Assembly (NCBI GenBank): GCA_017445225.1
Contig: JAFSUN010000007.1
Location: 1 to 64,000, forward strand
Reading direction: 5' to 3'
DNA: 64,000 nucleotides
Source of the DNA: Erysipelotrichaceae bacterium
GTDB lineage: Bacteria; Bacillota_I; Bacilli_A; Erysipelotrichales; Erysipelotrichaceae
The notes under the pieces were generated by a model. That model made no database searches, was not told the DNA's origin, and saw only the letters and a list, made by a program, of their open reading frames with translations. This document shows positions 1 to 64,000 of this stretch, one piece after another; positions within the stretch are counted from its first letter, which is position 1; each line of letters starts with the position of its first letter. A program made the translations under genes and the position numbers.

Positions 1-37
1 ACATCAGAGAAAAAACAGTTATTTGAAGTATTTATGA

Positions 38-82
38 TTGAAAATTGGTAAACTATCAGGTAAACTTAAATAAAGGTAAACT
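38..82 (+). promoter_or_regulatory. Promoter with three GGTAAACT boxes upstream of LacI-type gene
   Basis: A TTGAAA hexamer at 38-43 lies 17 bp from TAAACT at 61-66, a plausible sigma-A promoter. The octamer GGTAAACT occurs three times, at 47-54, 59-66 and 75-82: in the spacer, over the -10 and downstream of it. The last copy is part of the imperfect inverted repeat TAAAC-TG-GTTTA (77-88). This suggests autoregulation by the adjacent regulator, which is inference. No good Shine-Dalgarno lies close to the ATG at 94. Confidence 0.5.
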
Positions 83-93
83 GGTTTAGTAAA

Positions 94-1110
94 ATGAAAA
101 AGAAGATTACGATAAACGATATTGCGAAACTGGCTGGCGTCTCCAAGACAACGGTTTCCTTTTATCTCAACGGCATGCATGAGAAGATGAGCGAAGAAAC
201 CGGCAACCGGATAGCCAGCGCCATTGAAGCTACCGGCTATAAGCCGAACATGGCGGCCCGCAGTCTGAACCGCAAGAACAGTTCTCTGGTGGGAATCATC
301 ATTGGCGACATCACCAATAGTTTTGCCAATCAGGTTCTGAAGGGGATCAATGAACAGTTACAGAAAGACGGTTATCAGATGATCGTCGGCAACAGCGAAT
401 ATGATCCTGCCAAGGAAGAAATGTACATTGAATCCTTCAACTCCATCGGCGTTGACGGTTTCATCGTGCAGCCGACCAGCGGCTTTGAAAATATCTATAA
501 CCGGATCGGGCAGGGGAAACCACTGGTCATCTTTGATTCTCCCATCAGGGACAGCCGCTACAACTGGGTAAAGACCAACAGTTACTTTGCGGTCAAGGAT
601 ACCGTCGAGAAGATGGCAGCTGCCGGTTATCAGCAGTTCGTTCTGGTTACGGCTGATCCGGACATCATCTATACCCGTCGGGAAAGATATGACGGATTTC
701 TGGAAGCCGTCAATAATGCCGGAAAACCCTATAACATCATCATTGCCAACCACGAGATCAGTGAAGATCTGATCAGAAAACAGCTTGATCCCTATCTCAA
801 TTCCGATCTGAGAACCTGCATCATTGTTGCGAACAACTGGCTCCTTAACAAGGTGTACATGGCTTTGGAAGCGTCTTTCCAGCTGATTCCGGATAAGCTG
901 GGCCTGATCGGCTTTGACTCTCTGGAGTGGACCCGGATCGCCAGACCCTCGATAACAACGATCGTTCAGCCGGCCTATGAGGAAGGACTGGCCGCCAGCC
1001 GTATGCTTGTGGAACTGATCAGAAACGGTGAACTGACCAGGGGAAACGAAACCCTTGACTGTTATCTGTCGCTGGAAGATTCAACCAATATCAGGAGGCT
1101 TTTAAAATGA
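94..1110 (+). CDS. LacI-family transcriptional regulator
   Basis: A 338-residue repressor of the LacI/GalR family. Residues 5-27 form the N-terminal helix-turn-helix (INDIAKLAGVSKTTVS pattern), followed by a hinge with LNRKNSSLVGIIIGDITNSF near residues 58-77 and a periplasmic-binding-like effector domain to the end. The length is normal for the family. Its stop overlaps the start of the downstream dehydrogenase (ATGA), so the two are translationally coupled. The effector cannot be read from sequence; a sugar or small metabolite is typical. The start is set by the HTH and lacks a clear ribosome binding site. Confidence 0.9.
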   Translation: MKKKITINDIAKLAGVSKTTVSFYLNGMHEKMSEETGNRIASAIEATGYKPNMAARSLNRKNSSLVGIIIGDITNSFANQVLKGINEQLQKDGYQMIVGNSEYDPAKEEMYIESFNSIGVDGFIVQPTSGFENIYNRIGQGKPLVIFDSPIRDSRYNWVKTNSYFAVKDTVEKMAAAGYQQFVLVTADPDIIYTRRERYDGFLEAVNNAGKPYNIIIANHEISEDLIRKQLDPYLNSDLRTCIIVANNWLLNKVYMALEASFQLIPDKLGLIGFDSLEWTRIARPSITTIVQPAYEEGLAASRMLVELIRNGELTRGNETLDCYLSLEDSTNIRRLLK

Positions 1111-1865
1111 AGACCGTACTTATTACCGGCGCCAGCAGCGGTATCGGACAGGAATTTGTCAGAAGATATGCCGGGCAGGGATACCGAATCATCATGTGCA
1201 GCCGCAGCCGGGAAAAGATGGAGGCCCTGGCGGAAGAACTGGAGATCGATCACCGGATAATCAGCGCTGACCTTACCAGAGAAGAGGAATGCCTGAGACT
1301 GGCAAGAGAAGTGGAAAATGAAAAGATCGATGTCTTCATCAACAATGCCGGTTTTGGTCTGGCGGGAAGTTTCCTGGAGACCGATCTCAAGAGAGAAACC
1401 GACATGATCATGATCAATGACGTTGCCATGCACATTCTCTTTAAGGAAATACTTCGGAAAATGCAGAAGGATGATGAGGGTATCATTCTGAATGTTGCCA
1501 GCAGTGCTGGTTTCTTTCCGGGCGGACCCTACATGGCGACTTATTATGCTTCCAAGGCCTACATCCTGTCACTGACCCGGGCCGTCCACCGGGAACTTAA
1601 GGAGAGAAAATCGAATGTAAAGGTCTTTGCTCTTTGCCCGGGACCGGTTGATACCAACTTCAACCGCAATGCTTCAGTAACCTTTGCCCTGAAGGGGATC
1701 AGCGCGGAAAATTGCGTTGACGAGTGCCTGAGGAAGATGAGGGGAAATAATCCGGTCATCATTCCGTCACTGTCGATGAAGGCTGTTTATCATCTGAGAA
1801 AACTGGTTCCGGATTCGCTGCTTACGATGATGGTGGGTCATCAGCAGAAAAAGAAGATCTACTGA
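1107..1865 (+). CDS. SDR-family NAD(P)-dependent oxidoreductase
   Basis: A classical short-chain dehydrogenase/reductase of 252 residues. The Rossmann cofactor motif TGASSGIG is at residues 7-14, NNAG at 79-82, the catalytic Ser near 132-133, and the YxxxK pair at Tyr146 and Lys150. The closest described type is the DltE/YohF-like group that reduces a carbonyl with NADPH, but the substrate is unknown. It overlaps the LacI gene by 4 nt and is followed by an alpha/beta hydrolase after 70 nt, so the three probably form one transcription unit ending at the terminator at 2886. Confidence 0.88.
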   Translation: MKTVLITGASSGIGQEFVRRYAGQGYRIIMCSRSREKMEALAEELEIDHRIISADLTREEECLRLAREVENEKIDVFINNAGFGLAGSFLETDLKRETDMIMINDVAMHILFKEILRKMQKDDEGIILNVASSAGFFPGGPYMATYYASKAYILSLTRAVHRELKERKSNVKVFALCPGPVDTNFNRNASVTFALKGISAENCVDECLRKMRGNNPVIIPSLSMKAVYHLRKLVPDSLLTMMVGHQQKKKIY

Positions 1866-1935
1866 TGATGTTCTGACATGAAACAATTAAAGTGGAATCA
1901 AGCAGAGAGATCTGCAGAAAGGAAATAATCATTAT

Positions 1936-2865
1936 ATGTTGCATGAAGTAAAATTTCATTCCTTTAACGAACGCGATACCGTCTATGGATGGATCTATGT
2001 GCCGGCCTGCCGCCCGAAGGGAATCATTCAGCTGATCCATGGCTTTGGTGAGCATTCCCGACGTTATCTGCACATGATCACCAGTTTCATGGAGGCAGGC
2101 TACATCGTGGCTGCCGACGACCATGTCGGCCATGGCAAGACCGCACTGGAAAACGATACCTGGGGCAACTGGGGTGACAGGGGCTTTACGACCATGATGG
2201 AAGATGAAAAGAAACTGCATGATCTGGTGGTGGAAAAGTATCCGGATCTGCCGTATTTCATGTTCGGTCATTCCATGGGCTCCTTCATTACCAGACAGTA
2301 CATCGCCAAGTACGGCAAGGACCTGGCAGCTGCTACCATCTGCGGAACGACCGGTGTCTGGCCGAATCTTGATGATAACATCGCCATCGTCAGGAAACTT
2401 GTTGATGAAGGAAAGGGCGATGAGTCTGACCCAACCTTAGGCGGAGCCTTCATGGGCTGGATGTTTGCCAGATGTACAGAAGGGGTTAAGCTGGGCAATG
2501 AATGGATCTGTGACGATGTTTATGTCCAGAATGACCATGCCGGCGATCCCTTTGATGCCTTTACCAAGCCGACCAGCAACCGGGCTTGGCTGTACTTCCT
2601 GCAGATGATGAAGGACATTACCGGTGAACAGTGGGCAAAGAAGGTCCCGGTTGAACTGCCAATCTACAACATTGCCGGCGATCAGGACCCGGTAGGGCAG
2701 TATGGTACCGGCGTATACCAGTGCGCTAACTGGCTGGCTGACAGCGGTCATCAGGTCGATACCGTTCTGTATACCGGCTATCGTCATGAGATCCACAACT
2801 ATGCAGATCTGAAGGAAGATGTGGAAGACGGCATCATCGATTTCTTCGATAACTACGCTTTATAA
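1936..2865 (+). CDS. Alpha/beta hydrolase (serine aminopeptidase S33 / monoacylglycerol lipase type)
   Basis: A 309-residue cytoplasmic alpha/beta hydrolase. The oxyanion-hole motif HGFGEHSRRY (residues 35-44) and the nucleophile elbow GHSMGS (Ser113) are typical of the Hydrolase_4/S33 lysophospholipase group. The likely acid is in NIAGDQDPVG and the histidine in GYRHEIHNY near the C-terminus. These enzymes cleave esters of monoglycerides or lysophospholipids; the real substrate here is not readable. The Shine-Dalgarno AGAAAGGAA lies just upstream of the ATG. It is the last gene of the small LacI-SDR-hydrolase unit. Confidence 0.85.
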   Translation: MLHEVKFHSFNERDTVYGWIYVPACRPKGIIQLIHGFGEHSRRYLHMITSFMEAGYIVAADDHVGHGKTALENDTWGNWGDRGFTTMMEDEKKLHDLVVEKYPDLPYFMFGHSMGSFITRQYIAKYGKDLAAATICGTTGVWPNLDDNIAIVRKLVDEGKGDESDPTLGGAFMGWMFARCTEGVKLGNEWICDDVYVQNDHAGDPFDAFTKPTSNRAWLYFLQMMKDITGEQWAKKVPVELPIYNIAGDQDPVGQYGTGVYQCANWLADSGHQVDTVLYTGYRHEIHNYADLKEDVEDGIIDFFDNYAL

Positions 2866-2885
2866 ATCGTATTAAAATAATGCAT

Positions 2886-2916
2886 CCCGGGATCATAATA
2901 ATCCCGGGTTTTTCTT
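2886..2916 (+). terminator. Intrinsic terminator after the alpha/beta hydrolase gene
   Basis: CCCGGGAT (2886-2893) pairs with ATCCCGGG (2901-2908) around a 7-nt loop and is followed by TTTTTCTTT. Confidence 0.88.
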
Positions 2917-3013
2917 TGTATTTATGGCATTAAATCTCATTATCTTGTATAATTACTTATTGAGGAAAATTAAATCATATTATTAATTAAATACATAGTA
3001 GAGGAAATTGGCG

Positions 3014-5671
3014 ATGAAGATCATTAAAAGAATTATTATCTGTCTTGTTACGGCAGCCTGCCTGTTGAGCGGCCTGCAGATTGAAACAAAGGCCGAAGAA
3101 AACCTTGACATCAATGAGAACAAGGAAATCGAGGTAACCTTTGACATCAGTACTACCGGGAAACTGGGCAGTTTTAAATTTGACTACAATGATCAGTGGT
3201 TTACCAAAAATGCGGAGATCTACAATCACGATCTCTGCCGGCTTTCCTTAGGCATGGCGATCTCCGCTTTCCGACCGAATCTTGACCCTCACGGTATTGA
3301 AGATCCCGCGACGCATGTTCACGCTTTCTTTGACAAATGCAGTTTCCAGAATCAGAGAACCGACGACTATGACAAGCAGCCTTCACTGTATACGGTTTCT
3401 ACCGTTATGGCATATAAGGAACTCAGTGATGATGACGGAGACTTTACGCTGATTGCCATCGCGGTCTGCGGCGGTGGTTACAAGAATGAATGGCTTTCTA
3501 ATTTTACCTGTGGCGATGAAGACATCCATGTCGGCTTCCTGAGTGCGGCCAAGCTGGTATATGACCGTCTTTTCGGCTATGTAGCCCGTAATAATCTGCA
3601 TGGCCGACGCCTGAAAGTCTGGGTATCCGGCTTCTCCCGCGCAGCCGCCGTCAGTAATATCGTAGCCAAGCTGCTGGTCGACAGTGACGTGTTTGATACC
3701 TCCAGTGTTTATGCCTATACCTTTGCCACTCCGCGTACGACCAAAGTGGCGATGGAAGATGAATATAAGAATATCTTCAACATCTGCGGTAAAATGGACC
3801 CGGTTCCCAACCTGGCCTTTGCCAACTGGGGCTATGACCGCTACGGTATCACTCTCTATACCCCGGCTCAGCAGACCGACAGCACTTATTACATCCAGGT
3901 CAAAAAAGCTAACGCAATTCATCGGGATAACTTCGGCATTGACTTCTTCAACAATGTTGAATGGGATACCAGACTGCGTCTGATACTTAACTACATACTG
4001 GCCATCGTTCCTACCAGTGCCATCTATTCTGAACGCCTGCAGGACAAGATCATTGCGCTGTGGTCCGATCAGAGGATCTCAAACATCATGACCTGTCTGA
4101 TGGACATAGCTTCCGATAAGGTCCTGATCAATGACGAAAACCAGTCCGAAGCCAACAGCCTGCTTACCTATGTAACTTATACGATCCTGGGTTATCTGTT
4201 CAAATCCAGCATTAACTCCAAGTATACGAAATCAGATGCTACTTTGCTGGGAAACCTGGCCAGAGAACATACTCCGGAAGTCTATCTATCCTGGCTGTTC
4301 TCATCAGATAAACCGGCAAATATCTATACGGAAAACATGCATTATCTGAGGCTGGTCATCAACGGCGATGTGGATATTGCCCTGATAAACATGAATCCGG
4401 ACGAGTGGGGACTGATAAAGTTCCTCAAGGCAGACGGAACTGTTGAGGAAACCTTCGAATTCAGCGGATCAGTCTATACCAAAGATGAAAGAGGCTTTAC
4501 TCCTGACATCTTCATGGAAAGGACCAAGGGAGAAACGATCATCCTGCTGCCTAAGGACAACGATTATTCCGTCTATCTCAAGTCCAACAAGGATCAGACC
4601 GTTCAGCTGCATACGTTACCTCTGATGGTAGGATATACCAACAGTAAGATCACCAAGGTGTATTACGGAGATATGAAGGCCGGTGATTACGAAGTAGTCT
4701 TCTCCGGAAATGACAATGATCTCTATGTGACCAATTACTTTAATGTATCCGTAGGTGATTCATTCGAAGCCATGGATGTAACGAAGGGGACTTCATCCGA
4801 GTTTGCCGTGGCCCTGGAGAATGCCAATATTCTTAATCTCAGCTGGCGGCAGATCATCATCCTGGCTTACTGTCTGCTTATTTTCGTGATTCTGCTGCTC
4901 ATCTATGGAATAACGGTTGGTATTCAGAAACACCGTTTCAAGAGGAAAGTAAAGGAAGGTTCCCTGCCGGCTACAGCAAAATTCAATAAACGTAATTATG
5001 TTCTGCTCTTCATTGCGACTTTCCTGTTCTGTTTCCAGGAACTGCTTTACTGGCTGATGCCGGAATTCATGACCTCAAGATCCGCCTTGAAGCTGGCCAT
5101 TGGCGTTATCCTGCTGTATATCGGCTATCAGGGTTATCGGAAACAGCCCAGTGCTCTAAGTAAGTTCATCATCATTTCAATGATACTGTTTACAGCTGCC
5201 GATATTGCCATCAACTACAGCTTCATCGTCGGCATCATCATTTACGGCGTAGGTGAAGGAGCACTGTCCTATCAGTTCATCAAGTATGATAAGCCGGAAA
5301 AGTGGCAGATCATCATGTGGGTACTGTTATCGGTGGTAGCGTTCCTGGTTGTTTATCTTACCAAGAACATGTCATTTAACATGAGAGTCTACATTTTCCT
5401 GTACAGTCTCATCCTGGGAGGCATGCTCATCACCTCATTTACGATGCCCAAGAAGATCAGGTTTGGCTCGATCATTCTTCTGGTCGCCAACGTATTGCTA
5501 TTCACCAATGAGATTGCCAGACCCAGACTGATGATCCATGTCATCGCCCTGGCACTGTATTATATAACGGTATCACTGTTCGCATTCAGTACCAGATACC
5601 ATGATTTTCCCAGAAACATGAATAAGAAACCGATTGAAAATCCCGAACCGGTACCGGTTCCGGCCGAATGA
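3014..5671 (+). CDS. Secreted/membrane lipase-like protein with C-terminal multi-pass membrane domain
   Basis: An 885-residue protein. An N-terminal signal peptide (KRIIICLVTAACLLSG, cleavage probably after TKA) is followed by a long extracellular domain with SGFSRAAA near residue 208, which resembles the nucleophile elbow of class-3 lipase-like alpha/beta hydrolases (GxSxxxA rather than GxSxG). The last 270 residues hold about seven hydrophobic segments starting near residue 617. The tail is proline- and glutamate-rich. The ATG at 3014 was preferred over a TTG at 3008 because GAGGA sits 8 nt upstream of it. A TATAAT at 2948-2953 is a likely -10. Enzyme activity is inferred only. Confidence 0.7.
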   Translation: MKIIKRIIICLVTAACLLSGLQIETKAEENLDINENKEIEVTFDISTTGKLGSFKFDYNDQWFTKNAEIYNHDLCRLSLGMAISAFRPNLDPHGIEDPATHVHAFFDKCSFQNQRTDDYDKQPSLYTVSTVMAYKELSDDDGDFTLIAIAVCGGGYKNEWLSNFTCGDEDIHVGFLSAAKLVYDRLFGYVARNNLHGRRLKVWVSGFSRAAAVSNIVAKLLVDSDVFDTSSVYAYTFATPRTTKVAMEDEYKNIFNICGKMDPVPNLAFANWGYDRYGITLYTPAQQTDSTYYIQVKKANAIHRDNFGIDFFNNVEWDTRLRLILNYILAIVPTSAIYSERLQDKIIALWSDQRISNIMTCLMDIASDKVLINDENQSEANSLLTYVTYTILGYLFKSSINSKYTKSDATLLGNLAREHTPEVYLSWLFSSDKPANIYTENMHYLRLVINGDVDIALINMNPDEWGLIKFLKADGTVEETFEFSGSVYTKDERGFTPDIFMERTKGETIILLPKDNDYSVYLKSNKDQTVQLHTLPLMVGYTNSKITKVYYGDMKAGDYEVVFSGNDNDLYVTNYFNVSVGDSFEAMDVTKGTSSEFAVALENANILNLSWRQIIILAYCLLIFVILLLIYGITVGIQKHRFKRKVKEGSLPATAKFNKRNYVLLFIATFLFCFQELLYWLMPEFMTSRSALKLAIGVILLYIGYQGYRKQPSALSKFIIISMILFTAADIAINYSFIVGIIIYGVGEGALSYQFIKYDKPEKWQIIMWVLLSVVAFLVVYLTKNMSFNMRVYIFLYSLILGGMLITSFTMPKKIRFGSIILLVANVLLFTNEIARPRLMIHVIALALYYITVSLFAFSTRYHDFPRNMNKKPIENPEPVPVPAE

Positions 5672-5707
5672 TCCTGAGGTTTCTGACACTCTGGAGGAAT
5701 ATTAAAT

Positions 5708-6547
5708 ATGAAAGTAACATTCTTCGGAACAACAACGCTGCTGTTTGATGACGGTAAAGATCAGGTAATGTTTGATGTGCACATTACCCGACCGTCCCTT
5801 GCCAGATACATTAGCGGCTCCAAGAAGACGGATACCGTGCTGGCAGATGAACTGATCAGAAATCACGGAATCGACCGTCTGAAGGCCGTATTCGTGTCTC
5901 ACAGCCATCATGATCACGTCATGGACGTACCGTATTTCGTCAATAAGACTCATGCTCATGTTTATGGCAGCTCTTCAGCTCTGAATGTCTGCCGGGGCGG
6001 CGATGTACCGGAAGATCAGCTGACCGAGTTCAGGGAAAACGAAACCTATGTAACCGGCGGATTTACGGTAAAGGTCTTAAGATCTCTGCACTCCAAGCCA
6101 ACCATCCTTAACAATGACCTGGGACAGACCATCGATGAACCCCTGAGACAGCCGGCCCGGTTAAGAGATTACCGGGAAGGCGGATCCTATGACTTCTATG
6201 TGGAGGCAGAAGGGAAGAGATATCTTATCCGTCCGAGTTTCAATTACATTGAAGGACAGTTAAACGGTTACAAGTGCGATGTGCTGTTTCTCGGCGTTGC
6301 CGGTCTGGCAAAGGCGGATGAGGAAACAGAAAGAAACTTCTTCCGGGAGACCGTCGAGAAGACGGAGCCGAAGCTGATCATTCCCCTGCATTGGGATAAC
6401 TTCTTTTCTCCACTCACAAAACCGGTAAGAGGCATGCCGAGGCTGATAGAGAAGACCGACCTGGTATTTCATAAGATGGCCTTATACTGTGAAGAACACG
6501 GTATTGATTTCCTGGTTCAGATTCCCAGAACCAGTATCACGCTTTAG
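5708..6547 (+). CDS. MBL-fold metallo-hydrolase
   Basis: A 279-residue metallo-beta-lactamase-fold protein. The metal-binding motif SHSHHDH (residues 64-70, HxHxDH) is intact, with further metal ligands expected in SLHSKPT and IPLHWDN. The N-terminus (MKVTFFGTTTLLFDDG) is the UlaG/RNase-Z-like opening strand. No signal peptide is seen, so it acts in the cytoplasm. The Shine-Dalgarno GGAGG is well placed. The next gene follows after 14 nt. Substrate unknown; UlaG-like lactonases and phosphodiesterases share this fold. Confidence 0.85.
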   Translation: MKVTFFGTTTLLFDDGKDQVMFDVHITRPSLARYISGSKKTDTVLADELIRNHGIDRLKAVFVSHSHHDHVMDVPYFVNKTHAHVYGSSSALNVCRGGDVPEDQLTEFRENETYVTGGFTVKVLRSLHSKPTILNNDLGQTIDEPLRQPARLRDYREGGSYDFYVEAEGKRYLIRPSFNYIEGQLNGYKCDVLFLGVAGLAKADEETERNFFRETVEKTEPKLIIPLHWDNFFSPLTKPVRGMPRLIEKTDLVFHKMALYCEEHGIDFLVQIPRTSITL

Positions 6548-6561
6548 AAAGAAGGATAAAG

Positions 6562-6936
6562 ATGAAAGAATACATTAAATCTACTCTCATCGGAGCCTGT
6601 CTGATGATGATTTTCTTCGGTATTGGACTGATAGCATTCGGAGATATTGATCTGTCATTGAGAATCATCATTGGTATCACCGTATCCCTTATCGGCTTGT
6701 TTGGAATCTATCTCTTTGCCGTAAAGCTCCGCCTTTCAACCGGAAAAGAACAGAGCTTTGGTTTCTCTCTGCTGGCCAGAAGCGCCGCCATAACGATATT
6801 GTCAATTGCCGCTTTCTATTTCATGAAAAGTCAGACTGACATTAACAGGGGAGTTCTGATCATCTGCGGAAGTCTGGCTCTTTCGCAGGTTATGATACTC
6901 CCATATCAGATCTGGCTGTTCATTAAAAGGAGATAA
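6562..6936 (+). CDS. Small four-helix membrane protein of unknown function
   Basis: I do not recognise this 124-residue protein. It is almost entirely hydrophobic with four predicted membrane segments (about residues 5-27, 32-52, 68-87 and 93-117), short loops and a basic C-terminus (IKRR). It lies in a tight co-directional cluster, 14 nt after the MBL-fold gene and 1 nt before the macro-domain gene, so co-transcription is likely. Confidence 0.75.
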   Translation: MKEYIKSTLIGACLMMIFFGIGLIAFGDIDLSLRIIIGITVSLIGLFGIYLFAVKLRLSTGKEQSFGFSLLARSAAITILSIAAFYFMKSQTDINRGVLIICGSLALSQVMILPYQIWLFIKRR

Positions 6937-6937
6937 G

Positions 6938-7468
6938 ATGAGCAGGATCAGGATACTGAAGAAGGGGATTACCGATCTCCACATCGATACGGTAGTAAAT
7001 GCAGCAAACACCTGGCTTCAGCAGGGAAGAGGAGTATGCGGAGCCATTTTCGCGGCAGCCGGACCTTTTCAGTTACAGAGGGCCTGCGATCGCATCGGCG
7101 GATGTCCGACCGGACAGGCGGTAATCACTCCGGGTTTTAACCTGTGCAGATACATCATCCATGCCGTTGGTCCGATCTATAATGACGGACATCACGGTGA
7201 ACCGCAGCAGTTATACAGCTGTTACCGGAATTCCCTTGATCTTGCCCGTCAGCATGACTGTCATGCCATCGGCTTTCCGCTGATCTCAGCCGGCATTTAC
7301 GGATATCCGCAGAAAGAAGCCTGGCGTAAGGCCCTGCAGGCTGTAAATGACTGGATAAATGATAACCGGGATTATGAAATGGAGATCCAGTTTGCGATCT
7401 TAAGCGATTCACTCATCACCATGGGAAAAAGCATGGCTGATGAATTGGGAATTGTTATTTCCGAGTAA
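6938..7468 (+). CDS. Macro-domain protein (O-acetyl-ADP-ribose deacetylase-like)
   Basis: A 176-residue stand-alone macro domain. VVNAANTWLQQGRGVCGAIF (residues 19-38) contains the NAAN motif and the glycine-rich loop that bind ADP-ribose; GFPLISAGIYGYP near residues 110-122 is the second binding loop. The family hydrolyses O-acetyl-ADP-ribose or removes ADP-ribose from proteins or nucleic acid. The lone-domain form with VCGAIF is of the MacroD/YmdB type. It starts 1 nt after the upstream membrane-protein gene, with GGAGA as the ribosome binding site. Confidence 0.9.
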   Translation: MSRIRILKKGITDLHIDTVVNAANTWLQQGRGVCGAIFAAAGPFQLQRACDRIGGCPTGQAVITPGFNLCRYIIHAVGPIYNDGHHGEPQQLYSCYRNSLDLARQHDCHAIGFPLISAGIYGYPQKEAWRKALQAVNDWINDNRDYEMEIQFAILSDSLITMGKSMADELGIVISE

Positions 7469-7485
7469 CACAGAAGGATGCATTA

Positions 7486-8049
7486 ATGAAAAAGAATCTG
7501 GCAAATTACATCACTTCATTGAGACTGATAGGAGCCTTGGTGCTGATAGGAATTGAAGCAAATACCAAGATGTTTTTGATCGTCTACAGCTTATGCGGAT
7601 TAACTGATGCCATTGACGGTTTCGTTGCCAGAAAATTCAAGATAGAAAGTGAATACGGCCGGAAACTGGATTCACTGTCTGATCTGATGCTCAATGGTGT
7701 GATGCTGGTAAAGGTCTGGCCGCTTCTGGAAGCCGCTCTCAGCAGACGCGCCCTATATCTGATCATGGCCCTGATATCGGCGAGAGGAATGCTGTATCTG
7801 GTCGTGGGGATCATTTATCATCATCTGCTGTCGACCCATTCGATATGGAACAAACTCGTCAGCATTCTGATGTTCTTCCTGCCATATGCTCTGATGTTCA
7901 GCTTTGCCAGGTATTACTGTTATCTGATAATGTCGATCGCGGCATTTTCAATTCTTGATGAAGTATATCATCTGTTCATTTCTTCCCGGACTGGAAATCC
8001 TGTAAATAAGGAGGCTAAAGATGAAACTGCTGATACACGACCTCAGTGA
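7486..8049 (+). CDS. CDP-alcohol phosphatidyltransferase
   Basis: An integral membrane enzyme of 187 residues that exchanges CMP of CDP-diacylglycerol for an alcohol such as glycerol-3-phosphate. The family signature DxxDGxxARx8Gx3Dx3D is complete: Asp41, Asp44, Gly45, Ala48, Arg49, Gly58, Asp62 and Asp66. About five to six membrane segments are visible. It is slightly shorter than PgsA, and the alcohol acceptor is not determined. The C-terminal hydrophilic tail overlaps the start of the next gene by 29 nt, which suggests coupling. Confidence 0.85.
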   Translation: MKKNLANYITSLRLIGALVLIGIEANTKMFLIVYSLCGLTDAIDGFVARKFKIESEYGRKLDSLSDLMLNGVMLVKVWPLLEAALSRRALYLIMALISARGMLYLVVGIIYHHLLSTHSIWNKLVSILMFFLPYALMFSFARYYCYLIMSIAAFSILDEVYHLFISSRTGNPVNKEAKDETADTRPQ

Positions 8050-9160
8050 TGAACAGTTCCAGAAGTTTAGAACTGAGTACTCTGACTGGCATATCATCAG
8101 TGATAACGGGCTGATCAGACCCTGCATCGGCTGCTTTTCCTGCTGGAATAGGACCCCGGGGAAATGCGTGGTTAAAGACGGTTATGATGACATGGGTTAT
8201 CTTGTCCATCAGGCTGAAGAGATCAGGATCATTTCCCGGTATACTTACGGCGGCTTCTCAGGATTTGTCAAGAATGTCATCGACAGATGCCTGGGATATG
8301 TTCTTCCCCAGTTTGAGATAACAGAAGGGGAGACACATCATCAGAAGCGTTACGATGAAGACAAACCGTTTACCTTCATCTTCTATGGTGAGAAGCTGAA
8401 CGATTAGCAGAAGAGGGATGCTGAAAGATATGTTAAGGCCATGTGCATGAATTTCCGCTGTCATGTCAGGGAAGTCTTCTTTGAGGAAACAGAAGATGAT
8501 TATGTTCCGGAGAAAAGAACTCTTCCTGAAGGCGGAAAGACGGTTCTTCTCGTCGGCAGCATGCGCAACAACGGCAATTCATCAAAGTTCGCTGATGAAC
8601 TCAATAAAATGCTTGATAACCAGGCTGAGAAGATCTTCATTTCCAGATATCTGAATAATCTTGATCTTCTTGTGGAAGAACTCAGTAAGGTCCGAAACAT
8701 TGTCTTATGCATGCCGCTATATGTGGATGGACTGCCTTCTCAGGTAATCAGATTATTTGAAATCTTCGAGAAAAAGTATGAAGGCTCCGGTAAAAAGATT
8801 TATGTGCTGACCAACATGGGACTGTATGAAAAACAGCAGTTGGTCAATCTGTTTACCGCTGTCAGCTTATGGTCCAGGAAAATGGGCTTTGAATATGGCG
8901 GCGGACTGGGAATGACGGCAGGCGAACTCATCGGCGTACTCATTCAGAAGATACCGTTCAGAATCGGACCGTCCAGCAGGATGGAGAAGGGGATGAGAAA
9001 ACTGGCAGATGCCATCAGAAGCGATAAAACCATTGTTGACATCTATGAAGAACCTCATCATTTCCCAAGATCTCTTTATATCATGATTGCCAATAAAAGC
9101 TGGAATATACAGGCCAGGAAAAATGGAATAGATCCAAAGGATCTCTACAGAAAGCTTTAA
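8021..9160 (+). pseudogene. Two-domain iron-sulfur flavoprotein / FMN reductase-like gene with in-frame TAG
   Basis: A single reading frame of 380 codons is interrupted by TAG at 8405-8407 (codon 129). The first part (8021-8404) carries CIGCFSCWNRTPGKC (Cys35, 38, 41, 49), the compact CX2CX2CX7C cluster motif of iron-sulfur flavoproteins, and a flavodoxin-like core. The second part, opening at 8408 with a possible Met at 8441, carries another flavodoxin-like domain (VGSMRNNGNSS, CMPLYVDGLPSQVI). The frame and domain logic run straight through the stop. The Met at 8441 has no proper ribosome binding site. A nonsense mutation is the simplest reading; a functional short N-terminal product or readthrough is possible. 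Confidence 0.75.
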
Positions 9161-9222
9161 TACAGCAAGAGAATGATTGATTGTATTATCGAAGAACAAT
9201 AGAATAGTGAAAGCAGGAATAT

Positions 9223-10083
9223 ATGGGTAAAACAATAATAAGTAAACCGGATGATATCGTTAAGAATAAGCTTATGTCCGATAACAGCTGGTTTCATCAC
9301 GATCAGGAAGTCTATGTCTACAGCAAAGAAATCAGAATCAGGCAGAGAAAGAAACTTTTCGGATACGAAGATATAACTGAAACCGGAACTAAACGGGCTG
9401 AACTTGAAAAATGTTTAAGTGACATTGCTGTCCTGAAAGATTTCTGTCAGCACTATGGGATCAGGTACACTGAGAATTCATCATCAGATATCTCCATCGA
9501 AACCGAACCCAGCAGTTATTCTTCTAAGAAATATCATTATAAAGTGGAAACTGTCAGAAATTCCCTTGAGTTTTCCATCTCCCGACAGCTGTATGAGGAA
9601 ATAGTACAGAAAAGGGGAGAGGAGTTCTATAAAAACACGATGGATATCCTTAAGCAGAAAAGCGGTGAATGGTATGAGCGATTTGCCGGTTCTGACACTT
9701 TAAACATTTTATCAGACAAGTTCATGGAAGTGCTGAACGGCCAGGTTGACAAATGGAAAAAACTGTCAATTGAGAATCGTCTGCCAAATGTTTACACATA
9801 TCTGCGCTTTAACTGCAACAAAGAATGTCTCTATTATCCTATCAACTCTCAGAATTACCCCAACATCGTATATAATGACATCGGGCTGAAGAATCTTGAA
9901 AACGATGAGCAGGCCGCTGCCGTGGCCGCAGTCATAACTGAAAGAATCATAAAAAGGCTCAAGTCAGATCCTGACATGGCAATTGTTACTGCCAGATATA
10001 CCGAAGAAAAGTATGGAATCAATATAATGGCATATATGAAAGTTGACATTGGTCCTCAGGATGATCTTAAATCCTGGTATTGA
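9223..10083 (+). CDS. Hypothetical protein, 286 residues
   Basis: I do not recognise this protein. It is soluble and charged, with no signal peptide, membrane segment or metal motif. The N-terminal half is mixed and the middle (IVQKRGEEFYKNTMDILKQKS region) looks helical; the C-terminal third has a helix rich in alanine (DEQAAAVAAVITERIIKRL). The codon use is more AT-leaning than that of its neighbours, and it ends next to a terminator and an AT-rich gene-free stretch, so it may be a later arrival. The ribosome binding site AAAGCAGGAA precedes the ATG. Confidence 0.7.
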   Translation: MGKTIISKPDDIVKNKLMSDNSWFHHDQEVYVYSKEIRIRQRKKLFGYEDITETGTKRAELEKCLSDIAVLKDFCQHYGIRYTENSSSDISIETEPSSYSSKKYHYKVETVRNSLEFSISRQLYEEIVQKRGEEFYKNTMDILKQKSGEWYERFAGSDTLNILSDKFMEVLNGQVDKWKKLSIENRLPNVYTYLRFNCNKECLYYPINSQNYPNIVYNDIGLKNLENDEQAAAVAAVITERIIKRLKSDPDMAIVTARYTEEKYGINIMAYMKVDIGPQDDLKSWY

Positions 10084-10140
10084 TTTTGAATGACAAATCC
10101 ATGCTTTCAATAACAAAGCAACTAAAAGGGCAGTTTTACG

Positions 10141-10168
10141 ACGGGACCAATACAGGTCTCGTTTTTCT
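10141..10168 (+). terminator. Intrinsic terminator after the orphan gene
   Basis: ACGGGACC (10141-10148) pairs with GGTCTCGT (10155-10162), with one G-U pair and a 6-nt loop, followed by TTTTTCTTT. Confidence 0.82.
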
Positions 10169-10800
10169 TTCCCAATATATTACTTCGCATAATGTATATT
10201 ATGTAATGTTTTAGGGTGTTTTTGAATGCCTTTAATGTACTACTGGAATCATCTATCCTTTACAGAGTCTCATTTTCTGCTGCTATTGTACCATAATCAT
10301 GTGTCATATTACTTCGTTTCTATTTTTGTGTTGTTATATTACATTATTTTATTGTCAGATTTACCGTTATATTTCTAACGATGATCATCTATCTTAAAAC
10401 TTCTTTTTTAGATTGTAATTGTATTCTTATTTACATTTAGTGATTATCAACAATACAGTTATACATTTTAGATTATCAAATATATTAACAGTGATATATT
10501 GAATGCTGTAATTTGCAATTAATTCAGTAATTCTAATATAAGTGATCATAGATGCATTTAAACTCGCGTGATTTATATGTGAAATTGCTAACAAATATTT
10601 CGCAAGTGTTTTAATTGTTTTTTTGATCATTCAAGTTTCATGTATGTTAATTGTACACACTGTAACAATATTCGTATTATTTGTTGTTTTATGTCTGAAA
10701 TGCCGACTACTCCCCTTCCCGGATCGTTAAAAAATGTTATATAGTTGTTAATGGGCAGTTATAGTGAAATATTACTGAGAATTTCCATATAGAGGTATTT
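10169..10800 (+). other. AT-rich gene-free region
   Basis: About 630 nt with markedly lower G+C than the flanks, roughly a quarter by eye against about half elsewhere. No credible gene is visible: the only longer frame, on the minus strand at 10427-10630, lacks a ribosome binding site and family features. There are weak internal repeats, such as ATATTACTTCG near 10178 and 10305, and a TACATTTTAGATTATCAA-like pair near 10433 and 10464. The last part holds the leader of the histidine phosphatase gene, with AGAGG at 10791-10795. No tRNA or integrase remnant was found. Confidence 0.6.
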
Positions 10801-11448
10801 ATGAACATCTACATCATGAGACACGGCAAAACCGTGCTTAACAGTTTGAATCTGGTTCAGGGATCCAGTGACAGTCCCCTGAATGACGAAGGCATCCTGC
10901 AGGCTCATCTGGCCGGACAGAGTTTAAGAGATCTGGACTTTCAGATGGCCTTTGCCGGCAATCTTAAAAGACAGATTCAGACAGCTGAAATCGTCATTTC
11001 TGAAAATAACTCATCTGAAAAGCCGCAGGTTATCATTGATAAGGGTTTTGATGAAATGCATTTCGGTTCTCTGGAAGCCAACTGGACAAACATGAAGATG
11101 GACGGCCTTGCTAAGGAATATGCTGAAAAGTACCATGGCATTCCTCTGGGTGAGCACATACCGTCTAAGATACTGATCAGGTGCATGGAGATGACTGATC
11201 CTCTGCATCAGATGGAAACCTATGAGGAAGTTGCTGACAGAAGCCTGGCAGCCTTCCTGAGAGCCCGAAAGGAAGCCGAACGACTGAATAAGGATAACGT
11301 CCTTATCGTTACCTCCGGCATCACGATAAGGGTGCTGGCTCCCCTTCTTGACCCCTCCTTTGACAAGTCCTATGTCCTGGGCAACTGCGGCATCATAAAG
11401 GCGGATTGTCAGGATGACGGTATCCGCCTGGAAATATTTGATTATTAG
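10801..11448 (+). CDS. Histidine phosphatase family protein with altered second catalytic motif
   Basis: A 215-residue phosphoglycerate-mutase-like phosphatase. The phosphohistidine motif MRHGKT has His8, and FAGNLKRQIQTAEI is the usual second arginine region. The acid region is DEMHFGSLEAN. In the C-terminal motif, normally SHG followed by xxIR, the sequence is VTSGITIR, so the usual histidine is serine. This variation is known in some family branches and may lower or change activity. The gene converges on the SNF2 helicase gene, and the two coding ends overlap by 4 nt. Substrate unknown. Confidence 0.82.
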   Translation: MNIYIMRHGKTVLNSLNLVQGSSDSPLNDEGILQAHLAGQSLRDLDFQMAFAGNLKRQIQTAEIVISENNSSEKPQVIIDKGFDEMHFGSLEANWTNMKMDGLAKEYAEKYHGIPLGEHIPSKILIRCMEMTDPLHQMETYEEVADRSLAAFLRARKEAERLNKDNVLIVTSGITIRVLAPLLDPSFDKSYVLGNCGIIKADCQDDGIRLEIFDY

Positions 11449-14400
11449 GAAAGAATGTCCAACAGCTCGTTTCTGGTAAGCCTGGTGATCGTACCGTTTT
11501 CAGCATTGAGGATCTCTTCGGCCAGTTCCTGCTTTCTGGACTGCAGTTCGACGATCCGATCTTCAATCGTATCTCTGGCGATCAGCTTGTAGACGGTAAC
11601 GACGTTCTTCTGACCGATGCGGTGAGCACGGTCGGTGGCCTGATCCTGGGCAGCCTTGTTCCACCAGGGGTCATAGTGAATGACGATGTCAGCTCCCGTC
11701 AGATTAAGTCCGGTTCCACCGGCTTTGAGCGAGATCAGGAAGACATTAGTATCGTCCTTATTGAACGCATTGACCATCTCAAGGCGTTCTTCTTTTTCGG
11801 TCTTGCCGGTGATCAGGTAATAGGATATTCCATTGTTCGTGAGTTCCTTTTCCAGGATCTCCAGCATGCTGACGAACTGGGAGAAGATGAGGATCTTGTG
11901 CCCCTCTTCAACAGCGCTTTTAACGAGTTCCAGACAGGCTTCCCGCTTGGCGCTCTCCCCATCGTAATTGGCAAAAACGACGCTTGGCTCGCAGCAGATC
12001 TGCCTTATGCGGGTTAATTCAGCCAGGATCTCGATCTTATTGGTGTTGTAGTATTCCGGTGAAGAGGCTTCCAGTTTCCTGGTCATTCTGACGACCTGGC
12101 CGTCATAGAGTTTCTGCTGCTTATCAGCAAACTTGACGTAGACGGTTTCTTCCAGCTTATTCGGAAGATCCTTCAGGACGTCCTTTTTTCTTCGGCGCAG
12201 AATGAACGGTGAAACCATCTGTTTGAGGCGTTCCATCATATTTCTGTCATCATTTCTGACGATGGCATTTTCAAACATGTTCTTGAACTGTTCGTGACCG
12301 TAGAGGAAGCCGGGCATCAGATAGTCAAAGATGCTCCAGAGTTCAGAGAGATTGTTTTCCACCGGGGTACCGGTAAGAGCGTATCTGGTATCGGCCTTCA
12401 GGATCTTGACTGACTTGGCATTGGCGGTTGTATAGGTCTTGATGTACTGGGCCTCATCGATGACCAGATAGCGGAACTTCAGATCTTCATAGAGATGCGT
12501 ATCTCTCTTTAAAAGATCGTAGGAAGTGATCAGAACGTCAAAGGAAGAAAAGGTTTTTATTTTATTAGCCCTCTCCTGCTGATTGCCGGTAACGGTCAGG
12601 CTGCTTAACTGCGGAGCAAATCTCTCGATCTCCATTTGCCAGTTATAGACCAGCGAGGCCGGAGCGACGATCAGCGAAGTATTGAACCCGTTTCTTTCCC
12701 GGTCATCCAGCAGGACGGCAATTATCTGCAGGGTCTTGCCCAAGCCCATCTCATCGGCCAGAATACCGCCAAAATGGTACTTATCCAGGGTCTTCAGCCA
12801 GCGGAAGCCCTCCTTCTGGTATTCTCTCAACACATTAGACAAACTCTCAGGTGTGCTGAATTCGTCGGTATTGATGTCATCAAAGCTGTTCAAAAGCTTG
12901 CGGAAGTAAAGATCGCGGTTGATATAGGAGAATTCCTTTTCTTCGATCAGCTTGTTCAGATACAGACTGCGGTATGCCGGGATCATCATCTTGCCATGAA
13001 CAAAGTCCTTCAGCGGTACGTTCAGGGATTCAAAGAGATCATTAAGTGATCTTACATCATCATCAAGTCTGATGAAGTCGCCGTTCTTCAGACGGTGATA
13101 CTTTCTGTTCTTACGGTAACTGTAGAGGATCTGCAGCAGTTCCTCATCGCTGAGGTCATCGGAATGGATGTCGAGATCAAGGAGATTGCTTTCAAGGGAA
13201 ACACCGACGGTATAGCCGGTCTTCTTTCTGATCTTAAGTCTTTTGAAAGCTTCCGTGGTATTGACGTTACCCACTTCCATCAGTTCACCGAGCCCTTCAT
13301 TCAGCAGATTAAAGAGCGCATCGTCATCGTTCATGTTGGTACACAGCAGTCTTTCTTCCATGTTAAAGGCCGTAAAGTACTTTCGAACGATGTCCTTGAC
13401 TCTTTCTTCCTGCTCCAGATCCCGGAACGGTTCCACCGGTGAATCAAAGAACAGGATCTTCTGATAATCACCGTAGCTGACGATGGTCTTGCAGGTGACG
13501 ATCCCCTCTTCGATGTCCAGATAAAAGTCAAAGATGGCCTGCGGCGGGATGTGCTTTTCGATTTCTTCCCAGTCATTGCGGATCAGGTTGAACGACTTAT
13601 CAAGGATCGGTACCAGCTGGTTGGCGAAGGTGCCGATGTTCTTGGTGCCGATGATCAGATCGTAACCGCCTTCATCGTTATAATAGCGGTCACGGGCCTG
13701 GATCAAAGGTGCGATCACCTGTGAGTATTCAACTGTCAGCCGATAGAGGCAGTCAGGAGTAAAGCAGTAATCATTCCGTTCCCCTTTGATGATCTGCGGC
13801 AGGTCCCCTTTTACCTTGATTCCCTCAAAATAACCGTTTCTGATGACCTGTGATAATTCCATGTTGAACCGGGGATCGGCATCCATCAGCACCACGGCCG
13901 GAGCGTTTTTGCATTCTACCCGGGAAGACTTGAAGATCTCAAAGAATTCATCGATGTAATGGCCGTACAGCGGCATGTAAGAGTCGTTGACGGTGATATA
14001 GGAAGAATGGTATTGGTAACTCACCCGGAAGCGTTCGTCGGTTACATAGGCTTTAATGAGCTGGTAGAGCCGGCGGCTTCTTTCATCAAAGTCATGGACA
14101 TTGAAGTCCAGGGAGTTCTTGGTGCCGAGCTTCATCTCCGTACGCAATTCGCAGCTGTTGATGAGATCAGTGAAGTTCTTGACTACATACAGTCTGTTAG
14201 TTCCCACCTTTACCGTCATGTTCAGATTATTGCCATCTGATTCCAGGCGCGGTTCTAGAACTACGTCATTGACGGCCTTTCCCTTCAGCATGGGACTGCC
14301 GGCGAAGTGATTCATAAAGGCCGCGGCCTGCTGGTTGGTATAGTCGCCGGGATTATGCTGGCGGATGTAATCAGCAGCACATAACAGCAATGCCAGCAGA

Positions 14401-15041
14401 TGGTCACAGAAGCGCTGGGAAGTGGTATAGAAAACCGAATTATAGGTTCCGGAACAGGCCTGAACACTGCATTCGCCATTCAGAAGTCGGTTGCGGGTAA
14501 AGCTCAGAATGATCGGAAATTCATTGAAGTCCCCGTGAAAAGTGCCGGTAACGGTGGCGATCATCTCCCGGTCCTTGTTGAACTGATAGTCGAGATCAAA
14601 TTCATCGAGCGTTACGACGCCGTTTTCCTTATAGTAAAGAGCCCGCTGATAATTATCCTCGTAGATCTTCAGCGGCTTGATGATCTCATTGAGGTCAAAG
14701 TAGTATCGGGCATCTTCCGAGAAATGGGCAAAGGGATTGATGATCCGGCGGGTCACCGGCACCGGCTTGGGCTTCTTTACGAAGAGCTCCGGATTATGGT
14801 CCTCCAGATAGTAAATCAAAGCCGCCACATGCTTGCAGGCGGCACCCTTTCTGGCATACGGACAGTCACAGGACTTCCTCTTTAATTCTCCATCCTGAAT
14901 CAGGACATTGACGGAATAAAAGCGGACGGTGGCACTTACCTTTCCGTCAGGCCGTACGATTACGCCGTTGACATAGCCGTCATGGTAATAATCGGCTCCC
15001 CTCTCCAGGATCCAGTCGTAGAATTTATGCTCCCAACTCAT
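11445..15041 (-). CDS. SNF2-family helicase with N-terminal SWIM zinc finger
   Basis: A 1198-residue ATP-dependent DNA translocase. The SWIM zinc finger is at residues 58-71 (Cys58, Cys60, Cys69, His71), followed by a long SNF2-associated middle region and the two RecA lobes: DEMGLGKT (motif I), DEAQ (motif II), LTGTPVEN (motif III), and in the second lobe TGKTEKEER, LKAGGTGLNL and DRAHRIGQ (motifs V-VI). SWIM-SNF2 proteins are thought to act in DNA repair or transcription recycling in Bacillota (RapA-like), but the role here is inferred. The ATG at 15041 has AGAGG 8 nt upstream and is preferred over a GTG at 15050. Confidence 0.9.
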   Translation of the reverse strand: MSWEHKFYDWILERGADYYHDGYVNGVIVRPDGKVSATVRFYSVNVLIQDGELKRKSCDCPYARKGAACKHVAALIYYLEDHNPELFVKKPKPVPVTRRIINPFAHFSEDARYYFDLNEIIKPLKIYEDNYQRALYYKENGVVTLDEFDLDYQFNKDREMIATVTGTFHGDFNEFPIILSFTRNRLLNGECSVQACSGTYNSVFYTTSQRFCDHLLALLLCAADYIRQHNPGDYTNQQAAAFMNHFAGSPMLKGKAVNDVVLEPRLESDGNNLNMTVKVGTNRLYVVKNFTDLINSCELRTEMKLGTKNSLDFNVHDFDERSRRLYQLIKAYVTDERFRVSYQYHSSYITVNDSYMPLYGHYIDEFFEIFKSSRVECKNAPAVVLMDADPRFNMELSQVIRNGYFEGIKVKGDLPQIIKGERNDYCFTPDCLYRLTVEYSQVIAPLIQARDRYYNDEGGYDLIIGTKNIGTFANQLVPILDKSFNLIRNDWEEIEKHIPPQAIFDFYLDIEEGIVTCKTIVSYGDYQKILFFDSPVEPFRDLEQEERVKDIVRKYFTAFNMEERLLCTNMNDDDALFNLLNEGLGELMEVGNVNTTEAFKRLKIRKKTGYTVGVSLESNLLDLDIHSDDLSDEELLQILYSYRKNRKYHRLKNGDFIRLDDDVRSLNDLFESLNVPLKDFVHGKMMIPAYRSLYLNKLIEEKEFSYINRDLYFRKLLNSFDDINTDEFSTPESLSNVLREYQKEGFRWLKTLDKYHFGGILADEMGLGKTLQIIAVLLDDRERNGFNTSLIVAPASLVYNWQMEIERFAPQLSSLTVTGNQQERANKIKTFSSFDVLITSYDLLKRDTHLYEDLKFRYLVIDEAQYIKTYTTANAKSVKILKADTRYALTGTPVENNLSELWSIFDYLMPGFLYGHEQFKNMFENAIVRNDDRNMMERLKQMVSPFILRRRKKDVLKDLPNKLEETVYVKFADKQQKLYDGQVVRMTRKLEASSPEYYNTNKIEILAELTRIRQICCEPSVVFANYDGESAKREACLELVKSAVEEGHKILIFSQFVSMLEILEKELTNNGISYYLITGKTEKEERLEMVNAFNKDDTNVFLISLKAGGTGLNLTGADIVIHYDPWWNKAAQDQATDRAHRIGQKNVVTVYKLIARDTIEDRIVELQSRKQELAEEILNAENGTITRLTRNELLDILS

Positions 15042-15126
15042 CAAAATCACCTCTTGAAAATGACTTTTTCGTCTCTATCTTTTTATTGTAACACATTTAT
15101 CTGCACTTTATATGATCAACATGACA

Positions 15127-15169
15127 ATAAAAAAGTGAACCTGAAAGTTCAATGGAACTTTAGGTTCAC
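15127..15169 (-). terminator. Intrinsic terminator of phosphoglucomutase gene
   Basis: On the minus strand a long hairpin (arms 15155-15169 and 15135-15150, one bulge) is followed by a T run at 15134-15129. Confidence 0.85.
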
Positions 15170-15194
15170 TGGTTGAATTACCGATTACAGTTCA

Positions 15195-16889
15195 CTACTC
15201 AACGTCGCTGACCAGATCGAAGATGTCCTCCTTGATCGCGTTATTGACTAGCAGAGCCTTTTCCCGGGAATCCTGATGGCTGTAGAAGTAGAACTTGATC
15301 TTCGGCTCGGTACCGGATGGTCTGATGGCAAACCAGCTGCCGTTATCAAGGAAGAATCTCAATACGTTGCTCGGATCCAGGCCTTCATAGCCGTCCTTGT
15401 AGTCGATGACCTTTTCGACCTTGTAGCCGGCGACTTCCGTCGGCAGATTGTTTCTGACATAGGTCATCATTCTCTTGATCCTCTCAGCGCCGGCCAGGCC
15501 TTCCAGGATCATGTTCGGCTCATCCTCGGCAAAGTATCCGTACTTCGCGTAGATCTCCTGCAAGACGTTCCAGAGGGTCTTGCCCTGCTTGCGGTAATAG
15601 GCGGCGGCTTCAGCTACGAGCATGCCGGCACTGATGCCGTCCTTATCTCTGACCTTGATGCTGGCGGCGTAGCCAACGGATTCCTCATATCCGAACAGAT
15701 AGGTATAACCGTCTTCCAGCAGTTTGGGGATGCGGCCGCAGATGTTCTTGAAACCGGTCAGGGTTTCATACATCTCAACACCATAGGCCCTGGCCATGAT
15801 GGTGCTTAAGGTACTGGTAACGATCGACTTGATCATCGCACCCTTCTCCGGCAGGGTTCCGGCATCCTTGTGGCCTTCCAGAATGTAGTTTACCAGCAGA
15901 TAGCCGGTCTGGTTGCCGTTAAGCGGAATGAACTTGCCGCTGTCATCTCTTAATTCGATAGCGAAGCGGTCAGCGTCCGGGTCGCAGGCCATTAACAGTT
16001 CCGCTCCTACTTCATAGCCGAGCTTTTCACTGAGGCGGAAGGCCTTGGGATCTTCCGGATTGGGATAGCCGACCGTGGTGAAGTTGGGATCGGGATCCTT
16101 CTGTTCTTCAACGATGTGCCAGTTGGTAAAGCCCCGGTCCTTGAGCATCGTGGTAAACGGAATGCTGCCGGCACCGTTGAGCGGAGTGAAGACCAGCGGA
16201 ATGCTCAGGTCGAGTTCATCACCGTCGTGGATCTTCAGTCCTTCAACCAGATCGAGATATTCGCGGTCATAGCTTTCATCGAGAACGACGATCCGCCCTT
16301 CCTTAACACCCTTGTTGAAGTCCTTGACATGGATCTCGTCGAGAACATCGACTTCCTTGATGAAGGATGTCATGCCGTTGGCGATCTCCGAGCCGACCTG
16401 GCAGCCATCTTCCCAGTATACCTTGTAACCGTTGTATTCCCGGGGGTTATGGCTGGCGGTAATGTTGATGCCGGAGATGCAGTTGAGTCTGGTAACCATG
16501 TAGGCCAGTTCCGGAGTCGGTCTTAAATCCGGGAAGACATAGGCCTTGATGCCGTTGGCATACATGATCCTGGCTACCAGCGTAGCGAATTCATGTGAGA
16601 AATGACGGGGGTCATGAGCGATGACAACGCCCCTGTCCATGGCTTCCTTTCCATATGTCTTAATGTAATCTGCGATGCCCTGGGTCGCCTTGCCCACGGT
16701 CAGAAAATTCATTCTGCTGGTTCCGGCTCCTACCTTGCCTCTTAAGCCGGCGGTTCCGAAACTGAGATCCTGGAAGAATCTTTCCTTGATCTCTTCTTCA
16801 TTGTCCTGAATTGCCTCAAGCTCTTTCCTTAACGGATCATCCTTCTTGAGCCTTTTCATCCATGAACTGTACTTTTCAAGATAATTCAT
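15195..16889 (-). CDS. pgcA: Phospho-sugar mutase (alpha-phosphoglucomutase)
   Basis: A 564-residue alpha-D-phosphohexomutase interconverting glucose-1-phosphate and glucose-6-phosphate. The phosphoserine loop TASHNP is at residues 144-149 (Ser146), the magnesium loop DPDADR near 306-311, the sugar-binding loop in GYEESVG, and the phosphate-binding loop RPSGTEPKIKFY near the C-terminus. Length and motifs match the PgcA branch. It joins glycogen/starch breakdown (MalQ at the window end) to glycolysis. It stands as a single transcription unit between two terminators, with TATAAT at 16917-16922 as a likely -10. Confidence 0.93.
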   Translation of the reverse strand: MNYLEKYSSWMKRLKKDDPLRKELEAIQDNEEEIKERFFQDLSFGTAGLRGKVGAGTSRMNFLTVGKATQGIADYIKTYGKEAMDRGVVIAHDPRHFSHEFATLVARIMYANGIKAYVFPDLRPTPELAYMVTRLNCISGINITASHNPREYNGYKVYWEDGCQVGSEIANGMTSFIKEVDVLDEIHVKDFNKGVKEGRIVVLDESYDREYLDLVEGLKIHDGDELDLSIPLVFTPLNGAGSIPFTTMLKDRGFTNWHIVEEQKDPDPNFTTVGYPNPEDPKAFRLSEKLGYEVGAELLMACDPDADRFAIELRDDSGKFIPLNGNQTGYLLVNYILEGHKDAGTLPEKGAMIKSIVTSTLSTIMARAYGVEMYETLTGFKNICGRIPKLLEDGYTYLFGYEESVGYAASIKVRDKDGISAGMLVAEAAAYYRKQGKTLWNVLQEIYAKYGYFAEDEPNMILEGLAGAERIKRMMTYVRNNLPTEVAGYKVEKVIDYKDGYEGLDPSNVLRFFLDNGSWFAIRPSGTEPKIKFYFYSHQDSREKALLVNNAIKEDIFDLVSDVE

Positions 16890-16946
16890 ATTATTTCTCC
16901 TGTTTTCCTTACTTTAATTATAGCTTTTATCAGTGACAAATTAAAC

Positions 16947-16970
16947 AGAAAACGACAGTTTTAACTGTCG
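16947..16970 (-). terminator. Intrinsic terminator of the Asp23-xerD operon
   Basis: On the minus strand CGACAGTT/AACTGTCG (16963-16970 with 16953-16960) is followed by TTTTC, just after xerD. Confidence 0.82.
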
Positions 16971-16980
16971 CCAGAATATC

Positions 16981-17886
16981 TCAGATATCTTTCTTTTTTG
17001 ATCTGTTCAGCCTGTTGTAGGATTCCCGGACCAGGTTGTTCTGAACATGGGTATAGATCTGAGTCGTGGAAATGTCGCTGTGTCCCAGCAGTTCCTGTAC
17101 GCTTCTGAGATCTGATCCGCTTTCCAGCATGTGGGTAGCGAACGAATGCCGCAGGGTATGCGGGGAAACATGCTTGCTGATACCGGCCTTGGAAACATAG
17201 GTTTCCACCAGATCATAGACATACTGTCTGGTCAGGCCGTTGCCGTTACGGTTGACAAAGAATAAAGATGATGACGCTGAATTCTTCTTCAGCCAGTGTG
17301 ACCTGATGTTCTGGAAATAGTGCTCCAGTCTTGTTTCGGTATCATCATCGATCAGGACCAGTCTTTCCTTGTTCCCCTTTCCGATTATCCGCAGCATCTT
17401 ATGGCTGAGATTGACATGAGAAGCCTGCAGATTGACAATCTCGGAAACCCGCATCCCGGAGACATAGATCGTCTGCAAAATGCAGCGGTGGAAGTACTGC
17501 TGTTCATCTTCATCGTCAAAAGCCGCAAACAGCCTTTCCATCTCCCCGGCAGATAATACTGAAGGCAGATGATCCTTGTTGATTCTGACCTTCAGGCCGC
17601 TGGTGGGGTCAGGATAATTGAAGTTCAGAAACAGATAACGGTGCAGGTTGCGCAGTGAAGTAAGCAGATGGGCACAGCTGGTCTTGGTCAAAAGATCGAG
17701 CTGTTCAGACAGAAAGTCCTGAATGTCGGGATTGCTGACGGCTTCAATGTCTTCGATGCCCTCCTGTTCCAGGTGCTCACGGTAACGCCGTAGGTCATTG
17801 CGGTAGGAAGCAATGGTATTGGCGGACTTGTTTTCCAGAACCGTAATGTGATAGAGGTAATTATCGATCGCTTCAGTTACCTTCAT
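16981..17886 (-). CDS. xerD: Tyrosine recombinase XerD
   Basis: A 301-residue site-specific recombinase that resolves chromosome dimers at dif with XerC. The N-terminal SAM-like core-binding domain starts with MKVTEAIDNYLYHITV; the catalytic residues are seen in RVSEIVNLQ (Arg), HTLRHSFATHML (His, Arg), and LGHSDISTTQIYTHV (His, Tyr). The start at 17886 is chosen because upstream codons overlap recN and do not look like protein. It overlaps the end of recN by 14 nt and is the last gene of the operon, as in many Bacillota. Confidence 0.92.
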   Translation of the reverse strand: MKVTEAIDNYLYHITVLENKSANTIASYRNDLRRYREHLEQEGIEDIEAVSNPDIQDFLSEQLDLLTKTSCAHLLTSLRNLHRYLFLNFNYPDPTSGLKVRINKDHLPSVLSAGEMERLFAAFDDEDEQQYFHRCILQTIYVSGMRVSEIVNLQASHVNLSHKMLRIIGKGNKERLVLIDDDTETRLEHYFQNIRSHWLKKNSASSSLFFVNRNGNGLTRQYVYDLVETYVSKAGISKHVSPHTLRHSFATHMLESGSDLRSVQELLGHSDISTTQIYTHVQNNLVRESYNRLNRSKKKDI

Positions 17887-19531
17887 GATGGGACTCCCGG
17901 GCCTTAATGAGCAGTTCTCTGCTGGCAGCCAGTGCGGTTTCCGAGGTATTGGAACTGCTGAGAACGGCCAGTTCGCTGATGCGGGCAAACTCATCAAGTT
18001 CCTGAACTTCGGTAACGGTATCATCATCCTTCTGGGACTTGCTGATGCGGTAATGGTGATCGCCATGGGAAGCTACCATCGCCAGATGGGTAACGCAGAA
18101 AGTCTGAATGCTCTTTGAGATCTCATGCATCTTGACGCCGATGTTGAAGGCCACATAGCCGGAAACACCGGTATCGATCTCATCAAAGATGATCAGCCGG
18201 GTACCGTTTAGCCGGGCAAAGACGGTCTTTAACCCCAGCATCAGTCTCGACAGTTCTCCGCCGCTGGCCACGTCCTGCAGCGGTTTTAAGGGCTGTCCGG
18301 GGTTCATGCTGATCAGGAAGCTGACTGTATCAATTCCCAGGGAACTCGGCTTAGATTCGCTGAAAGCGACCTTAAAACGGGCCTTTTCCAGGTTCAGGTC
18401 CTTAAGCTGAGCCAGGATGTCCTTCTCCAGAAGCAGTGACTTCTGCCTTCTGATCTCGCTGACCTTAACGGCCCATTTCCGATATTCCTCAAAGGCTTTG
18501 TCAGTTTCCTTCTTCAGTTCTCTCAGAATGTCGTCGCGGTTTTCCGCTTCCTTAAGCTGCTGCTGGATCTCCTGTTTTCTGGCCAGCAGTCCTTCAATGG
18601 AAAGGTTGTATTTTCTTCTGATCCTCTGCAGGTCATAGAGCCGGCTGTTAAGGGCATCGATGTCCTCGAGGGAATAGTTATCCTTCTGCAGATAATCCAT
18701 CATGGTCTCATAGTCTTCATTGATGGCATAGTATGAATTGATGATGTTGCTGACGTTTTCACTGATCGGTGCAAAGTCATTCAGCCGGTCAGCCAGCCGG
18801 TTAAAGCTGTACAGACCGGAAAGAATGCCGTCATCACCGGCAAACAGTTCTCTGATCTCCTCAACGGTGTTCTGCAGTTTTTCCTTCTGACGGGCGATTT
18901 TGAGAGTTTCTTCTATCGCCTCGATCTCCCCCGGCTTGGGTTCAAGACTGCTTATTTCCTTCAACTGATAACGGAGCATTTCCAGCTGGACTTCACTGAA
19001 TTCATTATTGGTCAGATCATCATATCTGTCTTTTTTGGTTCTGTATTCTTTATACAGTCGGTTGAGCTCGTTCAGTTCCTTTTCGTCCTGACTGTAACGG
19101 TCAAGCAGACCGAGATGGTGCTTATCATTAAGCAGGTATTGGGAATCACGCTGACAGTGGATGTCGATGAATGGTGAAAGGCAGCTTCTGACGAAGCCTA
19201 CCGTCGCACTGCGCTGATTTACACGGGTAATGCTCTTGCCTTCCCGGGTGATCTCCCGGGTAACGATCAGGGTATCATCGTCATAGCCGGCTTCCCTCAG
19301 AAGAGCCGCCAGGCGCTCATCAACTTCAAAGGTTCCTTCGATAACGGCCTTATCACTGCCGTTTTTGACCATGGAAGCGGTCAGCCGGTCTCCGCAGAGA
19401 ATGCCGATGGCATCGATGAAGATGCTCTTGCCGGCTCCGGTCTCACCGGTAAAGACGCTGAAACCGTCATTAAAACTCAGATTCAGCTGATCGATGAGAA
19501 TGAAGTTCTTAATGTAAAGTGATGTCAGCAT
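17873..19531 (-). CDS. recN: DNA repair protein RecN
   Basis: An SMC-like ATPase of 552 residues acting early in double-strand break repair. Walker A GETGAGKS is at residues 29-36, a central coiled coil spans about 150-370, and the C-terminal half holds the ABC signature SGGELSR and the Walker B DEIDTGVSG. The length is normal. It follows tlyA by 6 nt. The arginine repressor gene often found between tlyA and recN in Bacillota is absent here. Confidence 0.95.
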   Translation of the reverse strand: MLTSLYIKNFILIDQLNLSFNDGFSVFTGETGAGKSIFIDAIGILCGDRLTASMVKNGSDKAVIEGTFEVDERLAALLREAGYDDDTLIVTREITREGKSITRVNQRSATVGFVRSCLSPFIDIHCQRDSQYLLNDKHHLGLLDRYSQDEKELNELNRLYKEYRTKKDRYDDLTNNEFSEVQLEMLRYQLKEISSLEPKPGEIEAIEETLKIARQKEKLQNTVEEIRELFAGDDGILSGLYSFNRLADRLNDFAPISENVSNIINSYYAINEDYETMMDYLQKDNYSLEDIDALNSRLYDLQRIRRKYNLSIEGLLARKQEIQQQLKEAENRDDILRELKKETDKAFEEYRKWAVKVSEIRRQKSLLLEKDILAQLKDLNLEKARFKVAFSESKPSSLGIDTVSFLISMNPGQPLKPLQDVASGGELSRLMLGLKTVFARLNGTRLIIFDEIDTGVSGYVAFNIGVKMHEISKSIQTFCVTHLAMVASHGDHHYRISKSQKDDDTVTEVQELDEFARISELAVLSSSNTSETALAASRELLIKARESHHEGN

Positions 19532-19537
19532 AACTGA

Positions 19538-20269
19538 TTACCTCTCATGTTTTTCCAGATGCAGCAGATATTCGGTATTGCCATCCTGTCCTTTGATCGG
19601 CGATACCATTTCCCCTTTTATTTTCAGACCAAGCTCTGCAGCCGTCTTCCGACACTCTTCAAGCTTTTCCTGCACCGCCTGATCATTGTTTACGATGCCC
19701 TTCTTATTGAGGTTGGCATTTCCCACTTCAAACTGCGGTTTGAACAGGATGACACAGCTCCCCTTCTCCTTCAGAATTTTACCGATGGCCGGAAGGATCT
19801 TGGTACAGGAAATGAAGGAAACATCCATGCAGATGAAGTCGATCTCTTCTTCAAAGTCTTCCCTGTTCAGATAGCGGGCATTGATCCCTTCCCGGGATAC
19901 GACCCGCTGATCGTTAAGCAGCGACGGATGCAGCTGCAGGTGACCGACATCATAGGCATAGACTCTTTTGGCCCCGTTCTGCAGACAGCAGTCGGTAAAA
20001 CCGCCGGTAGAAGCCCCAATGTCCAGACAGACGAGCCCTTCAAGGGGTATCTCAAACTGCCTTAGAGCAGCTTCAAGCTTATATCCGCCCCGGGAGACAT
20101 AACGGTTTTCCGGCATTTCCACCGTTATTTCATCAGAATGGCTGACTTCATAACCGTCTTTTTTGATGATCCGGCCATTAACTCTGATGTTTCCGGCTGA
20201 AAGAGCATTCTTGGCCTGAGAACGGGTGGGATAATATCCTTTTTCAACTAAGTAAAGAGAAAGCTTCAT
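19538..20269 (-). CDS. tlyA: TlyA-family rRNA 2'-O-methyltransferase
   Basis: A 243-residue protein with an N-terminal S4 RNA-binding domain (residues 1-60, ARSQAKNALSAGNIRVNG type) and an FtsJ-like Rossmann methyltransferase domain. CLDIGASTGGFTDC is the SAM-binding motif, and the K-D-K type catalytic region lies around DVSFIS and FKPQFE. The family methylates cytidines of 16S and 23S rRNA; older annotation calls it hemolysin. It lies between ispA and recN; no dxs gene separates ispA from it. Confidence 0.93.
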   Translation of the reverse strand: MKLSLYLVEKGYYPTRSQAKNALSAGNIRVNGRIIKKDGYEVSHSDEITVEMPENRYVSRGGYKLEAALRQFEIPLEGLVCLDIGASTGGFTDCCLQNGAKRVYAYDVGHLQLHPSLLNDQRVVSREGINARYLNREDFEEEIDFICMDVSFISCTKILPAIGKILKEKGSCVILFKPQFEVGNANLNKKGIVNNDQAVQEKLEECRKTAAELGLKIKGEMVSPIKGQDGNTEYLLHLEKHER

Positions 20270-20299
20270 AAAACGTATAACCTGAACTGATCTGAATTC

Positions 20300-21130
20300 C
20301 TAATAATCCCGGTCACGGACCTTGCTGATGAGAGCCTTCAGAGTCTGATAGTCAGCGATGGTATTGATTACTTCATCATAAAGGCGTTCATATAGTTCAA
20401 CGGCTTTCTTCTCTCCTAAAAGCGTAAAATACGTAGATTTATTGTTGGCGGCGTCAGAAGTGGACTTTCCCAGTTTGTCAGCGGATGAAACATAATCAAG
20501 GACGTCATCCTGGATCTGGAAAGCCACGCCGATCTTCAGTCCGTCTTCTTTCAGGACGTTTAGCAGCTCTTCCCTTCCGGCAATGACCGCTGCACACAGC
20601 AAGGGACAGGCTAACAGCTGGCCGGTCTTGTAGATGTCTATCTGATACAGATCGTCATATCCGGTATCACTGCGGTCAGTATAGTACATGTCCAGCTGCT
20701 GGCCCCTGATCATGCCGTTATGGCCGGCACATTCAGAGAGAATTGAAAGCAGTCTGACCTTGACATGATCACTGTAGGAAGAAGAATTGCTGACGACTTC
20801 AAAGGCCCTGGTAAGCAACCCGTCGCCGGCCAGTACGGCCGTCGCTTCATCAAATTTCTTATGGACGGTAAGTCTGCCGCGGCGGTAATCATCGTTATCC
20901 ATCGCCGGCAGATCATCGTGAATGAGAGAATAGGTATGGATCATCTCGATGGCGCTGGCGCAATCGTAACCCTTCTGCGGATCAACCCCCAGATCATTTA
21001 ACAGCGAAAGAAGCATCAGCGGTCTGATGCGCTTTCCTCCGCCCAGCAGAGCGTAGTTCATGGCCTCATCAACGCTGTTATTTTCACTGATGAGAGTTGC
21101 CAGGTAGTTTTCAAATGACTGTCTGTCCAT
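20300..21130 (-). CDS. ispA: Polyprenyl synthetase (farnesyl diphosphate synthase)
   Basis: A trans-prenyltransferase of 276 residues making farnesyl diphosphate from IPP and DMAPP. The first aspartate-rich motif is DDLPAMDNDD with the RRG that follows it, and the second is DDVLD. The start at 21130 (MDRQSFENY) lies 2 nt after the xseB stop codon; the longer frame upstream only overlaps xseB. Together with ispH at 30.3 kb it indicates the MEP isoprenoid route. It belongs to the nusB-xseA-xseB-ispA-tlyA operon. Confidence 0.93.
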   Translation of the reverse strand: MDRQSFENYLATLISENNSVDEAMNYALLGGGKRIRPLMLLSLLNDLGVDPQKGYDCASAIEMIHTYSLIHDDLPAMDNDDYRRGRLTVHKKFDEATAVLAGDGLLTRAFEVVSNSSSYSDHVKVRLLSILSECAGHNGMIRGQQLDMYYTDRSDTGYDDLYQIDIYKTGQLLACPLLCAAVIAGREELLNVLKEDGLKIGVAFQIQDDVLDYVSSADKLGKSTSDAANNKSTYFTLLGEKKAVELYERLYDEVINTIADYQTLKALISKVRDRDY

Positions 21131-21131
21131 C

Positions 21132-21326
21132 TTACTGCTCACCGTTATTGATCTGCTGCAGTCTTTCCTGGAAACCGTTGAGTTTCTCACTGCAGTATCT
21201 GGCCAGTTTCAGCCCTTCTTCATAGAGATTTATGCCTTCATCCAGTGAGCATTCATTCTTCTGAATGATGTTGGCGATTTCTTCCAGCCGCTTCATTGCT
21301 GCTTCAAAACTGATTTCCTTATCCAT
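21132..21326 (-). CDS. xseB: Exodeoxyribonuclease VII small subunit
   Basis: A 64-residue helical protein, FEAAMKRLEEIANIIQ...SLDEGINLYEEG pattern, which is the typical XseB two-helix hairpin. It assembles with XseA into the single-strand exonuclease. Its start overlaps the end of xseA by 8 nt and its stop is next to the ispA start, so all three are translationally linked. Confidence 0.93.
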   Translation of the reverse strand: MDKEISFEAAMKRLEEIANIIQKNECSLDEGINLYEEGLKLARYCSEKLNGFQERLQQINNGEQ

Positions 21327-22659
21327 GGTTCTCTCCTTTTTCGATCCTTAACGGCCGGCAGTCGATTCTGCCGTCCTGTAAGCGCAATGTCAGATCTTCA
21401 TTGAGATCGACTTCTTCTACTTTCTTGATCAGCTTTCCTCCCTGATAGCCCAGGGCATAGCCCCTTTTCAGCGTGTTGAGAGGATTTACCAATTCCAGTC
21501 GCTGTAACAGAGCATCATAGCGGTTCTCACTCAGTGAAAGCTTATGGGTTACCGCATTGTTCAGACTGTTGATCAGCAGGGTGATCCGGCTGCCGTTGTC
21601 ACTCACCCGCTGGCTTAAGGCCTTCTCAGCCTGCTGCAGCGAGTTAGAAGCCCGGTTACGGAAGTCATCCAGCATCTTCTCGCTGGAAAGCCGGAGGATG
21701 TTCTTATAACTGTTCAATTCACTTCCCAGAGCCTGGATCCTGAGACAGTAGGAGTCAAGTACGCTGTTGGTATAATCAAGCTGCTGGTAACTGTTATTCA
21801 GACGGTTTTCCATCATTTGTTCGATGATGTTCAGATAACCGCTGATCTGCGCCTGCACTTCCACCTTGTCAGGAACTGACTTCATGGCTGCCGCCGTTGG
21901 CGTAGCTGCCCGTAAGTCGGCTACCAGATCGGCAATGGTGATGTCCGGTTCGTGTCCGATGCCGGTTACCACCGGTAAGCGGGAGTTGTAGATATCAATG
22001 GCCAGTGACTCATCGTTGAAGCACCACAGATCTTCGATGCTGCCGCCGCCTCGGGCCAGGATGATCATGTCACAGTCACTTTGATTGGCTCTCTGCAGAG
22101 CATCCCGGATGCTGTTAACGGCTTCCTTACCCTGAACGATGGCACTGAATTCCACCAGCTGGGCTACCGGCCAACGCTTGGAAACGGTGATCCTGATATC
22201 CTCCAGACCGTGGGTGGTCCTGCCGCAGACCACGGCGATCCTTTCCGGATATGGCGGCAAGGGCCGCTTATGGGCTTCATCCAGATAGCCTTTTTCCTGC
22301 ATCCTCTCCTTGATCCGTTCAAACTGGATCAGGAAGTTTCCGATGCCGTAGGGCTGCATTTCCGTAACGATCAGCTGCAGTTCACCGCGGGTTTCAAAGA
22401 CATTGGCCGAGGCCCGGACTACTACCTCATCACCGTTTTTCGGCAGGAAGTTGACTGACTGGTTGTAGCCCCGGAACATGGCACAGTGGATCGAAGACTT
22501 TTCGTCCTTCAAAGAAAAATACCAGTGACCGGATGAGTGTTTTACCAAACCAACAATCTCACCTTTCACCATGGTATTTTTCAAATATGCATCACTGCTG
22601 AATTTATTATTGATGTATTTAATAAGATTGCTGACGGACCATGTTTCCTGCGTGATCAT
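21319..22659 (-). CDS. xseA: Exodeoxyribonuclease VII large subunit
   Basis: The 446-residue catalytic subunit. The N-terminal OB fold (residues 1-100) is followed by the nuclease domain with the conserved GRTTHGLEDI, GGGSIEDLWCFNDE and GHEPDITIAD segments, and a long coiled coil (about 260-400). It overlaps nusB by 4 nt (ATGA). Confidence 0.95.
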   Translation of the reverse strand: MITQETWSVSNLIKYINNKFSSDAYLKNTMVKGEIVGLVKHSSGHWYFSLKDEKSSIHCAMFRGYNQSVNFLPKNGDEVVVRASANVFETRGELQLIVTEMQPYGIGNFLIQFERIKERMQEKGYLDEAHKRPLPPYPERIAVVCGRTTHGLEDIRITVSKRWPVAQLVEFSAIVQGKEAVNSIRDALQRANQSDCDMIILARGGGSIEDLWCFNDESLAIDIYNSRLPVVTGIGHEPDITIADLVADLRAATPTAAAMKSVPDKVEVQAQISGYLNIIEQMMENRLNNSYQQLDYTNSVLDSYCLRIQALGSELNSYKNILRLSSEKMLDDFRNRASNSLQQAEKALSQRVSDNGSRITLLINSLNNAVTHKLSLSENRYDALLQRLELVNPLNTLKRGYALGYQGGKLIKKVEEVDLNEDLTLRLQDGRIDCRPLRIEKGENHG

Positions 22660-23036
22660 AAGCGATCCAGCACTCCGTTGATCAGCTTCGGAGCGTCCTC
22701 ATCACAGTAAAGCTTCGCTATTTCAATAGCCTCATTGATGATAACGGCCTTGTCTGTTTCCTTCCGCTTCAGTTCCTGGGCGCTCATCAGCAGGATGGCC
22801 TGTTCAATGACACCCAGACGGTCGAAATCCCAGGTTTCCGTCAGATTATCAACGATCTCCTGACGGAGCTCATCGATATTATTGATGGTTTCAATGGTGT
22901 TTTCGACGATGAAGGGAATGGAATCGCGGTCATCCATGTCGAGATTCTCTTCAAATAACTGGTCTAAATCCTTGTTTGTCAGAATATACTGATACAGACA
23001 TTTCATTATTCTGACTCTCATTTCACGTCTTTTCAT
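22656..23036 (-). CDS. nusB: Transcription antitermination factor NusB
   Basis: A 126-residue all-helical RNA-binding protein that joins the rRNA antitermination complex with NusE (S10). RREMRVRIMKCLYQY at the N-terminus and ETDKAVIINEAIEIAKLY near the C-terminus are the family hallmarks. It shares one base with the stop codon of the upstream Asp23 gene (TGATG). Confidence 0.94.
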   Translation of the reverse strand: MKRREMRVRIMKCLYQYILTNKDLDQLFEENLDMDDRDSIPFIVENTIETINNIDELRQEIVDNLTETWDFDRLGVIEQAILLMSAQELKRKETDKAVIINEAIEIAKLYCDEDAPKLINGVLDRL

Positions 23037-23383
23037 CAGTTGTTGTCTTTTCTTTCCCGGTAGAACCCTACCACGTTGACATTGACGACAATGTCCTTGA
23101 AGTCAGTCATGTACTTGATATTGAAAGAAACCTTTTCCTGCAGTACAGCCGAGATATCATTGATTCTGGCATCGGCATCGGCCAGTACTCTGACATCGAC
23201 GTAGATGATGCCGTTGACGACCTTGCAGGTAACATTCTTGTTGAGCTGGGTAGATTTGGCCAGTTTTACCCCTTCTGTTTCCCGGATGCTGACAGCAGCG
23301 ATCGATTCAAAAACTGCCTTTGACAAGCCGATCAGACCGGTATTATCTCCTGAATTCTTATATACTACATATTCCTGAGCCAT
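23036..23383 (-). CDS. Asp23/Gls24 family envelope stress protein
   Basis: A 115-residue Asp23-domain protein (GLIGLSKAVFESIAAVSIRETEGV, and VDVRVLADADARINDIS with VVGFY at the end). Family members coat the inner face of the membrane and take part in envelope stress or cell-wall homeostasis. It is the first gene of the operon through xerD, directly ahead of nusB, which is the usual place in Bacillota. Confidence 0.92.
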   Translation of the reverse strand: MAQEYVVYKNSGDNTGLIGLSKAVFESIAAVSIRETEGVKLAKSTQLNKNVTCKVVNGIIYVDVRVLADADARINDISAVLQEKVSFNIKYMTDFKDIVVNVNVVGFYRERKDNN

Positions 23384-23400
23384 ATTATCACCTCTTGTTT

Positions 23401-23429
23401 AATATACCATAAAACCCCTTCCGGGTAAA
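23401..23429 (-). promoter_or_regulatory. Promoter of the Asp23-nusB-xseAB-ispA-tlyA-recN-xerD operon
   Basis: On the minus strand TTTACC (23429-23424) is 17 bp from TATATT (23406-23401), followed by AAGAGGTG and the ATG at 23383. Confidence 0.55.
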
Positions 23430-23463
23430 TTCATATTAACCGGGAGCGTAGGTACTTTGCATT

Positions 23464-24198
23464 CTATTGGAAGATCAGAACGGAATCGGCCGTCAGCTGA
23501 TCAGTGAATCGGAAACTGCCGTTTTCACATTGCAGAAGATGCGACTTTCCTTCCACTGTTACTTCATATTTCCCGTTATCCGGAAGAATTCCCCGGCAGG
23601 AATAGATGTTGCCGTCATAGGAGGAAAAGGCCACCCGGTAGTCGTGATTAAGCTGGTAAAGGACCTTGTTCATCCGGCCCTTTCTGATCATCGGAATGAT
23701 CAGGGAACTGGAGACCTTTACGTTGTCGATCTGTACTTCATCGATGACCTTCAGGGCAAATTCTCTGTTAACGTCATTCCAGAGGGTTTCAGGAGTTCCC
23801 TGCGCCTTATAGCCATAGGAGAAGTCAAACCCGCAGACCAGGGTCCTGATGTTGAGTTTGTTCAGAAATCTTACGGTATCTTCCTTTTCCAGTTTCATGA
23901 ATCCCCGGTCAAAATCCAGCACATAGAATTCCTCAATGCCGAATTCCTTCATCAGTCTGATCCGCTCATTGATGTCGGTCAGGTGTTCATTTATCCGGTT
24001 GGGAAAGATGACATCGGATGGATCGGGAGAAAACAGCAAGGCCGCCGTTTTGACCTGATGTCTTTCAGCCTGTCTGACGGTTTCCCTTATCAGTTCCTGA
24101 TGACCGACGTGTACGCCGTCAAAGTTACCGATGCAGCAGCAGCTTTCGCGCAGGTTTTCGATTTTGTTCAGCGAGATGTGATGAACTGTCATTACCAT
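23464..24198 (-). CDS. ribF: FAD synthetase-like protein lacking an intact riboflavin kinase domain
   Basis: A 244-residue RibF homologue; the bifunctional enzyme is usually about 310. The adenylyltransferase half (residues 1-185) is complete with CIGNFDGVHVGH and VCGFDFSYGYKAQG. The flavokinase half is short and degenerate: the GRTLGFPTAN-type flavin/ATP-binding stretch is missing, and only YRVAFSSYDGNIYSCRG and LPDNGKYEV remain recognisable. It may make FAD from FMN only, or be regulatory. It overlaps truB by 7 nt and lies in the methionine transporter operon. Confidence 0.8.
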   Translation of the reverse strand: MVMTVHHISLNKIENLRESCCCIGNFDGVHVGHQELIRETVRQAERHQVKTAALLFSPDPSDVIFPNRINEHLTDINERIRLMKEFGIEEFYVLDFDRGFMKLEKEDTVRFLNKLNIRTLVCGFDFSYGYKAQGTPETLWNDVNREFALKVIDEVQIDNVKVSSSLIIPMIRKGRMNKVLYQLNHDYRVAFSSYDGNIYSCRGILPDNGKYEVTVEGKSHLLQCENGSFRFTDQLTADSVLIFQ

Positions 24199-25034
24199 AA
24201 CCCCCTTTTGCAGATGAAAACATCGTCATGGTATCTTTCGTAGGAAGCGATTACCTTTCCTTCATGGGTAATGAACACGAAGGAATAATCGGTGTCGATG
24301 CTGATGGGCTTGCCGTTCATGACGTCCGTTATATCCGTAACTTCAACGTAGGGATAATGATAGAGGACATCATAGGTATCGATCAGTTCAAATTCGCCCT
24401 TTTCGATCTGCTCTATTGAATAACTCTGAACCAGTGAATACTTATCGATCGCCGTGCGTTTCAGAGCGCTCATGATACCGATGGTTCCCAGTCTTTCAGC
24501 GATATCGGCGCACAGGGAACGGATGTAGGTCCCGCTGCTGCAGGCAACATCAAAGGTGATACGGCTGCCTTCATGACTTTCCATCTGAATGTCATGGATG
24601 GTTACTTCTACCGGTTCCCTTTCGATCTCCACGTTCTTTCGGGCCAGTTCATACAGTTTCTTACCGTTGATCTTCTTGGCGCTGTACATCGGGGGTAACT
24701 GCAGATAGGTTCCCCGGAAGCTGTTCAGTACTTCACTGATCTGTTGATCTGAATAAGCCGGTACTTCCCTTTCTTCCAGAACGGTTCCTTCCGCATCGAG
24801 GGTATCCGTCTTAATTCCAAGAGTCAGCTCTGCATGATACTTCTTGTCGTGAATGCTGATGTACGGCAGGATCTTGGTAGCCTTACCAATCGTCAGCATC
24901 ATCAGTCCCTCGGCCATCGGATCCAGGGTACCGGTATGACCGATCTTCTGGATCTTCAGAATGCCTCTTACCTTCTGAACGAGATCGTGGCTGGTATACC
25001 CCTTTGGCTTGTTTACCAGAATGATTCCGTCCAT
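24192..25034 (-). CDS. truB: tRNA pseudouridine-55 synthase
   Basis: A 280-residue TruB. MDGIILVNKPKGYTSHD opens the protein, and GHTGTLDPMAEGLM holds the catalytic Asp. LQLPPMYSAKKINGKKLYELAR and CSSGTYIRSLCADI are further family motifs. It modifies U55 in the T arm of tRNAs. Its start shares one base with the metI stop (TAATG), so it is translationally coupled to the methionine transporter instead of the usual rbfA/infB context. Confidence 0.95.
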   Translation of the reverse strand: MDGIILVNKPKGYTSHDLVQKVRGILKIQKIGHTGTLDPMAEGLMMLTIGKATKILPYISIHDKKYHAELTLGIKTDTLDAEGTVLEEREVPAYSDQQISEVLNSFRGTYLQLPPMYSAKKINGKKLYELARKNVEIEREPVEVTIHDIQMESHEGSRITFDVACSSGTYIRSLCADIAERLGTIGIMSALKRTAIDKYSLVQSYSIEQIEKGEFELIDTYDVLYHYPYVEVTDITDVMNGKPISIDTDYSFVFITHEGKVIASYERYHDDVFICKRGLW

Positions 25035-25738
25035 TAAAGGTTACCTTTCAGCCGCTTGTCGGACTTGATCGCCAGGCGGGTTCCTACGGTCTGAATCACC
25101 TGAACCAGGATGACCAGCAGGATGACGGCATAGATCATGATCGAATAGATGTAGCGGTTATAGCCATAGCTGATGGCGACCTTTCCCAGACCGCCGCCGC
25201 CTAAGGCACCGGCCATGGCCGTATAGGAAAGAACGTTGGTCAGCGTGATGGTAATGTTGGAAATCAGTGACGGTACACTTTCCGGGATCAGAACCTTGGT
25301 AATGATCTGGAATGGCGTAGCGCCCATGCTTCTGGCCATTTCAATGGAATTGACATCCACTTCTCTTAAGGATCCTTCGGTAACACGGGCTACGTATGGG
25401 AAGGAAGCAATGACCAGCGGGACCATGGCGGCCACGGTTCCGACGACGGTGCCGACGATCAGACGGGTAAGCGGCATGACGACGACCATCAGAATCAGAA
25501 ACGGTACTGACCTTAAGAGGTTGATGATCACATTGAGGATCTTCATCAGCCAGGAAGGCAGCGGCATGATTCCGTCCTTGTCACCGACCACCAGGATTAC
25601 ACCCAGCGGAATGCCGATCAGCAAGGCAAAGAAAGTGGAAATGAAAGTCGCGTAAATCGTCTCCCAGATGGCAGACGGGAAGGTTGCGGTTATGATCTCC
25701 CAGTTCTTGGGATCAAACATGAATAAGGTTTTAGTCAT
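25034..25738 (-). CDS. metI: Methionine ABC transporter permease
   Basis: The membrane subunit of a MetNIQ importer, 234 residues with five to six membrane segments and the EAA loop (REVDVNSIEMARSMGATPFQIITKVLIPES). The start at 25738 (MTKTLFMFDPKNW) overlaps the metN stop by 8 nt in ATGACTAA; the longer upstream frame lies inside metN. It is followed directly by truB. Confidence 0.93.
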   Translation of the reverse strand: MTKTLFMFDPKNWEIITATFPSAIWETIYATFISTFFALLIGIPLGVILVVGDKDGIMPLPSWLMKILNVIINLLRSVPFLILMVVVMPLTRLIVGTVVGTVAAMVPLVIASFPYVARVTEGSLREVDVNSIEMARSMGATPFQIITKVLIPESVPSLISNITITLTNVLSYTAMAGALGGGGLGKVAISYGYNRYIYSIMIYAVILLVILVQVIQTVGTRLAIKSDKRLKGNL

Positions 25739-26744
25739 CAAGGAATACCTCCTCGGCATAGACATCAGGCATCTGCATGAAGTAGCTGATGGTCTCAGCT
25801 ATGATGTTGCTGTCGCGCTTGATGCCCAGCAGCATGTATCCGTATACCTTGTCATCAACACTCTTGGTTGAGGCATAGGTGATGTTGGCTTCGATCCCCT
25901 TCTCCAGCGCCAGCCGGGCGATCATCGGGGTATTGGTAGCCTTGGCACCATTGAATACCAGACGGATGATGTGTTCATCCGGTTCGCTCTTTCTGAGGTT
26001 GTCAGCTGAGCCTTCCGGGAAGACCAGCCGCTTGGTAGCTTCGCTCTTGGGATGGGAGAAGACTTCTCCTACCGGTCCCTTTTCAGCGACGACACCGTTA
26101 TCCAGGATCGCCACATGACGACAGATCGATTCAACGACGTTCATCTGGTGAGTAATGACGATGACGGTGATGTTCAGCTTCTGATTGATCTCCCTGATCA
26201 GTTCCAGGATCTGGTTGGTCGTGGTCGGATCGAGAGCACTGGTAGCTTCATCGCATAACAGCAGTTTGGGATCGTTGGCGAGAGCTCTGGCAATGGCTAC
26301 CCTCTGCTTCTGACCGCCGGAAAGCTGACTGGGATAACTGTAGGCCTTATCTTTCAGACCGACCAGTTCCAGTAACTTGATGGCCTTTTTTTCCGCTTCA
26401 ACGCGGTTGATGCCGGCCAGTTCCATCGGGAAGCAGACGTTCTTCAGACAGTTTCGCTGCATCAGCAGATTGAAGCCCTGGAAGATCATGGCGATCTCCT
26501 TGCGCTTCTCTCTTAACTGCTTTTCCGATAACAGGCTCATGTCCACACCGTCAATGCAGACGGTCCCTTCACTGGGCTTTTCCAGCATGTTTATGCATCT
26601 GACCAGCGTGCTCTTTCCCGCTCCCGAAACACCGATGATGCCGTAGACATCGCCATCGGCAATATTCAGGGATACATCCTTGAGAGCGTAGATGTCGCCG
26701 CCTTCGGTCCGGAATTTCTTACTGATATTCTTAATCTCGATCAT
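25731..26744 (-). CDS. metN: Methionine ABC transporter ATP-binding protein
   Basis: A 337-residue ATPase of the methionine importer. Walker A GVSGAGKST, the signature LSGGQKQRVAIARAL and Walker B LLLCDEATSALD are in the first 230 residues. The C-terminal NIL (ACT-like) domain, about residues 260-337 (HIIRLVFNGAKATNTPMIA), binds methionine and inhibits transport when the cell is replete. The ATG at 26744 has GGAGGA 7 nt upstream. Confidence 0.94.
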   Translation of the reverse strand: MIEIKNISKKFRTEGGDIYALKDVSLNIADGDVYGIIGVSGAGKSTLVRCINMLEKPSEGTVCIDGVDMSLLSEKQLREKRKEIAMIFQGFNLLMQRNCLKNVCFPMELAGINRVEAEKKAIKLLELVGLKDKAYSYPSQLSGGQKQRVAIARALANDPKLLLCDEATSALDPTTTNQILELIREINQKLNITVIVITHQMNVVESICRHVAILDNGVVAEKGPVGEVFSHPKSEATKRLVFPEGSADNLRKSEPDEHIIRLVFNGAKATNTPMIARLALEKGIEANITYASTKSVDDKVYGYMLLGIKRDSNIIAETISYFMQMPDVYAEEVFLDD

Positions 26745-26756
26745 AGACGATCCTCC

Positions 26757-26793
26757 AGAAAACAAGTATCCTGACATTTACACATCAGGATAC
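26757..26793 (-). promoter_or_regulatory. Intercistronic hairpin between metQ and metN
   Basis: On the minus strand GTATCCTGA (26793-26785) pairs with TCAGGATAC (26774-26766) around a 10-nt loop, followed by TTGTTTTC. It looks like a weak terminator or an mRNA 3'-end stabiliser that would keep the binding protein in excess over the other subunits. The effect is inferred. Confidence 0.6.
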
Positions 26794-26819
26794 CATTTTA
26801 ACATAATTTTGTATGATTT

Positions 26820-27671
26820 TTACTTCTTAATGTCATCCAGGCTGTGCAGTTTGCCGCCGTAGATTCCGAACGGTTCAACATGGATCGGAGCCACCGTTAC
26901 GACATGCGTTCCGTTCTGCTTGTTGAAGTCATCGAGATATGGCTGATGCTGGAAGTAGTTGGCATCGATCTCACCGCTGTCTACTACCTTGTTAGGCTGG
27001 ACATAGTCATCAAATTCCTTAATTACCAGGGTGATTCCCTTGCTTTCAAGAGTCTTCTTGGCAATGGCCAGGATCTCGGCATGCGGAGTCGGGGAAGCGG
27101 CAACGCTGATGCTCTGACCGTTCAGGGCTGCATAGTCGATTGAAGGATCAAAGCCGTCACCGGGATTTTCAACAACGCTGACGACGGCACCGCCCCACTT
27201 GTTGGCGATGAAATCAGCAACTTCCTTGCTTTCCAGAGCAGCTTTCAGAGCCTTGACGATCGGTTCATTCTGACGGCCTTCCTTTACACAGAGAATGTTG
27301 GCATAAGGTGAAGATGAACCCTCAAATCCCAGAGCATCCTTAACCGGATTCAGTCCGGCAGCCAGGGCATAGTTGGAGTTGATGATGGCGAAGTCAACGT
27401 CCTTCAGCAGGTTCGGCAGCTGAGCAGCTTCGGCTTCTTCAAACTTGATGTTGTAGGGATTCTCGGCGATGTCGAGAATGGTGGCGGTGATGGTGGCACC
27501 GGCCTTTAACTTGATCAGGCCCTTGCTTTCCAGTAACAGCAGAGCTCTGGCTTCGTTGGTCGTATCATTGGGAACGGCGATGGTATAGGTTTTAGTTTCA
27601 TTTTTCTTGCAGCCGAATAAGGCGATCAGAACTAACAGTGATATTAATAAGGTCTTTGTAATCTTTTTCAT
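26820..27671 (-). CDS. metQ: Methionine-binding lipoprotein
   Basis: A 283-residue NlpA/MetQ-type substrate-binding lipoprotein. The signal peptide ends in the lipobox LFGC (Cys21). TYTIAVPNDTTNEARALLLLE and the later DYVQPNKVVDSGEIDANYFQHQPYLDDF are typical of MetQ. It is the first structural gene of the operon, preceded by GAGGAG and, 150 nt further up, by the attenuator terminator. Confidence 0.94.
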   Translation of the reverse strand: MKKITKTLLISLLVLIALFGCKKNETKTYTIAVPNDTTNEARALLLLESKGLIKLKAGATITATILDIAENPYNIKFEEAEAAQLPNLLKDVDFAIINSNYALAAGLNPVKDALGFEGSSSPYANILCVKEGRQNEPIVKALKAALESKEVADFIANKWGGAVVSVVENPGDGFDPSIDYAALNGQSISVAASPTPHAEILAIAKKTLESKGITLVIKEFDDYVQPNKVVDSGEIDANYFQHQPYLDDFNKQNGTHVVTVAPIHVEPFGIYGGKLHSLDDIKK

Positions 27672-27818
27672 TTTTCTTCTCCTCTAAATATTTTAAATTA
27701 CATTTCAAAAAACTGATAAACGTTACAGATCATAAGTCAATCACTGTACATTCGCATCGAATCATAATTTGAAACGATAAGCAGACTGAGATAATTCATA
27801 AACCAACTCACCTTTCCG
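27672..27818 (-). other. Spacer between attenuator terminator and metQ
   Basis: About 147 nt of leader transcript. I see no further riboswitch or strong hairpin in it. GAGGAG lies 7 nt before the metQ ATG. Confidence 0.5.
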
Positions 27819-27848
27819 AAAAAAACCAGGAGTCCGATGCTCCTGGTT
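27819..27848 (-). terminator. Attenuator terminator of the met operon
   Basis: On the minus strand AACCAGGAG (27848-27840) pairs with CTCCTGGTT (27832-27824), 9 bp. The 7-nt loop CATCGGA (27839-27833) is followed by five further T residues. It lies 147 nt before metQ and downstream of the leader peptide, so it can only act as a regulated attenuator or a silent block. The loop and the 3' part of the left arm are complementary to the region around the leader-peptide stop codon. Confidence 0.92.
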
Positions 27849-27885
27849 ACCAACAAACAATTACTAACTGAGAAGTTACATCGGA
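27833..27885 (-). promoter_or_regulatory. Antiterminator pairing of the met attenuator
   Basis: UCCGAUG (27885-27879) can pair with CAUCGGA (27839-27833), CUUCU (27875-27871) with AGGAG (27844-27840), and GUUA (27868-27865) with UAAC (27849-27846). Only the leader stop codon UAA and small internal loops stay unpaired. This 16-bp structure removes the left arm of the terminator. A competing pairing, AGAAGUUACA (27959-27950) with UGUAACUUCU (27880-27871), would release the terminator. Confidence 0.8.
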
Positions 27886-27965
27886 TATACAACATTAAAG
27901 GAAGCACACATGTCCATGCCCATCATCTGCATATCCATCATCATAACTGTGTAACTTCTTTTCAT
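27876..27965 (-). CDS. Methionine-rich leader peptide (29 residues)
   Basis: A short gene with 10 methionines in 29 residues, nine of them not the start. It opens MKRSYTV, has Met at 8, 9, 10, 12, 14, 15, 17 and 19, and ends VVYPM before TAA (27878-27876). GAAAGGA (27983-27977) lies 11 nt upstream of the ATG, a slightly long but usable spacing. The promoter is immediately upstream and the attenuator terminator 28 nt downstream. Ribosome stalling at the Met codons when charged tRNA-Met is scarce would free the antiterminator. Translation and stalling are inferred. Confidence 0.85.
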   Translation of the reverse strand: MKRSYTVMMMDMQMMGMDMCASFNVVYPM

Positions 27966-27991
27966 TCTGATGTAAATCCTTTCACACTCTC

Positions 27992-28020
27992 ATTCTATAT
28001 TTTCAGTAAAGTGTTGTCAA
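27992..28020 (-). promoter_or_regulatory. Promoter of the met leader/operon
   Basis: On the minus strand a consensus TTGACA (28020-28015) is separated by 17 bp from TAGAAT (27997-27992). Transcription would begin near 27985, 20 nt before the leader-peptide ATG. The -35 starts one base after the nfo stop codon. Confidence 0.88.
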
Positions 28021-28863
28021 TCACAAATTTAACAGCTTTTCGATTTCTTCCCGGTAAGGAGCCTGTCCTCCCACATAGGGAGTTTCCAGGATCTGCGGGA
28101 TGTTGTCGAGCAGCGGATGGTGGACGATCTTCCGAAGCGTCTCCAGACCGATGGTCCCCTCGCCGATGTTGGCATGGCGGTCCTTATGGGCACCGATGGG
28201 ATTCTTGGAGTCATTGATGTGCATGACCTTCAGATAATCCAGACCGATGACCCTGTTGAAATCTGCCAGTACGGCATCAAAGTCGGTGAGATCATAGCCG
28301 GCATCATTGACATGACAGGTATCCAGGCAGACACCGATCAGATTTTTTTTCTCGACACGGTCGATCATGAAGCGGATCTGTTCAAAGGTCCTGCCTACTT
28401 CACTGCCCTTCCCGGCCATGGTCTCCAGACAGATGATGATGTCATCTTCATCCTTCAGTACTTCATTAAGGCCATCCGTGACCTGCTTCATCGATTCCTC
28501 AATATCTCCGGTCAGGGAACTTCCGGGGTGTAAGACCATGTAACGGGCACCGATGTGGCGGGTTCTGAGGATCTCTTTCTTGAGAACCTCTTTCCCCATT
28601 TCGTAGGTTTCCGGTTTCAGCGTATTGGCCAGGTTGATGATGTAGGGACAGTGAATGACGATGTCCTTGAGATCATAGCCGTTTCTCTGCCACAATTCAT
28701 CTCCTTCGGTCACCTTGAGTTTTTCCAGCGGGGCCCGAAAGGAATTCTGGGGCGCACCGGTGTAGATCATGAAGGTATTGGCCTTATATGAAAGAGCCTC
28801 CTTAACGCTGCCCAGAACGTATTCGGGAGCGTTCATTGAAACATGTGATCCCAGTTTAATCAT
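28021..28863 (-). CDS. nfo: Endonuclease IV (AP endonuclease)
   Basis: A 280-residue TIM-barrel AP endonuclease of the Nfo family for base excision repair. The zinc ligands lie in YMVLHPGS, CLETMAGKGSEVG, CLDTCHVNDAGYD and HINDSKNPIGAHKDRH. Length and motifs are normal. It overlaps the end of the upstream DEAD-box helicase gene by 8 nt. No terminator separates it from the met leader, so read-through into that leader is possible. Confidence 0.95.
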   Translation of the reverse strand: MIKLGSHVSMNAPEYVLGSVKEALSYKANTFMIYTGAPQNSFRAPLEKLKVTEGDELWQRNGYDLKDIVIHCPYIINLANTLKPETYEMGKEVLKKEILRTRHIGARYMVLHPGSSLTGDIEESMKQVTDGLNEVLKDEDDIIICLETMAGKGSEVGRTFEQIRFMIDRVEKKNLIGVCLDTCHVNDAGYDLTDFDAVLADFNRVIGLDYLKVMHINDSKNPIGAHKDRHANIGEGTIGLETLRKIVHHPLLDNIPQILETPYVGGQAPYREEIEKLLNL

Positions 28864-30211
28864 ACTTTCTGACCTTGCTGAGCTGTTTCTTCTTAGCTCT
28901 TTCCTTCTGCTGCTCTCTGATCGACTGCTTGATCATCAGTCTTCTTTCTCTTCTTCTGATGTCGTCGATCTCCTGCTGTCTCTTCTTCTTGTAACCCGGT
29001 TTTACCTGCTTTACCGGCTTGTTTACGATTTTTTCGATCTGGATGTCAGCTTCGGTTTTCCGCCTTCTTGGCTTGAAATCAAAGGGATTGACGTCCTTCC
29101 ATTCACCATTGCGGTAATCCTTTGATGCAAAGGTGATGCCGCCGTTCTGCAGTACCTTAATGCTTCTGATGTCGCTTTCCTTATACAGCAGATAGGAGAT
29201 GCCGGTCCTGCCGGCCCGGCCGGTTCTGCCGGAGCGGTGGGTATAATAATCAAGCTCATACGGTAAACCGAGCGAAATTACATGGCTGACGCTGGGGAAG
29301 TCAATGCCTCTGGCCATGACATCCGAACAGACGACGAAACTGGCCTGATCGCTGTCCAGCATCTTGAGTGCCTGCTTTCTTTCTCTGGGCGTCAGATCGC
29401 CATGGATCTCCAGAACCGGATAACCGTTCTGTTTCATGGCGGCAGCTACTGACTTGACTTCCTGCTTGTTGCGGGAGAAGATCAGACAGACATAGGGATT
29501 GATACCCGGTAAGATCCTTAGGAGTTTTTCCTCATAGGAGAGATGGCGGCAGTTGATCAGCACGTGTTCGATCTGCGGATTGTTGGCATGCTTTTCCTTT
29601 GCTTCCACGATGACCGGATTATTCATGTATTTCTTTAAGAACGGCTGCAGCTGCGGCGGAATGGTGGCTGAGAAAGTAACCATCTGCAGATTACGGCTCA
29701 TCTTTCCGCACAGTTGGTCGACCTCTTCAATGAAAGCCATCTCCAGAGTCATGTCAGCTTCATCGATGACCATGATCCTGGCGGTATCCAGTCTTAAGAC
29801 CTGCTCATCAACATATAAGTCCTTAAGCCGGCCAATGGTTCCGATGACGATGTGGGGCTGCTGTTTCAGCTCTCCCATCATTCTTTCCTTATCGATGCCG
29901 GAAGCAATAAGCTTGATGCGGTAGGCATCGGAGAATTCATTTATCTGAACAAACTGCTGATAGAGCTGTCTGGCCAGTTCCCTGGTCGGGGTGGCTACGA
30001 CGGCCTGGATCAGGTCCCTGTCGGTATTTATCATCTGCAGGATCGGCAGTATGAAAGCATGTGACTTGCCGGTTCCGGTGGCGGAAATGCCGATGACGTC
30101 ACGGCCTTTTAATATCAAGGGAATGCACTTTTCCTGGATCGGTGTAAAGGTCTGGAAATTCTTCTTTCTGATCAGTGAGATGATCTCCGGTTTGAATTTG
30201 ATGTTATCCAT
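28856..30211 (-). CDS. DEAD-box RNA helicase (CshB-like)
   Basis: A 451-residue RNA helicase. The Q motif FTPIQEKCIP, motif I ATGTGKS, motif II DEAD in VIDEADMTLE, motif III SAT, and motif VI HRSGRTGRAG are all present, and the C-terminal tail is strongly basic (RRRKTEAD...RRRERRLMIK), as in cold-shock helicases that act on ribosome assembly or mRNA decay. The AP-endonuclease pairing is also seen in other Bacillota. GAGGAGGGG precedes the ATG. Confidence 0.92.
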   Translation of the reverse strand: MDNIKFKPEIISLIRKKNFQTFTPIQEKCIPLILKGRDVIGISATGTGKSHAFILPILQMINTDRDLIQAVVATPTRELARQLYQQFVQINEFSDAYRIKLIASGIDKERMMGELKQQPHIVIGTIGRLKDLYVDEQVLRLDTARIMVIDEADMTLEMAFIEEVDQLCGKMSRNLQMVTFSATIPPQLQPFLKKYMNNPVIVEAKEKHANNPQIEHVLINCRHLSYEEKLLRILPGINPYVCLIFSRNKQEVKSVAAAMKQNGYPVLEIHGDLTPRERKQALKMLDSDQASFVVCSDVMARGIDFPSVSHVISLGLPYELDYYTHRSGRTGRAGRTGISYLLYKESDIRSIKVLQNGGITFASKDYRNGEWKDVNPFDFKPRRRKTEADIQIEKIVNKPVKQVKPGYKKKRQQEIDDIRRRERRLMIKQSIREQQKERAKKKQLSKVRKYD

Positions 30212-30295
30212 ATATATCCCCTCCTCATAACCTAACTATTATACATTTTTTTCTTAAAATGACAAACTTATGTTAATATGGATTCGGTGAAGAAA

Positions 30296-31195
30296 ATGAT
30301 CGTAAGAAGAGTTTATCCTTCCGGCTACTGCCTGGGAGTCATCAATGCCATCAAGATTACCCGTAAGACCATCGAGGAGCATCCCGATGAGCCGGTTTTC
30401 ATCATCGGCATGATCGTCCATAACCGCTACGTGGTCGAAGCGTTCAGAAACTTGGGAGCTGTTACTCTTGATGATCGTGACCTGAGCAAGGAAGCGATGA
30501 TCGACCGGATCAGTAAAGGCGTCGTCATCTTTACGGCTCACGGCATTTCCGATCACATCAGGCAGAAGGCTCTGGACAAGGGGCTGACCGTTGTCGATGC
30601 TTCCTGCAAATTCGTTCTCAATAACCGAGACCTGATCAGAAAACATCTTGACGAAGGTTACGTCATCCTCTATATCGGCAAGAAAAAACATCCGGAAGCG
30701 GAAGCGATTCTGTCCATCAGCGATGACATTCACCTGATCACCGGCAAGAAGGATCTGGACAGCCTGTGCATCGGAAATGAGAGAATTCTGGTCACCAATC
30801 AGACGACGATGTCCATCTACGATACCAGGGAACTGATCGACGCCATAAAAGTGAAATATCCGCAGGCAGCGGTCAGTGAAGACATCTGTGACGCCACCAG
30901 AAGCCGCCAGGAAGCCGTAATGAAGCTGACTGATACCGATACCCTCATCATCGTAGGCGATCCCCGCAGCAACAATACGGCCCAGCTGGCCAATATCGGC
31001 CGCAACTGCGGCATCAGCCGGATCATCCGGGTGGAACAGGCATCTGATCTTAAGGATGTAACCTTTTCCCCGGATGAGCGTATCGCCGTTACTGCCGGTG
31101 CCTCGACCCCTTCCTATCTGACCGACAGTGTGATTGGCTATCTGAAGGAAAAAGATGAGCGCTATCTGAAAACCGACATCAGCAGGATCTTATGA
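30296..31195 (+). CDS. ispH: 4-hydroxy-3-methylbut-2-enyl diphosphate reductase
   Basis: The last enzyme of the MEP pathway, 299 residues, reducing HMBPP to IPP and DMAPP. Three conserved cysteines hold the iron-sulfur cluster: in PSGYCLGV, DASCKFV and EDICDATRSRQ. AHGIS holds a catalytic histidine. The ATG at 30296 (MIVRRVYPSGYC) was chosen: CGGTGA lies 5-6 nt upstream, and the alternative ATG at 30278 sits on the probable -10. It ends at a hairpin shared with the convergent deaminase gene. Confidence 0.92.
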   Translation: MIVRRVYPSGYCLGVINAIKITRKTIEEHPDEPVFIIGMIVHNRYVVEAFRNLGAVTLDDRDLSKEAMIDRISKGVVIFTAHGISDHIRQKALDKGLTVVDASCKFVLNNRDLIRKHLDEGYVILYIGKKKHPEAEAILSISDDIHLITGKKDLDSLCIGNERILVTNQTTMSIYDTRELIDAIKVKYPQAAVSEDICDATRSRQEAVMKLTDTDTLIIVGDPRSNNTAQLANIGRNCGISRIIRVEQASDLKDVTFSPDERIAVTAGASTPSYLTDSVIGYLKEKDERYLKTDISRIL

Positions 31196-31201
31196 AAAAG
31201 A

Positions 31202-31234
31202 GCCATTAGAGTTAATCTAATGGCCCGTTTTTTT
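31202..31234. terminator. Bidirectional terminator between ispH and dCMP deaminase genes
   Basis: GCCATTAGA (31202-31210) pairs with TCTAATGGC (31216-31224). T residues follow on the plus strand (31227-31234) and an A run precedes it for the minus strand. The deaminase stop codon lies inside the loop. Confidence 0.88.
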
Positions 31235-31697
31235 CTACATCCACAACCACGGAGAAGTCGAGTTTTCTTAACTTAATGCCGCTGGCTACCAGCATACGAC
31301 GGCTGGCAATGTTGTTGTCGGCTTCCTTGTACTTCTCGGATTCGTAGACGATCTCCTTGATGCCGGCCTGAATGATGGCCTTGGCACATTCATTGCAGGG
31401 AAACAGCGATACATAAAGACGGCAGCCTTCAACCGGTCTTGGTGAGTTAAGAATGGCGTTAAGTTCAGCGTGGACTACATAGGCATATTTGGTGGTCAGA
31501 AAACCGCCTTTTCTTTCCCAGGGGAATTCCATATCGCTGCAGCCGCGCGGCATGCCGTTATAACCGATTGACACAATGCGGTTCTGACTGTCAACGATGA
31601 CCGCTCCGACCTGAGTATTGGGGTCCTTGGAGCGAAGAGCACTTAAGTGAGCCAGGGAGATAAAATAGGTATCCCAGTCAATAATTCTTTTATCCAT
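31212..31697 (-). CDS. Deoxycytidylate deaminase family protein (ComEB-like)
   Basis: A 161-residue zinc-dependent deaminase converting dCMP to dUMP for thymidylate synthesis. The zinc site is HAELNAI (His and catalytic Glu) with FPCNECAK (the two Cys). The start at 31697 (MDKRIIDWDTYF) has AAGGAG 7 nt upstream; the longer frame runs into the rhomboid gene. It is the last gene of the lspA-pseudouridine synthase-rhomboid-deaminase run. Confidence 0.9.
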   Translation of the reverse strand: MDKRIIDWDTYFISLAHLSALRSKDPNTQVGAVIVDSQNRIVSIGYNGMPRGCSDMEFPWERKGGFLTTKYAYVVHAELNAILNSPRPVEGCRLYVSLFPCNECAKAIIQAGIKEIVYESEKYKEADNNIASRRMLVASGIKLRKLDFSVVVDVEKNGPLD

Positions 31698-31707
31698 AGT
31701 TTCTCCT

Positions 31708-32964
31708 TCAGTTTCGGTATTCAGCGCTGCCCTTGCGGATGCGGGCACCGATTTCATCCAATCCCATCTTTTCGAAGATCTGAGCGACCTGTACATCAGT
31801 ACCGCCATAGATGACGTCGAGCTTGCGGTTGTTATATCCCATGTAGCCGACGATCACCAGCAAGGCCGTCAGACAGATGATGCAGTTGGTTCTTAGCAGT
31901 TTTTCCGTCTGGGCCGACATGATCAGGGCCAGGAAAGCGCCGATGACCAGACCGGCAACGTGAGCGACCCAGGAAACATTCGGCAGCAGCGAGATCAGAA
32001 CGTTAATGTAGAGATTGCTCATGATGTTTCGCCGGAAAGCCGGATATTTAAACAGTCCCTTCTGCCAGCAGATGACCAGATAGGCCCCAAACAGTCCGCA
32101 GATGCCGCCGGACAAACCGACAGCTACGATGTTAGGCTGTGAGGCATAGACACACAGATTGGCGAAGATGACCGAAATCACCAGAATGCCCATGGTCTTC
32201 AGATAGCCAAACTGATCCTCAACCATCCGGCTGACATTGAACAGTGCCCAGAGGTTGCAGAACAGATGCCAGAAACTGGCATGAACGAATCCGGAAGTCA
32301 GCAGCCGATACCATTCATTGAAGTAATTGATGAAGCCCTTATAGTAAGCACCGAAGACGATGCTGACGGGAACCTCGTCGAACTTCCAGAGATGCATGAT
32401 CAGGGTAATGCCGATCCAGATAAGAACACAAATGACGGCACAGGTGATGAAGGTCTTGCTGAGAGCCTTCTTGAATTCACTCTTCAGGATCTCGTTTTTC
32501 TGCTTCCCTTCAGCCTTATGGCGGGATTTCAGGGAATCATTTACACTTTGAGTAACTCTAACGGCCTCATCAGTGGGATTGTCAACACTGTGGAGGACCT
32601 TGTCCAGATCGGGAAATTCCAGCAGGATCTCACTGTTTATCGGAACATTCTCACCAATGGCAACGGTAACGATGTCACCGGAGATGAAGTCATTAGGTTC
32701 ACTGTCCAGACAGATATCCAGCGTCATCCCCTGCTTTCTGATGACGTTCTTAAGCGAGTTGGCCTGTGATCTTATCTTGTACTGGTTATCGGTGTTGATC
32801 TTAAAGGAATCAGCGGTCAGGTGGATGATCATGAACTTGCGTTCCGGATTGATCAGCCACTTGTCATCCTGCGGTTCCTTGTTATTGAGAAACTGCACCT
32901 GCGTATAATTCTGTCTGACGATGAAATATTCCAACAGCTGCAGCAGACTGATTTCTCTGTTCAT
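31708..32964 (-). CDS. Rhomboid-family intramembrane serine protease (GluP-like)
   Basis: A 418-residue membrane protease. A cytosolic N-terminal region of about 175 residues precedes six or seven membrane helices. The catalytic serine is in GLSGGICGLFG and the histidine in VAHVAGLVIGAFLA, the classic rhomboid dyad. The long N-terminal domain matches the GluP/YqgP type of Bacillota, which processes membrane proteins. It shares one base with the upstream pseudouridine synthase stop. Confidence 0.9.
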   Translation of the reverse strand: MNREISLLQLLEYFIVRQNYTQVQFLNNKEPQDDKWLINPERKFMIIHLTADSFKINTDNQYKIRSQANSLKNVIRKQGMTLDICLDSEPNDFISGDIVTVAIGENVPINSEILLEFPDLDKVLHSVDNPTDEAVRVTQSVNDSLKSRHKAEGKQKNEILKSEFKKALSKTFITCAVICVLIWIGITLIMHLWKFDEVPVSIVFGAYYKGFINYFNEWYRLLTSGFVHASFWHLFCNLWALFNVSRMVEDQFGYLKTMGILVISVIFANLCVYASQPNIVAVGLSGGICGLFGAYLVICWQKGLFKYPAFRRNIMSNLYINVLISLLPNVSWVAHVAGLVIGAFLALIMSAQTEKLLRTNCIICLTALLVIVGYMGYNNRKLDVIYGGTDVQVAQIFEKMGLDEIGARIRKGSAEYRN

Positions 32965-33878
32965 TAACGGCCCTCCCTCTTGCGGAGTTCGCGGAGGTAT
33001 TCCTCAAAGTCGGCCGGTCTCTCACAACTTACCGTCATCTTCTTTCCGGTGCGGGGATGGATGAAAGTAAGTTCAAAGGCATGCAGAAGCTGTCCGTTTC
33101 CTCTCGCTCTCTTGGGAGCGTACTTGGGATCATTGACGACCGGATAGCCGATGTATTCCATGTGAACTCTGATCTGATGAGTTCTGCCGGTCATCAGGTG
33201 GCATTCGATCAGGGTATGATTGGCAAACCTCTCAACAACATAGAACTTGGTGACGGCGTCCTTGGAATTCTTATCGGTAACTGCCATTTTCTGCCGGTCC
33301 TTGGGATCTCTGCCGATCGGGGCATCAATGGTCCCGAAGTCATGCGGAATCACACCGCTTACCAGGGCGTAATACTTGCGGCTCATGGTCTTGTCCTTCA
33401 GCTGTTCGGATAAGGCCAGGTGAGCGGCATCATTCTTGGCCATGATGATCAGGCCGGTAGTATCCTTGTCGATTCGATGAACGACACCCGGGCGGTTAAT
33501 GCCGTTGATTCCCGAGAGATCATGGCAATGAGCGAGTACGCCATTTACCAGCGTTGGCTCCGTAGTGGAACTGGTCGGATGAACGATCAGGCCTCTCGGT
33601 TTGTTGATGACGATGACATCACTGTCTTCGTAGCGGATATCCAGATCCATGGGAACCGGTTCGACCTTGTATTCGACGGTCGGCGGTACTTCAATGACGA
33701 TCTCATCATCGACATGGACCTTATAGTTTGCCTTCACCGGTTCATCCGAAATAGTTACCAGTCCTTCGGCTATCAGCTGCTGCAGACGGGTACGGGAAAA
33801 ATCGACCTTGCCGTTGAGGGCCTTATCTATTCTTACTCCGTTCATGGTTTCATCAGCGATGATAATGATTTCGTTCAT
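32964..33878 (-). CDS. RluD-family RNA pseudouridine synthase
   Basis: A 304-residue synthase with an N-terminal S4 domain (residues 15-60) and a catalytic domain holding HRIDKDTTG, whose Asp is catalytic, and LMTGRTHQIRVHM. RluD-type enzymes modify 23S rRNA helix 69; the exact target here is inferred (YlyB is the Bacillus counterpart next to lspA). It overlaps lspA by 4 nt. Confidence 0.93.
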   Translation of the reverse strand: MNEIIIIADETMNGVRIDKALNGKVDFSRTRLQQLIAEGLVTISDEPVKANYKVHVDDEIVIEVPPTVEYKVEPVPMDLDIRYEDSDVIVINKPRGLIVHPTSSTTEPTLVNGVLAHCHDLSGINGINRPGVVHRIDKDTTGLIIMAKNDAAHLALSEQLKDKTMSRKYYALVSGVIPHDFGTIDAPIGRDPKDRQKMAVTDKNSKDAVTKFYVVERFANHTLIECHLMTGRTHQIRVHMEYIGYPVVNDPKYAPKRARGNGQLLHAFELTFIHPRTGKKMTVSCERPADFEEYLRELRKREGR

Positions 33879-34342
33879 ACCTGCTCCTTGCTAAATAGAA
33901 TGTCGGTTATTAACAGCCCTGCCCCGATGGTTATGCAGCAGTCGGCGAAGTTGAAGACCGGGAAGTTATATCCGAAGATGTAGAAATCCAGAAAATCGAT
34001 GACGTAGGCATAGGATATCCGGTCGATGAGGTTACCGAAGGCCCCGGCGGCGATCATTACCAGACCGAACCGGTATATGGCTGAAATCTTCTCATTACGG
34101 TAAAGATACCAGAATATCATGAAGATTGCTGCGATGGCAGCCACGATGAAGAATGCCGATTTGCCGGAGAGAATGCTCCAGGCCGCTCCCGTATTTCTGA
34201 CGTTTGTCAGGTAGAAAAACCCGGGAATGATCTCGATTTTGCGGTACAGCTCGATGTGGGCATTGACGATCATCTTGGTGATCTGATCGACGGCTGCTAA
34301 TATGAAAAATATCAGAATATTTACATACATTTTCTTTTTCAT
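33875..34342 (-). CDS. lspA: Signal peptidase II (lipoprotein)
   Basis: A 155-residue membrane aspartyl protease cleaving prolipoproteins, such as the MetQ-, GH13-, GH53- and sugar-binding lipoproteins of this window. NTGAAWS, GNLIDR (with the following VIDF) and FNFADCCI are its signature, with the two catalytic aspartates. Four membrane helices are visible. The ATG at 34342 is almost at the predicted transcription start, so the mRNA may be leaderless; a second ATG lies at 34330. Confidence 0.93.
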   Translation of the reverse strand: MKKKMYVNILIFFILAAVDQITKMIVNAHIELYRKIEIIPGFFYLTNVRNTGAAWSILSGKSAFFIVAAIAAIFMIFWYLYRNEKISAIYRFGLVMIAAGAFGNLIDRISYAYVIDFLDFYIFGYNFPVFNFADCCITIGAGLLITDILFSKEQV

Positions 34343-34349
34343 ATTCTGA

Positions 34350-34378
34350 ATTATAACAAATTATGCTTGTTAATTAAA
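34350..34378 (-). promoter_or_regulatory. Promoter of the lspA operon, giving a leaderless or near-leaderless mRNA
   Basis: On the minus strand TTTAAT (34378-34373) is 17 bp from TATAAT (34355-34350), with TG one base before the -10 (extended -10). The expected start at about 34344 is only one or two bases from the lspA ATG. Confidence 0.6.
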
Positions 34379-34413
34379 CATTAAATGCTTAAACTGAAAA
34401 TGAGGTAAGTAAC

Positions 34414-34947
34414 ATGTCAATGGCCCGAAATTTCTTCCTGCATCTGCATACCATCAACACTCACCGCTTCATCGTCTGCAAGCTGTGCTTTAAGATGGGA
34501 CTCTACAGGCAGGGCCTTACCCACGATCTGTCCAAGTACTCTCCGGAGGAATTCATTCCCAGCGTTAAGTACTTTCAGGGAGACAAATCACCGATCGTAG
34601 CGGAAAGAGATGATCTCGGGTATTCCCGGGCCTGGTTGCACCATCAGGGAAGAAACAAGCACCACTGGCAGTACTGGATGGAATTCATCAGCGGTGACAT
34701 CGTCGTCGATGAGGTCCCCCTGCGCTACATCAAGGAGATGGTAGCTGACCGCATTGCCGCCTGCATGGTCTACCAGAAGGAAAAGTATCACCCTTCCAGT
34801 GCACTGGAATTTCTGGAAAACGGCACCGAAAAGAATTTCATGCCGCCCAAAACCTTGGCAACATTAAGAGAATATCTTACCTGGGTGGCCGAGAATGATC
34901 TCGACACCGCCCTGGAAATGGTTAAGAATGACGAAACCGGGAATTAG
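34414..34947 (+). CDS. DUF5662 family protein
   Basis: A 177-residue soluble protein of the DUF5662 family, without known function. The N-terminal HLHTINTHRFIVCKLCFKMG and LTHDLSKYSPEEFIPSVKYF, then WLHHQGRNKHHWQYW, are typical; the HD and clustered histidines suggest a metal-bound HD-like fold, which is inference. The Shine-Dalgarno GAGG is close. It converges on the TSCPD gene with a 4-nt overlap of the coding ends. Confidence 0.85.
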   Translation: MSMARNFFLHLHTINTHRFIVCKLCFKMGLYRQGLTHDLSKYSPEEFIPSVKYFQGDKSPIVAERDDLGYSRAWLHHQGRNKHHWQYWMEFISGDIVVDEVPLRYIKEMVADRIAACMVYQKEKYHPSSALEFLENGTEKNFMPPKTLATLREYLTWVAENDLDTALEMVKNDETGN

Positions 34948-34960
34948 ATCCCGGTTTGTT
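34934..34960. terminator. Bidirectional terminator overlapping two converging gene ends
   Basis: AAACCGGGA (34934-34942) pairs with TCCCGGTTT (34949-34957); both stop codons lie in the loop region. Confidence 0.8.
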
Positions 34961-35207
34961 TATGCATTGAATACTGTTTGAGAGCTCTCGCTATCTGGTC
35001 AGGACAGCTGGTCGGCTTGTAGCCACAGGTGGTTCCTGACAGTTTTTCGATGACATCATTGATGTTCATGCCGGTGATCAGCCGGGAAATGCCCTTTAAA
35101 TTACCGTTGCATCCGCCGGTGATCTGGACATCTTGGATGATGTCGTCTTCAATGTCAAATACATAGTGTACGGAACAGACGCCTCTGGGGTTGTATTCGA
35201 ATTTCAT
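34944..35207 (-). CDS. TSCPD domain protein (TIGR03905 family)
   Basis: An 87-residue protein with the motif TSCPDQIARAL near the C-terminus and a short beta-rich N-terminus (FEYNPRGVCSVHYVFDIEDD). TIGR03905 proteins are stand-alone relatives of the zinc-binding C-terminal domain of class II ribonucleotide reductases; their own function is unknown. It follows glpK after 24 nt with AAGGAGG, so it is probably co-transcribed. Confidence 0.88.
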   Translation of the reverse strand: MKFEYNPRGVCSVHYVFDIEDDIIQDVQITGGCNGNLKGISRLITGMNINDVIEKLSGTTCGYKPTSCPDQIARALKQYSMHKQTGI

Positions 35208-35231
35208 GTGAACTCCCCTCCTTTTCCGGGA

Positions 35232-36710
35232 TCAGAAATCCATCGTTGCCTTGACGGCCTTCTTCCAGCCGTTTACCAGCCGGTTCTGATGCATCTTGCT
35301 CATCATCAGTGTAAACAGCTTGTCGGTCTTGTACTTGTCTCTGAGCTCTTCCTTGTTCTTAAAGAGCTTGATGGCCAGCCCGGCCAGCATGCAGGCACCC
35401 AGAGCCGTGGTCTCAAAGTTGACCGGCCTGATGATCTTGGTCTGCAGGATGTCGGACTGGAACTGCATCAGATAGTTATTCTGCGAGGCACCGCCGTCAA
35501 CCTGCAATCCCTTCAGATCGATGTTGGTATCCTGCTGCAGGGCTTCGATGACATCGTAGGTCTGGTAGGCCAGCGATTCCAGCGTTGCTCTGATCAGGTG
35601 ATTCTGCGTGGTACCGCGGGTAAGACCGAAGATGGCACCCTTGGCCTGCTTGTCCCAATACGGGGCACCCAGTCCGGTAAAGGCCGGTACGACGTAGACA
35701 CCGGCGGAATCGGGTACACTGCGGGCGTGATCTTCACTTTCAGCAGCGGTCTTTATCAGTTTGATTCCGTCTCTTAACCACTGAATGGCGGCTCCGGCAA
35801 CGAATACGGATCCTTCCAGAGCATATGTTACCTCATCACCGATCTTCCAGGCAACTGTTGTGATCAGACCGTTCTTGCTGGCAATCCGTTTCTTGCCGGT
35901 ATTGAACAGCAGGAAGCAGCCGGTGCCGTAGGTATTCTTGCATTCGCCTTCATTGAAGCACATCTGACCGAACAGGGCTGACTGCTGGTCACCGCAGACG
36001 GCGGCGATCGGGGTATTGCAGCCAAGTAAGTCGGTATAGCCATAGATCTCACTGCTGGGTCTGATCTGCGGCAGCATCTTATCAGGAATGTTCCAGAGGT
36101 TCAGCAGTTCGTCATCCCACTGGACGGTATCGAGATTCATGAGCATCGTTCGCGAAGCATTGGTGACGTCGGTAATGTGGATCTTACCGTTGGTCAGTTT
36201 GTAGATCAGCCAGCTGTCAACGGTTCCGAACAGCAGTTCACCGTCATCAGCCCTTCTCTGTCCCAAATCGATGTTGTCAAGGATCCATCTGATCTTGCTG
36301 GCGGAGAAATAAGGGTCGATGGTCAGTCCGGTCTTATCCTGAATGAGTCTGCTGAAGCCGCTTCTGTTCATCATTTCGCAAAGATCAGCGGTCTGCCGTG
36401 ACTGCCAAACCAGGGCGTTGTAAACCGGCTGCTGGGTAACCTTATCCCAGACGATCGTGGTTTCACGCTGGTTGGTAATGCCGATGGCCTTGATGTCTTC
36501 CGGCTTCAGTCCGGATTTTCTCAAAGCTTCAGGACAGACGTTCTGGACGCTTTCCCAGATCTCATTGGCGTCCATTTCAACCCAGCCCGGATTAGGGAAA
36601 AAGTTGGCAATGTCCTGCTGCGCCAGAGAAACGATGTTGAGATTATCGTCGAAAATGATTGCACGGGAACTGGTCGTTCCCTGGTCAATTGACAGTATGT
36701 ATGATTTCAT
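35232..36710 (-). CDS. glpK: Glycerol kinase
   Basis: A 492-residue FGGY-family kinase phosphorylating glycerol to sn-glycerol-3-phosphate. SIDQGTTSSRAI at the N-terminus binds phosphate, and YGTGCFLLFNTG, with GLGAPYWDKQAKGAIFGLTRGT, are family signatures. The ATG at 36710 (MKSYILSID) has GAGGAG 9 nt upstream. No glycerol facilitator or dehydrogenase gene is adjacent. TATAAT at about 36730-36735 could be its -10. Confidence 0.95.
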   Translation of the reverse strand: MKSYILSIDQGTTSSRAIIFDDNLNIVSLAQQDIANFFPNPGWVEMDANEIWESVQNVCPEALRKSGLKPEDIKAIGITNQRETTIVWDKVTQQPVYNALVWQSRQTADLCEMMNRSGFSRLIQDKTGLTIDPYFSASKIRWILDNIDLGQRRADDGELLFGTVDSWLIYKLTNGKIHITDVTNASRTMLMNLDTVQWDDELLNLWNIPDKMLPQIRPSSEIYGYTDLLGCNTPIAAVCGDQQSALFGQMCFNEGECKNTYGTGCFLLFNTGKKRIASKNGLITTVAWKIGDEVTYALEGSVFVAGAAIQWLRDGIKLIKTAAESEDHARSVPDSAGVYVVPAFTGLGAPYWDKQAKGAIFGLTRGTTQNHLIRATLESLAYQTYDVIEALQQDTNIDLKGLQVDGGASQNNYLMQFQSDILQTKIIRPVNFETTALGACMLAGLAIKLFKNKEELRDKYKTDKLFTLMMSKMHQNRLVNGWKKAVKATMDF

Positions 36711-36794
36711 TTTAAGTCTCCTCAATAACTATTATACTTCATTTACGGCTAAGGGACACAAAAAGGCATTATACAGACGGTTAAAAAACAAGAA

Positions 36795-36816
36795 AAAAAG
36801 TGCCTAAGCACTTTTT
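36795..36816 (-). terminator. Terminator of the tRNA-Cys/tRNA-Leu unit
   Basis: On the minus strand AAAAAGTGC (36816-36808) pairs with GCACTTTTT (36803-36795) around a 4-nt loop. Confidence 0.8.
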
Positions 36817-36826
36817 CCTTGCTCGA

Positions 36827-36913
36827 TGGTGGGGATGGCGGGACTTGAACCCGCACGGTGTTTCCACCAACGGATTTTAAGTCCGTTGCGTCTGCCTATT
36901 CCGCCACATCCCC
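36827..36913 (-). tRNA. tRNA-Leu (anticodon TAA)
   Basis: A cloverleaf of 87 nt with encoded CCA. The acceptor stem is GGGGATG/CATCCCC with discriminator A. The anticodon loop GACTTAAAATC reads TAA, the variable arm is long (class II), and the T loop is GGTTCAAGTCC. It lies 3 nt after tRNA-Cys and shares its promoter. Confidence 0.95.
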
Positions 36914-36916
36914 AAA

Positions 36917-36990
36917 TGGAGGTTCCAGCCAGATTCGAACTGGCGGTCACTGAGTTGCAGTCAATTGCCTTACCACTTGGCTATGGAACC
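36917..36990 (-). tRNA. tRNA-Cys (anticodon GCA)
   Basis: A 74-nt cloverleaf with encoded CCA: acceptor GGTTCCA/TGGAACC with discriminator T. The anticodon loop GACTGCAACTC reads GCA, and the T loop is AGTTCGAATCT. Confidence 0.95.
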
Positions 36991-37013
36991 GTCAATTCCA
37001 TCCAGCACAAACA

Positions 37014-37042
37014 ATTATAATCAAAAACACCTGCCATTGCAA
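37014..37042 (-). promoter_or_regulatory. Promoter of the tRNA-Cys/tRNA-Leu unit
   Basis: On the minus strand TTGCAA (37042-37037) lies 17 bp from TATAAT (37019-37014), followed by tRNA-Cys 24 nt after the -10. Confidence 0.8.
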
Positions 37043-37118
37043 CACAAAAATAACGCTATGCCCGGCTCAATGACGATTTTTCATTGAATCATCAGAGCAG
37101 GAAAAGTAAAATATAAGT

Positions 37119-37784
37119 ATGAACAACGACGAAAGAAACGAACTGAAGAAGAAAACCAAGAAGACCGTCATCGCCGCAACTGCCGGAGCCAGTCTGATGG
37201 TGGGCAGCCTTTATGACAGCCCGGAAGAACTGCTGGCCAGCAGTGAAACGGATGAACGTAATAAGGCGGTCGTTTTTGAACATGAACAGCAGCAGGCCAC
37301 GGCTCCTACCGTCAAGGAAAGGATCCAGGACTGGATCGGCAGACTTCCCCTGATCGTCAGAGCCCTCGTCGGTATCCCGCTGTGGCTCATCGGTTCCCTG
37401 CTTACCTTCCTGCTGGATACCGTCTGGAGTCAGCTGCTGGTACCTAACGCGGCCAGACTGGTAACCTATCTGGTCATCTTCCTAGTCATCATCGCCGTCG
37501 CCCTGACCGTTGGCAAGATGCTGTTCCCGAAAAAGAAACTGCGGGAACTCTATGATAACAAGATCCTGCTGATCTCACTGATCACTGTCATCCTGCTCTC
37601 TATCGTCAATTACATCCTGCCGAAATACTGGGAAGATTACGATAACTACCTGAAACTGTTTGAATCACTGCTGATGTTCGGAGGTATCCTGGGCTCAGTA
37701 CTGTTCATCTTCAATAAGAATATCACCCACTACCTGGTGGTTACTCACGAAGATACCGTACTGGAAACAGAGACTATAAAATAA
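37119..37784 (+). CDS. Hypothetical membrane protein, 221 residues
   Basis: I do not recognise this protein. An N-terminal charged segment is followed by a weakly hydrophobic stretch (TVIAATAGASLMVGSLYDS), a hydrophilic linker (about 33-70), and four or five membrane segments, for example LIVRALVGIPLWLIGSLLTF and VTYLVIFLVIIAVALTVG. The C-terminus is hydrophilic. A hairpin TCAATGA/TCATTGA lies at 37068-37088 just upstream. The gene is monocistronic and ends at a bidirectional terminator. Confidence 0.72.
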   Translation: MNNDERNELKKKTKKTVIAATAGASLMVGSLYDSPEELLASSETDERNKAVVFEHEQQQATAPTVKERIQDWIGRLPLIVRALVGIPLWLIGSLLTFLLDTVWSQLLVPNAARLVTYLVIFLVIIAVALTVGKMLFPKKKLRELYDNKILLISLITVILLSIVNYILPKYWEDYDNYLKLFESLLMFGGILGSVLFIFNKNITHYLVVTHEDTVLETETIK

Positions 37785-37804
37785 AAAAGCCGCAAGGCTT
37801 TTTT
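37783..37804. terminator. Bidirectional terminator between 37119 gene and trxA
   Basis: AAAAAAGCC (37783-37791) pairs with GGCTTTTTT (37796-37804) around GCAA. Confidence 0.85.
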
Positions 37805-38111
37805 ACATTTCCTTCGTTACGAAATTTCTCAGATCGTTGTACGGATGATAGCCGAGCATCTGACTGACCGGCTTGCCATCCTTGAACAGGTAGATGTTGG
37901 GGATGTTCATGATCTGATACTCTCTGGCCAGGTTCATGTCGTTTTCAACATTGACCTTGACAACAGTAAGATCATCCTTGAACTCATCCTGCAGCTTCTC
38001 CAGTAAAGGAGCCATCATCTTGCAGGGTCCGCACCAGTCAGCGTAGAAATCGACCATTACCAGGCCGTTGCTGATGACATCGTTAAATTCGTTTTCAGTT
38101 ACAATTCTCAT
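37803..38111 (-). CDS. trxA: Thioredoxin
   Basis: A 102-residue thioredoxin. The active site WCGPC has Cys27 and Cys30, and the cis-proline is in MNIPNIYLF. It reduces disulfides in the cytoplasm. It shares one base with the nagB stop codon, an unusual partner; no thioredoxin reductase gene is nearby. Confidence 0.95.
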   Translation of the reverse strand: MRIVTENEFNDVISNGLVMVDFYADWCGPCKMMAPLLEKLQDEFKDDLTVVKVNVENDMNLAREYQIMNIPNIYLFKDGKPVSQMLGYHPYNDLRNFVTKEM

Positions 38112-38851
38112 TATCTCTTCTCCTTGTATAAGGCACTGGCGGCCTCTTCATCAATGATCATTACGACATCGGGATGCATTTTCAGTACCGATGCCGGAAC
38201 ATATTCGGTTATTACTCCCAGAATGGCGGCTCTGACGGCATTCGCCTTGGCGCTTCCGGAAGCCAGTAATACGATCTTCTTCGCGGCCATCAGATTGGCA
38301 ATTCCCATGGTTATGGCCTTAGCCGGTACCCTGTCTTCATCATTATCGAAGAAGCGGGCATTATCTCTGATGGTTGAGGCGTTGAGATCAACAACATGAG
38401 TGACGGAGTCGAAGGAAGTTTCCGGTTCATTGAAACCGATATGGCCGTTGCTGCCGATGCCCAGGATCTGAACATCAATGGGATGAGCTTCCAGAAGTTC
38501 GTTGTACTGCTCACAGCTGGCAGCCAGATCACCGGTTCCTGACGGTACATGAATGTTTTCCTCAGGAATATCCAGGTGATTGAACAGATTGTGATGCAGG
38601 AAGCTGTAACAGCTTTCGGAATCATATCCCGGCATGCCGACATATTCATCAAGGCTGAAGGCCGTACATCCCGACCAGGAGGTACCGTTTTCCCGGTGAT
38701 CCTCGATCAGCATTCTGTACAGTCCCAGCGGCGTACTGCCGGCTGGAAATCCGATTACGGCTTCCGGTTTTTCCCTGACCGTCTTCAGGATTATCTCAAA
38801 TGCTCTGGTGCTGAGTTCTTCAAAATTCCTTACTCTGATTACGTTAAACAT
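38111..38851 (-). CDS. nagB: Glucosamine-6-phosphate deaminase
   Basis: A 246-residue enzyme converting glucosamine-6-phosphate to fructose-6-phosphate and ammonia. FPAGSTPLGLYRML, FSLDEYVG, and GIGSNGHIGFNEP (catalytic loop) are the markers. The ATG at 38851 has GGGAG 9 nt upstream and is preferred to the TTG at 38857. It comes before trxA, with no nagA nearby. Confidence 0.93.
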   Translation of the reverse strand: MFNVIRVRNFEELSTRAFEIILKTVREKPEAVIGFPAGSTPLGLYRMLIEDHRENGTSWSGCTAFSLDEYVGMPGYDSESCYSFLHHNLFNHLDIPEENIHVPSGTGDLAASCEQYNELLEAHPIDVQILGIGSNGHIGFNEPETSFDSVTHVVDLNASTIRDNARFFDNDEDRVPAKAITMGIANLMAAKKIVLLASGSAKANAVRAAILGVITEYVPASVLKMHPDVVMIIDEEAASALYKEKR

Positions 38852-38925
38852 CCTCAATAACTCCCGAGGATTATTATATCTTATTGCCCCTTCTCATTCA
38901 AACTACTTTGCCCGCAGAAGAATTC

Positions 38926-40143
38926 TTATCCGTATATGATGTCTGTCAGAGTCTTCAGTACTTCGACCATCATCTTCATCTCATCAATGCAGACGATCTC
39001 ATGGTTGCCGTGGCAGAACATGTCACCGGTTCCCAGATTCGGGGTCGGTACTCCCATGACGGTCAGTTTGGCCCCGTCAGTACCGCCTCTCATCGGTGTA
39101 ATTGTCGGTTCGAGGCCGTTTTTCCTCAGAGCATTGAGGGCATTGTTAATGATGTATTCCCGACCCGTAAAGCCTTCCCTCATGTTGCGGTAGGTATCGG
39201 AGATATCAACTTCGGCAACCTTCCGGCCATACTTCTCATTAAGAAATTTTTCAGCCCGCCGGAAGTCACCCTTCTGCCTTTCCAGAATGTCACTGTCATG
39301 GTTCCGGATGATGTAGACCGATTGGGCAGCGGCACAGGTACCTTCAACATATTCAAGATGATTGAAGCCTTCCCTTCCTTCAGTAAACTGCGGCTTTTCA
39401 TTAACCGGTAATAGGGCATGAAATTCCATTGCCAGTTCACAGGCATTGATCATCCGGTTCTTGGCACTGCCCGGATGAATGCTGACACCGGTAAACTGAC
39501 ATACTGCCGTAGCGGCATTAAAGCATTCATAGGTCATTTCCCGGGGACTGCCGCCATCCATTGTATAGGCATAGTCGACTGGAAAATGCTTCAGATCGAT
39601 GTGATCAATGCCGGCACCGATCTCTTCGTCCGGCGTAAAGCAGATGTAGATGTCTCCGTGTCTGACTTCAGGATGGGATAACAGCCAGGCAGCGTATTCC
39701 ATAATGATCGCGATTCCGGCCTTGTCATCCCCACCCAGCAGCGTGTTGCCGTCGGTTACGATCAGGCTCTTTCCCCGGTAATCTTTCAACTGTGGAAATT
39801 CCTTCAGGGAAGTGGTCAGCGTATCGTTGAGAACGATGTCCTTACCGTCATAATTCTCAATGATCCGGGGACTGACATTTTTGCCGCTGGCCGCATTACT
39901 GGTATCCATGTGAGCGAGGAAACCGACTTTGGCAGCCTCGTTGTCCAAATTGGAGACAATGTGGCCATATACAAAGCAGTTATCGGCCATGAAGGCATTT
40001 TCAATTCCCAGTTCTCTTAATTCACTTACCAATAATCTTGCCAGATCAAACTGACCGGGTGTGCTGGGACAGCTGTCCATGTCTTCACTGGAGGTCGTTT
40101 CGATCCGTACATATCTTAAAAAACGTTCTGTTATTCTATCCAT
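38926..40143 (-). CDS. pepT: Peptidase T (tripeptidase)
   Basis: A 405-residue M20B zinc peptidase removing the N-terminal residue of tripeptides. LAHMDTSNA, LLGGDDKAGIA, TPDEEIGAG and GGTDGAKLT carry the metal ligands and the catalytic glutamate. It is cytoplasmic. It starts after the pduL terminator with GGGAG 8 nt before the ATG. Confidence 0.94.
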   Translation of the reverse strand: MDRITERFLRYVRIETTSSEDMDSCPSTPGQFDLARLLVSELRELGIENAFMADNCFVYGHIVSNLDNEAAKVGFLAHMDTSNAASGKNVSPRIIENYDGKDIVLNDTLTTSLKEFPQLKDYRGKSLIVTDGNTLLGGDDKAGIAIIMEYAAWLLSHPEVRHGDIYICFTPDEEIGAGIDHIDLKHFPVDYAYTMDGGSPREMTYECFNAATAVCQFTGVSIHPGSAKNRMINACELAMEFHALLPVNEKPQFTEGREGFNHLEYVEGTCAAAQSVYIIRNHDSDILERQKGDFRRAEKFLNEKYGRKVAEVDISDTYRNMREGFTGREYIINNALNALRKNGLEPTITPMRGGTDGAKLTVMGVPTPNLGTGDMFCHGNHEIVCIDEMKMMVEVLKTLTDIIYG

Positions 40144-40156
40144 AAAACATCTCCCA

Positions 40157-40183
40157 AAAGAAAACAGAATTGCTTCTGTTTTC
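40157..40183 (-). terminator. Terminator of pduL
   Basis: On the minus strand GAAAACAGAA (40183-40174) pairs with TTCTGTTTTC (40169-40160), followed by TTTT. Confidence 0.82.
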
Positions 40184-40190
40184 CGTTCAA

Positions 40191-40763
40191 TTAGAATTTA
40201 ATGATTTCCCCTTCATTAGGTGCGCCGGCCGCATTGGATTCATCGGTATCGATGTGCATGGCCAGAGCATAACTGTCGGAAACTCTTACTACTACATCGC
40301 CGAAGACCAGTTCTCTGCCGTTTCTGGTGTTAACCTTGACGTTGACAATCTCGCCATTGGTAACTCCGTAGTTGGCAGCATCGGCAACGGTCATGTGGAT
40401 GTGTCTCTTGGCAGCGATTACGCCGTTTTCCAGTTCGACTTCACCGCACGGTCCGACTAAGGTACATCCGGCGGTTCCCTCAATGTCACCTGATTCTCTG
40501 ACCAGGGCATTGATGCCGAGCTGTCTGGCTTCGGTCAGGGATACTTCGATCTGATTGAGTTTTCTGCAAGGTCCCAGAATTGAGCACTTTAATTCGCCTC
40601 TCGGTCCTCTGACGGTGACCTTTTCATTGGAAGCGAACTGACCCGGCTGTGACAGTTCCTTCTTACAGGTTAACTGATAACCCTCACCGAACAGCTTTTC
40701 CAGGGTTTCCTGAGTTACATGTACGTGTCTGGCACTGGTTTCAACGATAAATTTCTCACTCAT
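40191..40763 (-). CDS. pduL: Phosphate propanoyltransferase (PduL-type)
   Basis: A 190-residue PTAC-family enzyme that transfers acyl groups between CoA and phosphate. It has two repeats with zinc-binding motifs: SARHVHVTQE, with LGPCRK, and KRHIHMTVAD, with VGPCGE. It starts directly with the enzyme core and lacks the N-terminal encapsulation helix of microcompartment forms. No microcompartment gene is nearby, so a free acetate- or propionate-kinase pathway role is likelier. Confidence 0.9.
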   Translation of the reverse strand: MSEKFIVETSARHVHVTQETLEKLFGEGYQLTCKKELSQPGQFASNEKVTVRGPRGELKCSILGPCRKLNQIEVSLTEARQLGINALVRESGDIEGTAGCTLVGPCGEVELENGVIAAKRHIHMTVADAANYGVTNGEIVNVKVNTRNGRELVFGDVVVRVSDSYALAMHIDTDESNAAGAPNEGEIIKF

Positions 40764-40786
40764 TTGCGTTACCTCTTTTCTCTTAA

Positions 40787-40815
40787 ATTATATTCTCTGG
40801 CACCTCTTTTGACAA
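40787..40815 (-). promoter_or_regulatory. Promoter of pduL
   Basis: On the minus strand TTGTCA (40815-40810) is 17 bp from a perfect TATAAT (40792-40787). Confidence 0.8.
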
Positions 40816-40833
40816 TTCCATATTAAATATCTG

Positions 40834-40862
40834 TTTACAAAAAACCCGAAATAAGTTATTAT
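40834..40862 (+). promoter_or_regulatory. Promoter of tRNA-His
   Basis: TTTACA (40834-40839) lies 17 bp from TATTAT (40857-40862), with tRNA-His beginning 12 nt later. Confidence 0.55.
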
Positions 40863-40873
40863 AATCAAGCAAT

Positions 40874-40951
40874 GGCGGTTATGGTGAAGTTGGTTAACAC
40901 ACTGGATTGTGGCTCCAGCACTCAGGGGTTCGAGTCCCCTTAATCGCCCCA
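40874..40951 (+). tRNA. tRNA-His (anticodon GTG)
   Basis: A 78-nt tRNA with the extra 5' G (40874) opposite C73, acceptor GCGGTTA/TAATCGC, the anticodon loop GATTGTGGC with GTG, the T loop GGTTCGAGTCC, and encoded CCA. Confidence 0.95.
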
Positions 40952-40983
40952 CTTTTCCAATCACGGCACGTCCGTTTACATAG

Positions 40984-41382
40984 TCAGTCAGCCGACTGAT
41001 TTTTTTCTGTCCTGGCGATGAAGATGATGTCGTCAAGGCTGAAGGTGCCACCGGAAAGATAAATCTTTCTTTCGATCACATCGATCTTAAGAAAGGTGTC
41101 AATGTACAGGCAGTATTTCATGCCGTCATAGTATTCCATCTTGATCTCATCGCCTTTATTCAGGCTTCTGACGGTTTCATTGATCACTTCCAGATCTTCT
41201 TCCGAAAGGATCCTTCTTTCCTCCCGGAACTTCTGACGTTCCCTGATCTCTCCTTCATAGCCGGTAAGGGCCGCAAAGGGAGCAAACTGACCGGCCCGGT
41301 TCAGACGGTCCATCGGCGGATAGCGTCTGGAGACGTGATGAGGCAGTTTGATGATGTCATAATAGTCTTCGATCCTGCTCAT
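40984..41382 (-). CDS. YolD-like protein
   Basis: A 132-residue YolD-like protein with the signature RYPPMDRLNRAGQFAPFAALTGYEGEIRE. YolD-like genes usually partner a Y-family polymerase and may restrain it, as UmuD does for UmuC; this is family-based inference. It overlaps the polymerase gene by 4 nt (ATGA). Confidence 0.88.
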   Translation of the reverse strand: MSRIEDYYDIIKLPHHVSRRYPPMDRLNRAGQFAPFAALTGYEGEIRERQKFREERRILSEEDLEVINETVRSLNKGDEIKMEYYDGMKYCLYIDTFLKIDVIERKIYLSGGTFSLDDIIFIARTEKNQSAD

Positions 41383-42860
41383 GCCCGATGTCCTCCTACC
41401 TGATTGTTTCTTTCCAGGGCCGTGGAATCCTCTTCCTTATTGAGCCCCTTGAAGACGCTGTTAGCGCCATAGCGGCGCCGGATGTCCAGCAGGGCCTTCT
41501 GGACCTTGCGGTCCTTTTCCAGTTCCTCCGGGCTTTCCTGCGGCTTCTCGTCAACGGGAGAGAACAGATCCATCTGCTGATAAACTTCCTTCTCGGCCGC
41601 CCGGTCAGCGGGAATGACTTCGTTGGCGCCGATGAAGATCTTTCTGACCAGAAGTTCCTGATCGACGATGCTTTCATAGAGGCGGACGGCGTAGTCGGTT
41701 ATCATTCTGGTCGAGTTATTGTATACCGGCATGTTGATGGTCCCATGCGCCGGTTTTACGAATACCCTGCCCTTTTCATCGATCAGGAATTCACTGTCGG
41801 TGGTGCGGGTATCGGAGGTCCTATCATAAAGGACGCTGACGCTGATCTGGGAAGTCACCAGGTTCTTTTCAAACAGGGTCATGCTGAGGACGTCGGCCAT
41901 CTCCTTCAGGATCATCTCCGCCTTCTTATAGGGATAGGGCTTGCTGAGGACCTGACCGTTGCTCAGGGAGTTGGTTGTGGGAACATAGGACTTGATATCC
42001 TTCATCTCACAGGGCTCCCAGCCCCAGGCATGATCGATCAGCAGTTCGGCGTTAATGCCGAATTCCTTATAAAGAAGGTGTTCATTGTGAAGTGAACAGC
42101 GGGCCAGATCGCCGATGTTGTAGATACCCAGGCGGTTAAGCCGGCGCTGAATCCCCGGACCGATGCGCCAGAAATCGGTCAGCGGCGTATGGGTCCACAG
42201 TTTTTCCCGGAAGCTGTATTCATCAAGTTCGGCAATTCTGACGCCGTCTTCATCGGGATCAATATGCTTGGCTACGATGTCCATGGCCACCTTGGCGAGA
42301 TACATGTTGGTGCCAATACCGGCGGTAGCCGTGATGCCGGTGGTCTTAAGCACATCTCTGATCATTGTCAGAGCGAGCTGGTGAGCGGTCATCTTATAGG
42401 TTTTCAGATAGGCTGTGGCATCGATGAAGACCTCGTCAATGGAATAGACGTGAATGTCTTCGCTTGCTATGTATTTCAGATAGATGCTGTAGATCCGGGA
42501 ACTGTAATCCATGTAGAACTTCATCCGGGGAGTTGCCACGATGTAGTCGATCTTCAGCCTGGGATCGCTTTGCAGCTTGTCAAACAGATATGATGATCCT
42601 TCAAAGTTATGGCCTTTAAGCCTAGCAGCTCTCTGCTTATTGGCCTCATCGATCTTCTGCTCCAACTCAAAAAGACGGGGACGGCCCCCGGTTCCATACA
42701 TCTTCAGAGACGGTGAAACGGCCAGACAGATCGTCTTATTGGTCCGGCTGGCATCGGCCACCACCAGATTGGTGTTCAGGGGATCCAGATGTCTCTCGCG
42801 ACATTCCACCGAAGCATAGAAGGATTTGAGGTCTATGCAGATATACTGTTTCTTCTTCAT
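41379..42860 (-). CDS. Y-family DNA polymerase (UvrX/DinB-like)
   Basis: A 493-residue translesion polymerase of the UvrX/YqjW type. CIDLKSFYASVECRERHLDP and SIDEVFIDAT carry the catalytic acidic residues. The helix-hairpin-helix region is LTDFWRIGPGIQRRLNRLGIYNIGDLA, and a C-terminal little-finger domain follows. A short beta-clamp-like motif QMDLF occurs near residue 432 (YQQMDLFSP). The gene has no proper ribosome binding site, and its ATG falls on the predicted transcription start. Confidence 0.93.
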   Translation of the reverse strand: MKKKQYICIDLKSFYASVECRERHLDPLNTNLVVADASRTNKTICLAVSPSLKMYGTGGRPRLFELEQKIDEANKQRAARLKGHNFEGSSYLFDKLQSDPRLKIDYIVATPRMKFYMDYSSRIYSIYLKYIASEDIHVYSIDEVFIDATAYLKTYKMTAHQLALTMIRDVLKTTGITATAGIGTNMYLAKVAMDIVAKHIDPDEDGVRIAELDEYSFREKLWTHTPLTDFWRIGPGIQRRLNRLGIYNIGDLARCSLHNEHLLYKEFGINAELLIDHAWGWEPCEMKDIKSYVPTTNSLSNGQVLSKPYPYKKAEMILKEMADVLSMTLFEKNLVTSQISVSVLYDRTSDTRTTDSEFLIDEKGRVFVKPAHGTINMPVYNNSTRMITDYAVRLYESIVDQELLVRKIFIGANEVIPADRAAEKEVYQQMDLFSPVDEKPQESPEELEKDRKVQKALLDIRRRYGANSVFKGLNKEEDSTALERNNQVGGHRA

Positions 42861-42866
42861 ATTTAA

Positions 42867-42895
42867 ATGATACCATATGATTGAATTTCATTCAA
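42867..42895 (-). promoter_or_regulatory. Promoter with overlapping inverted repeat, Y-family polymerase gene
   Basis: On the minus strand TTGAAT (42895-42890) is 17 bp from TATCAT (42872-42867). The inverted repeat TTGAA-5 nt-TTCAA (42881-42895) covers the -35. A damage-response operator is possible, but it does not match the Bacillus LexA box CGAACNNNNGTTCG. Confidence 0.5.
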
Positions 42896-42907
42896 GTTGA
42901 ATGCCGG

Positions 42908-42937
42908 AAAAAGAGCGGATCATGAGAACCGCTCTTT
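42908..42937 (-). terminator. Terminator of fba
   Basis: On the minus strand AAAGAGCGG (42937-42929) pairs with CCGCTCTTT (42918-42910), followed by TT. Confidence 0.82.
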
Positions 42938-42950
42938 CCAAATTAACAGA

Positions 42951-43916
42951 TTAGATCTTGTCGTTTGAACCTAAGACATCGATGATCTTGTGCTTGACAA
43001 GCTGCTTGATGTTCTCTCTTGCCGGTTTCAGATACTGGCGAGGGTCAAAGTGTGACGGATGATCATTGAAGTACTTACGGATGGTACCGGTCATGGCCAG
43101 ACGTAAGTCGGAGTCAATGTTGATCTTGCAGACAGCCATGGTTGAAGCCTTGCGCAGCTGTTCTTCCGGAACACCTACGGCATCAGGCATGTTGCCGCCG
43201 TTTTCATTGATCATCTTGACATACTCCTGCGGTACTGAGCTTGAACCGTGTAATACGATCGGGAAGCCAGGCAGTTTCTTGGAGATCTCTTCCAGAATGT
43301 CGAAACGCAGCGGAGGCGGTACCAGAACGCCTTCTTCATTTCTGGTGCATTGTTCAGGTTTGAACTTGTAGGCACCGTGGCTGGTTCCGATGGCGATGGC
43401 TAAGGAGTCGCATCCGGTTCTGGTTACGAACTCGATGACATCTTCCGGTCTGGTATATGATGAGTCTTCAGCAGCTACCTTGACATCATCTTCAACACCG
43501 GCTAAGGTTCCCAGTTCGGCTTCAACAACGACACCATGAGCATGAGCATATTCGACTACCTGTCTGGTAATGGCAATATTCTCTTCAAACGGCTTGCTGG
43601 AAGCATCGATCATGACTGATGTGAATCCGTCATCAATGCAGGACTTGCAGGTTTCGAAAGTGTCACCATGGTCAAGATGCAGAACGATCGGCAGTCCGGT
43701 TTCAATTACGGCAGCTTCTACCAGCTTTACCAGATAGGTACGGTTGGCATAAGCGCGGGCACCCTTGGATACCTGTAAGATAACCGGAGAATTGCATTCC
43801 TTGGCAGCCTCGGTAATGCCCTGGATGATTTCCATGTTGTTAACATTGAAGGCACCGATGGCATAACCGCCCTTATAGGCTTTCTCAAACATTTCTTTTG
43901 ATGTTACTAATGGCAT
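42951..43916 (-). CDS. fba: Class II fructose-bisphosphate aldolase
   Basis: A 321-residue zinc-dependent aldolase cleaving fructose-1,6-bisphosphate. LHLDHGDTFE, EAELGTLAGVED, HGAYK and LHGSSSVP contain the zinc and substrate ligands, with NIDSDLRLAMT toward the end. The length is normal. Monocistronic, with its own promoter and terminator. Confidence 0.95.
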   Translation of the reverse strand: MPLVTSKEMFEKAYKGGYAIGAFNVNNMEIIQGITEAAKECNSPVILQVSKGARAYANRTYLVKLVEAAVIETGLPIVLHLDHGDTFETCKSCIDDGFTSVMIDASSKPFEENIAITRQVVEYAHAHGVVVEAELGTLAGVEDDVKVAAEDSSYTRPEDVIEFVTRTGCDSLAIAIGTSHGAYKFKPEQCTRNEEGVLVPPPLRFDILEEISKKLPGFPIVLHGSSSVPQEYVKMINENGGNMPDAVGVPEEQLRKASTMAVCKINIDSDLRLAMTGTIRKYFNDHPSHFDPRQYLKPARENIKQLVKHKIIDVLGSNDKI

Positions 43917-43951
43917 TGATTAAATCTCCTCTTCTGTTAAATGCTAAAACT

Positions 43952-43980
43952 ATTTTATCACATTTACATATAAACGACAA
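43952..43980 (-). promoter_or_regulatory. Promoter of fba
   Basis: On the minus strand TTGTCG (43980-43975) lies 17 bp from TAAAAT (43957-43952). Confidence 0.65.
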
Positions 43981-44004
43981 AAAAATAGAACGAAATCGTT
44001 CTAT
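43981..44004 (-). terminator. Terminator of merR-type gene
   Basis: On the minus strand ATAGAACGA (44004-43996) pairs with TCGTTCTAT (43993-43985), then TTTT. Confidence 0.82.
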
Positions 44005-44363
44005 CTGTTTCTGGCTTTCTGCTGATACTGATAGGTCTTCCATTCGATCAACTGAACTTCCTTCTGGAGCTTGACCAGTTTGCTGCGGGCATTGTTCTGA
44101 TGCTCCTTCAGGATCTGGTATCTTTCCGGATAGGTATCGTTGCCCTGCTTTTCCAGTTCCATGAACTGCTTGACCTGCTCTAAGGGCATGCCGGTGTCAG
44201 CGAGGCATATTACCATTCTTACATCGTCAAGATCGGCATCAGAAAAAACACGGGTATTGTACTTGTCTCTGGCAATATTCGGGAAAAGTCCTAACTTGGC
44301 GTAATATCTGATGGTATGTTCGTTTTCTTCTGTTATCTCAGCAATTTCCTTAATAGTATACAT
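44001..44363 (-). CDS. MerR-family transcriptional regulator
   Basis: A 120-residue regulator. The winged HTH MYTIKEIAEITEENEHTIRYYAKLG is at the N-terminus and the dimerisation coiled coil follows (about 75-115). There is no effector domain and no cysteine metal-site motif, so it resembles small MerR members that sense through their helix. The start at 44363 has AGAGG upstream. A TATAAT is at 44399-44394. Targets unknown. Confidence 0.88.
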   Translation of the reverse strand: MYTIKEIAEITEENEHTIRYYAKLGLFPNIARDKYNTRVFSDADLDDVRMVICLADTGMPLEQVKQFMELEKQGNDTYPERYQILKEHQNNARSKLVKLQKEVQLIEWKTYQYQQKARNR

Positions 44364-44450
44364 ATTATCAACCTCTTTTTTTCTGATATCCACATTATAC
44401 ACTAAATTCAGAGGATAAGTATATTGATAAGAACAATTTTTCAACATGCA

Positions 44451-44480
44451 AAAAGCACATTAGAGATGCTCTAATGTGCT
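44451..44480 (-). terminator. Terminator of pgi
   Basis: On the minus strand AGCACATTAGAG (44480-44469) pairs with CTCTAATGTGCT (44465-44454), 12 bp with a 3-nt loop, then TTT. Confidence 0.85.
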
Positions 44481-44502
44481 CAATTTGAGGATAAATACAG
44501 GA

Positions 44503-45774
44503 CTATTCCTTGCCCAGGAGCTTGAACATGTTCTTCTTGTAGACTTCGACACCGGGCTGATTGAACGGGTTGACACCCAGCAGCAGTACGCTCATGGCGC
44601 AGGCTCTGAAGAAGAAGTAGATCATATAGCCGTAGCTGAACGGTCCGTTGTCCGGTAAGGATACCAGGATGTTGCCAACCTTGCCGGTATCGACGTGGGC
44701 AGCGATGGTACCCTGGCAGGCCATCTTATTGACCCAGTCAACGCTCTTGCCGGACAGATAATTCATGTTGTCCAGATTATCGGGATCAGCCGGGAAGACG
44801 ATATCGCTCATCGGATTGTCCAGTGTCAGAACGGTTTCATACAGACACTTGGTTCCTTCCTGAATGAACTGACCCATGGAATGCAGGTCGGTGGTAAAGG
44901 TAACGCTGGCCGGGAAAATGCCCTTGCCTTCCTTGCCTTCGGATTCACCGAACAGCTGCTTCCACCATTCAGCGATCATGGTCATGGACGGTTCATAGGT
45001 TACGAACAGTTCGACGTTCTTGCCTTCATTTTCCTTGATTCTTCTGATGACGGCATACTGATAGGCGATGTTCTTCTTCAGATCAGGATCCTGGAAGTCT
45101 TCGTAAGCCTGGCGGCAGCCGCTCATCAGTTCATCAATGTCGATGCCGGCCGCAGCGATCGGGATCAGGCCGACAGCGGTGAAGACGGAATAACGTCCGC
45201 CGATGTCATCCGGGATGACGAATTCACGGTAGCCCTTCCGGTCAGCCAGATTCTTAAGGGTTCCTCTGGCCTTGTCGGTAGTGGCAATGATTCTCTTGCG
45301 GGCTTCTTCCCTTCCGTACTTCTTTTCAATGTACTGTTCGAAGATCCGGAAGGCCACGCTGGTTTCGGTTGTTGTGCCGCTCTTGGATATGACGTTAAGA
45401 TAAACGCTCTTGCCCTCAATGTGCTTGAGGATCTGATTCAGATATGTTGATGACAGGCCATTGCCGGTGTAGATGATCTCCGGCTTGTCACCGGGATAGA
45501 GACCCTTCATCATTTCAATGGCGCTTCTGGCTCCCAGATAGGATCCGCCAATGCCGCATACCAGCAATACATCAGCGTTTTCATGGATTTCTCTGCCTAC
45601 TTCCTTGATTCTAGCAAATTCTTCCTTATCGTAATCAAAGGGCCATCTTACCCAGCCGATGAAATCATTGCCGGCGCATGTGCCGTCAAAGATCGACTGA
45701 TGAACTTCATTGACCCTTTCCTGATAGCTTAAAACATCTTCCTTCAACAATGCCTTTGAATAGTCTAATTTCAT
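44503..45774 (-). CDS. pgi: Glucose-6-phosphate isomerase
   Basis: A 423-residue isomerase interconverting glucose-6-phosphate and fructose-6-phosphate. VCGIGGSYLGARSAIEMM, SKSGTTTETSVAFRI and DIGGRYSVFTAVGLIP are characteristic. The ATG at 45774 has AGGAGGA upstream. It is coupled to the upstream S1 gene through an ATGA overlap. Confidence 0.95.
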   Translation of the reverse strand: MKLDYSKALLKEDVLSYQERVNEVHQSIFDGTCAGNDFIGWVRWPFDYDKEEFARIKEVGREIHENADVLLVCGIGGSYLGARSAIEMMKGLYPGDKPEIIYTGNGLSSTYLNQILKHIEGKSVYLNVISKSGTTTETSVAFRIFEQYIEKKYGREEARKRIIATTDKARGTLKNLADRKGYREFVIPDDIGGRYSVFTAVGLIPIAAAGIDIDELMSGCRQAYEDFQDPDLKKNIAYQYAVIRRIKENEGKNVELFVTYEPSMTMIAEWWKQLFGESEGKEGKGIFPASVTFTTDLHSMGQFIQEGTKCLYETVLTLDNPMSDIVFPADPDNLDNMNYLSGKSVDWVNKMACQGTIAAHVDTGKVGNILVSLPDNGPFSYGYMIYFFFRACAMSVLLLGVNPFNQPGVEVYKKNMFKLLGKE

Positions 45775-46118
45775 TCCTGTTCCTCCTGAATCCATATCGG
45801 CAGTTTTTCTTCCAGGGACCGGAATCCGATCGAGAACTTGGAGATCTGATCATTCCGGTATGGCTTATGAGTCATGCGGTTTTTCCGGATGGCCTTAAGG
45901 GAAAGCTTGTACTGGTGCCTGGCATGATCGACATCGATGATTTTTACGACGATCTTCTCACCTTCCCTGACGTAGGTATGGACGTCATTGACAAATCCAT
46001 TGCTGACCTCGGAAATGTGGATCAGACCGTAATTATCGTCTTCCAGTTTTACAAAGGCTCCATAAGGCATGATGCCCGTGATGATTCCCTGTACGACCTG
46101 CCCTCTTGAAAACTGCAT
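45771..46118 (-). CDS. S1 RNA-binding domain protein (CvfD/YugI-like)
   Basis: A 115-residue general-stress-type S1 protein. An S1 fold occupies residues 4-75 (VVQGIITGIMPYGAFVKLED, GLIHISEVSNGFV, KIIDVDHARHQYKLSLK). It probably binds RNA or ribosomes. The start at 46118 (MQFSRGQVV) has GGAG 8 nt upstream. TATAAT at 46146-46141, with an extended TGC, is the probable -10. It forms a two-gene unit with pgi. Confidence 0.88.
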   Translation of the reverse strand: MQFSRGQVVQGIITGIMPYGAFVKLEDDNYGLIHISEVSNGFVNDVHTYVREGEKIVVKIIDVDHARHQYKLSLKAIRKNRMTHKPYRNDQISKFSIGFRSLEEKLPIWIQEEQE

Positions 46119-46155
46119 TAACTCAACTCCTAACGAAAACATTATAGCACAATAA

Positions 46156-46184
46156 TTGCAGTTTAACGGTAATTCCTTTATAAT
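46156..46184 (+). promoter_or_regulatory. Promoter of the NifU-cca operon
   Basis: TTGCAG (46156-46161) is 17 bp from a perfect TATAAT (46179-46184). Downstream, AACAGGA (46196-46202) and TCCTGTT (46232-46238), with inner ATTCA/TGAAT, can form a 12-bp stem-loop in the leader before GGGGAGG. Confidence 0.7.
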
Positions 46185-46257
46185 TGTCCATGGTAAACAG
46201 GAGATTCATCAATCTTTCACAAGTTGAATGATCCTGTTATTGGGGAGGTAATCACAC

Positions 46258-46545
46258 ATGGATGAAGTCAAAACAACTGGCCGCAGTGCTGAAGAAGTTT
46301 ACGACCATGTTGCCAAGATAATAGCTCACATACGTCCTTACATCATTTCCGACGGCGGCGACGTTGAACTGGTTGGAATTGAAGACGGCGTTGTTAAGGT
46401 AAGAATGCTGGGCGCCTGTGCCGGCTGTTCCCTGCTCAATGTCACACTGGACAACGGAATCAAGAACTGGATCCTTGAGGAAGTACCGGAAATCAGCGAT
46501 GTTGTCATGGAAACTACGACCTTTGATCAGAATCTGTTCTATTAA
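46258..46545 (+). CDS. NifU-type iron-sulfur scaffold protein
   Basis: A 95-residue NifU C-terminal-domain protein. GACAGCSLLNVTLDNGI contains the CxxC that carries a [4Fe-4S] cluster for transfer to target proteins. IRPYIISDGGDVELVGI is the family opening. It leads a plus-strand group ending with cca. Confidence 0.92.
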   Translation: MDEVKTTGRSAEEVYDHVAKIIAHIRPYIISDGGDVELVGIEDGVVKVRMLGACAGCSLLNVTLDNGIKNWILEEVPEISDVVMETTTFDQNLFY

Positions 46546-46583
46546 GCGGGATGCAAATCCCCTTTTTCAGTTAAAGAGGTCTC

Positions 46584-47405
46584 ATGTTCGGTTATCTCAT
46601 CTGCAATAAACAGAAACTCTCGGAAGAAGAGTACAATGTCTATCACAGTTACTACTGCGGTCTCTGCAACCGTCTTTTTTCCCTTTACGGCAATGAAGGC
46701 CGCAAGACGGTATCCTATGACCTCGCCTTTGTCGGCATTCTGCTGACCGGTCTCTACCATCCTGCGGATATTGCCGGGCAGGAAAGATGTCCCATTCACT
46801 TCATAACTGCCCATGATTACCGTTATAACGATTACCTTACCTATGCTGCCAAAATGAATATCGTCCTGACGTATTACAAACAGCTGGATGACTATCATGA
46901 CGATAATGATCAGCGCGCCTTCAAAAGGGCCGGAAAGCTGAAAACGTATGTTGAAGAAATCCGCAAGGAATATCCTGAGAAGCTGCGCATCATTGAAGAA
47001 TGCCTGCAGGAAAACAGCCGCATCGAGGCTGCAAACATTCTCAACCCCGACATACCGGCCAACTGCTTCGGAAATCTCTTTGCCGAAGTTCTCTATAGGG
47101 ACATCGATGATTTCACACCCCTGCTGAAGAGATTCGGATTCTATCTCGGTAAGTTCATCTATCTGATGGATGCCTGTCTGGACCTCCGTGACGATCTTAA
47201 AAACGGCAATTACAACTGCCTGACGGCCGTCAGCAGTACCGACTACGGCAGTCTTTTGGAAATGGTAATGGCCGACTGCGTAGCCGCCTATAATCAATTA
47301 CCGCTCTCAGAGCATCAACATATCATCGAAAATGTGTTATACTCTGGTATATGGACGCAGTATGATCTGCATTTCCGCATGAAGAAAGGACCTCAGGATG
47401 CGTGA
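46584..47405 (+). CDS. DUF5685 family protein
   Basis: A 273-residue soluble, largely helical protein of the DUF5685 family ([28 protein letters not shown]). Cysteines in YYCGLCNRL and further conserved acidic motifs ([21 protein letters not shown]) suggest a metal-binding or isoprenoid-synthase-like fold; function unknown. It overlaps the downstream J-domain gene by 8 nt, so the two are coupled. Confidence 0.85.
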
Positions 47406-48075
47406 TCCTTATGAAGTACTGGGAATAACCAGGAATGCCAGTGATGATGAGATCAACAAGGCCTACCGGGCTCTTGCCAAGAAGTATCATCCGGACCTGA
47501 ATCCCAATGATCCCACGGCTGCCGAAAAGATGTCGGAACTCAATGCCGCTTACGATAAGATCAAGAGCGGTGAAGCGAAGTATCAGTCACAGTCACAGTC
47601 GGGATACTATCAGAATCCCTATGAAAACCGTAATACCGGCTATTACGGTCCTTTCGGTTTCTATGACTTCACCGGATTCAATCAGCGGCAGAACAGCTAC
47701 TCCGACATGGATTCCGTCCGCCTTTACCTGCAGCAGGGTGCCTACCGCGAAGCCCTTTATCTGCTGAGTACCATCGAAGTACACGATGCCCTGTGGTACT
47801 ACTACAGTGCCTATGCCAACTATTTCTCCGGCAACCGGGTAACCGCCCTTGAACATGCCGAAAGAGCCTGCAAATACGATCCCCATAATCAGGATTATCA
47901 GGATCTTCTCAGCATGATCAGAAGCGGACGGCGCGCCTACCGCAGCCGCAGCTATTCCTATGGCCGCTCACAGTCATCATTCAGGGTATTTCTGATGTTC
48001 ATCGTAGCCCAGATCCTCTGCGGAATCTTCGGAGGGCGAGGCTGCTATTATCTGCCCTGGATCTTCTGGTGTTAA
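47398..48075 (+). CDS. J-domain protein with C-terminal membrane anchor
   Basis: A 225-residue DnaJ-domain protein. The J domain fills residues 1-65 with the HPD motif (KYHPDLN). A Gln/Tyr-rich linker follows, then a TPR-like helical repeat region (about 100-165) and a C-terminal hydrophobic anchor ([19 protein letters not shown]). It would recruit DnaK to the membrane or to a client. It is coupled to the DUF5685 gene. Confidence 0.85.
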
Positions 48076-48087
48076 GGGGGTAAACGC

Positions 48088-48531
48088 ATGAATAACATCA
48101 AGGATAAGTTCAGAAATGCGATGGGACGCTTTTCCAACCGCATGTACAATTTCATGGTCGGCCGCTATGGCATGGATGATCTCTATAAATTCCTGCTGTA
48201 TACGGCCATCTTCTGCATCGTACTCAATCTCTTCGTAAGAAGCAGCATCCTGTATTTTCTGGGTCTGGCCTGTCTGGTATTTGCTACCTTCCGGGCCTAT
48301 TCCCGCAATATCACTGCCCGCCGGAGAGAAAACGATAAATATCTGGCCCTGACCAAGGACATCCGTCCTTTCGTGAAACTGCAGGTCCGCCGGATCCGGG
48401 AGATCAGAACAGCCCGCTTCCGCCGCTGTCCGCACTGCCATAAGGCTCTGCGTCTTCCCAACCGGAAAGGCAAACATACCGTCAGCTGTCCGAACTGTCA
48501 TCAGGAATTCAAGGTAACCATCAGGATTTAG
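48088..48531 (+). CDS. Membrane protein with C-terminal zinc ribbon
   Basis: A 147-residue protein with one or two membrane segments (LYKFLLYTAIFCIVLNLFV, LYFLGLACLVFATFRAY) and a C-terminal zinc ribbon RRCPHCHKA...VSCPNCHQEF (two CPxC knuckles). Specific function unknown. It lies between the J-domain gene and cca with short gaps, suggesting a common transcript. Confidence 0.8.
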   Translation: MNNIKDKFRNAMGRFSNRMYNFMVGRYGMDDLYKFLLYTAIFCIVLNLFVRSSILYFLGLACLVFATFRAYSRNITARRRENDKYLALTKDIRPFVKLQVRRIREIRTARFRRCPHCHKALRLPNRKGKHTVSCPNCHQEFKVTIRI

Positions 48532-48534
48532 AAC

Positions 48535-49863
48535 ATGAAAAAGATCATTCTTCCCGAAGATGTAAAGAGACTGCTTAATGAACTGACCTCAAACGGTTTT
48601 GAGGCTTTTATTGTCGGCGGCTGCGTCCGTGACAGTCTGATGGGCAACAAGCCCCATGACTATGACATTACGACCAATGCCTCCGTTGATCAGATGAAGG
48701 AGTGCTTCCGCAATTACCGGCTGATCGAAACCGGTGTTAAGCACGGTACTCTGACCGTTGCCCTGAACCACAACAACTATGAGATCACCACCTACCGCAT
48801 CGACAGCGAATACGAAGACCACCGCCATCCCGACAGCGTAACCTTTACCGCTGATCTCAAGGAAGATCTGGCCCGCCGTGATTTTACCGTCAATGCCATG
48901 GCTTACAATGAGGAAAGCGGTCTGATCGATCTCTATGACGGTCAGAAGGATCTGAAAGCCGGCATCATCAGATGCGTCGGTGATCCGGAAAAACGCTTTG
49001 AAGAAGATGCCTTACGGATCTTGAGAGCTCTGCGGTTTGCCAGCCGCTTCAGCTTCACCATTGAGGAAAATACGGAAAAAGCCCTTTTTGAAAAGGCTCC
49101 CCTGCTCTCCTATGTTTCCATTGAGCGGATCCAGAATGAATTCACCGAGATCCTTCTTTCCGAAAATGCCGACCACTATCTTGACCGCTACATCGATGTC
49201 ATCTGCGTTTTCCTGCCGGAACTGGAGATCATGCTGAACTTTGATCAGAACAACATCCATCATAACCTGGATCTCTGGCATCACACTCTCAGCGTCGTCA
49301 GGCACTGCAATCCCGATAAGGCCCTGCGCTGGGCGGCTCTGCTGCACGATCTGGGCAAGTACTATACCGTCAACATCGGCAGCGACAATCAGTATCACTT
49401 CTTCAACCATCCCGAGGTTTCGGCCAAGAAGACACTTTACATCCTCAAGAGGATGAAGATGGATACCAGAACCACCAATGAGATCTACTATTACGTTCTC
49501 TATCATGATTACCCCATCACCAGCAAGCGGACCGTCAAGCGGCTGCTCAACTGCATGGACTACGATCATCTCTACCAGCTGGTCAATCTGAAACTGGCTG
49601 ACAATCTGTCGCAGAGCCCGCAGTTCTTCCGCGGTGAAAAGTACTTTACCGACATGATCAACCTGATCAATGAAGTACGCGACAATAATGAAGCCTACCG
49701 GGTGACCGATCTGGCCGTTAACGGTCAGGATCTGATGGAATTCGGCTACCGCGGCCAGGAGATCGGCAACAAGCTGACCGAACTGCTGGAACTGGTGGTC
49801 AATGAAGAGATCACCAACGACCGTGAGACCCTGATGTGGTATCTCAGTTCCATTTCCGACTGA
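48535..49863 (+). CDS. cca: CCA tRNA nucleotidyltransferase
   Basis: A 442-residue class II nucleotidyltransferase that adds CCA to tRNA 3' ends. VGGCVRDSLMG (residues 27-37) and HDYDIT (metal-binding Asp42 and Asp44) form the active site. KHGTLTV, with RRDFTVNAMAY, binds the nucleotide. An HD domain (HDLGKY) follows. The tRNAs in this window already encode CCA, so the enzyme would mainly repair ends. Confidence 0.94.
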   Translation: MKKIILPEDVKRLLNELTSNGFEAFIVGGCVRDSLMGNKPHDYDITTNASVDQMKECFRNYRLIETGVKHGTLTVALNHNNYEITTYRIDSEYEDHRHPDSVTFTADLKEDLARRDFTVNAMAYNEESGLIDLYDGQKDLKAGIIRCVGDPEKRFEEDALRILRALRFASRFSFTIEENTEKALFEKAPLLSYVSIERIQNEFTEILLSENADHYLDRYIDVICVFLPELEIMLNFDQNNIHHNLDLWHHTLSVVRHCNPDKALRWAALLHDLGKYYTVNIGSDNQYHFFNHPEVSAKKTLYILKRMKMDTRTTNEIYYYVLYHDYPITSKRTVKRLLNCMDYDHLYQLVNLKLADNLSQSPQFFRGEKYFTDMINLINEVRDNNEAYRVTDLAVNGQDLMEFGYRGQEIGNKLTELLELVVNEEITNDRETLMWYLSSISD

Positions 49864-49871
49864 TAAAAAAT

Positions 49872-49898
49872 AGCCTTCCCTGCGGAAGGCTTTCTTTT
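49872..49898. terminator. Bidirectional terminator after cca
   Basis: AGCCTTCC (49872-49879) pairs with GGAAGGCT (49884-49891), with TTTCTTTT downstream and an A run upstream. Confidence 0.85.
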
Positions 49899-49906
49899 GC
49901 GGTGAT

Positions 49907-50611
49907 TTACTTTATGTGTCTTCTGATCAGCACAAATGGCGTACATTCATCGCCCTGACCGGTCGGATTGTCCTTGATGATCTTTGCCAGGGTCTCCTTG
50001 GAAAGATCAACACAGTCAGACTTGCCGAGGATGGTCACGTTGAAGTCATTGGCGTCAACGATCATGGCTGCCACACCGGTCTTCTTAAAGATCTTATTGC
50101 ATTCGCCATCGGGATCCTTCGGCAGACGGATGCCGAATTCCCCGTAGATCGGATAAACGTCCGGATAGAAACCGTCCAGTCCGGTCACTTCTTCACCGAC
50201 CATGTCATAGAAGATGCCTTTCTTGCCGACCAGCTTGCCGAAACCGGCACAGACGGCCGCCCAGAAAACCTTCGGAGCACCGGCATAGTCGATCGCAAAC
50301 TGCATCTTGTAGACATCACCGACACCGATTCCGGCATCGGAATGCTGAGTGGCGAAACGGGACAGGAACTTGGCCAGGAAACTGATCTGCATGTCCTTCT
50401 TGTAGACGACGTTGTTCTGGCACAGGGAGACGATCTTTTCCGAGATGGAAAGGATGTCCCCTTCCTGATGGTCAGGCTTGACGTACTTCTCTACCAGTTC
50501 ACAGAGGTCTTCCCCGATGTTTACGAAATGGGTCTTGATGGCGTATCTTTCATATTCAACACCGTCAACGGTGATCAGGAGATTCTTTCCCTTATTGATG
50601 CTTAATGTCAT
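49907..50611 (-). CDS. CofE-like (F420-0:gamma-glutamyl ligase family) protein
   Basis: A 234-residue stand-alone member of the family of coenzyme F420-0:L-glutamate ligase. GDILSISEKIVSLCQN, then LDGFYPDVYPIYGEFGIRLPKDPDGECN and AAMIVDANDFNVTILGKS resemble the CofE core. F420 is not expected in this group of bacteria and no F420 gene lies nearby, so the substrate is likely different. It follows galK by 19 nt on the same strand. Confidence 0.75.
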   Translation of the reverse strand: MTLSINKGKNLLITVDGVEYERYAIKTHFVNIGEDLCELVEKYVKPDHQEGDILSISEKIVSLCQNNVVYKKDMQISFLAKFLSRFATQHSDAGIGVGDVYKMQFAIDYAGAPKVFWAAVCAGFGKLVGKKGIFYDMVGEEVTGLDGFYPDVYPIYGEFGIRLPKDPDGECNKIFKKTGVAAMIVDANDFNVTILGKSDCVDLSKETLAKIIKDNPTGQGDECTPFVLIRRHIK

Positions 50612-50630
50612 GTTTTATTCCTTCTTTCCG

Positions 50631-51902
50631 TTAAATCAGCCGGCAGGCACCCTTTGGTGAGATCTGCAGCTTGAGGCAGCTTCCCTCACCGAAGATCTTT
50701 TCGATCTTGTCGTGATATTCATCAACGAAGTCGTTCTTGACAAAGGCCAGAATGGTTCCGGCAAAGCCGCCGCCGTGGATGCGGCAGACACCATGGCCTT
50801 CCAGCAGTTCTTCTGAGATCATCAGAGCAATGGAAAGCGGCTGATTCTGGACATCCGTATTCGTATAGACATTCTGCAGATACTTGAAGGAGCTGTTTCC
50901 GCTTTCGGTTACCAGCTTCAGGAAGGTATTGATGTCATTGCGCTGGAGCGCATCTGCCTGCTTTCTGACTCTTTCACTCTCATTCTTCATGTGCAGGGCT
51001 CTTAAGACCGGCCGGTCACCGTAACGCTTTCTCAGATCCGGTATTCTTTCAATGATGTCTTCCTTACTGACATCAACCAGAAAATCCTGGTCGAAGTAAT
51101 TGGCGATCAGCCGCATTTCATCGGGAATGCTCTTGTATTCATCACCCAGATTGGCATGAGAACCGCGGGTGTTGACCAGACATAATGAATAGTTATACGG
51201 AACGAAACTTCTGGCTACTTCCCGGACTTCGGGATCATCAAAGTTATGGAAGTCAATGAAGATCAGTCCTTCGTAGCAGCAGGCACACTGATCCATCAGG
51301 CCGCAGGGCTTGCCGAAGTAGACGTTCTCAGCATACTGGCTGCCCTTGGCGATCTCCATCGGCGTGATTTTGCCTTCGTTGTAGAGATGGTTGATGATGG
51401 TGCCGATGGCATTCTCAAAGGCGGCCGAAGAACTCATGCCGCTGCCGACCGGAACATCGCTTTCCATGACGGCCTTGAAACCGCCGATCTCATAGCCGAT
51501 CTGCTTCAGGCGGTTGATGACGCCCTTTACCAGTGACAGTGAAGTGTGCTTCTCCTTTTCATGGAAACTCAGATCGGTGATTTTAAGCCCTTCTATGACC
51601 TTGTTATTGGAGACGATTGATAAGTCACTGTCTTTACAAACAACGGCCAGAATGTCTGTATTTACGCCACAGGCCAGAACACATCCGTGCTGATGATCCG
51701 TATGGTTGCCGCTGACTTCACAGCGGCCCGGGATTGAGAACAGACAGACGTCCTGATCTCCATAGGTATTGATGAACTTGGAGATGATCCGGATGTAACG
51801 GTCTCTCTGATAGTCAAGTAAGCTTTCATCCGTATAGGTTTCAAGCAGCAGGCGGTTCATTTTACCGTTTCTGATTTCTTCAATGATGTTGCTGGCTAAC
51901 AT
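50631..51902 (-). CDS. galK: Galactokinase
   Basis: A 423-residue GHMP kinase phosphorylating galactose at C1. The galactose-binding motif is GRCEVSGNHTDHQHG, and the ATP motif PVGSGMSSSAAFENAIG is intact; GGGFAGTILAF is the third motif. It fits the release of galactose by the GH53 galactanase two genes upstream. No galT or galE is in the window. Confidence 0.92.
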   Translation of the reverse strand: MLASNIIEEIRNGKMNRLLLETYTDESLLDYQRDRYIRIISKFINTYGDQDVCLFSIPGRCEVSGNHTDHQHGCVLACGVNTDILAVVCKDSDLSIVSNNKVIEGLKITDLSFHEKEKHTSLSLVKGVINRLKQIGYEIGGFKAVMESDVPVGSGMSSSAAFENAIGTIINHLYNEGKITPMEIAKGSQYAENVYFGKPCGLMDQCACCYEGLIFIDFHNFDDPEVREVARSFVPYNYSLCLVNTRGSHANLGDEYKSIPDEMRLIANYFDQDFLVDVSKEDIIERIPDLRKRYGDRPVLRALHMKNESERVRKQADALQRNDINTFLKLVTESGNSSFKYLQNVYTNTDVQNQPLSIALMISEELLEGHGVCRIHGGGFAGTILAFVKNDFVDEYHDKIEKIFGEGSCLKLQISPKGACRLI

Positions 51903-51905
51903 TTT

Positions 51906-53570
51906 CTATTCCCCCTGTTCAGCATTGTTTTCATTTATTTCCGGCTTCAGAATCTTCACTTCGGTGATCCTGTTGAGTCCTTCTTCACTGTAATAACTTA
52001 CTTCCAGCCGATCGCCCTTCTTAATGAACGGAACGGTCGAGACATCGACGGTGACATAGAGTTCGTACTTGCCGCCATCTTCGGCAAGCAGGTAATAGAC
52101 GGTATTGCCGTTGATGACGACGCTGGTAAGATCGCTGACGGTGATCACACCGTGCTGGTCAGATGACGGTACCGGCGGTACGTCATCTCCGTTTATCATC
52201 TTCAGATAATTGGCAGCTGCGTATTCAATGCCGTAACTGGCATCGGAAACGTAGACCTTCTGATAGTCCCTGACATCGACAAAGGCATACATCTTGACCA
52301 GACCGCCGCTGTCCTTCAAGCTCAGCAGATAGGTCGGCCTCCCCTTCAGATTGATCAGCAGCGGGAAGGTCGAAGTATAGTTCTTTTCCTGGACGGAACC
52401 GATGGCGGAATCCATGGCGCTGTATTCCTCGGCACCTGGCACCGCAAAGTACTGGGCTTCATGCGTTCTCAAGTTGACATAGACAAAGCCGATGTTGCTT
52501 TCATCAATGGCCACTGACGTGATGCCGGTATACATGTAGACATCATCGTCCTGGGTCAGATAGGTATAGCCGGTCGTCGTCTGGATGACATTCTTCTGGG
52601 CAAACTTGGAGTTCATGTAGCCGCCCTGATAGAGGCCCCAGGAATTGATCTCTTCGATCACCAGATTGGCATCATAGACATTATCGACCCAGGCCGGCAC
52701 TTCGCCGGCTTTGTACTTATTCATTTTGCCGCTCATGGCATCAACGACGATCACGCCCTTGACTCTGGGTTTCAGATTGACCCAGCCATAGCCGATCGAC
52801 TGAATTACCCAGTAGGGATTGCCTTCTTCATCCAGCTCGAAGGAGGCATCGCCGAGAATGTCAAAGGGATAATGGATCTGCACATGTCTGGTCAGGTTAT
52901 GGAAATAATAAGCGGAAGGAAGATACTTGATCGGAGATGAGGTCTTTACAAGCCGGGCTTCACCGGTGGTGGTATCGACCGTTACGTACCCATAGGTACC
53001 TTCACTGTTGCTGAAATACTTGTAGAGGCCATTGTGTTCCAGCGGAGTAACGCGGATGATCTGACCGTGATAATTGATCAGGGAGTACTCATCGGAAACG
53101 TTGAACTGGCTGACAAGTTCGGGGATCTGACCGACGACCCGGTCACCGACCTTGCGGCTGGAATCCTTATCCAGTAACGGCAGATTGCTGAAATCAACTT
53201 CCCGGACATCAGTTTCAAAACTGGCATTGGTAATTGCAATGCGGGAGGCATAGCTCTTGGCGGAAAAGACCGGGGAAGCTATCAGCATGCCGCCGAAGAA
53301 GACGGCCGCACCGATTATGGCCACGATGATCGGCCACAGGGACTTACCCTTCTTAAAGCCGCCCTTGAAAGCCAGAGCCTGAAAGATAACCAGCAGTGGA
53401 ATGATCAGGGCCGGCAGAAAGAAAGCCCAGAACTCCAGAGACTGCGGGTTGATCGGCGGCAAAACGACCAGATAGGCCACTGCCCAGCCGACCAGCCAGA
53501 GGATCACGGTCCAAATGCTCAGTTTCTTTAAGAAGATCTGCAGCTTTAGTTTGATATTTTCCATGTTCAT
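51906..53570 (-). CDS. Hypothetical membrane protein with large extracellular domain
   Basis: I do not recognise this 554-residue protein with confidence. Three membrane helices (about 15-37, 46-66 and 77-98) are followed by about 450 extracytoplasmic residues rich in beta structure (repeated YVTVDTTTGEARL-, VVDAMSGKMNKYK- and YVNLRTHEAQYF-like strands), which look like PepSY/beta-propeller-like repeats. It starts 4 nt before galK, so the two are tightly coupled. A sensory or transport role is only a guess. Confidence 0.7.
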   Translation of the reverse strand: MNMENIKLKLQIFLKKLSIWTVILWLVGWAVAYLVVLPPINPQSLEFWAFFLPALIIPLLVIFQALAFKGGFKKGKSLWPIIVAIIGAAVFFGGMLIASPVFSAKSYASRIAITNASFETDVREVDFSNLPLLDKDSSRKVGDRVVGQIPELVSQFNVSDEYSLINYHGQIIRVTPLEHNGLYKYFSNSEGTYGYVTVDTTTGEARLVKTSSPIKYLPSAYYFHNLTRHVQIHYPFDILGDASFELDEEGNPYWVIQSIGYGWVNLKPRVKGVIVVDAMSGKMNKYKAGEVPAWVDNVYDANLVIEEINSWGLYQGGYMNSKFAQKNVIQTTTGYTYLTQDDDVYMYTGITSVAIDESNIGFVYVNLRTHEAQYFAVPGAEEYSAMDSAIGSVQEKNYTSTFPLLINLKGRPTYLLSLKDSGGLVKMYAFVDVRDYQKVYVSDASYGIEYAAANYLKMINGDDVPPVPSSDQHGVITVSDLTSVVINGNTVYYLLAEDGGKYELYVTVDVSTVPFIKKGDRLEVSYYSEEGLNRITEVKILKPEINENNAEQGE

Positions 53571-53630
53571 TAATGGTTCACTTCCTATACACTACTTCTT
53601 AAGTATACCATAATCGAAACACATTGACCC

Positions 53631-53658
53631 AAAAACAAAGATCAGGAGTTCCTGATCT
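53631..53658 (-). terminator. Terminator of the ABC-GH13-GH53 operon
   Basis: On the minus strand AGATCAGG (53658-53651) pairs with CCTGATCT (53646-53639), then TTGTTTTT. Confidence 0.85.
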
Positions 53659-53669
53659 TGTTTCTTTTA

Positions 53670-55616
53670 TTAGCTCTGGGAATTGAGCAGCGCATCGTCG
53701 ATCTTGCCCCAGGCTCCGTTGCCGGCTCCGCTGCATCTGACATGGATGCCGACCGTTACCTTATCACCGGCTTTAACCTCAATGCCTTCAATTCTGGCTT
53801 CATGCCAGACATTGTAGAAATCGATTCCGGCGGAGGCTTTCTTGACGATGACGTCGTTGATCTTAACATAAGCATAGATGTCGGTCTGGCCGCCATCGGA
53901 TCCCATGATGGAGATGGCATACTTGTAGGTCCCTTCCTTCAGATCACTGACGGTCTGTTCCAGATCGAAGTCGATGGAATCATTGGCCTTGCTCCAGAAG
54001 TGGAAGTGAAAGTCTCCGGTCAGGGAGTCGGTCTTCTTTTCTTCGATGTAGAGTTCATCACATTTCTTATGATCGATGACCTGCCATTTTCCCAGCTCAC
54101 CGCTTTCAAAGGAATAGTTATCGAGGAAGTTGTATTCGATCATTGAAAGATAGCATTTGGCAGGCAGGCCGCCGGCTTCTCCTTCAATGACGTACTTGGC
54201 AACACCGCCACTGCGGTAGGTCTCATAGTCCGGATTATTCCATTTGACCGCTACGGCCTGTTTGGAATTATCAGACATGACAGCGTTGACCTTATCAGGC
54301 AATACGATCTCACCGTTGATGTCGCACATGATGTTGACATCCTCAACAGCATCTACCTTTAATTCTACGGGATTTCCCTTATTCACCAGGTTGAACAGCT
54401 TGAGTGACTCCAGCGGATGGCCGGTGCTGTCAAACAGGGCCTGATTGTCCACGGCACTGCCGCCATAATAGCGTCCGGCATCGTTGGGATCATAGCCCCG
54501 GGCATAGCTGGCCGCCCAGCCGGATCCGTATTTCTCCCAGATGGCCAGGTTTTCCTCATAGTTCTTACCGCCGACGGTGATCCAGGCCGGTTCCCAATAG
54601 AACAGGCCGATGCCCTTCTTCATCTTCGTTATGGCTTCCATGGTATCAACGATGCAGTTGGCCTGACCCTGGACGGTGAACGGATAGTTCTTGGTAAAGG
54701 CCCCACCGTCACCGATGGTATTGCCGAAGAAATCGCTGTCATCCGCCGTATAGGCATAAGAGGTCTCTACGACCATCGTTTCCTTGCCGTACTTATCACT
54801 GACCTCATCCAGCTGGTTGATCAGATTGTCGAGGGTACCGTGCCAGAACGGGTAGTACGATGAGGCAAAGACGTCATAATCCAGCTGATAGTAGTCCAGA
54901 CGGAAGGCATAGTCCGGATAGCTGCCATTTTCCGGATTGGCAAAGTGGACGGCAACCCGGGCCTTGGGGAAGACTTCCCGGCAGGCCTTGGAACCGGCCT
55001 TCATCAGCTTGACGATCGGTGACCAGTTGACTTCACCGCAGAGTTTCTTATTGGTTTCATTGCCAACCTGGATCATGCCGACGTCGACCTTGGCTTCCTT
55101 CAGCTTATTCAGGCATTCTTTGGTGAATTCATAGAGCTTATCGCACTTTTCATCGATCTCCAGCCCCTTCCATTCCAGCGGTACCATCTGCTTGCCGGGG
55201 TCAGCCCAGAAATCGGAATAATGGAAATCGACGAGCAGTTTCATGTTGTATTTAGTGGCCCGCTTGCCGATCTCAATGGCGGTATTGATGTCGTTATTGC
55301 CACCGCCGAAACCGTTGCCGTCCTTATCGAACGGATGATTCCAGACGCGGACCCGGATGTAGTTTATGCCGCTTTCCGCCAATGTCTGGAAAATGTCGGT
55401 CTTCTCACCGGAATAACCGTAAAACTCCACACCGGATTTTTCCAGGGCAATGATGGAGCTAATGTCCACACCCTTGATGAAATCTTCCTTCAGATCAAGT
55501 TTCTTTACATAAAGCGTATCAGATTTTTCGGCAAGTTCGTTGCGGTAGCTATTCTGACATCCCGACAATGACAGGATGAGAACAGCTGACAGTAATACCA
55601 GTAGTTTCTTCATCAT
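53670..55616 (-). CDS. Arabinogalactan endo-beta-1,4-galactanase, GH53, lipoprotein
   Basis: A 648-residue surface lipoprotein (lipobox LSGC, Cys20). The GH53 barrel spans about residues 45-395: the acid/base is Glu187 in QVGNETN and the nucleophile Glu284 in VVETSYAYT. An Ig-like segment (about 405-490) is followed by a beta-sandwich module (about 495-645, DNYSFESGELGKWQV), resembling galactan-binding CBM61. It releases galacto-oligosaccharides from pectin side chains. It follows the GH13 gene by 9 nt. Confidence 0.9.
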   Translation of the reverse strand: MMKKLLVLLSAVLILSLSGCQNSYRNELAEKSDTLYVKKLDLKEDFIKGVDISSIIALEKSGVEFYGYSGEKTDIFQTLAESGINYIRVRVWNHPFDKDGNGFGGGNNDINTAIEIGKRATKYNMKLLVDFHYSDFWADPGKQMVPLEWKGLEIDEKCDKLYEFTKECLNKLKEAKVDVGMIQVGNETNKKLCGEVNWSPIVKLMKAGSKACREVFPKARVAVHFANPENGSYPDYAFRLDYYQLDYDVFASSYYPFWHGTLDNLINQLDEVSDKYGKETMVVETSYAYTADDSDFFGNTIGDGGAFTKNYPFTVQGQANCIVDTMEAITKMKKGIGLFYWEPAWITVGGKNYEENLAIWEKYGSGWAASYARGYDPNDAGRYYGGSAVDNQALFDSTGHPLESLKLFNLVNKGNPVELKVDAVEDVNIMCDINGEIVLPDKVNAVMSDNSKQAVAVKWNNPDYETYRSGGVAKYVIEGEAGGLPAKCYLSMIEYNFLDNYSFESGELGKWQVIDHKKCDELYIEEKKTDSLTGDFHFHFWSKANDSIDFDLEQTVSDLKEGTYKYAISIMGSDGGQTDIYAYVKINDVIVKKASAGIDFYNVWHEARIEGIEVKAGDKVTVGIHVRCSGAGNGAWGKIDDALLNSQS

Positions 55617-55625
55617 CAGATCTCC

Positions 55626-57161
55626 TTACTTTTTGACCGATAGAATGGCGATGCCATAGCCCGGGATCGTTACCTTGCCGCTCTTAAGCTCCGCCTTGTC
55701 GGTGCTGTTGATGCAGGCATAGTCAATGGTATCATAGCCGGCAAGCGAGCTGACATCGACTTCACAGGGCTCGGTCGCAAAGTTGACCAGGATGCAGATC
55801 TTACTGTCATTCCAGCTCTTTTCCAGAACGGAAAGCGTCTTGGTGCATAGGGTGCCGGCAAAGGCAACCTCTCCTCTGGCGATCTGCGGATATTTATTGC
55901 GGAGATAGTTGATCTTCTTATGATAGTTCAGCAGTGATTCCGCATCCTTCTGCTGCTGCTTGACGCCCGGATAGACGTATTCAGCCTGGGTGGTTCCGGC
56001 CGGATTGCGGCATAAGGAAGCAGTGTCTTCACTGTCCCACAGCATCGCGATTCTCTTGTTTTCATCGTTTCCGGAGCCTACCATGCCGATCTCCGTTCCG
56101 TAATAGGTGTAGACGCAGCCATTGAGCATGCCGGTATAGCCGTAAACAAATTTCAGACGTTCGATCTTGCTGCGGCCGATGGCACCGGTGATGCGGTTGG
56201 TATCATGGTTATCCAGGAAAATGGCCGGAATGTGACCGTTAGTCAGCGAGATGGAATTGTTGACGGCAGTCCTGAACAGAACATGCGGATTGCTGTTGCG
56301 GACGATGGAAGCCAGCGTACCTTCAGCCTGCGAAAGTGAGAAATGGAAGAAGGAATCGATGCCGCTGCTGTAGTAATTCCTGATGACATTGTCACCGGTC
56401 CAGGCTTCACCGACGATGTAGCAGTCTTCCTTGATCTTCTTGGCCTCTCTGTTCAGCCATGAGAGGAACTCGACGTTCTTGTCGTCCTGACCGGTATAGT
56501 AGCTGGTGACGGCATCCAGACGGAAACCGTCGACGCCGCGGTCGAGCCAGAACTTCATGATGTTAACGATCTCTTCCCGCACCGCCGGACTGTCAAGATT
56601 AAGGTCCGGCATCGTATCGACAAACCGGGACTCATAGTACTTTCCGCTGTTGTTTATCTGGGTATAGCCATAAGCCGGGAAATCCTGGAAGTTGTAGTAA
56701 TCAACATACTTGGATGAAGTCCCGTTTACATAGGCGTTCTTGGCCTCATAAAACCACTTGTGAGCGCTGGAAGTATGGTTTACGACCAGGTCAATGATGA
56801 TGTTGATGCTTCGCTTGTGAGCTTCCGCTACCAGCTTGTCAAAGTCCTCCAGGGTTCCGTAGTCGGAATCAACGCTGTAGTAATCCATGACATCGTACTT
56901 ATGGTAGCTGGATGAAGTATGGATCGGCATCATCCAGATCGCACTGTACCCCATGTCCTCGAGGTAATCGAGCTTGGCCGTGACGCCGTTGAGGTCCCCT
57001 TTCTTATCGCCATTGGAATCATTAAAGGACGCCACAAAGATCTCGTAGACGTTACGGTAGTTGTCATCAATGATCTCCGGCTTCGGCTCCGGCTTTTCCT
57101 TATTGCAGCCAAAGCACATCAGTATCAGGAGTACTGCCAGCAGACTTTTCATATTTTTCAT
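55626..57161 (-). CDS. Alpha-amylase family glycosidase, GH13, lipoprotein
   Basis: A 511-residue glycosidase of alpha-1,4-glucans. The signal ends in an atypical lipobox (MCFGC, Cys19). The GH13 regions are visible: DLVVNHTS, VDGFRLDAV (nucleophile Asp), IVGEAWTGDN (acid Glu) and FLDNHDTNR (third Asp), with a C-terminal beta domain. It would work at the cell surface on starch or maltodextrin. It follows the importer ATPase gene, separated by a hairpin. Confidence 0.9.
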   Translation of the reverse strand: MKNMKSLLAVLLILMCFGCNKEKPEPKPEIIDDNYRNVYEIFVASFNDSNGDKKGDLNGVTAKLDYLEDMGYSAIWMMPIHTSSSYHKYDVMDYYSVDSDYGTLEDFDKLVAEAHKRSINIIIDLVVNHTSSAHKWFYEAKNAYVNGTSSKYVDYYNFQDFPAYGYTQINNSGKYYESRFVDTMPDLNLDSPAVREEIVNIMKFWLDRGVDGFRLDAVTSYYTGQDDKNVEFLSWLNREAKKIKEDCYIVGEAWTGDNVIRNYYSSGIDSFFHFSLSQAEGTLASIVRNSNPHVLFRTAVNNSISLTNGHIPAIFLDNHDTNRITGAIGRSKIERLKFVYGYTGMLNGCVYTYYGTEIGMVGSGNDENKRIAMLWDSEDTASLCRNPAGTTQAEYVYPGVKQQQKDAESLLNYHKKINYLRNKYPQIARGEVAFAGTLCTKTLSVLEKSWNDSKICILVNFATEPCEVDVSSLAGYDTIDYACINSTDKAELKSGKVTIPGYGIAILSVKK

Positions 57162-57183
57162 TTAAATCACCTTCCAGTAAGAC

Positions 57184-57216
57184 AAGGCGCAAAAACCTCA
57201 TCAGTTCCTGCGCCTT
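57184..57216 (-). promoter_or_regulatory. Intercistronic hairpin between importer ATPase and GH13 genes
   Basis: AAGGCGCA (57184-57191) and TGCGCCTT (57209-57216) form an 8-bp stem, with no T run after it on the minus strand. This suggests an mRNA processing or stability element. Confidence 0.5.
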
Positions 57217-57234
57217 ACAGCTAATCAAATCAAA

Positions 57235-58359
57235 TTAATACAGCAGATTGTTCTTGGTTTCCTTATCAAAGAAATGCATTACCTTACCAGCGAAGGTGAT
57301 GTAGATCTTATGGCCGTTTACCATGGCATCACGCTGCTCGTGAGTCAGGTTAACAGTAGGAACTCTGACGATCAGACTGGTATTGTCCTTGGTCAGGACA
57401 TGCAGATGGAGTTCGGAACCCATCATTTCGTTTACCTGTACGGTGCACTCAATGGAATCCGGATCACCCTCGTGACCTAACAGAATATGTTCAGGTCTGA
57501 CGCCGAGAATGACCTTGGCCGGCTTGATGTCAGCCTTTTTCAGTTCCTCACCCTTGCTGCCATCGACCTTGATCTTGGCACCGAACGGTTTGACATAGTA
57601 TTCATTGCCTTCCCTGATGAGGTCGGTTTCAAAGGTGTTCATCTTCGGAGCACCGATGAATTCGGCTACGAACAGGTTCTTCGGCATGTCGAATACTTCG
57701 TCAGGAGTGCCGACCTGCTGGATCAGACCATCCTTCATGATGACGATTCTGTCACCCAGGGTCATGGCCTCGGTCTGGTCATGGGTAACGTAAACGAAGG
57801 TGGTATTGATCTTCTGACGCAGCAGAATGATCTCAGCACGCATCTGGTTACGCAGCTTGGCATCCAGGTTGCTCAGAGGTTCGTCCATCAGGAATACCTT
57901 GGAATCACGTACCATGGCACGTCCGATGGCAACACGCTGTCTCTGACCACCGGACAGAGCTCTCGGCTTACGGTTAAGATAATCGGTAATGCCGAGAATT
58001 TCCGCAGCGTTGGTTACTCTCTTGAAGATCTCGTCCTGAGGCATCTTCTGTATCCTCAACGGGAATGCGATGTTCTCGAAGACGGAGAGATGCGGATACA
58101 ATGCATAGTTCTGGAATACCATTGCGATGTCACGGTCCTTAGGCTGTAAGTCATTGACAACCACGCCGTCGATCTCAATAGTACCGCCGGAGATCTCTTC
58201 CAGACCGGCGATCATTCTCAAGGTCGTGGACTTGCCGCAGCCGGATGGTCCGACAAATACGACGAATTCCTTGTCTTTGATGTCGAGATTGAAGTCATTA
58301 ACTGCAATCACGTTTTTATCGTAAACTTTCTGTACGTTTGTTAATTTTACTCTTGCCAT
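57235..58359 (-). CDS. Sugar ABC transporter ATP-binding protein (MsmK/UgpC/MalK type)
   Basis: A 374-residue ATPase of CUT1-type sugar importers. Walker A GPSGCGKST, the signature LSGGQRQRVAIGRAM, Walker B FLMDEPLSNLD, and the C-terminal TOBE/OB regulatory domain (about 240-374) are complete. It energises the permeases encoded directly upstream. Confidence 0.95.
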   Translation of the reverse strand: MARVKLTNVQKVYDKNVIAVNDFNLDIKDKEFVVFVGPSGCGKSTTLRMIAGLEEISGGTIEIDGVVVNDLQPKDRDIAMVFQNYALYPHLSVFENIAFPLRIQKMPQDEIFKRVTNAAEILGITDYLNRKPRALSGGQRQRVAIGRAMVRDSKVFLMDEPLSNLDAKLRNQMRAEIILLRQKINTTFVYVTHDQTEAMTLGDRIVIMKDGLIQQVGTPDEVFDMPKNLFVAEFIGAPKMNTFETDLIREGNEYYVKPFGAKIKVDGSKGEELKKADIKPAKVILGVRPEHILLGHEGDPDSIECTVQVNEMMGSELHLHVLTKDNTSLIVRVPTVNLTHEQRDAMVNGHKIYITFAGKVMHFFDKETKNNLLY

Positions 58360-58368
58360 AACGGCCTC

Positions 58369-59238
58369 CTATCCTTTTACCGCTCCACCGGTTACACCTT
58401 CAACATAATACTTCTGCAGCGCCATGAACAGAATCGTGATCGGAATCGCTACAATGACACCGCCAGCACAGAACATCGTATAATTGGCCGCCATTGATGA
58501 TGACGTACCGATCATGTTCTGCAAACCTACGGCAACGTTCATGCCGGCACTGGTTGCGTGAGCAACGTAGTTGGCAAGCATGAAGTCACCCCAAGGTCCC
58601 ATGAAAGCTGTCAGTATCGTATAAATGACGATAGGCTTTGCCAATGGCAGGATAACCTTTGTCAGGACCTGAGCCCTGGTGCAGCCGTCAACGCGGGCCG
58701 CTTCATCCAGGGAACGCGGGATCGTATCAAAGTAACCCTTGGAAACATAGTATCCCATGCCGGAACTGGCAACATATACGAGGATAAGGCCAGGGATGGA
58801 ATTGGCATTGGTCATTCCCCATGAACTTAAGAGCTTATAAAGCAGGATCAAGGAGAGGAATCCCGGGAACATGCCTAAAATCAGCATCAGGTTCATCAAC
58901 GGCTTACGGGACTTGAAACGCAGTCTGGAGAGCGTATAGCTCATGCAAAGTACGATGATCGTCTGTAAGACGGAAACGAACAGAGCGATGATGAAAGTAT
59001 TCTTGAACCAGATCGGGAAATCGGTCTTGGTAAACAGATTGATGTAGTTGTCGAATCCCCACTTCTGCGGAATGATGTATTCAACCTGATATGTCGATTC
59101 ACAGCGGAATGACTCACAGACCAGACAGAAGAACGGGAACAGCCAGATGATCGAGATGATCGTCAGAGCCGTGTAGATGATGCCGTTAGACAGCCTTGTT
59201 TTGGCTTTCATGCCCATATGTTGCTTTTTCTTATCCAT
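58369..59238 (-). CDS. Sugar ABC transporter permease (MalG-like)
   Basis: A 289-residue permease with six membrane helices. The EAA loop is DEAARVDGCTRAQVLTKVILPLAKP, and the C-terminus FMALQKYYVEGVTGGAVKG is the MalG-type end. It pairs with the MalF-like permease encoded just upstream, with which it shares one base. Confidence 0.94.
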   Translation of the reverse strand: MDKKKQHMGMKAKTRLSNGIIYTALTIISIIWLFPFFCLVCESFRCESTYQVEYIIPQKWGFDNYINLFTKTDFPIWFKNTFIIALFVSVLQTIIVLCMSYTLSRLRFKSRKPLMNLMLILGMFPGFLSLILLYKLLSSWGMTNANSIPGLILVYVASSGMGYYVSKGYFDTIPRSLDEAARVDGCTRAQVLTKVILPLAKPIVIYTILTAFMGPWGDFMLANYVAHATSAGMNVAVGLQNMIGTSSSMAANYTMFCAGGVIVAIPITILFMALQKYYVEGVTGGAVKG

Positions 59239-60806
59239 TATGAGTAGTCCTCCTCATTTCTGGTTGAAGGCATTACATTGTAAACGATGAGTGACAATGA
59301 TGCGACAACAACGAAGATCATGATACCGATTACGGAAGCCAGATAGTACTTACTGCCGGCACCGTTAACGATCTTGAACAGCCAGGTGATCAGCAAGTCG
59401 GTATCACCCGCAGCACCGGCTGAAGTCAGAAGTTTCGGGTTGGTCGGGCCGCCGCCTGACAGTAAGAAGATAACGTTAAAGTTATTGATGTTTCCGATGA
59501 AGCTGGTCAGCAGATACGGGCCGGTTACGAACAGCATGTACGGCAAGGTGATCTTGGTGTACTGCTGCCAGGTGTTGGCACCGTCAACGGAAGCTGATTC
59601 GTAGAGGTCAGTCGGGATATTCATCAGAATACCGGTAGCGATCAGCATCAGATACGGGATACCGATCCAGACATTGATGAGAACTACCATTATTCGGGCC
59701 GTGGTTGGTGATTCCCACAGTCTCAGGTATTCAGACAGGTCGTGGATGATGCCCCACTTTACCAGAATGCCGTTGAGTACGCCGTTTACAGCGAACATCT
59801 TGGAAACATACAGCAGGGAAATGAACTGCGGAACCGCACTTGTCAATACCAGAATGCCACGCCACATCTTCTTGAACTTGATGCCCTTCTTGTTGATCAT
59901 GATGGCAACCAGCATGCCCAGGAAGTAGTTCGTGAAGGTTGCCAGAACAGCCCACATCAATGTCCAGGACAGAATCTCACCGAAGGCAAATGACAGGTTG
60001 TCAGTACCGGTATTGATTGAGAACAGTGAATTGAAGTTCGACAGACCTACCCAGGTAAACAGGTTGGAATAACCGTCATGGGCAGCGTCATAGTTGGTAA
60101 AGGCGACCAGGATCATGAAGATGATCGGGAATACCGTGAAGGTAAAGATGCCGAATACCGGCAGTGCCAGCAGGGTCTTGTGGAATTCATCATCCATCAT
60201 TGACTGCAGGTCTTCCTTACCGCTCTTTAACTTCTTTCCGGATTTCAGGATGCTTTCAGCGATCCGGTTCTGCTTGACATTGAGCCTCCAGGTATAGATG
60301 AAGGCAATGATGAACAGGATGGTCAGGGTTCCATATAACAGGATCTTGAACGAGTTATCCCCTTCTACTCTGACATAGGTATCCAGGATCGGGTCATAAA
60401 CTGATCCGGACTTGAGGGTACCCAGAGTTGAATACTTTCCAAGCCAGTAGAAACCGGCTACGGCCATGTAGACGATGAATACTATCTCAAATACCAGGAA
60501 CAGCAAGCCTCTGAGGATCTGGCCTCTGGCAATGCTGCCGAAGCCCATGACCAGATATGATACCTTTGTTTTCCAGTCACCATTGGTAAAGGTCGTCACG
60601 ATATCGACGCATTCATCCTTGATCTTGACAAAGAAGCCCTTGATTATGGCGATGGCTGCCTTGAAAAGATTGACGAAGAATGTTGGGATCTTCTTGAAGA
60701 AGTGAACGACATCATAGCCGATGGCCTGCAGTTTGGAGAGACGGAGGTAATCAAGATCGTTAAGATCACTGAATATGCTGATGTTTTTGTTATTATACTC
60801 TGTCAT
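59238..60806 (-). CDS. Sugar ABC transporter permease (MalF-like) with N-terminal extension
   Basis: A 522-residue permease. The EAA loop is SASVDGANTWQQYTKITLPYM. An N-terminal part of about 90 charged residues precedes the first of eight helices, and an extra loop (about 135-160) follows helix two, as in MalF/GanP of maltodextrin and galactan importers. Preceded by a strong hairpin that separates it from the binding-protein gene. Confidence 0.93.
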   Translation of the reverse strand: MTEYNNKNISIFSDLNDLDYLRLSKLQAIGYDVVHFFKKIPTFFVNLFKAAIAIIKGFFVKIKDECVDIVTTFTNGDWKTKVSYLVMGFGSIARGQILRGLLFLVFEIVFIVYMAVAGFYWLGKYSTLGTLKSGSVYDPILDTYVRVEGDNSFKILLYGTLTILFIIAFIYTWRLNVKQNRIAESILKSGKKLKSGKEDLQSMMDDEFHKTLLALPVFGIFTFTVFPIIFMILVAFTNYDAAHDGYSNLFTWVGLSNFNSLFSINTGTDNLSFAFGEILSWTLMWAVLATFTNYFLGMLVAIMINKKGIKFKKMWRGILVLTSAVPQFISLLYVSKMFAVNGVLNGILVKWGIIHDLSEYLRLWESPTTARIMVVLINVWIGIPYLMLIATGILMNIPTDLYESASVDGANTWQQYTKITLPYMLFVTGPYLLTSFIGNINNFNVIFLLSGGGPTNPKLLTSAGAAGDTDLLITWLFKIVNGAGSKYYLASVIGIMIFVVVASLSLIVYNVMPSTRNEEDYS

Positions 60807-60824
60807 ATTTGATATCTCCTAAGC

Positions 60825-60856
60825 ACAGTAGGTTGAGCAAAAGCTCAACCTACTGT
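60825..60856 (-). promoter_or_regulatory. Perfect 14-bp intercistronic hairpin between binding-protein and MalF-like genes
   Basis: On the minus strand ACAGTAGGTTGAGC (60856-60843) pairs with GCTCAACCTACTGT (60838-60825) around a UUUU loop, with no T run following but a Shine-Dalgarno soon after. This is like the malE-malF REP-type barrier that stabilises the upstream message. Confidence 0.75.
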
Positions 60857-60876
60857 CAGTTTAATAATCAGATCAA

Positions 60877-62439
60877 TTATTTCTTTTCAATTGAGATTTC
60901 GCCTGATGTTTCATTATAGGTAACGGCATATTTGCCAGCTGCCTTGAAGATGATATTGTTGTCAGGGTTGTTAGCCGGATCCGGTTCATTGATCAGATCC
61001 TTGCCGTTGACGACCTGAGCGCATCCCTTGTCGTTTTCCCAGGTGGTGATGGAAACGATACGGCCGCCCATGTAGTCTGACTGAGGAACATCAAGTTCGA
61101 TGGTGTAGACATCACCGTTCTTGGACAGCTTGAAGGTCTTGTCAGAGTTGTTCCAGCCATTCCAGGCACCGACGAATACATAGCCTTCCAGACCTACGAG
61201 TCCTTCAACGGCTGCCTGATAGTCTTCCAGAGCCTTCTTCAGATCGGCTTCGCTCTTAGCGGTCTTGGCACTGGCGCCTAAGCCACCGGCGATTCCCCAC
61301 CAGCCATCATTGATCTGGCCCTGAGGGATGGCGTATGCTGACTGAGCATAGAAAGCGGTCAGAGCAACGTCGTTCTTAACTGCATCGGATTCCTGAACGG
61401 CCTTGACGCTCGGGCCCCATGAGAACTGATCGAATCTGTCCTTGGAGCACTTCTCGCTGGAGAGATATAAGGCTAACTGCTGTAAGACAGCATTTCTGAC
61501 ATTGTCATTTGACGGCTTGATACCGATCATCTTGATGCCAGAGAATGAACCTAAGTGGTAGGTCTTGCCGTCAACGGTGAATGACGGTAAGGCTGCTGCA
61601 CCGTAGTTGTCGCCCCAGATCTTCTTGATGGTATCGGTTGCCCAGGTACCGGAAACGATTACGGCTGAACCGGTAGCGTCGTCACCCTTTGAAGAGTTGA
61701 CATAAGCCTTTGACTTGGTGATCTTTTCCAGACCCTTCATGGCTACTAAGCCTTCAGCTGAATTGTAGGTGTCATCAACATCAGCCCAGGTGCCGTCCGG
61801 ATTGGCGGTCCAGATGTTCTTGCAGCCGGTGCCGATGAAGAATGCTGCGGTATACCAGGCATTCTCAAGTTCGAATGAGATCTGCTTGTTGGCAGCTTCG
61901 CAGTCAGCGATGATGTCTTCCAGAGAATTCAGATGTTCAGCCTTGACAACGCTCTTGTCATAGAACATGAAATAGCCGTTGTCACCGGTGATCGGGTAAG
62001 CATAGACCTTGTCGCCGAAGGTAGCGCAGGATACTGATGTAGCATCATGAACTTTCTTGACTTCTTCGGCAGCGGCCGTACCGGCTACTAACAGAGCGTC
62101 AGCCTGTACCAGTCTGGCCAGCTGGTCCTGAGCGAAACAGTACATGTCTGGTGCTGTTTCAACGTCGTTTAATACTAATGTTGCAGCGTTGGCTTCGGTA
62201 ACACCTTCGATGGTAGCGTTGATTACGACACCAGGGTTGGCATCACAGAATTCCTGAATGTGCTTCTGGAATAATTCCTTAACGCCTGCTACTTCGGATA
62301 CCCACATCTTGATGTTATAGGTACCTGCTAACGGATTGGCACTGTTATTGTTATTGCCGCTGTCGTTGTTTTCCTTATTACAGCCGACTAATCCAAATAC
62401 CATTGTCAAACTTAACAAAAGAATAAGTAATTTTTTCAT
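60877..62439 (-). CDS. Sugar-binding lipoprotein with C-terminal carbohydrate-binding-like module
   Basis: A 520-residue extracellular solute-binding protein (lipobox LVGC, Cys20). The type-1 binding fold runs to about residue 415 (MalE-like, AGTYNIKMWVSEVAGVKELF). About 100 further residues (VFVGAWNGWNNSDKTFKLSK ... NNIIFKAAGKYAVTYNE) resemble a starch-binding-type beta-sandwich of the SusE/F or CBM48 kind. Such a fusion is unusual for MalE. The first gene of the importer operon, after GGAGG. Confidence 0.85.
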   Translation of the reverse strand: MKKLLILLLSLTMVFGLVGCNKENNDSGNNNNSANPLAGTYNIKMWVSEVAGVKELFQKHIQEFCDANPGVVINATIEGVTEANAATLVLNDVETAPDMYCFAQDQLARLVQADALLVAGTAAAEEVKKVHDATSVSCATFGDKVYAYPITGDNGYFMFYDKSVVKAEHLNSLEDIIADCEAANKQISFELENAWYTAAFFIGTGCKNIWTANPDGTWADVDDTYNSAEGLVAMKGLEKITKSKAYVNSSKGDDATGSAVIVSGTWATDTIKKIWGDNYGAAALPSFTVDGKTYHLGSFSGIKMIGIKPSNDNVRNAVLQQLALYLSSEKCSKDRFDQFSWGPSVKAVQESDAVKNDVALTAFYAQSAYAIPQGQINDGWWGIAGGLGASAKTAKSEADLKKALEDYQAAVEGLVGLEGYVFVGAWNGWNNSDKTFKLSKNGDVYTIELDVPQSDYMGGRIVSITTWENDKGCAQVVNGKDLINEPDPANNPDNNIIFKAAGKYAVTYNETSGEISIEKK

Positions 62440-62474
62440 ATTTCCTCCTTTATGTTTTTAATTACTTCAATCAC

Positions 62475-62503
62475 ATCTTATCACACAATTCCGATTAGTG
62501 AAA
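62475..62503 (-). promoter_or_regulatory. Promoter of the sugar importer operon (extended -10)
   Basis: On the minus strand TTTCAC (62503-62498) is 17 bp from TAAGAT (62480-62475), which has TG one base upstream. Confidence 0.65.
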
Positions 62504-62513
62504 GCGTTTTCTC
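62498..62513 (-). promoter_or_regulatory. cre / LacI-type operator overlapping the -35
   Basis: TGAAAGCGTTTTCT (62499-62512) matches the CcpA cre consensus TGWAANCGNTNWCA except for the last base. It overlaps the -35, so binding of CcpA or the adjacent LacI-type regulator would repress the importer operon. Confidence 0.75.
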
Positions 62514-62533
62514 AATTTCTCTGCAGAAAATGA

Positions 62534-63511
62534 TCAATGGTTTCTAATCTTCTTAATGTCATAAGGAATGATTGTTCTTTCCCCTTTTTCTCCTTCCCTT
62601 AAGCGCTGAGCCGCCTTGACGGCAGCACCTCCGATCCGGTAGAAATCCTGCCGGCAGGTGACGAATTCCTCACCGATGTAACCCAGCAGTCTGATGCCGT
62701 CAAATCCGGAGATCCTGATGTCCGATCCCTCCGGCAGTGCCCGGCGGGCTCCGATCGCCATCAGATCACTGGCGCAGACAATTGCATCATATTTTCTGGT
62801 AAGATTCCTGACGATTTCATAAGCCCTGTCTTCGGAAAAATCTCCGTTGACGACGTCCAGTTTCAGTTTCTTTTCCATCGCCAGCCGTTTCATCCCGGCC
62901 AACCTCATGTCGGTGACATAGCCGTCATCCTTTCCCTTCATATACAGTACCGTATCACCAAAGTCACAGATGCCGGCAGCGACATCATGCTGTCCCTGAC
63001 AATGATCGATCATGACACAGGAGATATTGTCAGTAACGATATCAGCATCGACGATTACCATCTTGTAGTTGCCGTGATCGAACAGGTAGTGCATCTTGGT
63101 GTCGTTTCGGTTAAGGCCGAAGACGATGATGGAATCGGCGAACAGTGAGTGGAAATACCCAAGAGTTTCCTCATCACTGAGTTTGTCGATGGAATCATTG
63201 AAGACGGTAACGAGTTCCAGATTCTGCCTCCTGGCTTCATCAAAGGCCCCCAGTATGTACAGCATGTTGATCTCGTCGATCTGCTGGAACTTATCGTTGA
63301 CATTGATGAAAACGGCGATCCGGTTCTTCTGCTTGCTGGAAAGAGCACTGGCTACGGTATTGGGAATGTAGCCGGTCTCTTCAACGACCTTCATTACCTT
63401 TTCCCGGGTTTCACTGGAAATACTGGTATAGTTCTTTAATACCTTGGAAACCGTGCTTACCGATACCCCTGCTTTGGCGGCGACTTCCTTGATTCCTATT
63501 CTTTCATGCAT
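62534..63511 (-). CDS. LacI-family regulator of the carbohydrate locus
   Basis: A 325-residue repressor. The HTH IKEVAAKAGVSVSTVSKVLKNY is followed by a hinge (about 50-62) and an effector domain to the C-terminus. It lies between malQ, whose stop shares one base with its start (TAATG), and the importer operon, whose promoter carries a LacI/CcpA-type operator. It probably responds to malto- or galacto-oligosaccharides, which is inference. Confidence 0.9.
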   Translation of the reverse strand: MHERIGIKEVAAKAGVSVSTVSKVLKNYTSISSETREKVMKVVEETGYIPNTVASALSSKQKNRIAVFINVNDKFQQIDEINMLYILGAFDEARRQNLELVTVFNDSIDKLSDEETLGYFHSLFADSIIVFGLNRNDTKMHYLFDHGNYKMVIVDADIVTDNISCVMIDHCQGQHDVAAGICDFGDTVLYMKGKDDGYVTDMRLAGMKRLAMEKKLKLDVVNGDFSEDRAYEIVRNLTRKYDAIVCASDLMAIGARRALPEGSDIRISGFDGIRLLGYIGEEFVTCRQDFYRIGGAAVKAAQRLREGEKGERTIIPYDIKKIRNH

Positions 63512-64000
63512 TATTTCTTATCTCTCATTCTCTTCTTATTGACAGTTTTCAATCTTCTTGAAAGAGCTCGGAAATCCTTCAGCTTATACTCCCAGTTAGG
63601 AGAGCCAACTGATCCAGGAAGATTTATTCTCCTGGCATCCAGCAGAATGTCAACAACGGAAAGGATGATGTAATTGCTTTTCAGGTTGAAGGCATATTTT
63701 AGGATGCCGTTAAGAACATCGGATTCAGGATACTTGTTTCTGATGAACTTATCCAGAACCTTCTTCTCATTCCTGTTAAGGGAACGATACCAGGTTCTCA
63801 ATGATTCGTTGTCATGAGTGCCGACATAAGCCAGCTCATGCTCCTTGGACTCACCGTACATGTTAAATTCCAGGATCCTCATGCCCGGCAGATGGAAGTG
63901 GTCTCTTAACTCCAGGACTTCCGGTCTTAAGTCTCCCAGATCTTCGGCAACAATGTTGCTGTTGGGATATTTCTTGAAGAACTTGGTGAAGAAGTCCTTG
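63511..64000 (-). CDS. malQ: 4-alpha-glucanotransferase, C-terminal part
   Basis: Only the C-terminal 162 codons or so are in the window; the gene runs past position 64000. The visible part, AEDLGDLRPEVLELRD...HLPGMRILEF and then YVGTHDNESLRTWY, is the GH77 amylomaltase segment with the catalytic-site motifs. LPGSVGSPNWEYKL is the typical end. It rearranges imported maltodextrins. Confidence 0.9.
   Translation of the reverse strand, partial: KDFFTKFFKKYPNSNIVAEDLGDLRPEVLELRDHFHLPGMRILEFNMYGESKEHELAYVGTHDNESLRTWYRSLNRNEKKVLDKFIRNKYPESDVLNGILKYAFNLKSNYIILSVVDILLDARRINLPGSVGSPNWEYKLKDFRALSRRLKTVNKKRMRDKK

Follow-up and report, generated by a model that had tools for sequence, protein, structure and literature searches.

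The methionine transporter genes metQ, metN and metI of an Erysipelotrichaceae bacterium lie behind a very short, methionine-rich reading frame and an intrinsic terminator, which raises the question of whether translation of that frame decides if the operon is transcribed. The locus was examined in a window of 64,000 nucleotides (the whole stretch of DNA analysed). A sequence-only reading had proposed an attenuator with three competing pairings, 1:2, 2:3 and 3:4, and its coordinates, promoter, 29-codon ORF with 10 Met codons, pairings and terminator all proved correct on the minus strand. On this strand the leader elements run in the order promoter, Met-rich ORF, terminator, second short ORF, metQ, metN and metI, with the parts located as follows.

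28021 to 28863, minus strand: upstream gene of the AP endonuclease family (nfo-like), which marks the locus that this genome shares with its congeners G099 and G072
27992 to 28020, minus strand: sigma-70-type promoter TTGACA-17-TAGAAT, matching the consensus at 11 of 12 positions
27977 to 27983, minus strand: Shine-Dalgarno-like GAAAGGA of the leader ORF, read from the sequence
27876 to 27965, minus strand: leader ORF MKRSYTVMMMDMQMMGMDMCASFNVVYPM with its stop codon, 29 codons, 10 of them Met
27909 to 27944, minus strand: regulatory stretch: 8 Met codons among codons 8-19, unchanged in comparisons of relatives
27950 to 27959, minus strand: segment 1, AGAAGTTACA, pairing with TGTAACTTCT at 27880-27871 in both the MFE and the centroid fold
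27865 to 27885, minus strand: segment 2, 5' side of the putative antiterminator, containing Met29 and the stop codon
27833 to 27849, minus strand: segment 3, 3' side of the putative antiterminator, made up of the 5' arm and loop of the terminator
27819 to 27848, minus strand: intrinsic terminator (3:4), 9-bp stem and T7, dG -13.3
27737 to 27799, minus strand: second short ORF MNYLSLLIVSNYDSMRMYSD with its stop codon, holding a conserved Arg-Met coded CGA-ATG
26820 to 27671, minus strand: metQ, methionine-binding lipoprotein, circularly permuted (PF03180 in two stretches)
25731 to 26777, minus strand: metN, ATPase with a C-terminal NIL domain (PF00005, PF09383)
25034 to 25765, minus strand: metI, permease (PF00528)

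The promoter follows the upstream gene's stop codon without a gap. The terminator stem spans 27848-27824, its T run continues to 27819, and it is the sole terminator of the region (one found, 0.3 expected). Judged from the sequence, a likely Shine-Dalgarno site and a short ORF are situated near the transcript start, and an intrinsic terminator separates this ORF from the operon, as in an attenuator. The MetQ of the window matches NlpA lipoproteins, and the NIL domain of MetN is typical of methionine importers. The N-terminal half of this MetQ corresponds to the C-terminal half of ordinary MetQ and vice versa (residues 29-165 of the protein match PF03180 98-234). The permuted order recurs in full-length matches from genus g26, Lachnospiraceae, Oscillospiraceae, Gemmiger, Treponema and Slackia, and a literature search on permuted MetQ found no paper.

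Within the window, the 2:3 pairing consists of three blocks, TCCGATG (27885-27879) with CATCGGA (27839-27833), CTTCT (27875-27871) with AGGAG (27844-27840), and GTTA (27868-27865) with TAAC (27849-27846), and this duplex has a z of about -3. The 10-bp helix of 1:2 is equalled in 13% of shuffled segments, and an energy test of 1:2 confined to the window gave no significance. Pairings found in a single sequence are weak evidence, and it is the comparison with relatives that decides.

The combination of Met-rich ORF and terminator stands directly before metQ in 11 further genomes, drawn from three genera of the family. Full-length close MetQ matches within the family come from seven species of genus g26 and from G195, and all seven g26 species have the Met-rich ORF and the terminator before metQ (e.g., MIRHSVMMMAMAMDMRMRVSFDHD and MKHLYSAAMMMDMMMNMGMRMSFKCD; the leader of G124 is divided by a contig break). 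A sequence model built from these leaders was applied to 316 genomes of the order, and every match with E < 1e-12 precedes metQ. Congeners of the window genome have matches directly before metQ (MKRNSTAMMMEMMAMRMMMRVSFDGK in G099 and G152, MKKNNTAMMMNMMAMYMMMCTSFELKNPM in G072), and a weak match occupies the same place in G015, of the third genus (MKRTGRMMDMMMCMMMADTTVRFTVSWK). When the class was sampled, the model also picked out G445 and G621, both from a different family, with MNKYSLKSVRMMDMMMHMMMCSFSVVHK and MASFSVNKMMVMMMMCMMMNRAFSIS before metN-metI-metQ; at these two loci (L190 and L191), the leader is confined to the two genomes of that genus having this metN. Of the weak matches in Bacilli, the best-scoring were read singly; apart from G015, G445 and G621, those read were rejected because each falls within a gene, runs antisense to a His-rich stretch or has no Met gene following it. 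The NCBIfam models gave no match for the small peptides. AGGAG-like sites are found at a comparable distance before the leader ORFs of relatives, and each relative tested has a counterpart of the window's proposed terminator behind its Met-rich ORF.

Conservation is concentrated in the ORF and its Met codons and is slight outside the coding stretch. In six pairwise leader comparisons, one sequence entering two of them, changes were found at none of 138 Met-codon sites and at 63 of 399 other ORF sites (P = 2e-9). The Met codons, the invariant part of the ORF, thus appear to be under selection. This distribution bears on the idea that a ligand-binding RNA, a SAM or methionine riboswitch of a new type, controls the terminator and that the ORF is irrelevant. 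Such an RNA would account for a terminator with alternative pairings and a whole-leader fold of z -1.6 in the window; however, no Rfam family matches and conservation resides in the ORF and its Met codons with little elsewhere, so that this idea is highly improbable.

The same invariance weighs on a second alternative, in which the leader senses a general slowdown of translation, a drug or a nascent peptide, the Met richness being incidental or serving the nascent peptide. Leaders of the bmrB or erm kind exist in Bacillota (PMC4191407), and peptides from two families have a recurring residue pattern, often Ser-Phe, behind the Met run. Sensing of a drug or slowdown is nevertheless quite unlikely given Met codons that are both numerous and invariant, a Met transporter behind them, and an AUG T-box at this place in sister species.

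The pairings were then compared among ten leaders. When 2:3 partners were swapped between species, only 2 of 20000 permutations paired as well as each leader with its own partners, and against shuffles the Stouffer z of 2:3 is -8.6. As a stricter null, 69 long frames of ordinary genes were taken, each with a terminator-like hairpin a short way beyond its end: the mean z of 2:3 is -2.8 in the leaders and 0.0 at these gene ends (sd 0.9, n = 69; P = 5e-7), and although related leaders are not independent in this comparison, one leader per lineage gives the same picture. Examples of the paired sequences are UCCGAUG/CAUCGGA in the window, GAUAUGUUCUC/GGGAACAUAUC in G141, GUCUGAUAAUC/GGUUAUUGGAC in G074 and CACAGACUAUUC/GAAUGGUUUGUG in the distant G621. 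The energy of 2:3 is weaker when segment 3 is ended at the loop than when it is extended. The predicted 2:3 antiterminator is maintained by covariation, at or beside the stop codon.

For 1:2, own partners also surpass swapped ones group-wide (0 of 20000 as good). Its 5' side lies in codons 3-6 in the window, in the Shine-Dalgarno region in G099 and G072 and in both in G141 and G154, ranging across leaders from codons 2-6 to the Shine-Dalgarno region. Because the 5' side shifts, what relatives retain of the 1:2 helix first drawn for the window is its kind and not its position.

A functional micropeptide, for example a metal-binding one, or a chance ATG repeat could also produce a Met-rich frame. 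Met-rich peptides are able to bind Cu(I) or Ag(I), and weak model matches elsewhere are often antisense to His-rich runs. Neither would explain the place of the frame between the promoter and terminator of metQNI, the covarying antiterminator or the T-box found instead in sister species, and such an origin has a very low probability.

The effect of ribosome position was modelled by masking the ribosome footprint on a nascent transcript ending in segment 3 and computing the expected 2:3 pairs; the parts, their conservation, their covariation and the ribosome positions that permit 2:3 are thus computed results. For most Met codons, a ribosome placed there lets 2:3 form in the model; placed at the stop codon, it diminishes or abolishes the duplex. 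The window has 17-19 expected pairs with the ribosome at codons 8-19 and 6 with it at the stop. Comparable values for Met codons and stop are about 15 vs. 0.3 in G099 and 11-15 vs. 0.1 in G154, with a weaker contrast in G074 (18 vs. 9) and G165 (8-16 vs. 9); in G141, G101 and G015, less 2:3 is modelled with the ribosome at some Met codons. The predicted antiterminator excludes the terminator and, in the model, a ribosome at the stop codon, less strictly so in G074 and G165. In ribosome-free equilibrium folds at full length, 1:2 and the terminator are favored in 10 of 10 leaders, whereas the ribosome-free nascent transcript still forms 2:3 in several leaders, the window included. The earlier suggestion that lack of translation leads to termination may hold: it fits the equilibrium folds of the full leader, but the nascent transcript of the window can still form 2:3.

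Taken together, the leader is very probably a ribosome-mediated, Met-tRNA-responsive transcription attenuator of metQNI, to which we assign a probability of roughly 0.85. The attenuator proposed from the window thus gains a Met-rich frame conserved in relatives, a terminator and a covarying antiterminator, and T-box (RF00230) and S-box (RF00162) have no match within the window. The leader would sense the supply of charged elongator Met-tRNA. With ample Met-tRNA, the ribosome would reach the stop codon inside segment 2 and keep 2:3 from forming; the terminator 3:4 would then form and transcription would end before metQ. When Met-tRNA is scarce, the ribosome would wait at one of the eight Met codons 8-19 and cover segment 1, leaving segment 2 free to pair with segment 3 before segment 4 is made, and with 2:3 formed the polymerase would continue into metQNI. 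In this account, we infer that ribosomes stall at Met codons, that the leader responds to methionine and that termination takes place in the cell. Since a Met codon also starts translation, the sensor must work while initiation itself is short of substrate. A methionine shortage that slows initiation as well should blur the signal, which counts against the attenuator reading.

The leader is not the only sensor found before metQ in this family. The leader-less congeners G023, G122 and G171 have a T-box there, likewise several other family members. According to model alignments, the specifier codon is AUG in G023, G122, G171 and L009, in the context GAAC-AUG-G or GAAG-AUG-G where the T-box model has GAAa-uuc-a. 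With AUG specifiers, T-box and leader would both read Met-tRNA charging. A T-box in relatives had been named as evidence against the attenuator; an AUG T-box does occur in some congeners, but other congeners and the sister genus share the leader, which indicates a lineage switch and not a refutation. Within one genus, one of the two has thus taken over from the other at the metQ transporter. Roughly a dozen T-boxes are present elsewhere in leader genomes; the window genome, whose assembly is about 75% complete, has about 12.

Sensor and operon were exchanged as well. The window and G099/G072 share a chromosomal position, with an nfo-like gene 69-77% identical followed by the leader. Behind the leader, the window has a g26-like permuted metQNI (MetQ 63-69% and MetN about 60% identical to g26), whereas its congeners G099 and G072 have a canonical metQNI (MetN 42-44% identical). 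As the congeners keep the leader at the shared position before another type of metQNI, leader and operon were exchanged independently, and the leader either outlived the operon behind it or was gained separately. The permuted operon of G195 has a T-box, and each transporter type was found with each sensor, four combinations in all. A tie of the leader to the permuted MetQ type only was considered and ruled out by the canonical metQ behind the leader in G099, G072 and G015; it is also contradicted by L009, where a permuted metQ has a T-box.

Beyond the family, public genomes were surveyed through their 80 closest MetQ relatives, most of them clostridial; enough upstream DNA was present in 76. 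The count covered short sense ORFs that lie within 800 bases before metQ and have 5 or more Met within 14 codons, and chance rates were taken from the flanks of the examined metQ loci. Such an ORF precedes metQ in 20 of 76 cases; the rate is lower in stretches lying further upstream (5 of 142) and on the opposite strand (3 of 76). Examples are MTRTMTIMDMMMRRCMMMCRSLPVPVSE (L193), MIAITREMMMMGMCMRRMDSFLTHVSDTFSE (L198), MKKTFTAMMNMSMCMYNCMCMLCCAVFPVRSRRFELC (L199) and MPSMYRRDAMMMCMYSMPRQPVLASLCAFSGV (Gemmiger, L251). The distant leaders examined have a strong hairpin and a T run behind the ORF; the antiterminator is clear in L193 and L198, and a clear 2:3 was looked for in Gemmiger-type leaders and not found. 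With sequences this short, the distant leaders may be homologous to that of the window or may have arisen separately.

Met and Cys codons occur together in many clostridial leaders (L199, L217, L223, L251; e.g., MMNMSMCMYNCMCMLCC in L199). Second short ORFs between terminator and metQ that carry Arg-Met(-Cys) at or near their end are present in genera g1 and g26 as well as many Clostridia, the Arg-Met always being coded CGA-ATG (MNLRFVFLLRENYRNGRMCLR; MERGPVYKQPGVRM with its stop codon), and CGAATG upstream of metQ is several-fold above expectation. Several second ORFs hold Cys-Cys or Met-Cys, and those of L204 and L220 have CGA-TGT-TGC (Arg-Cys-Cys). The mixture of Met and Cys and the Arg-Cys-Cys second ORFs hint at a joint sulfur amino acid signal. 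Methionine and cysteine could accordingly be read together by the leader, for which the mixed clostridial leaders and the second ORFs with Cys-Cys or Met-Cys speak; for the window this is unlikely, its leader ORF having one Cys codon against 10 Met codons and the leaders of G141 and G099 having none. It is conceivable, though doubtful, that a widespread and so far undescribed family of Met and Met/Cys leader attenuators acts on metQNI across Bacilli and Clostridia, exchanging freely with Met T-boxes and with non-orthologous operons and forming a two-step sulfur amino acid switch with a second micro-ORF of invariant CGA-AUG.

The S-box (SAM-I) riboswitch is the common Met control element in Bacillota. 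It differs from the leader in sensing SAM, and no match to it (RF00162) was found in the window genome, in an assembly about 75% complete. The Met T-box, which in the met operon of L. lactis controls termination before a Met ABC transporter (PMC7058034), resembles the leader in sensing Met-tRNA charging and stands before metQ in G023, G122, G171 and L009; unlike the leader, it binds uncharged tRNA directly, requires no ORF or ribosome and is absent from the window. The trp, his, leu, thr, ilv and phe attenuators share with the leader the runs of regulatory codons in a short ORF, an antiterminator overlapping or following the ORF end, a terminator before the operon and the presumed logic, while the window leader differs in its Met codons and its transporter operon. 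By its sequence, the leader has the tested defining features of the trp/his class; for the protector hairpin, partner swaps speak for it across the group, and in the window alone it is not significant. In a survey of RNA regulons, attenuator specificities comprise His, Leu, Thr, Trp, Ile/Val and Phe, and Met is absent (PMC3766115). The open-licence literature was searched for a leader peptide that reads methionine, and nothing relevant came up; an older subscription-only paper could exist. Methionine is missing among the amino acids that leader-peptide attenuation is known to sense.

Leader attenuation had initially been described as well known in Proteobacteria. In Bacillota, His leaders (hisS, his operon) are on record and are predicted also in Erysipelotrichales (PMC2965389, PMC9413887), and a Leu leader of the ilv-leu operon is on record in S. 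aureus (PMC5794164). With these His and Leu precedents, known or predicted, in the phylum, the novelty lies in the Met specificity alone. These leaders agree with that of the window in mechanism class and phylum, and exchange of T-box and leader has been noted before; the window case differs in the amino acid and in showing the exchange within one genus for one transporter. With two unrelated sensors of Met-tRNA charging before one transporter in one genus, sensor exchange becomes directly testable.
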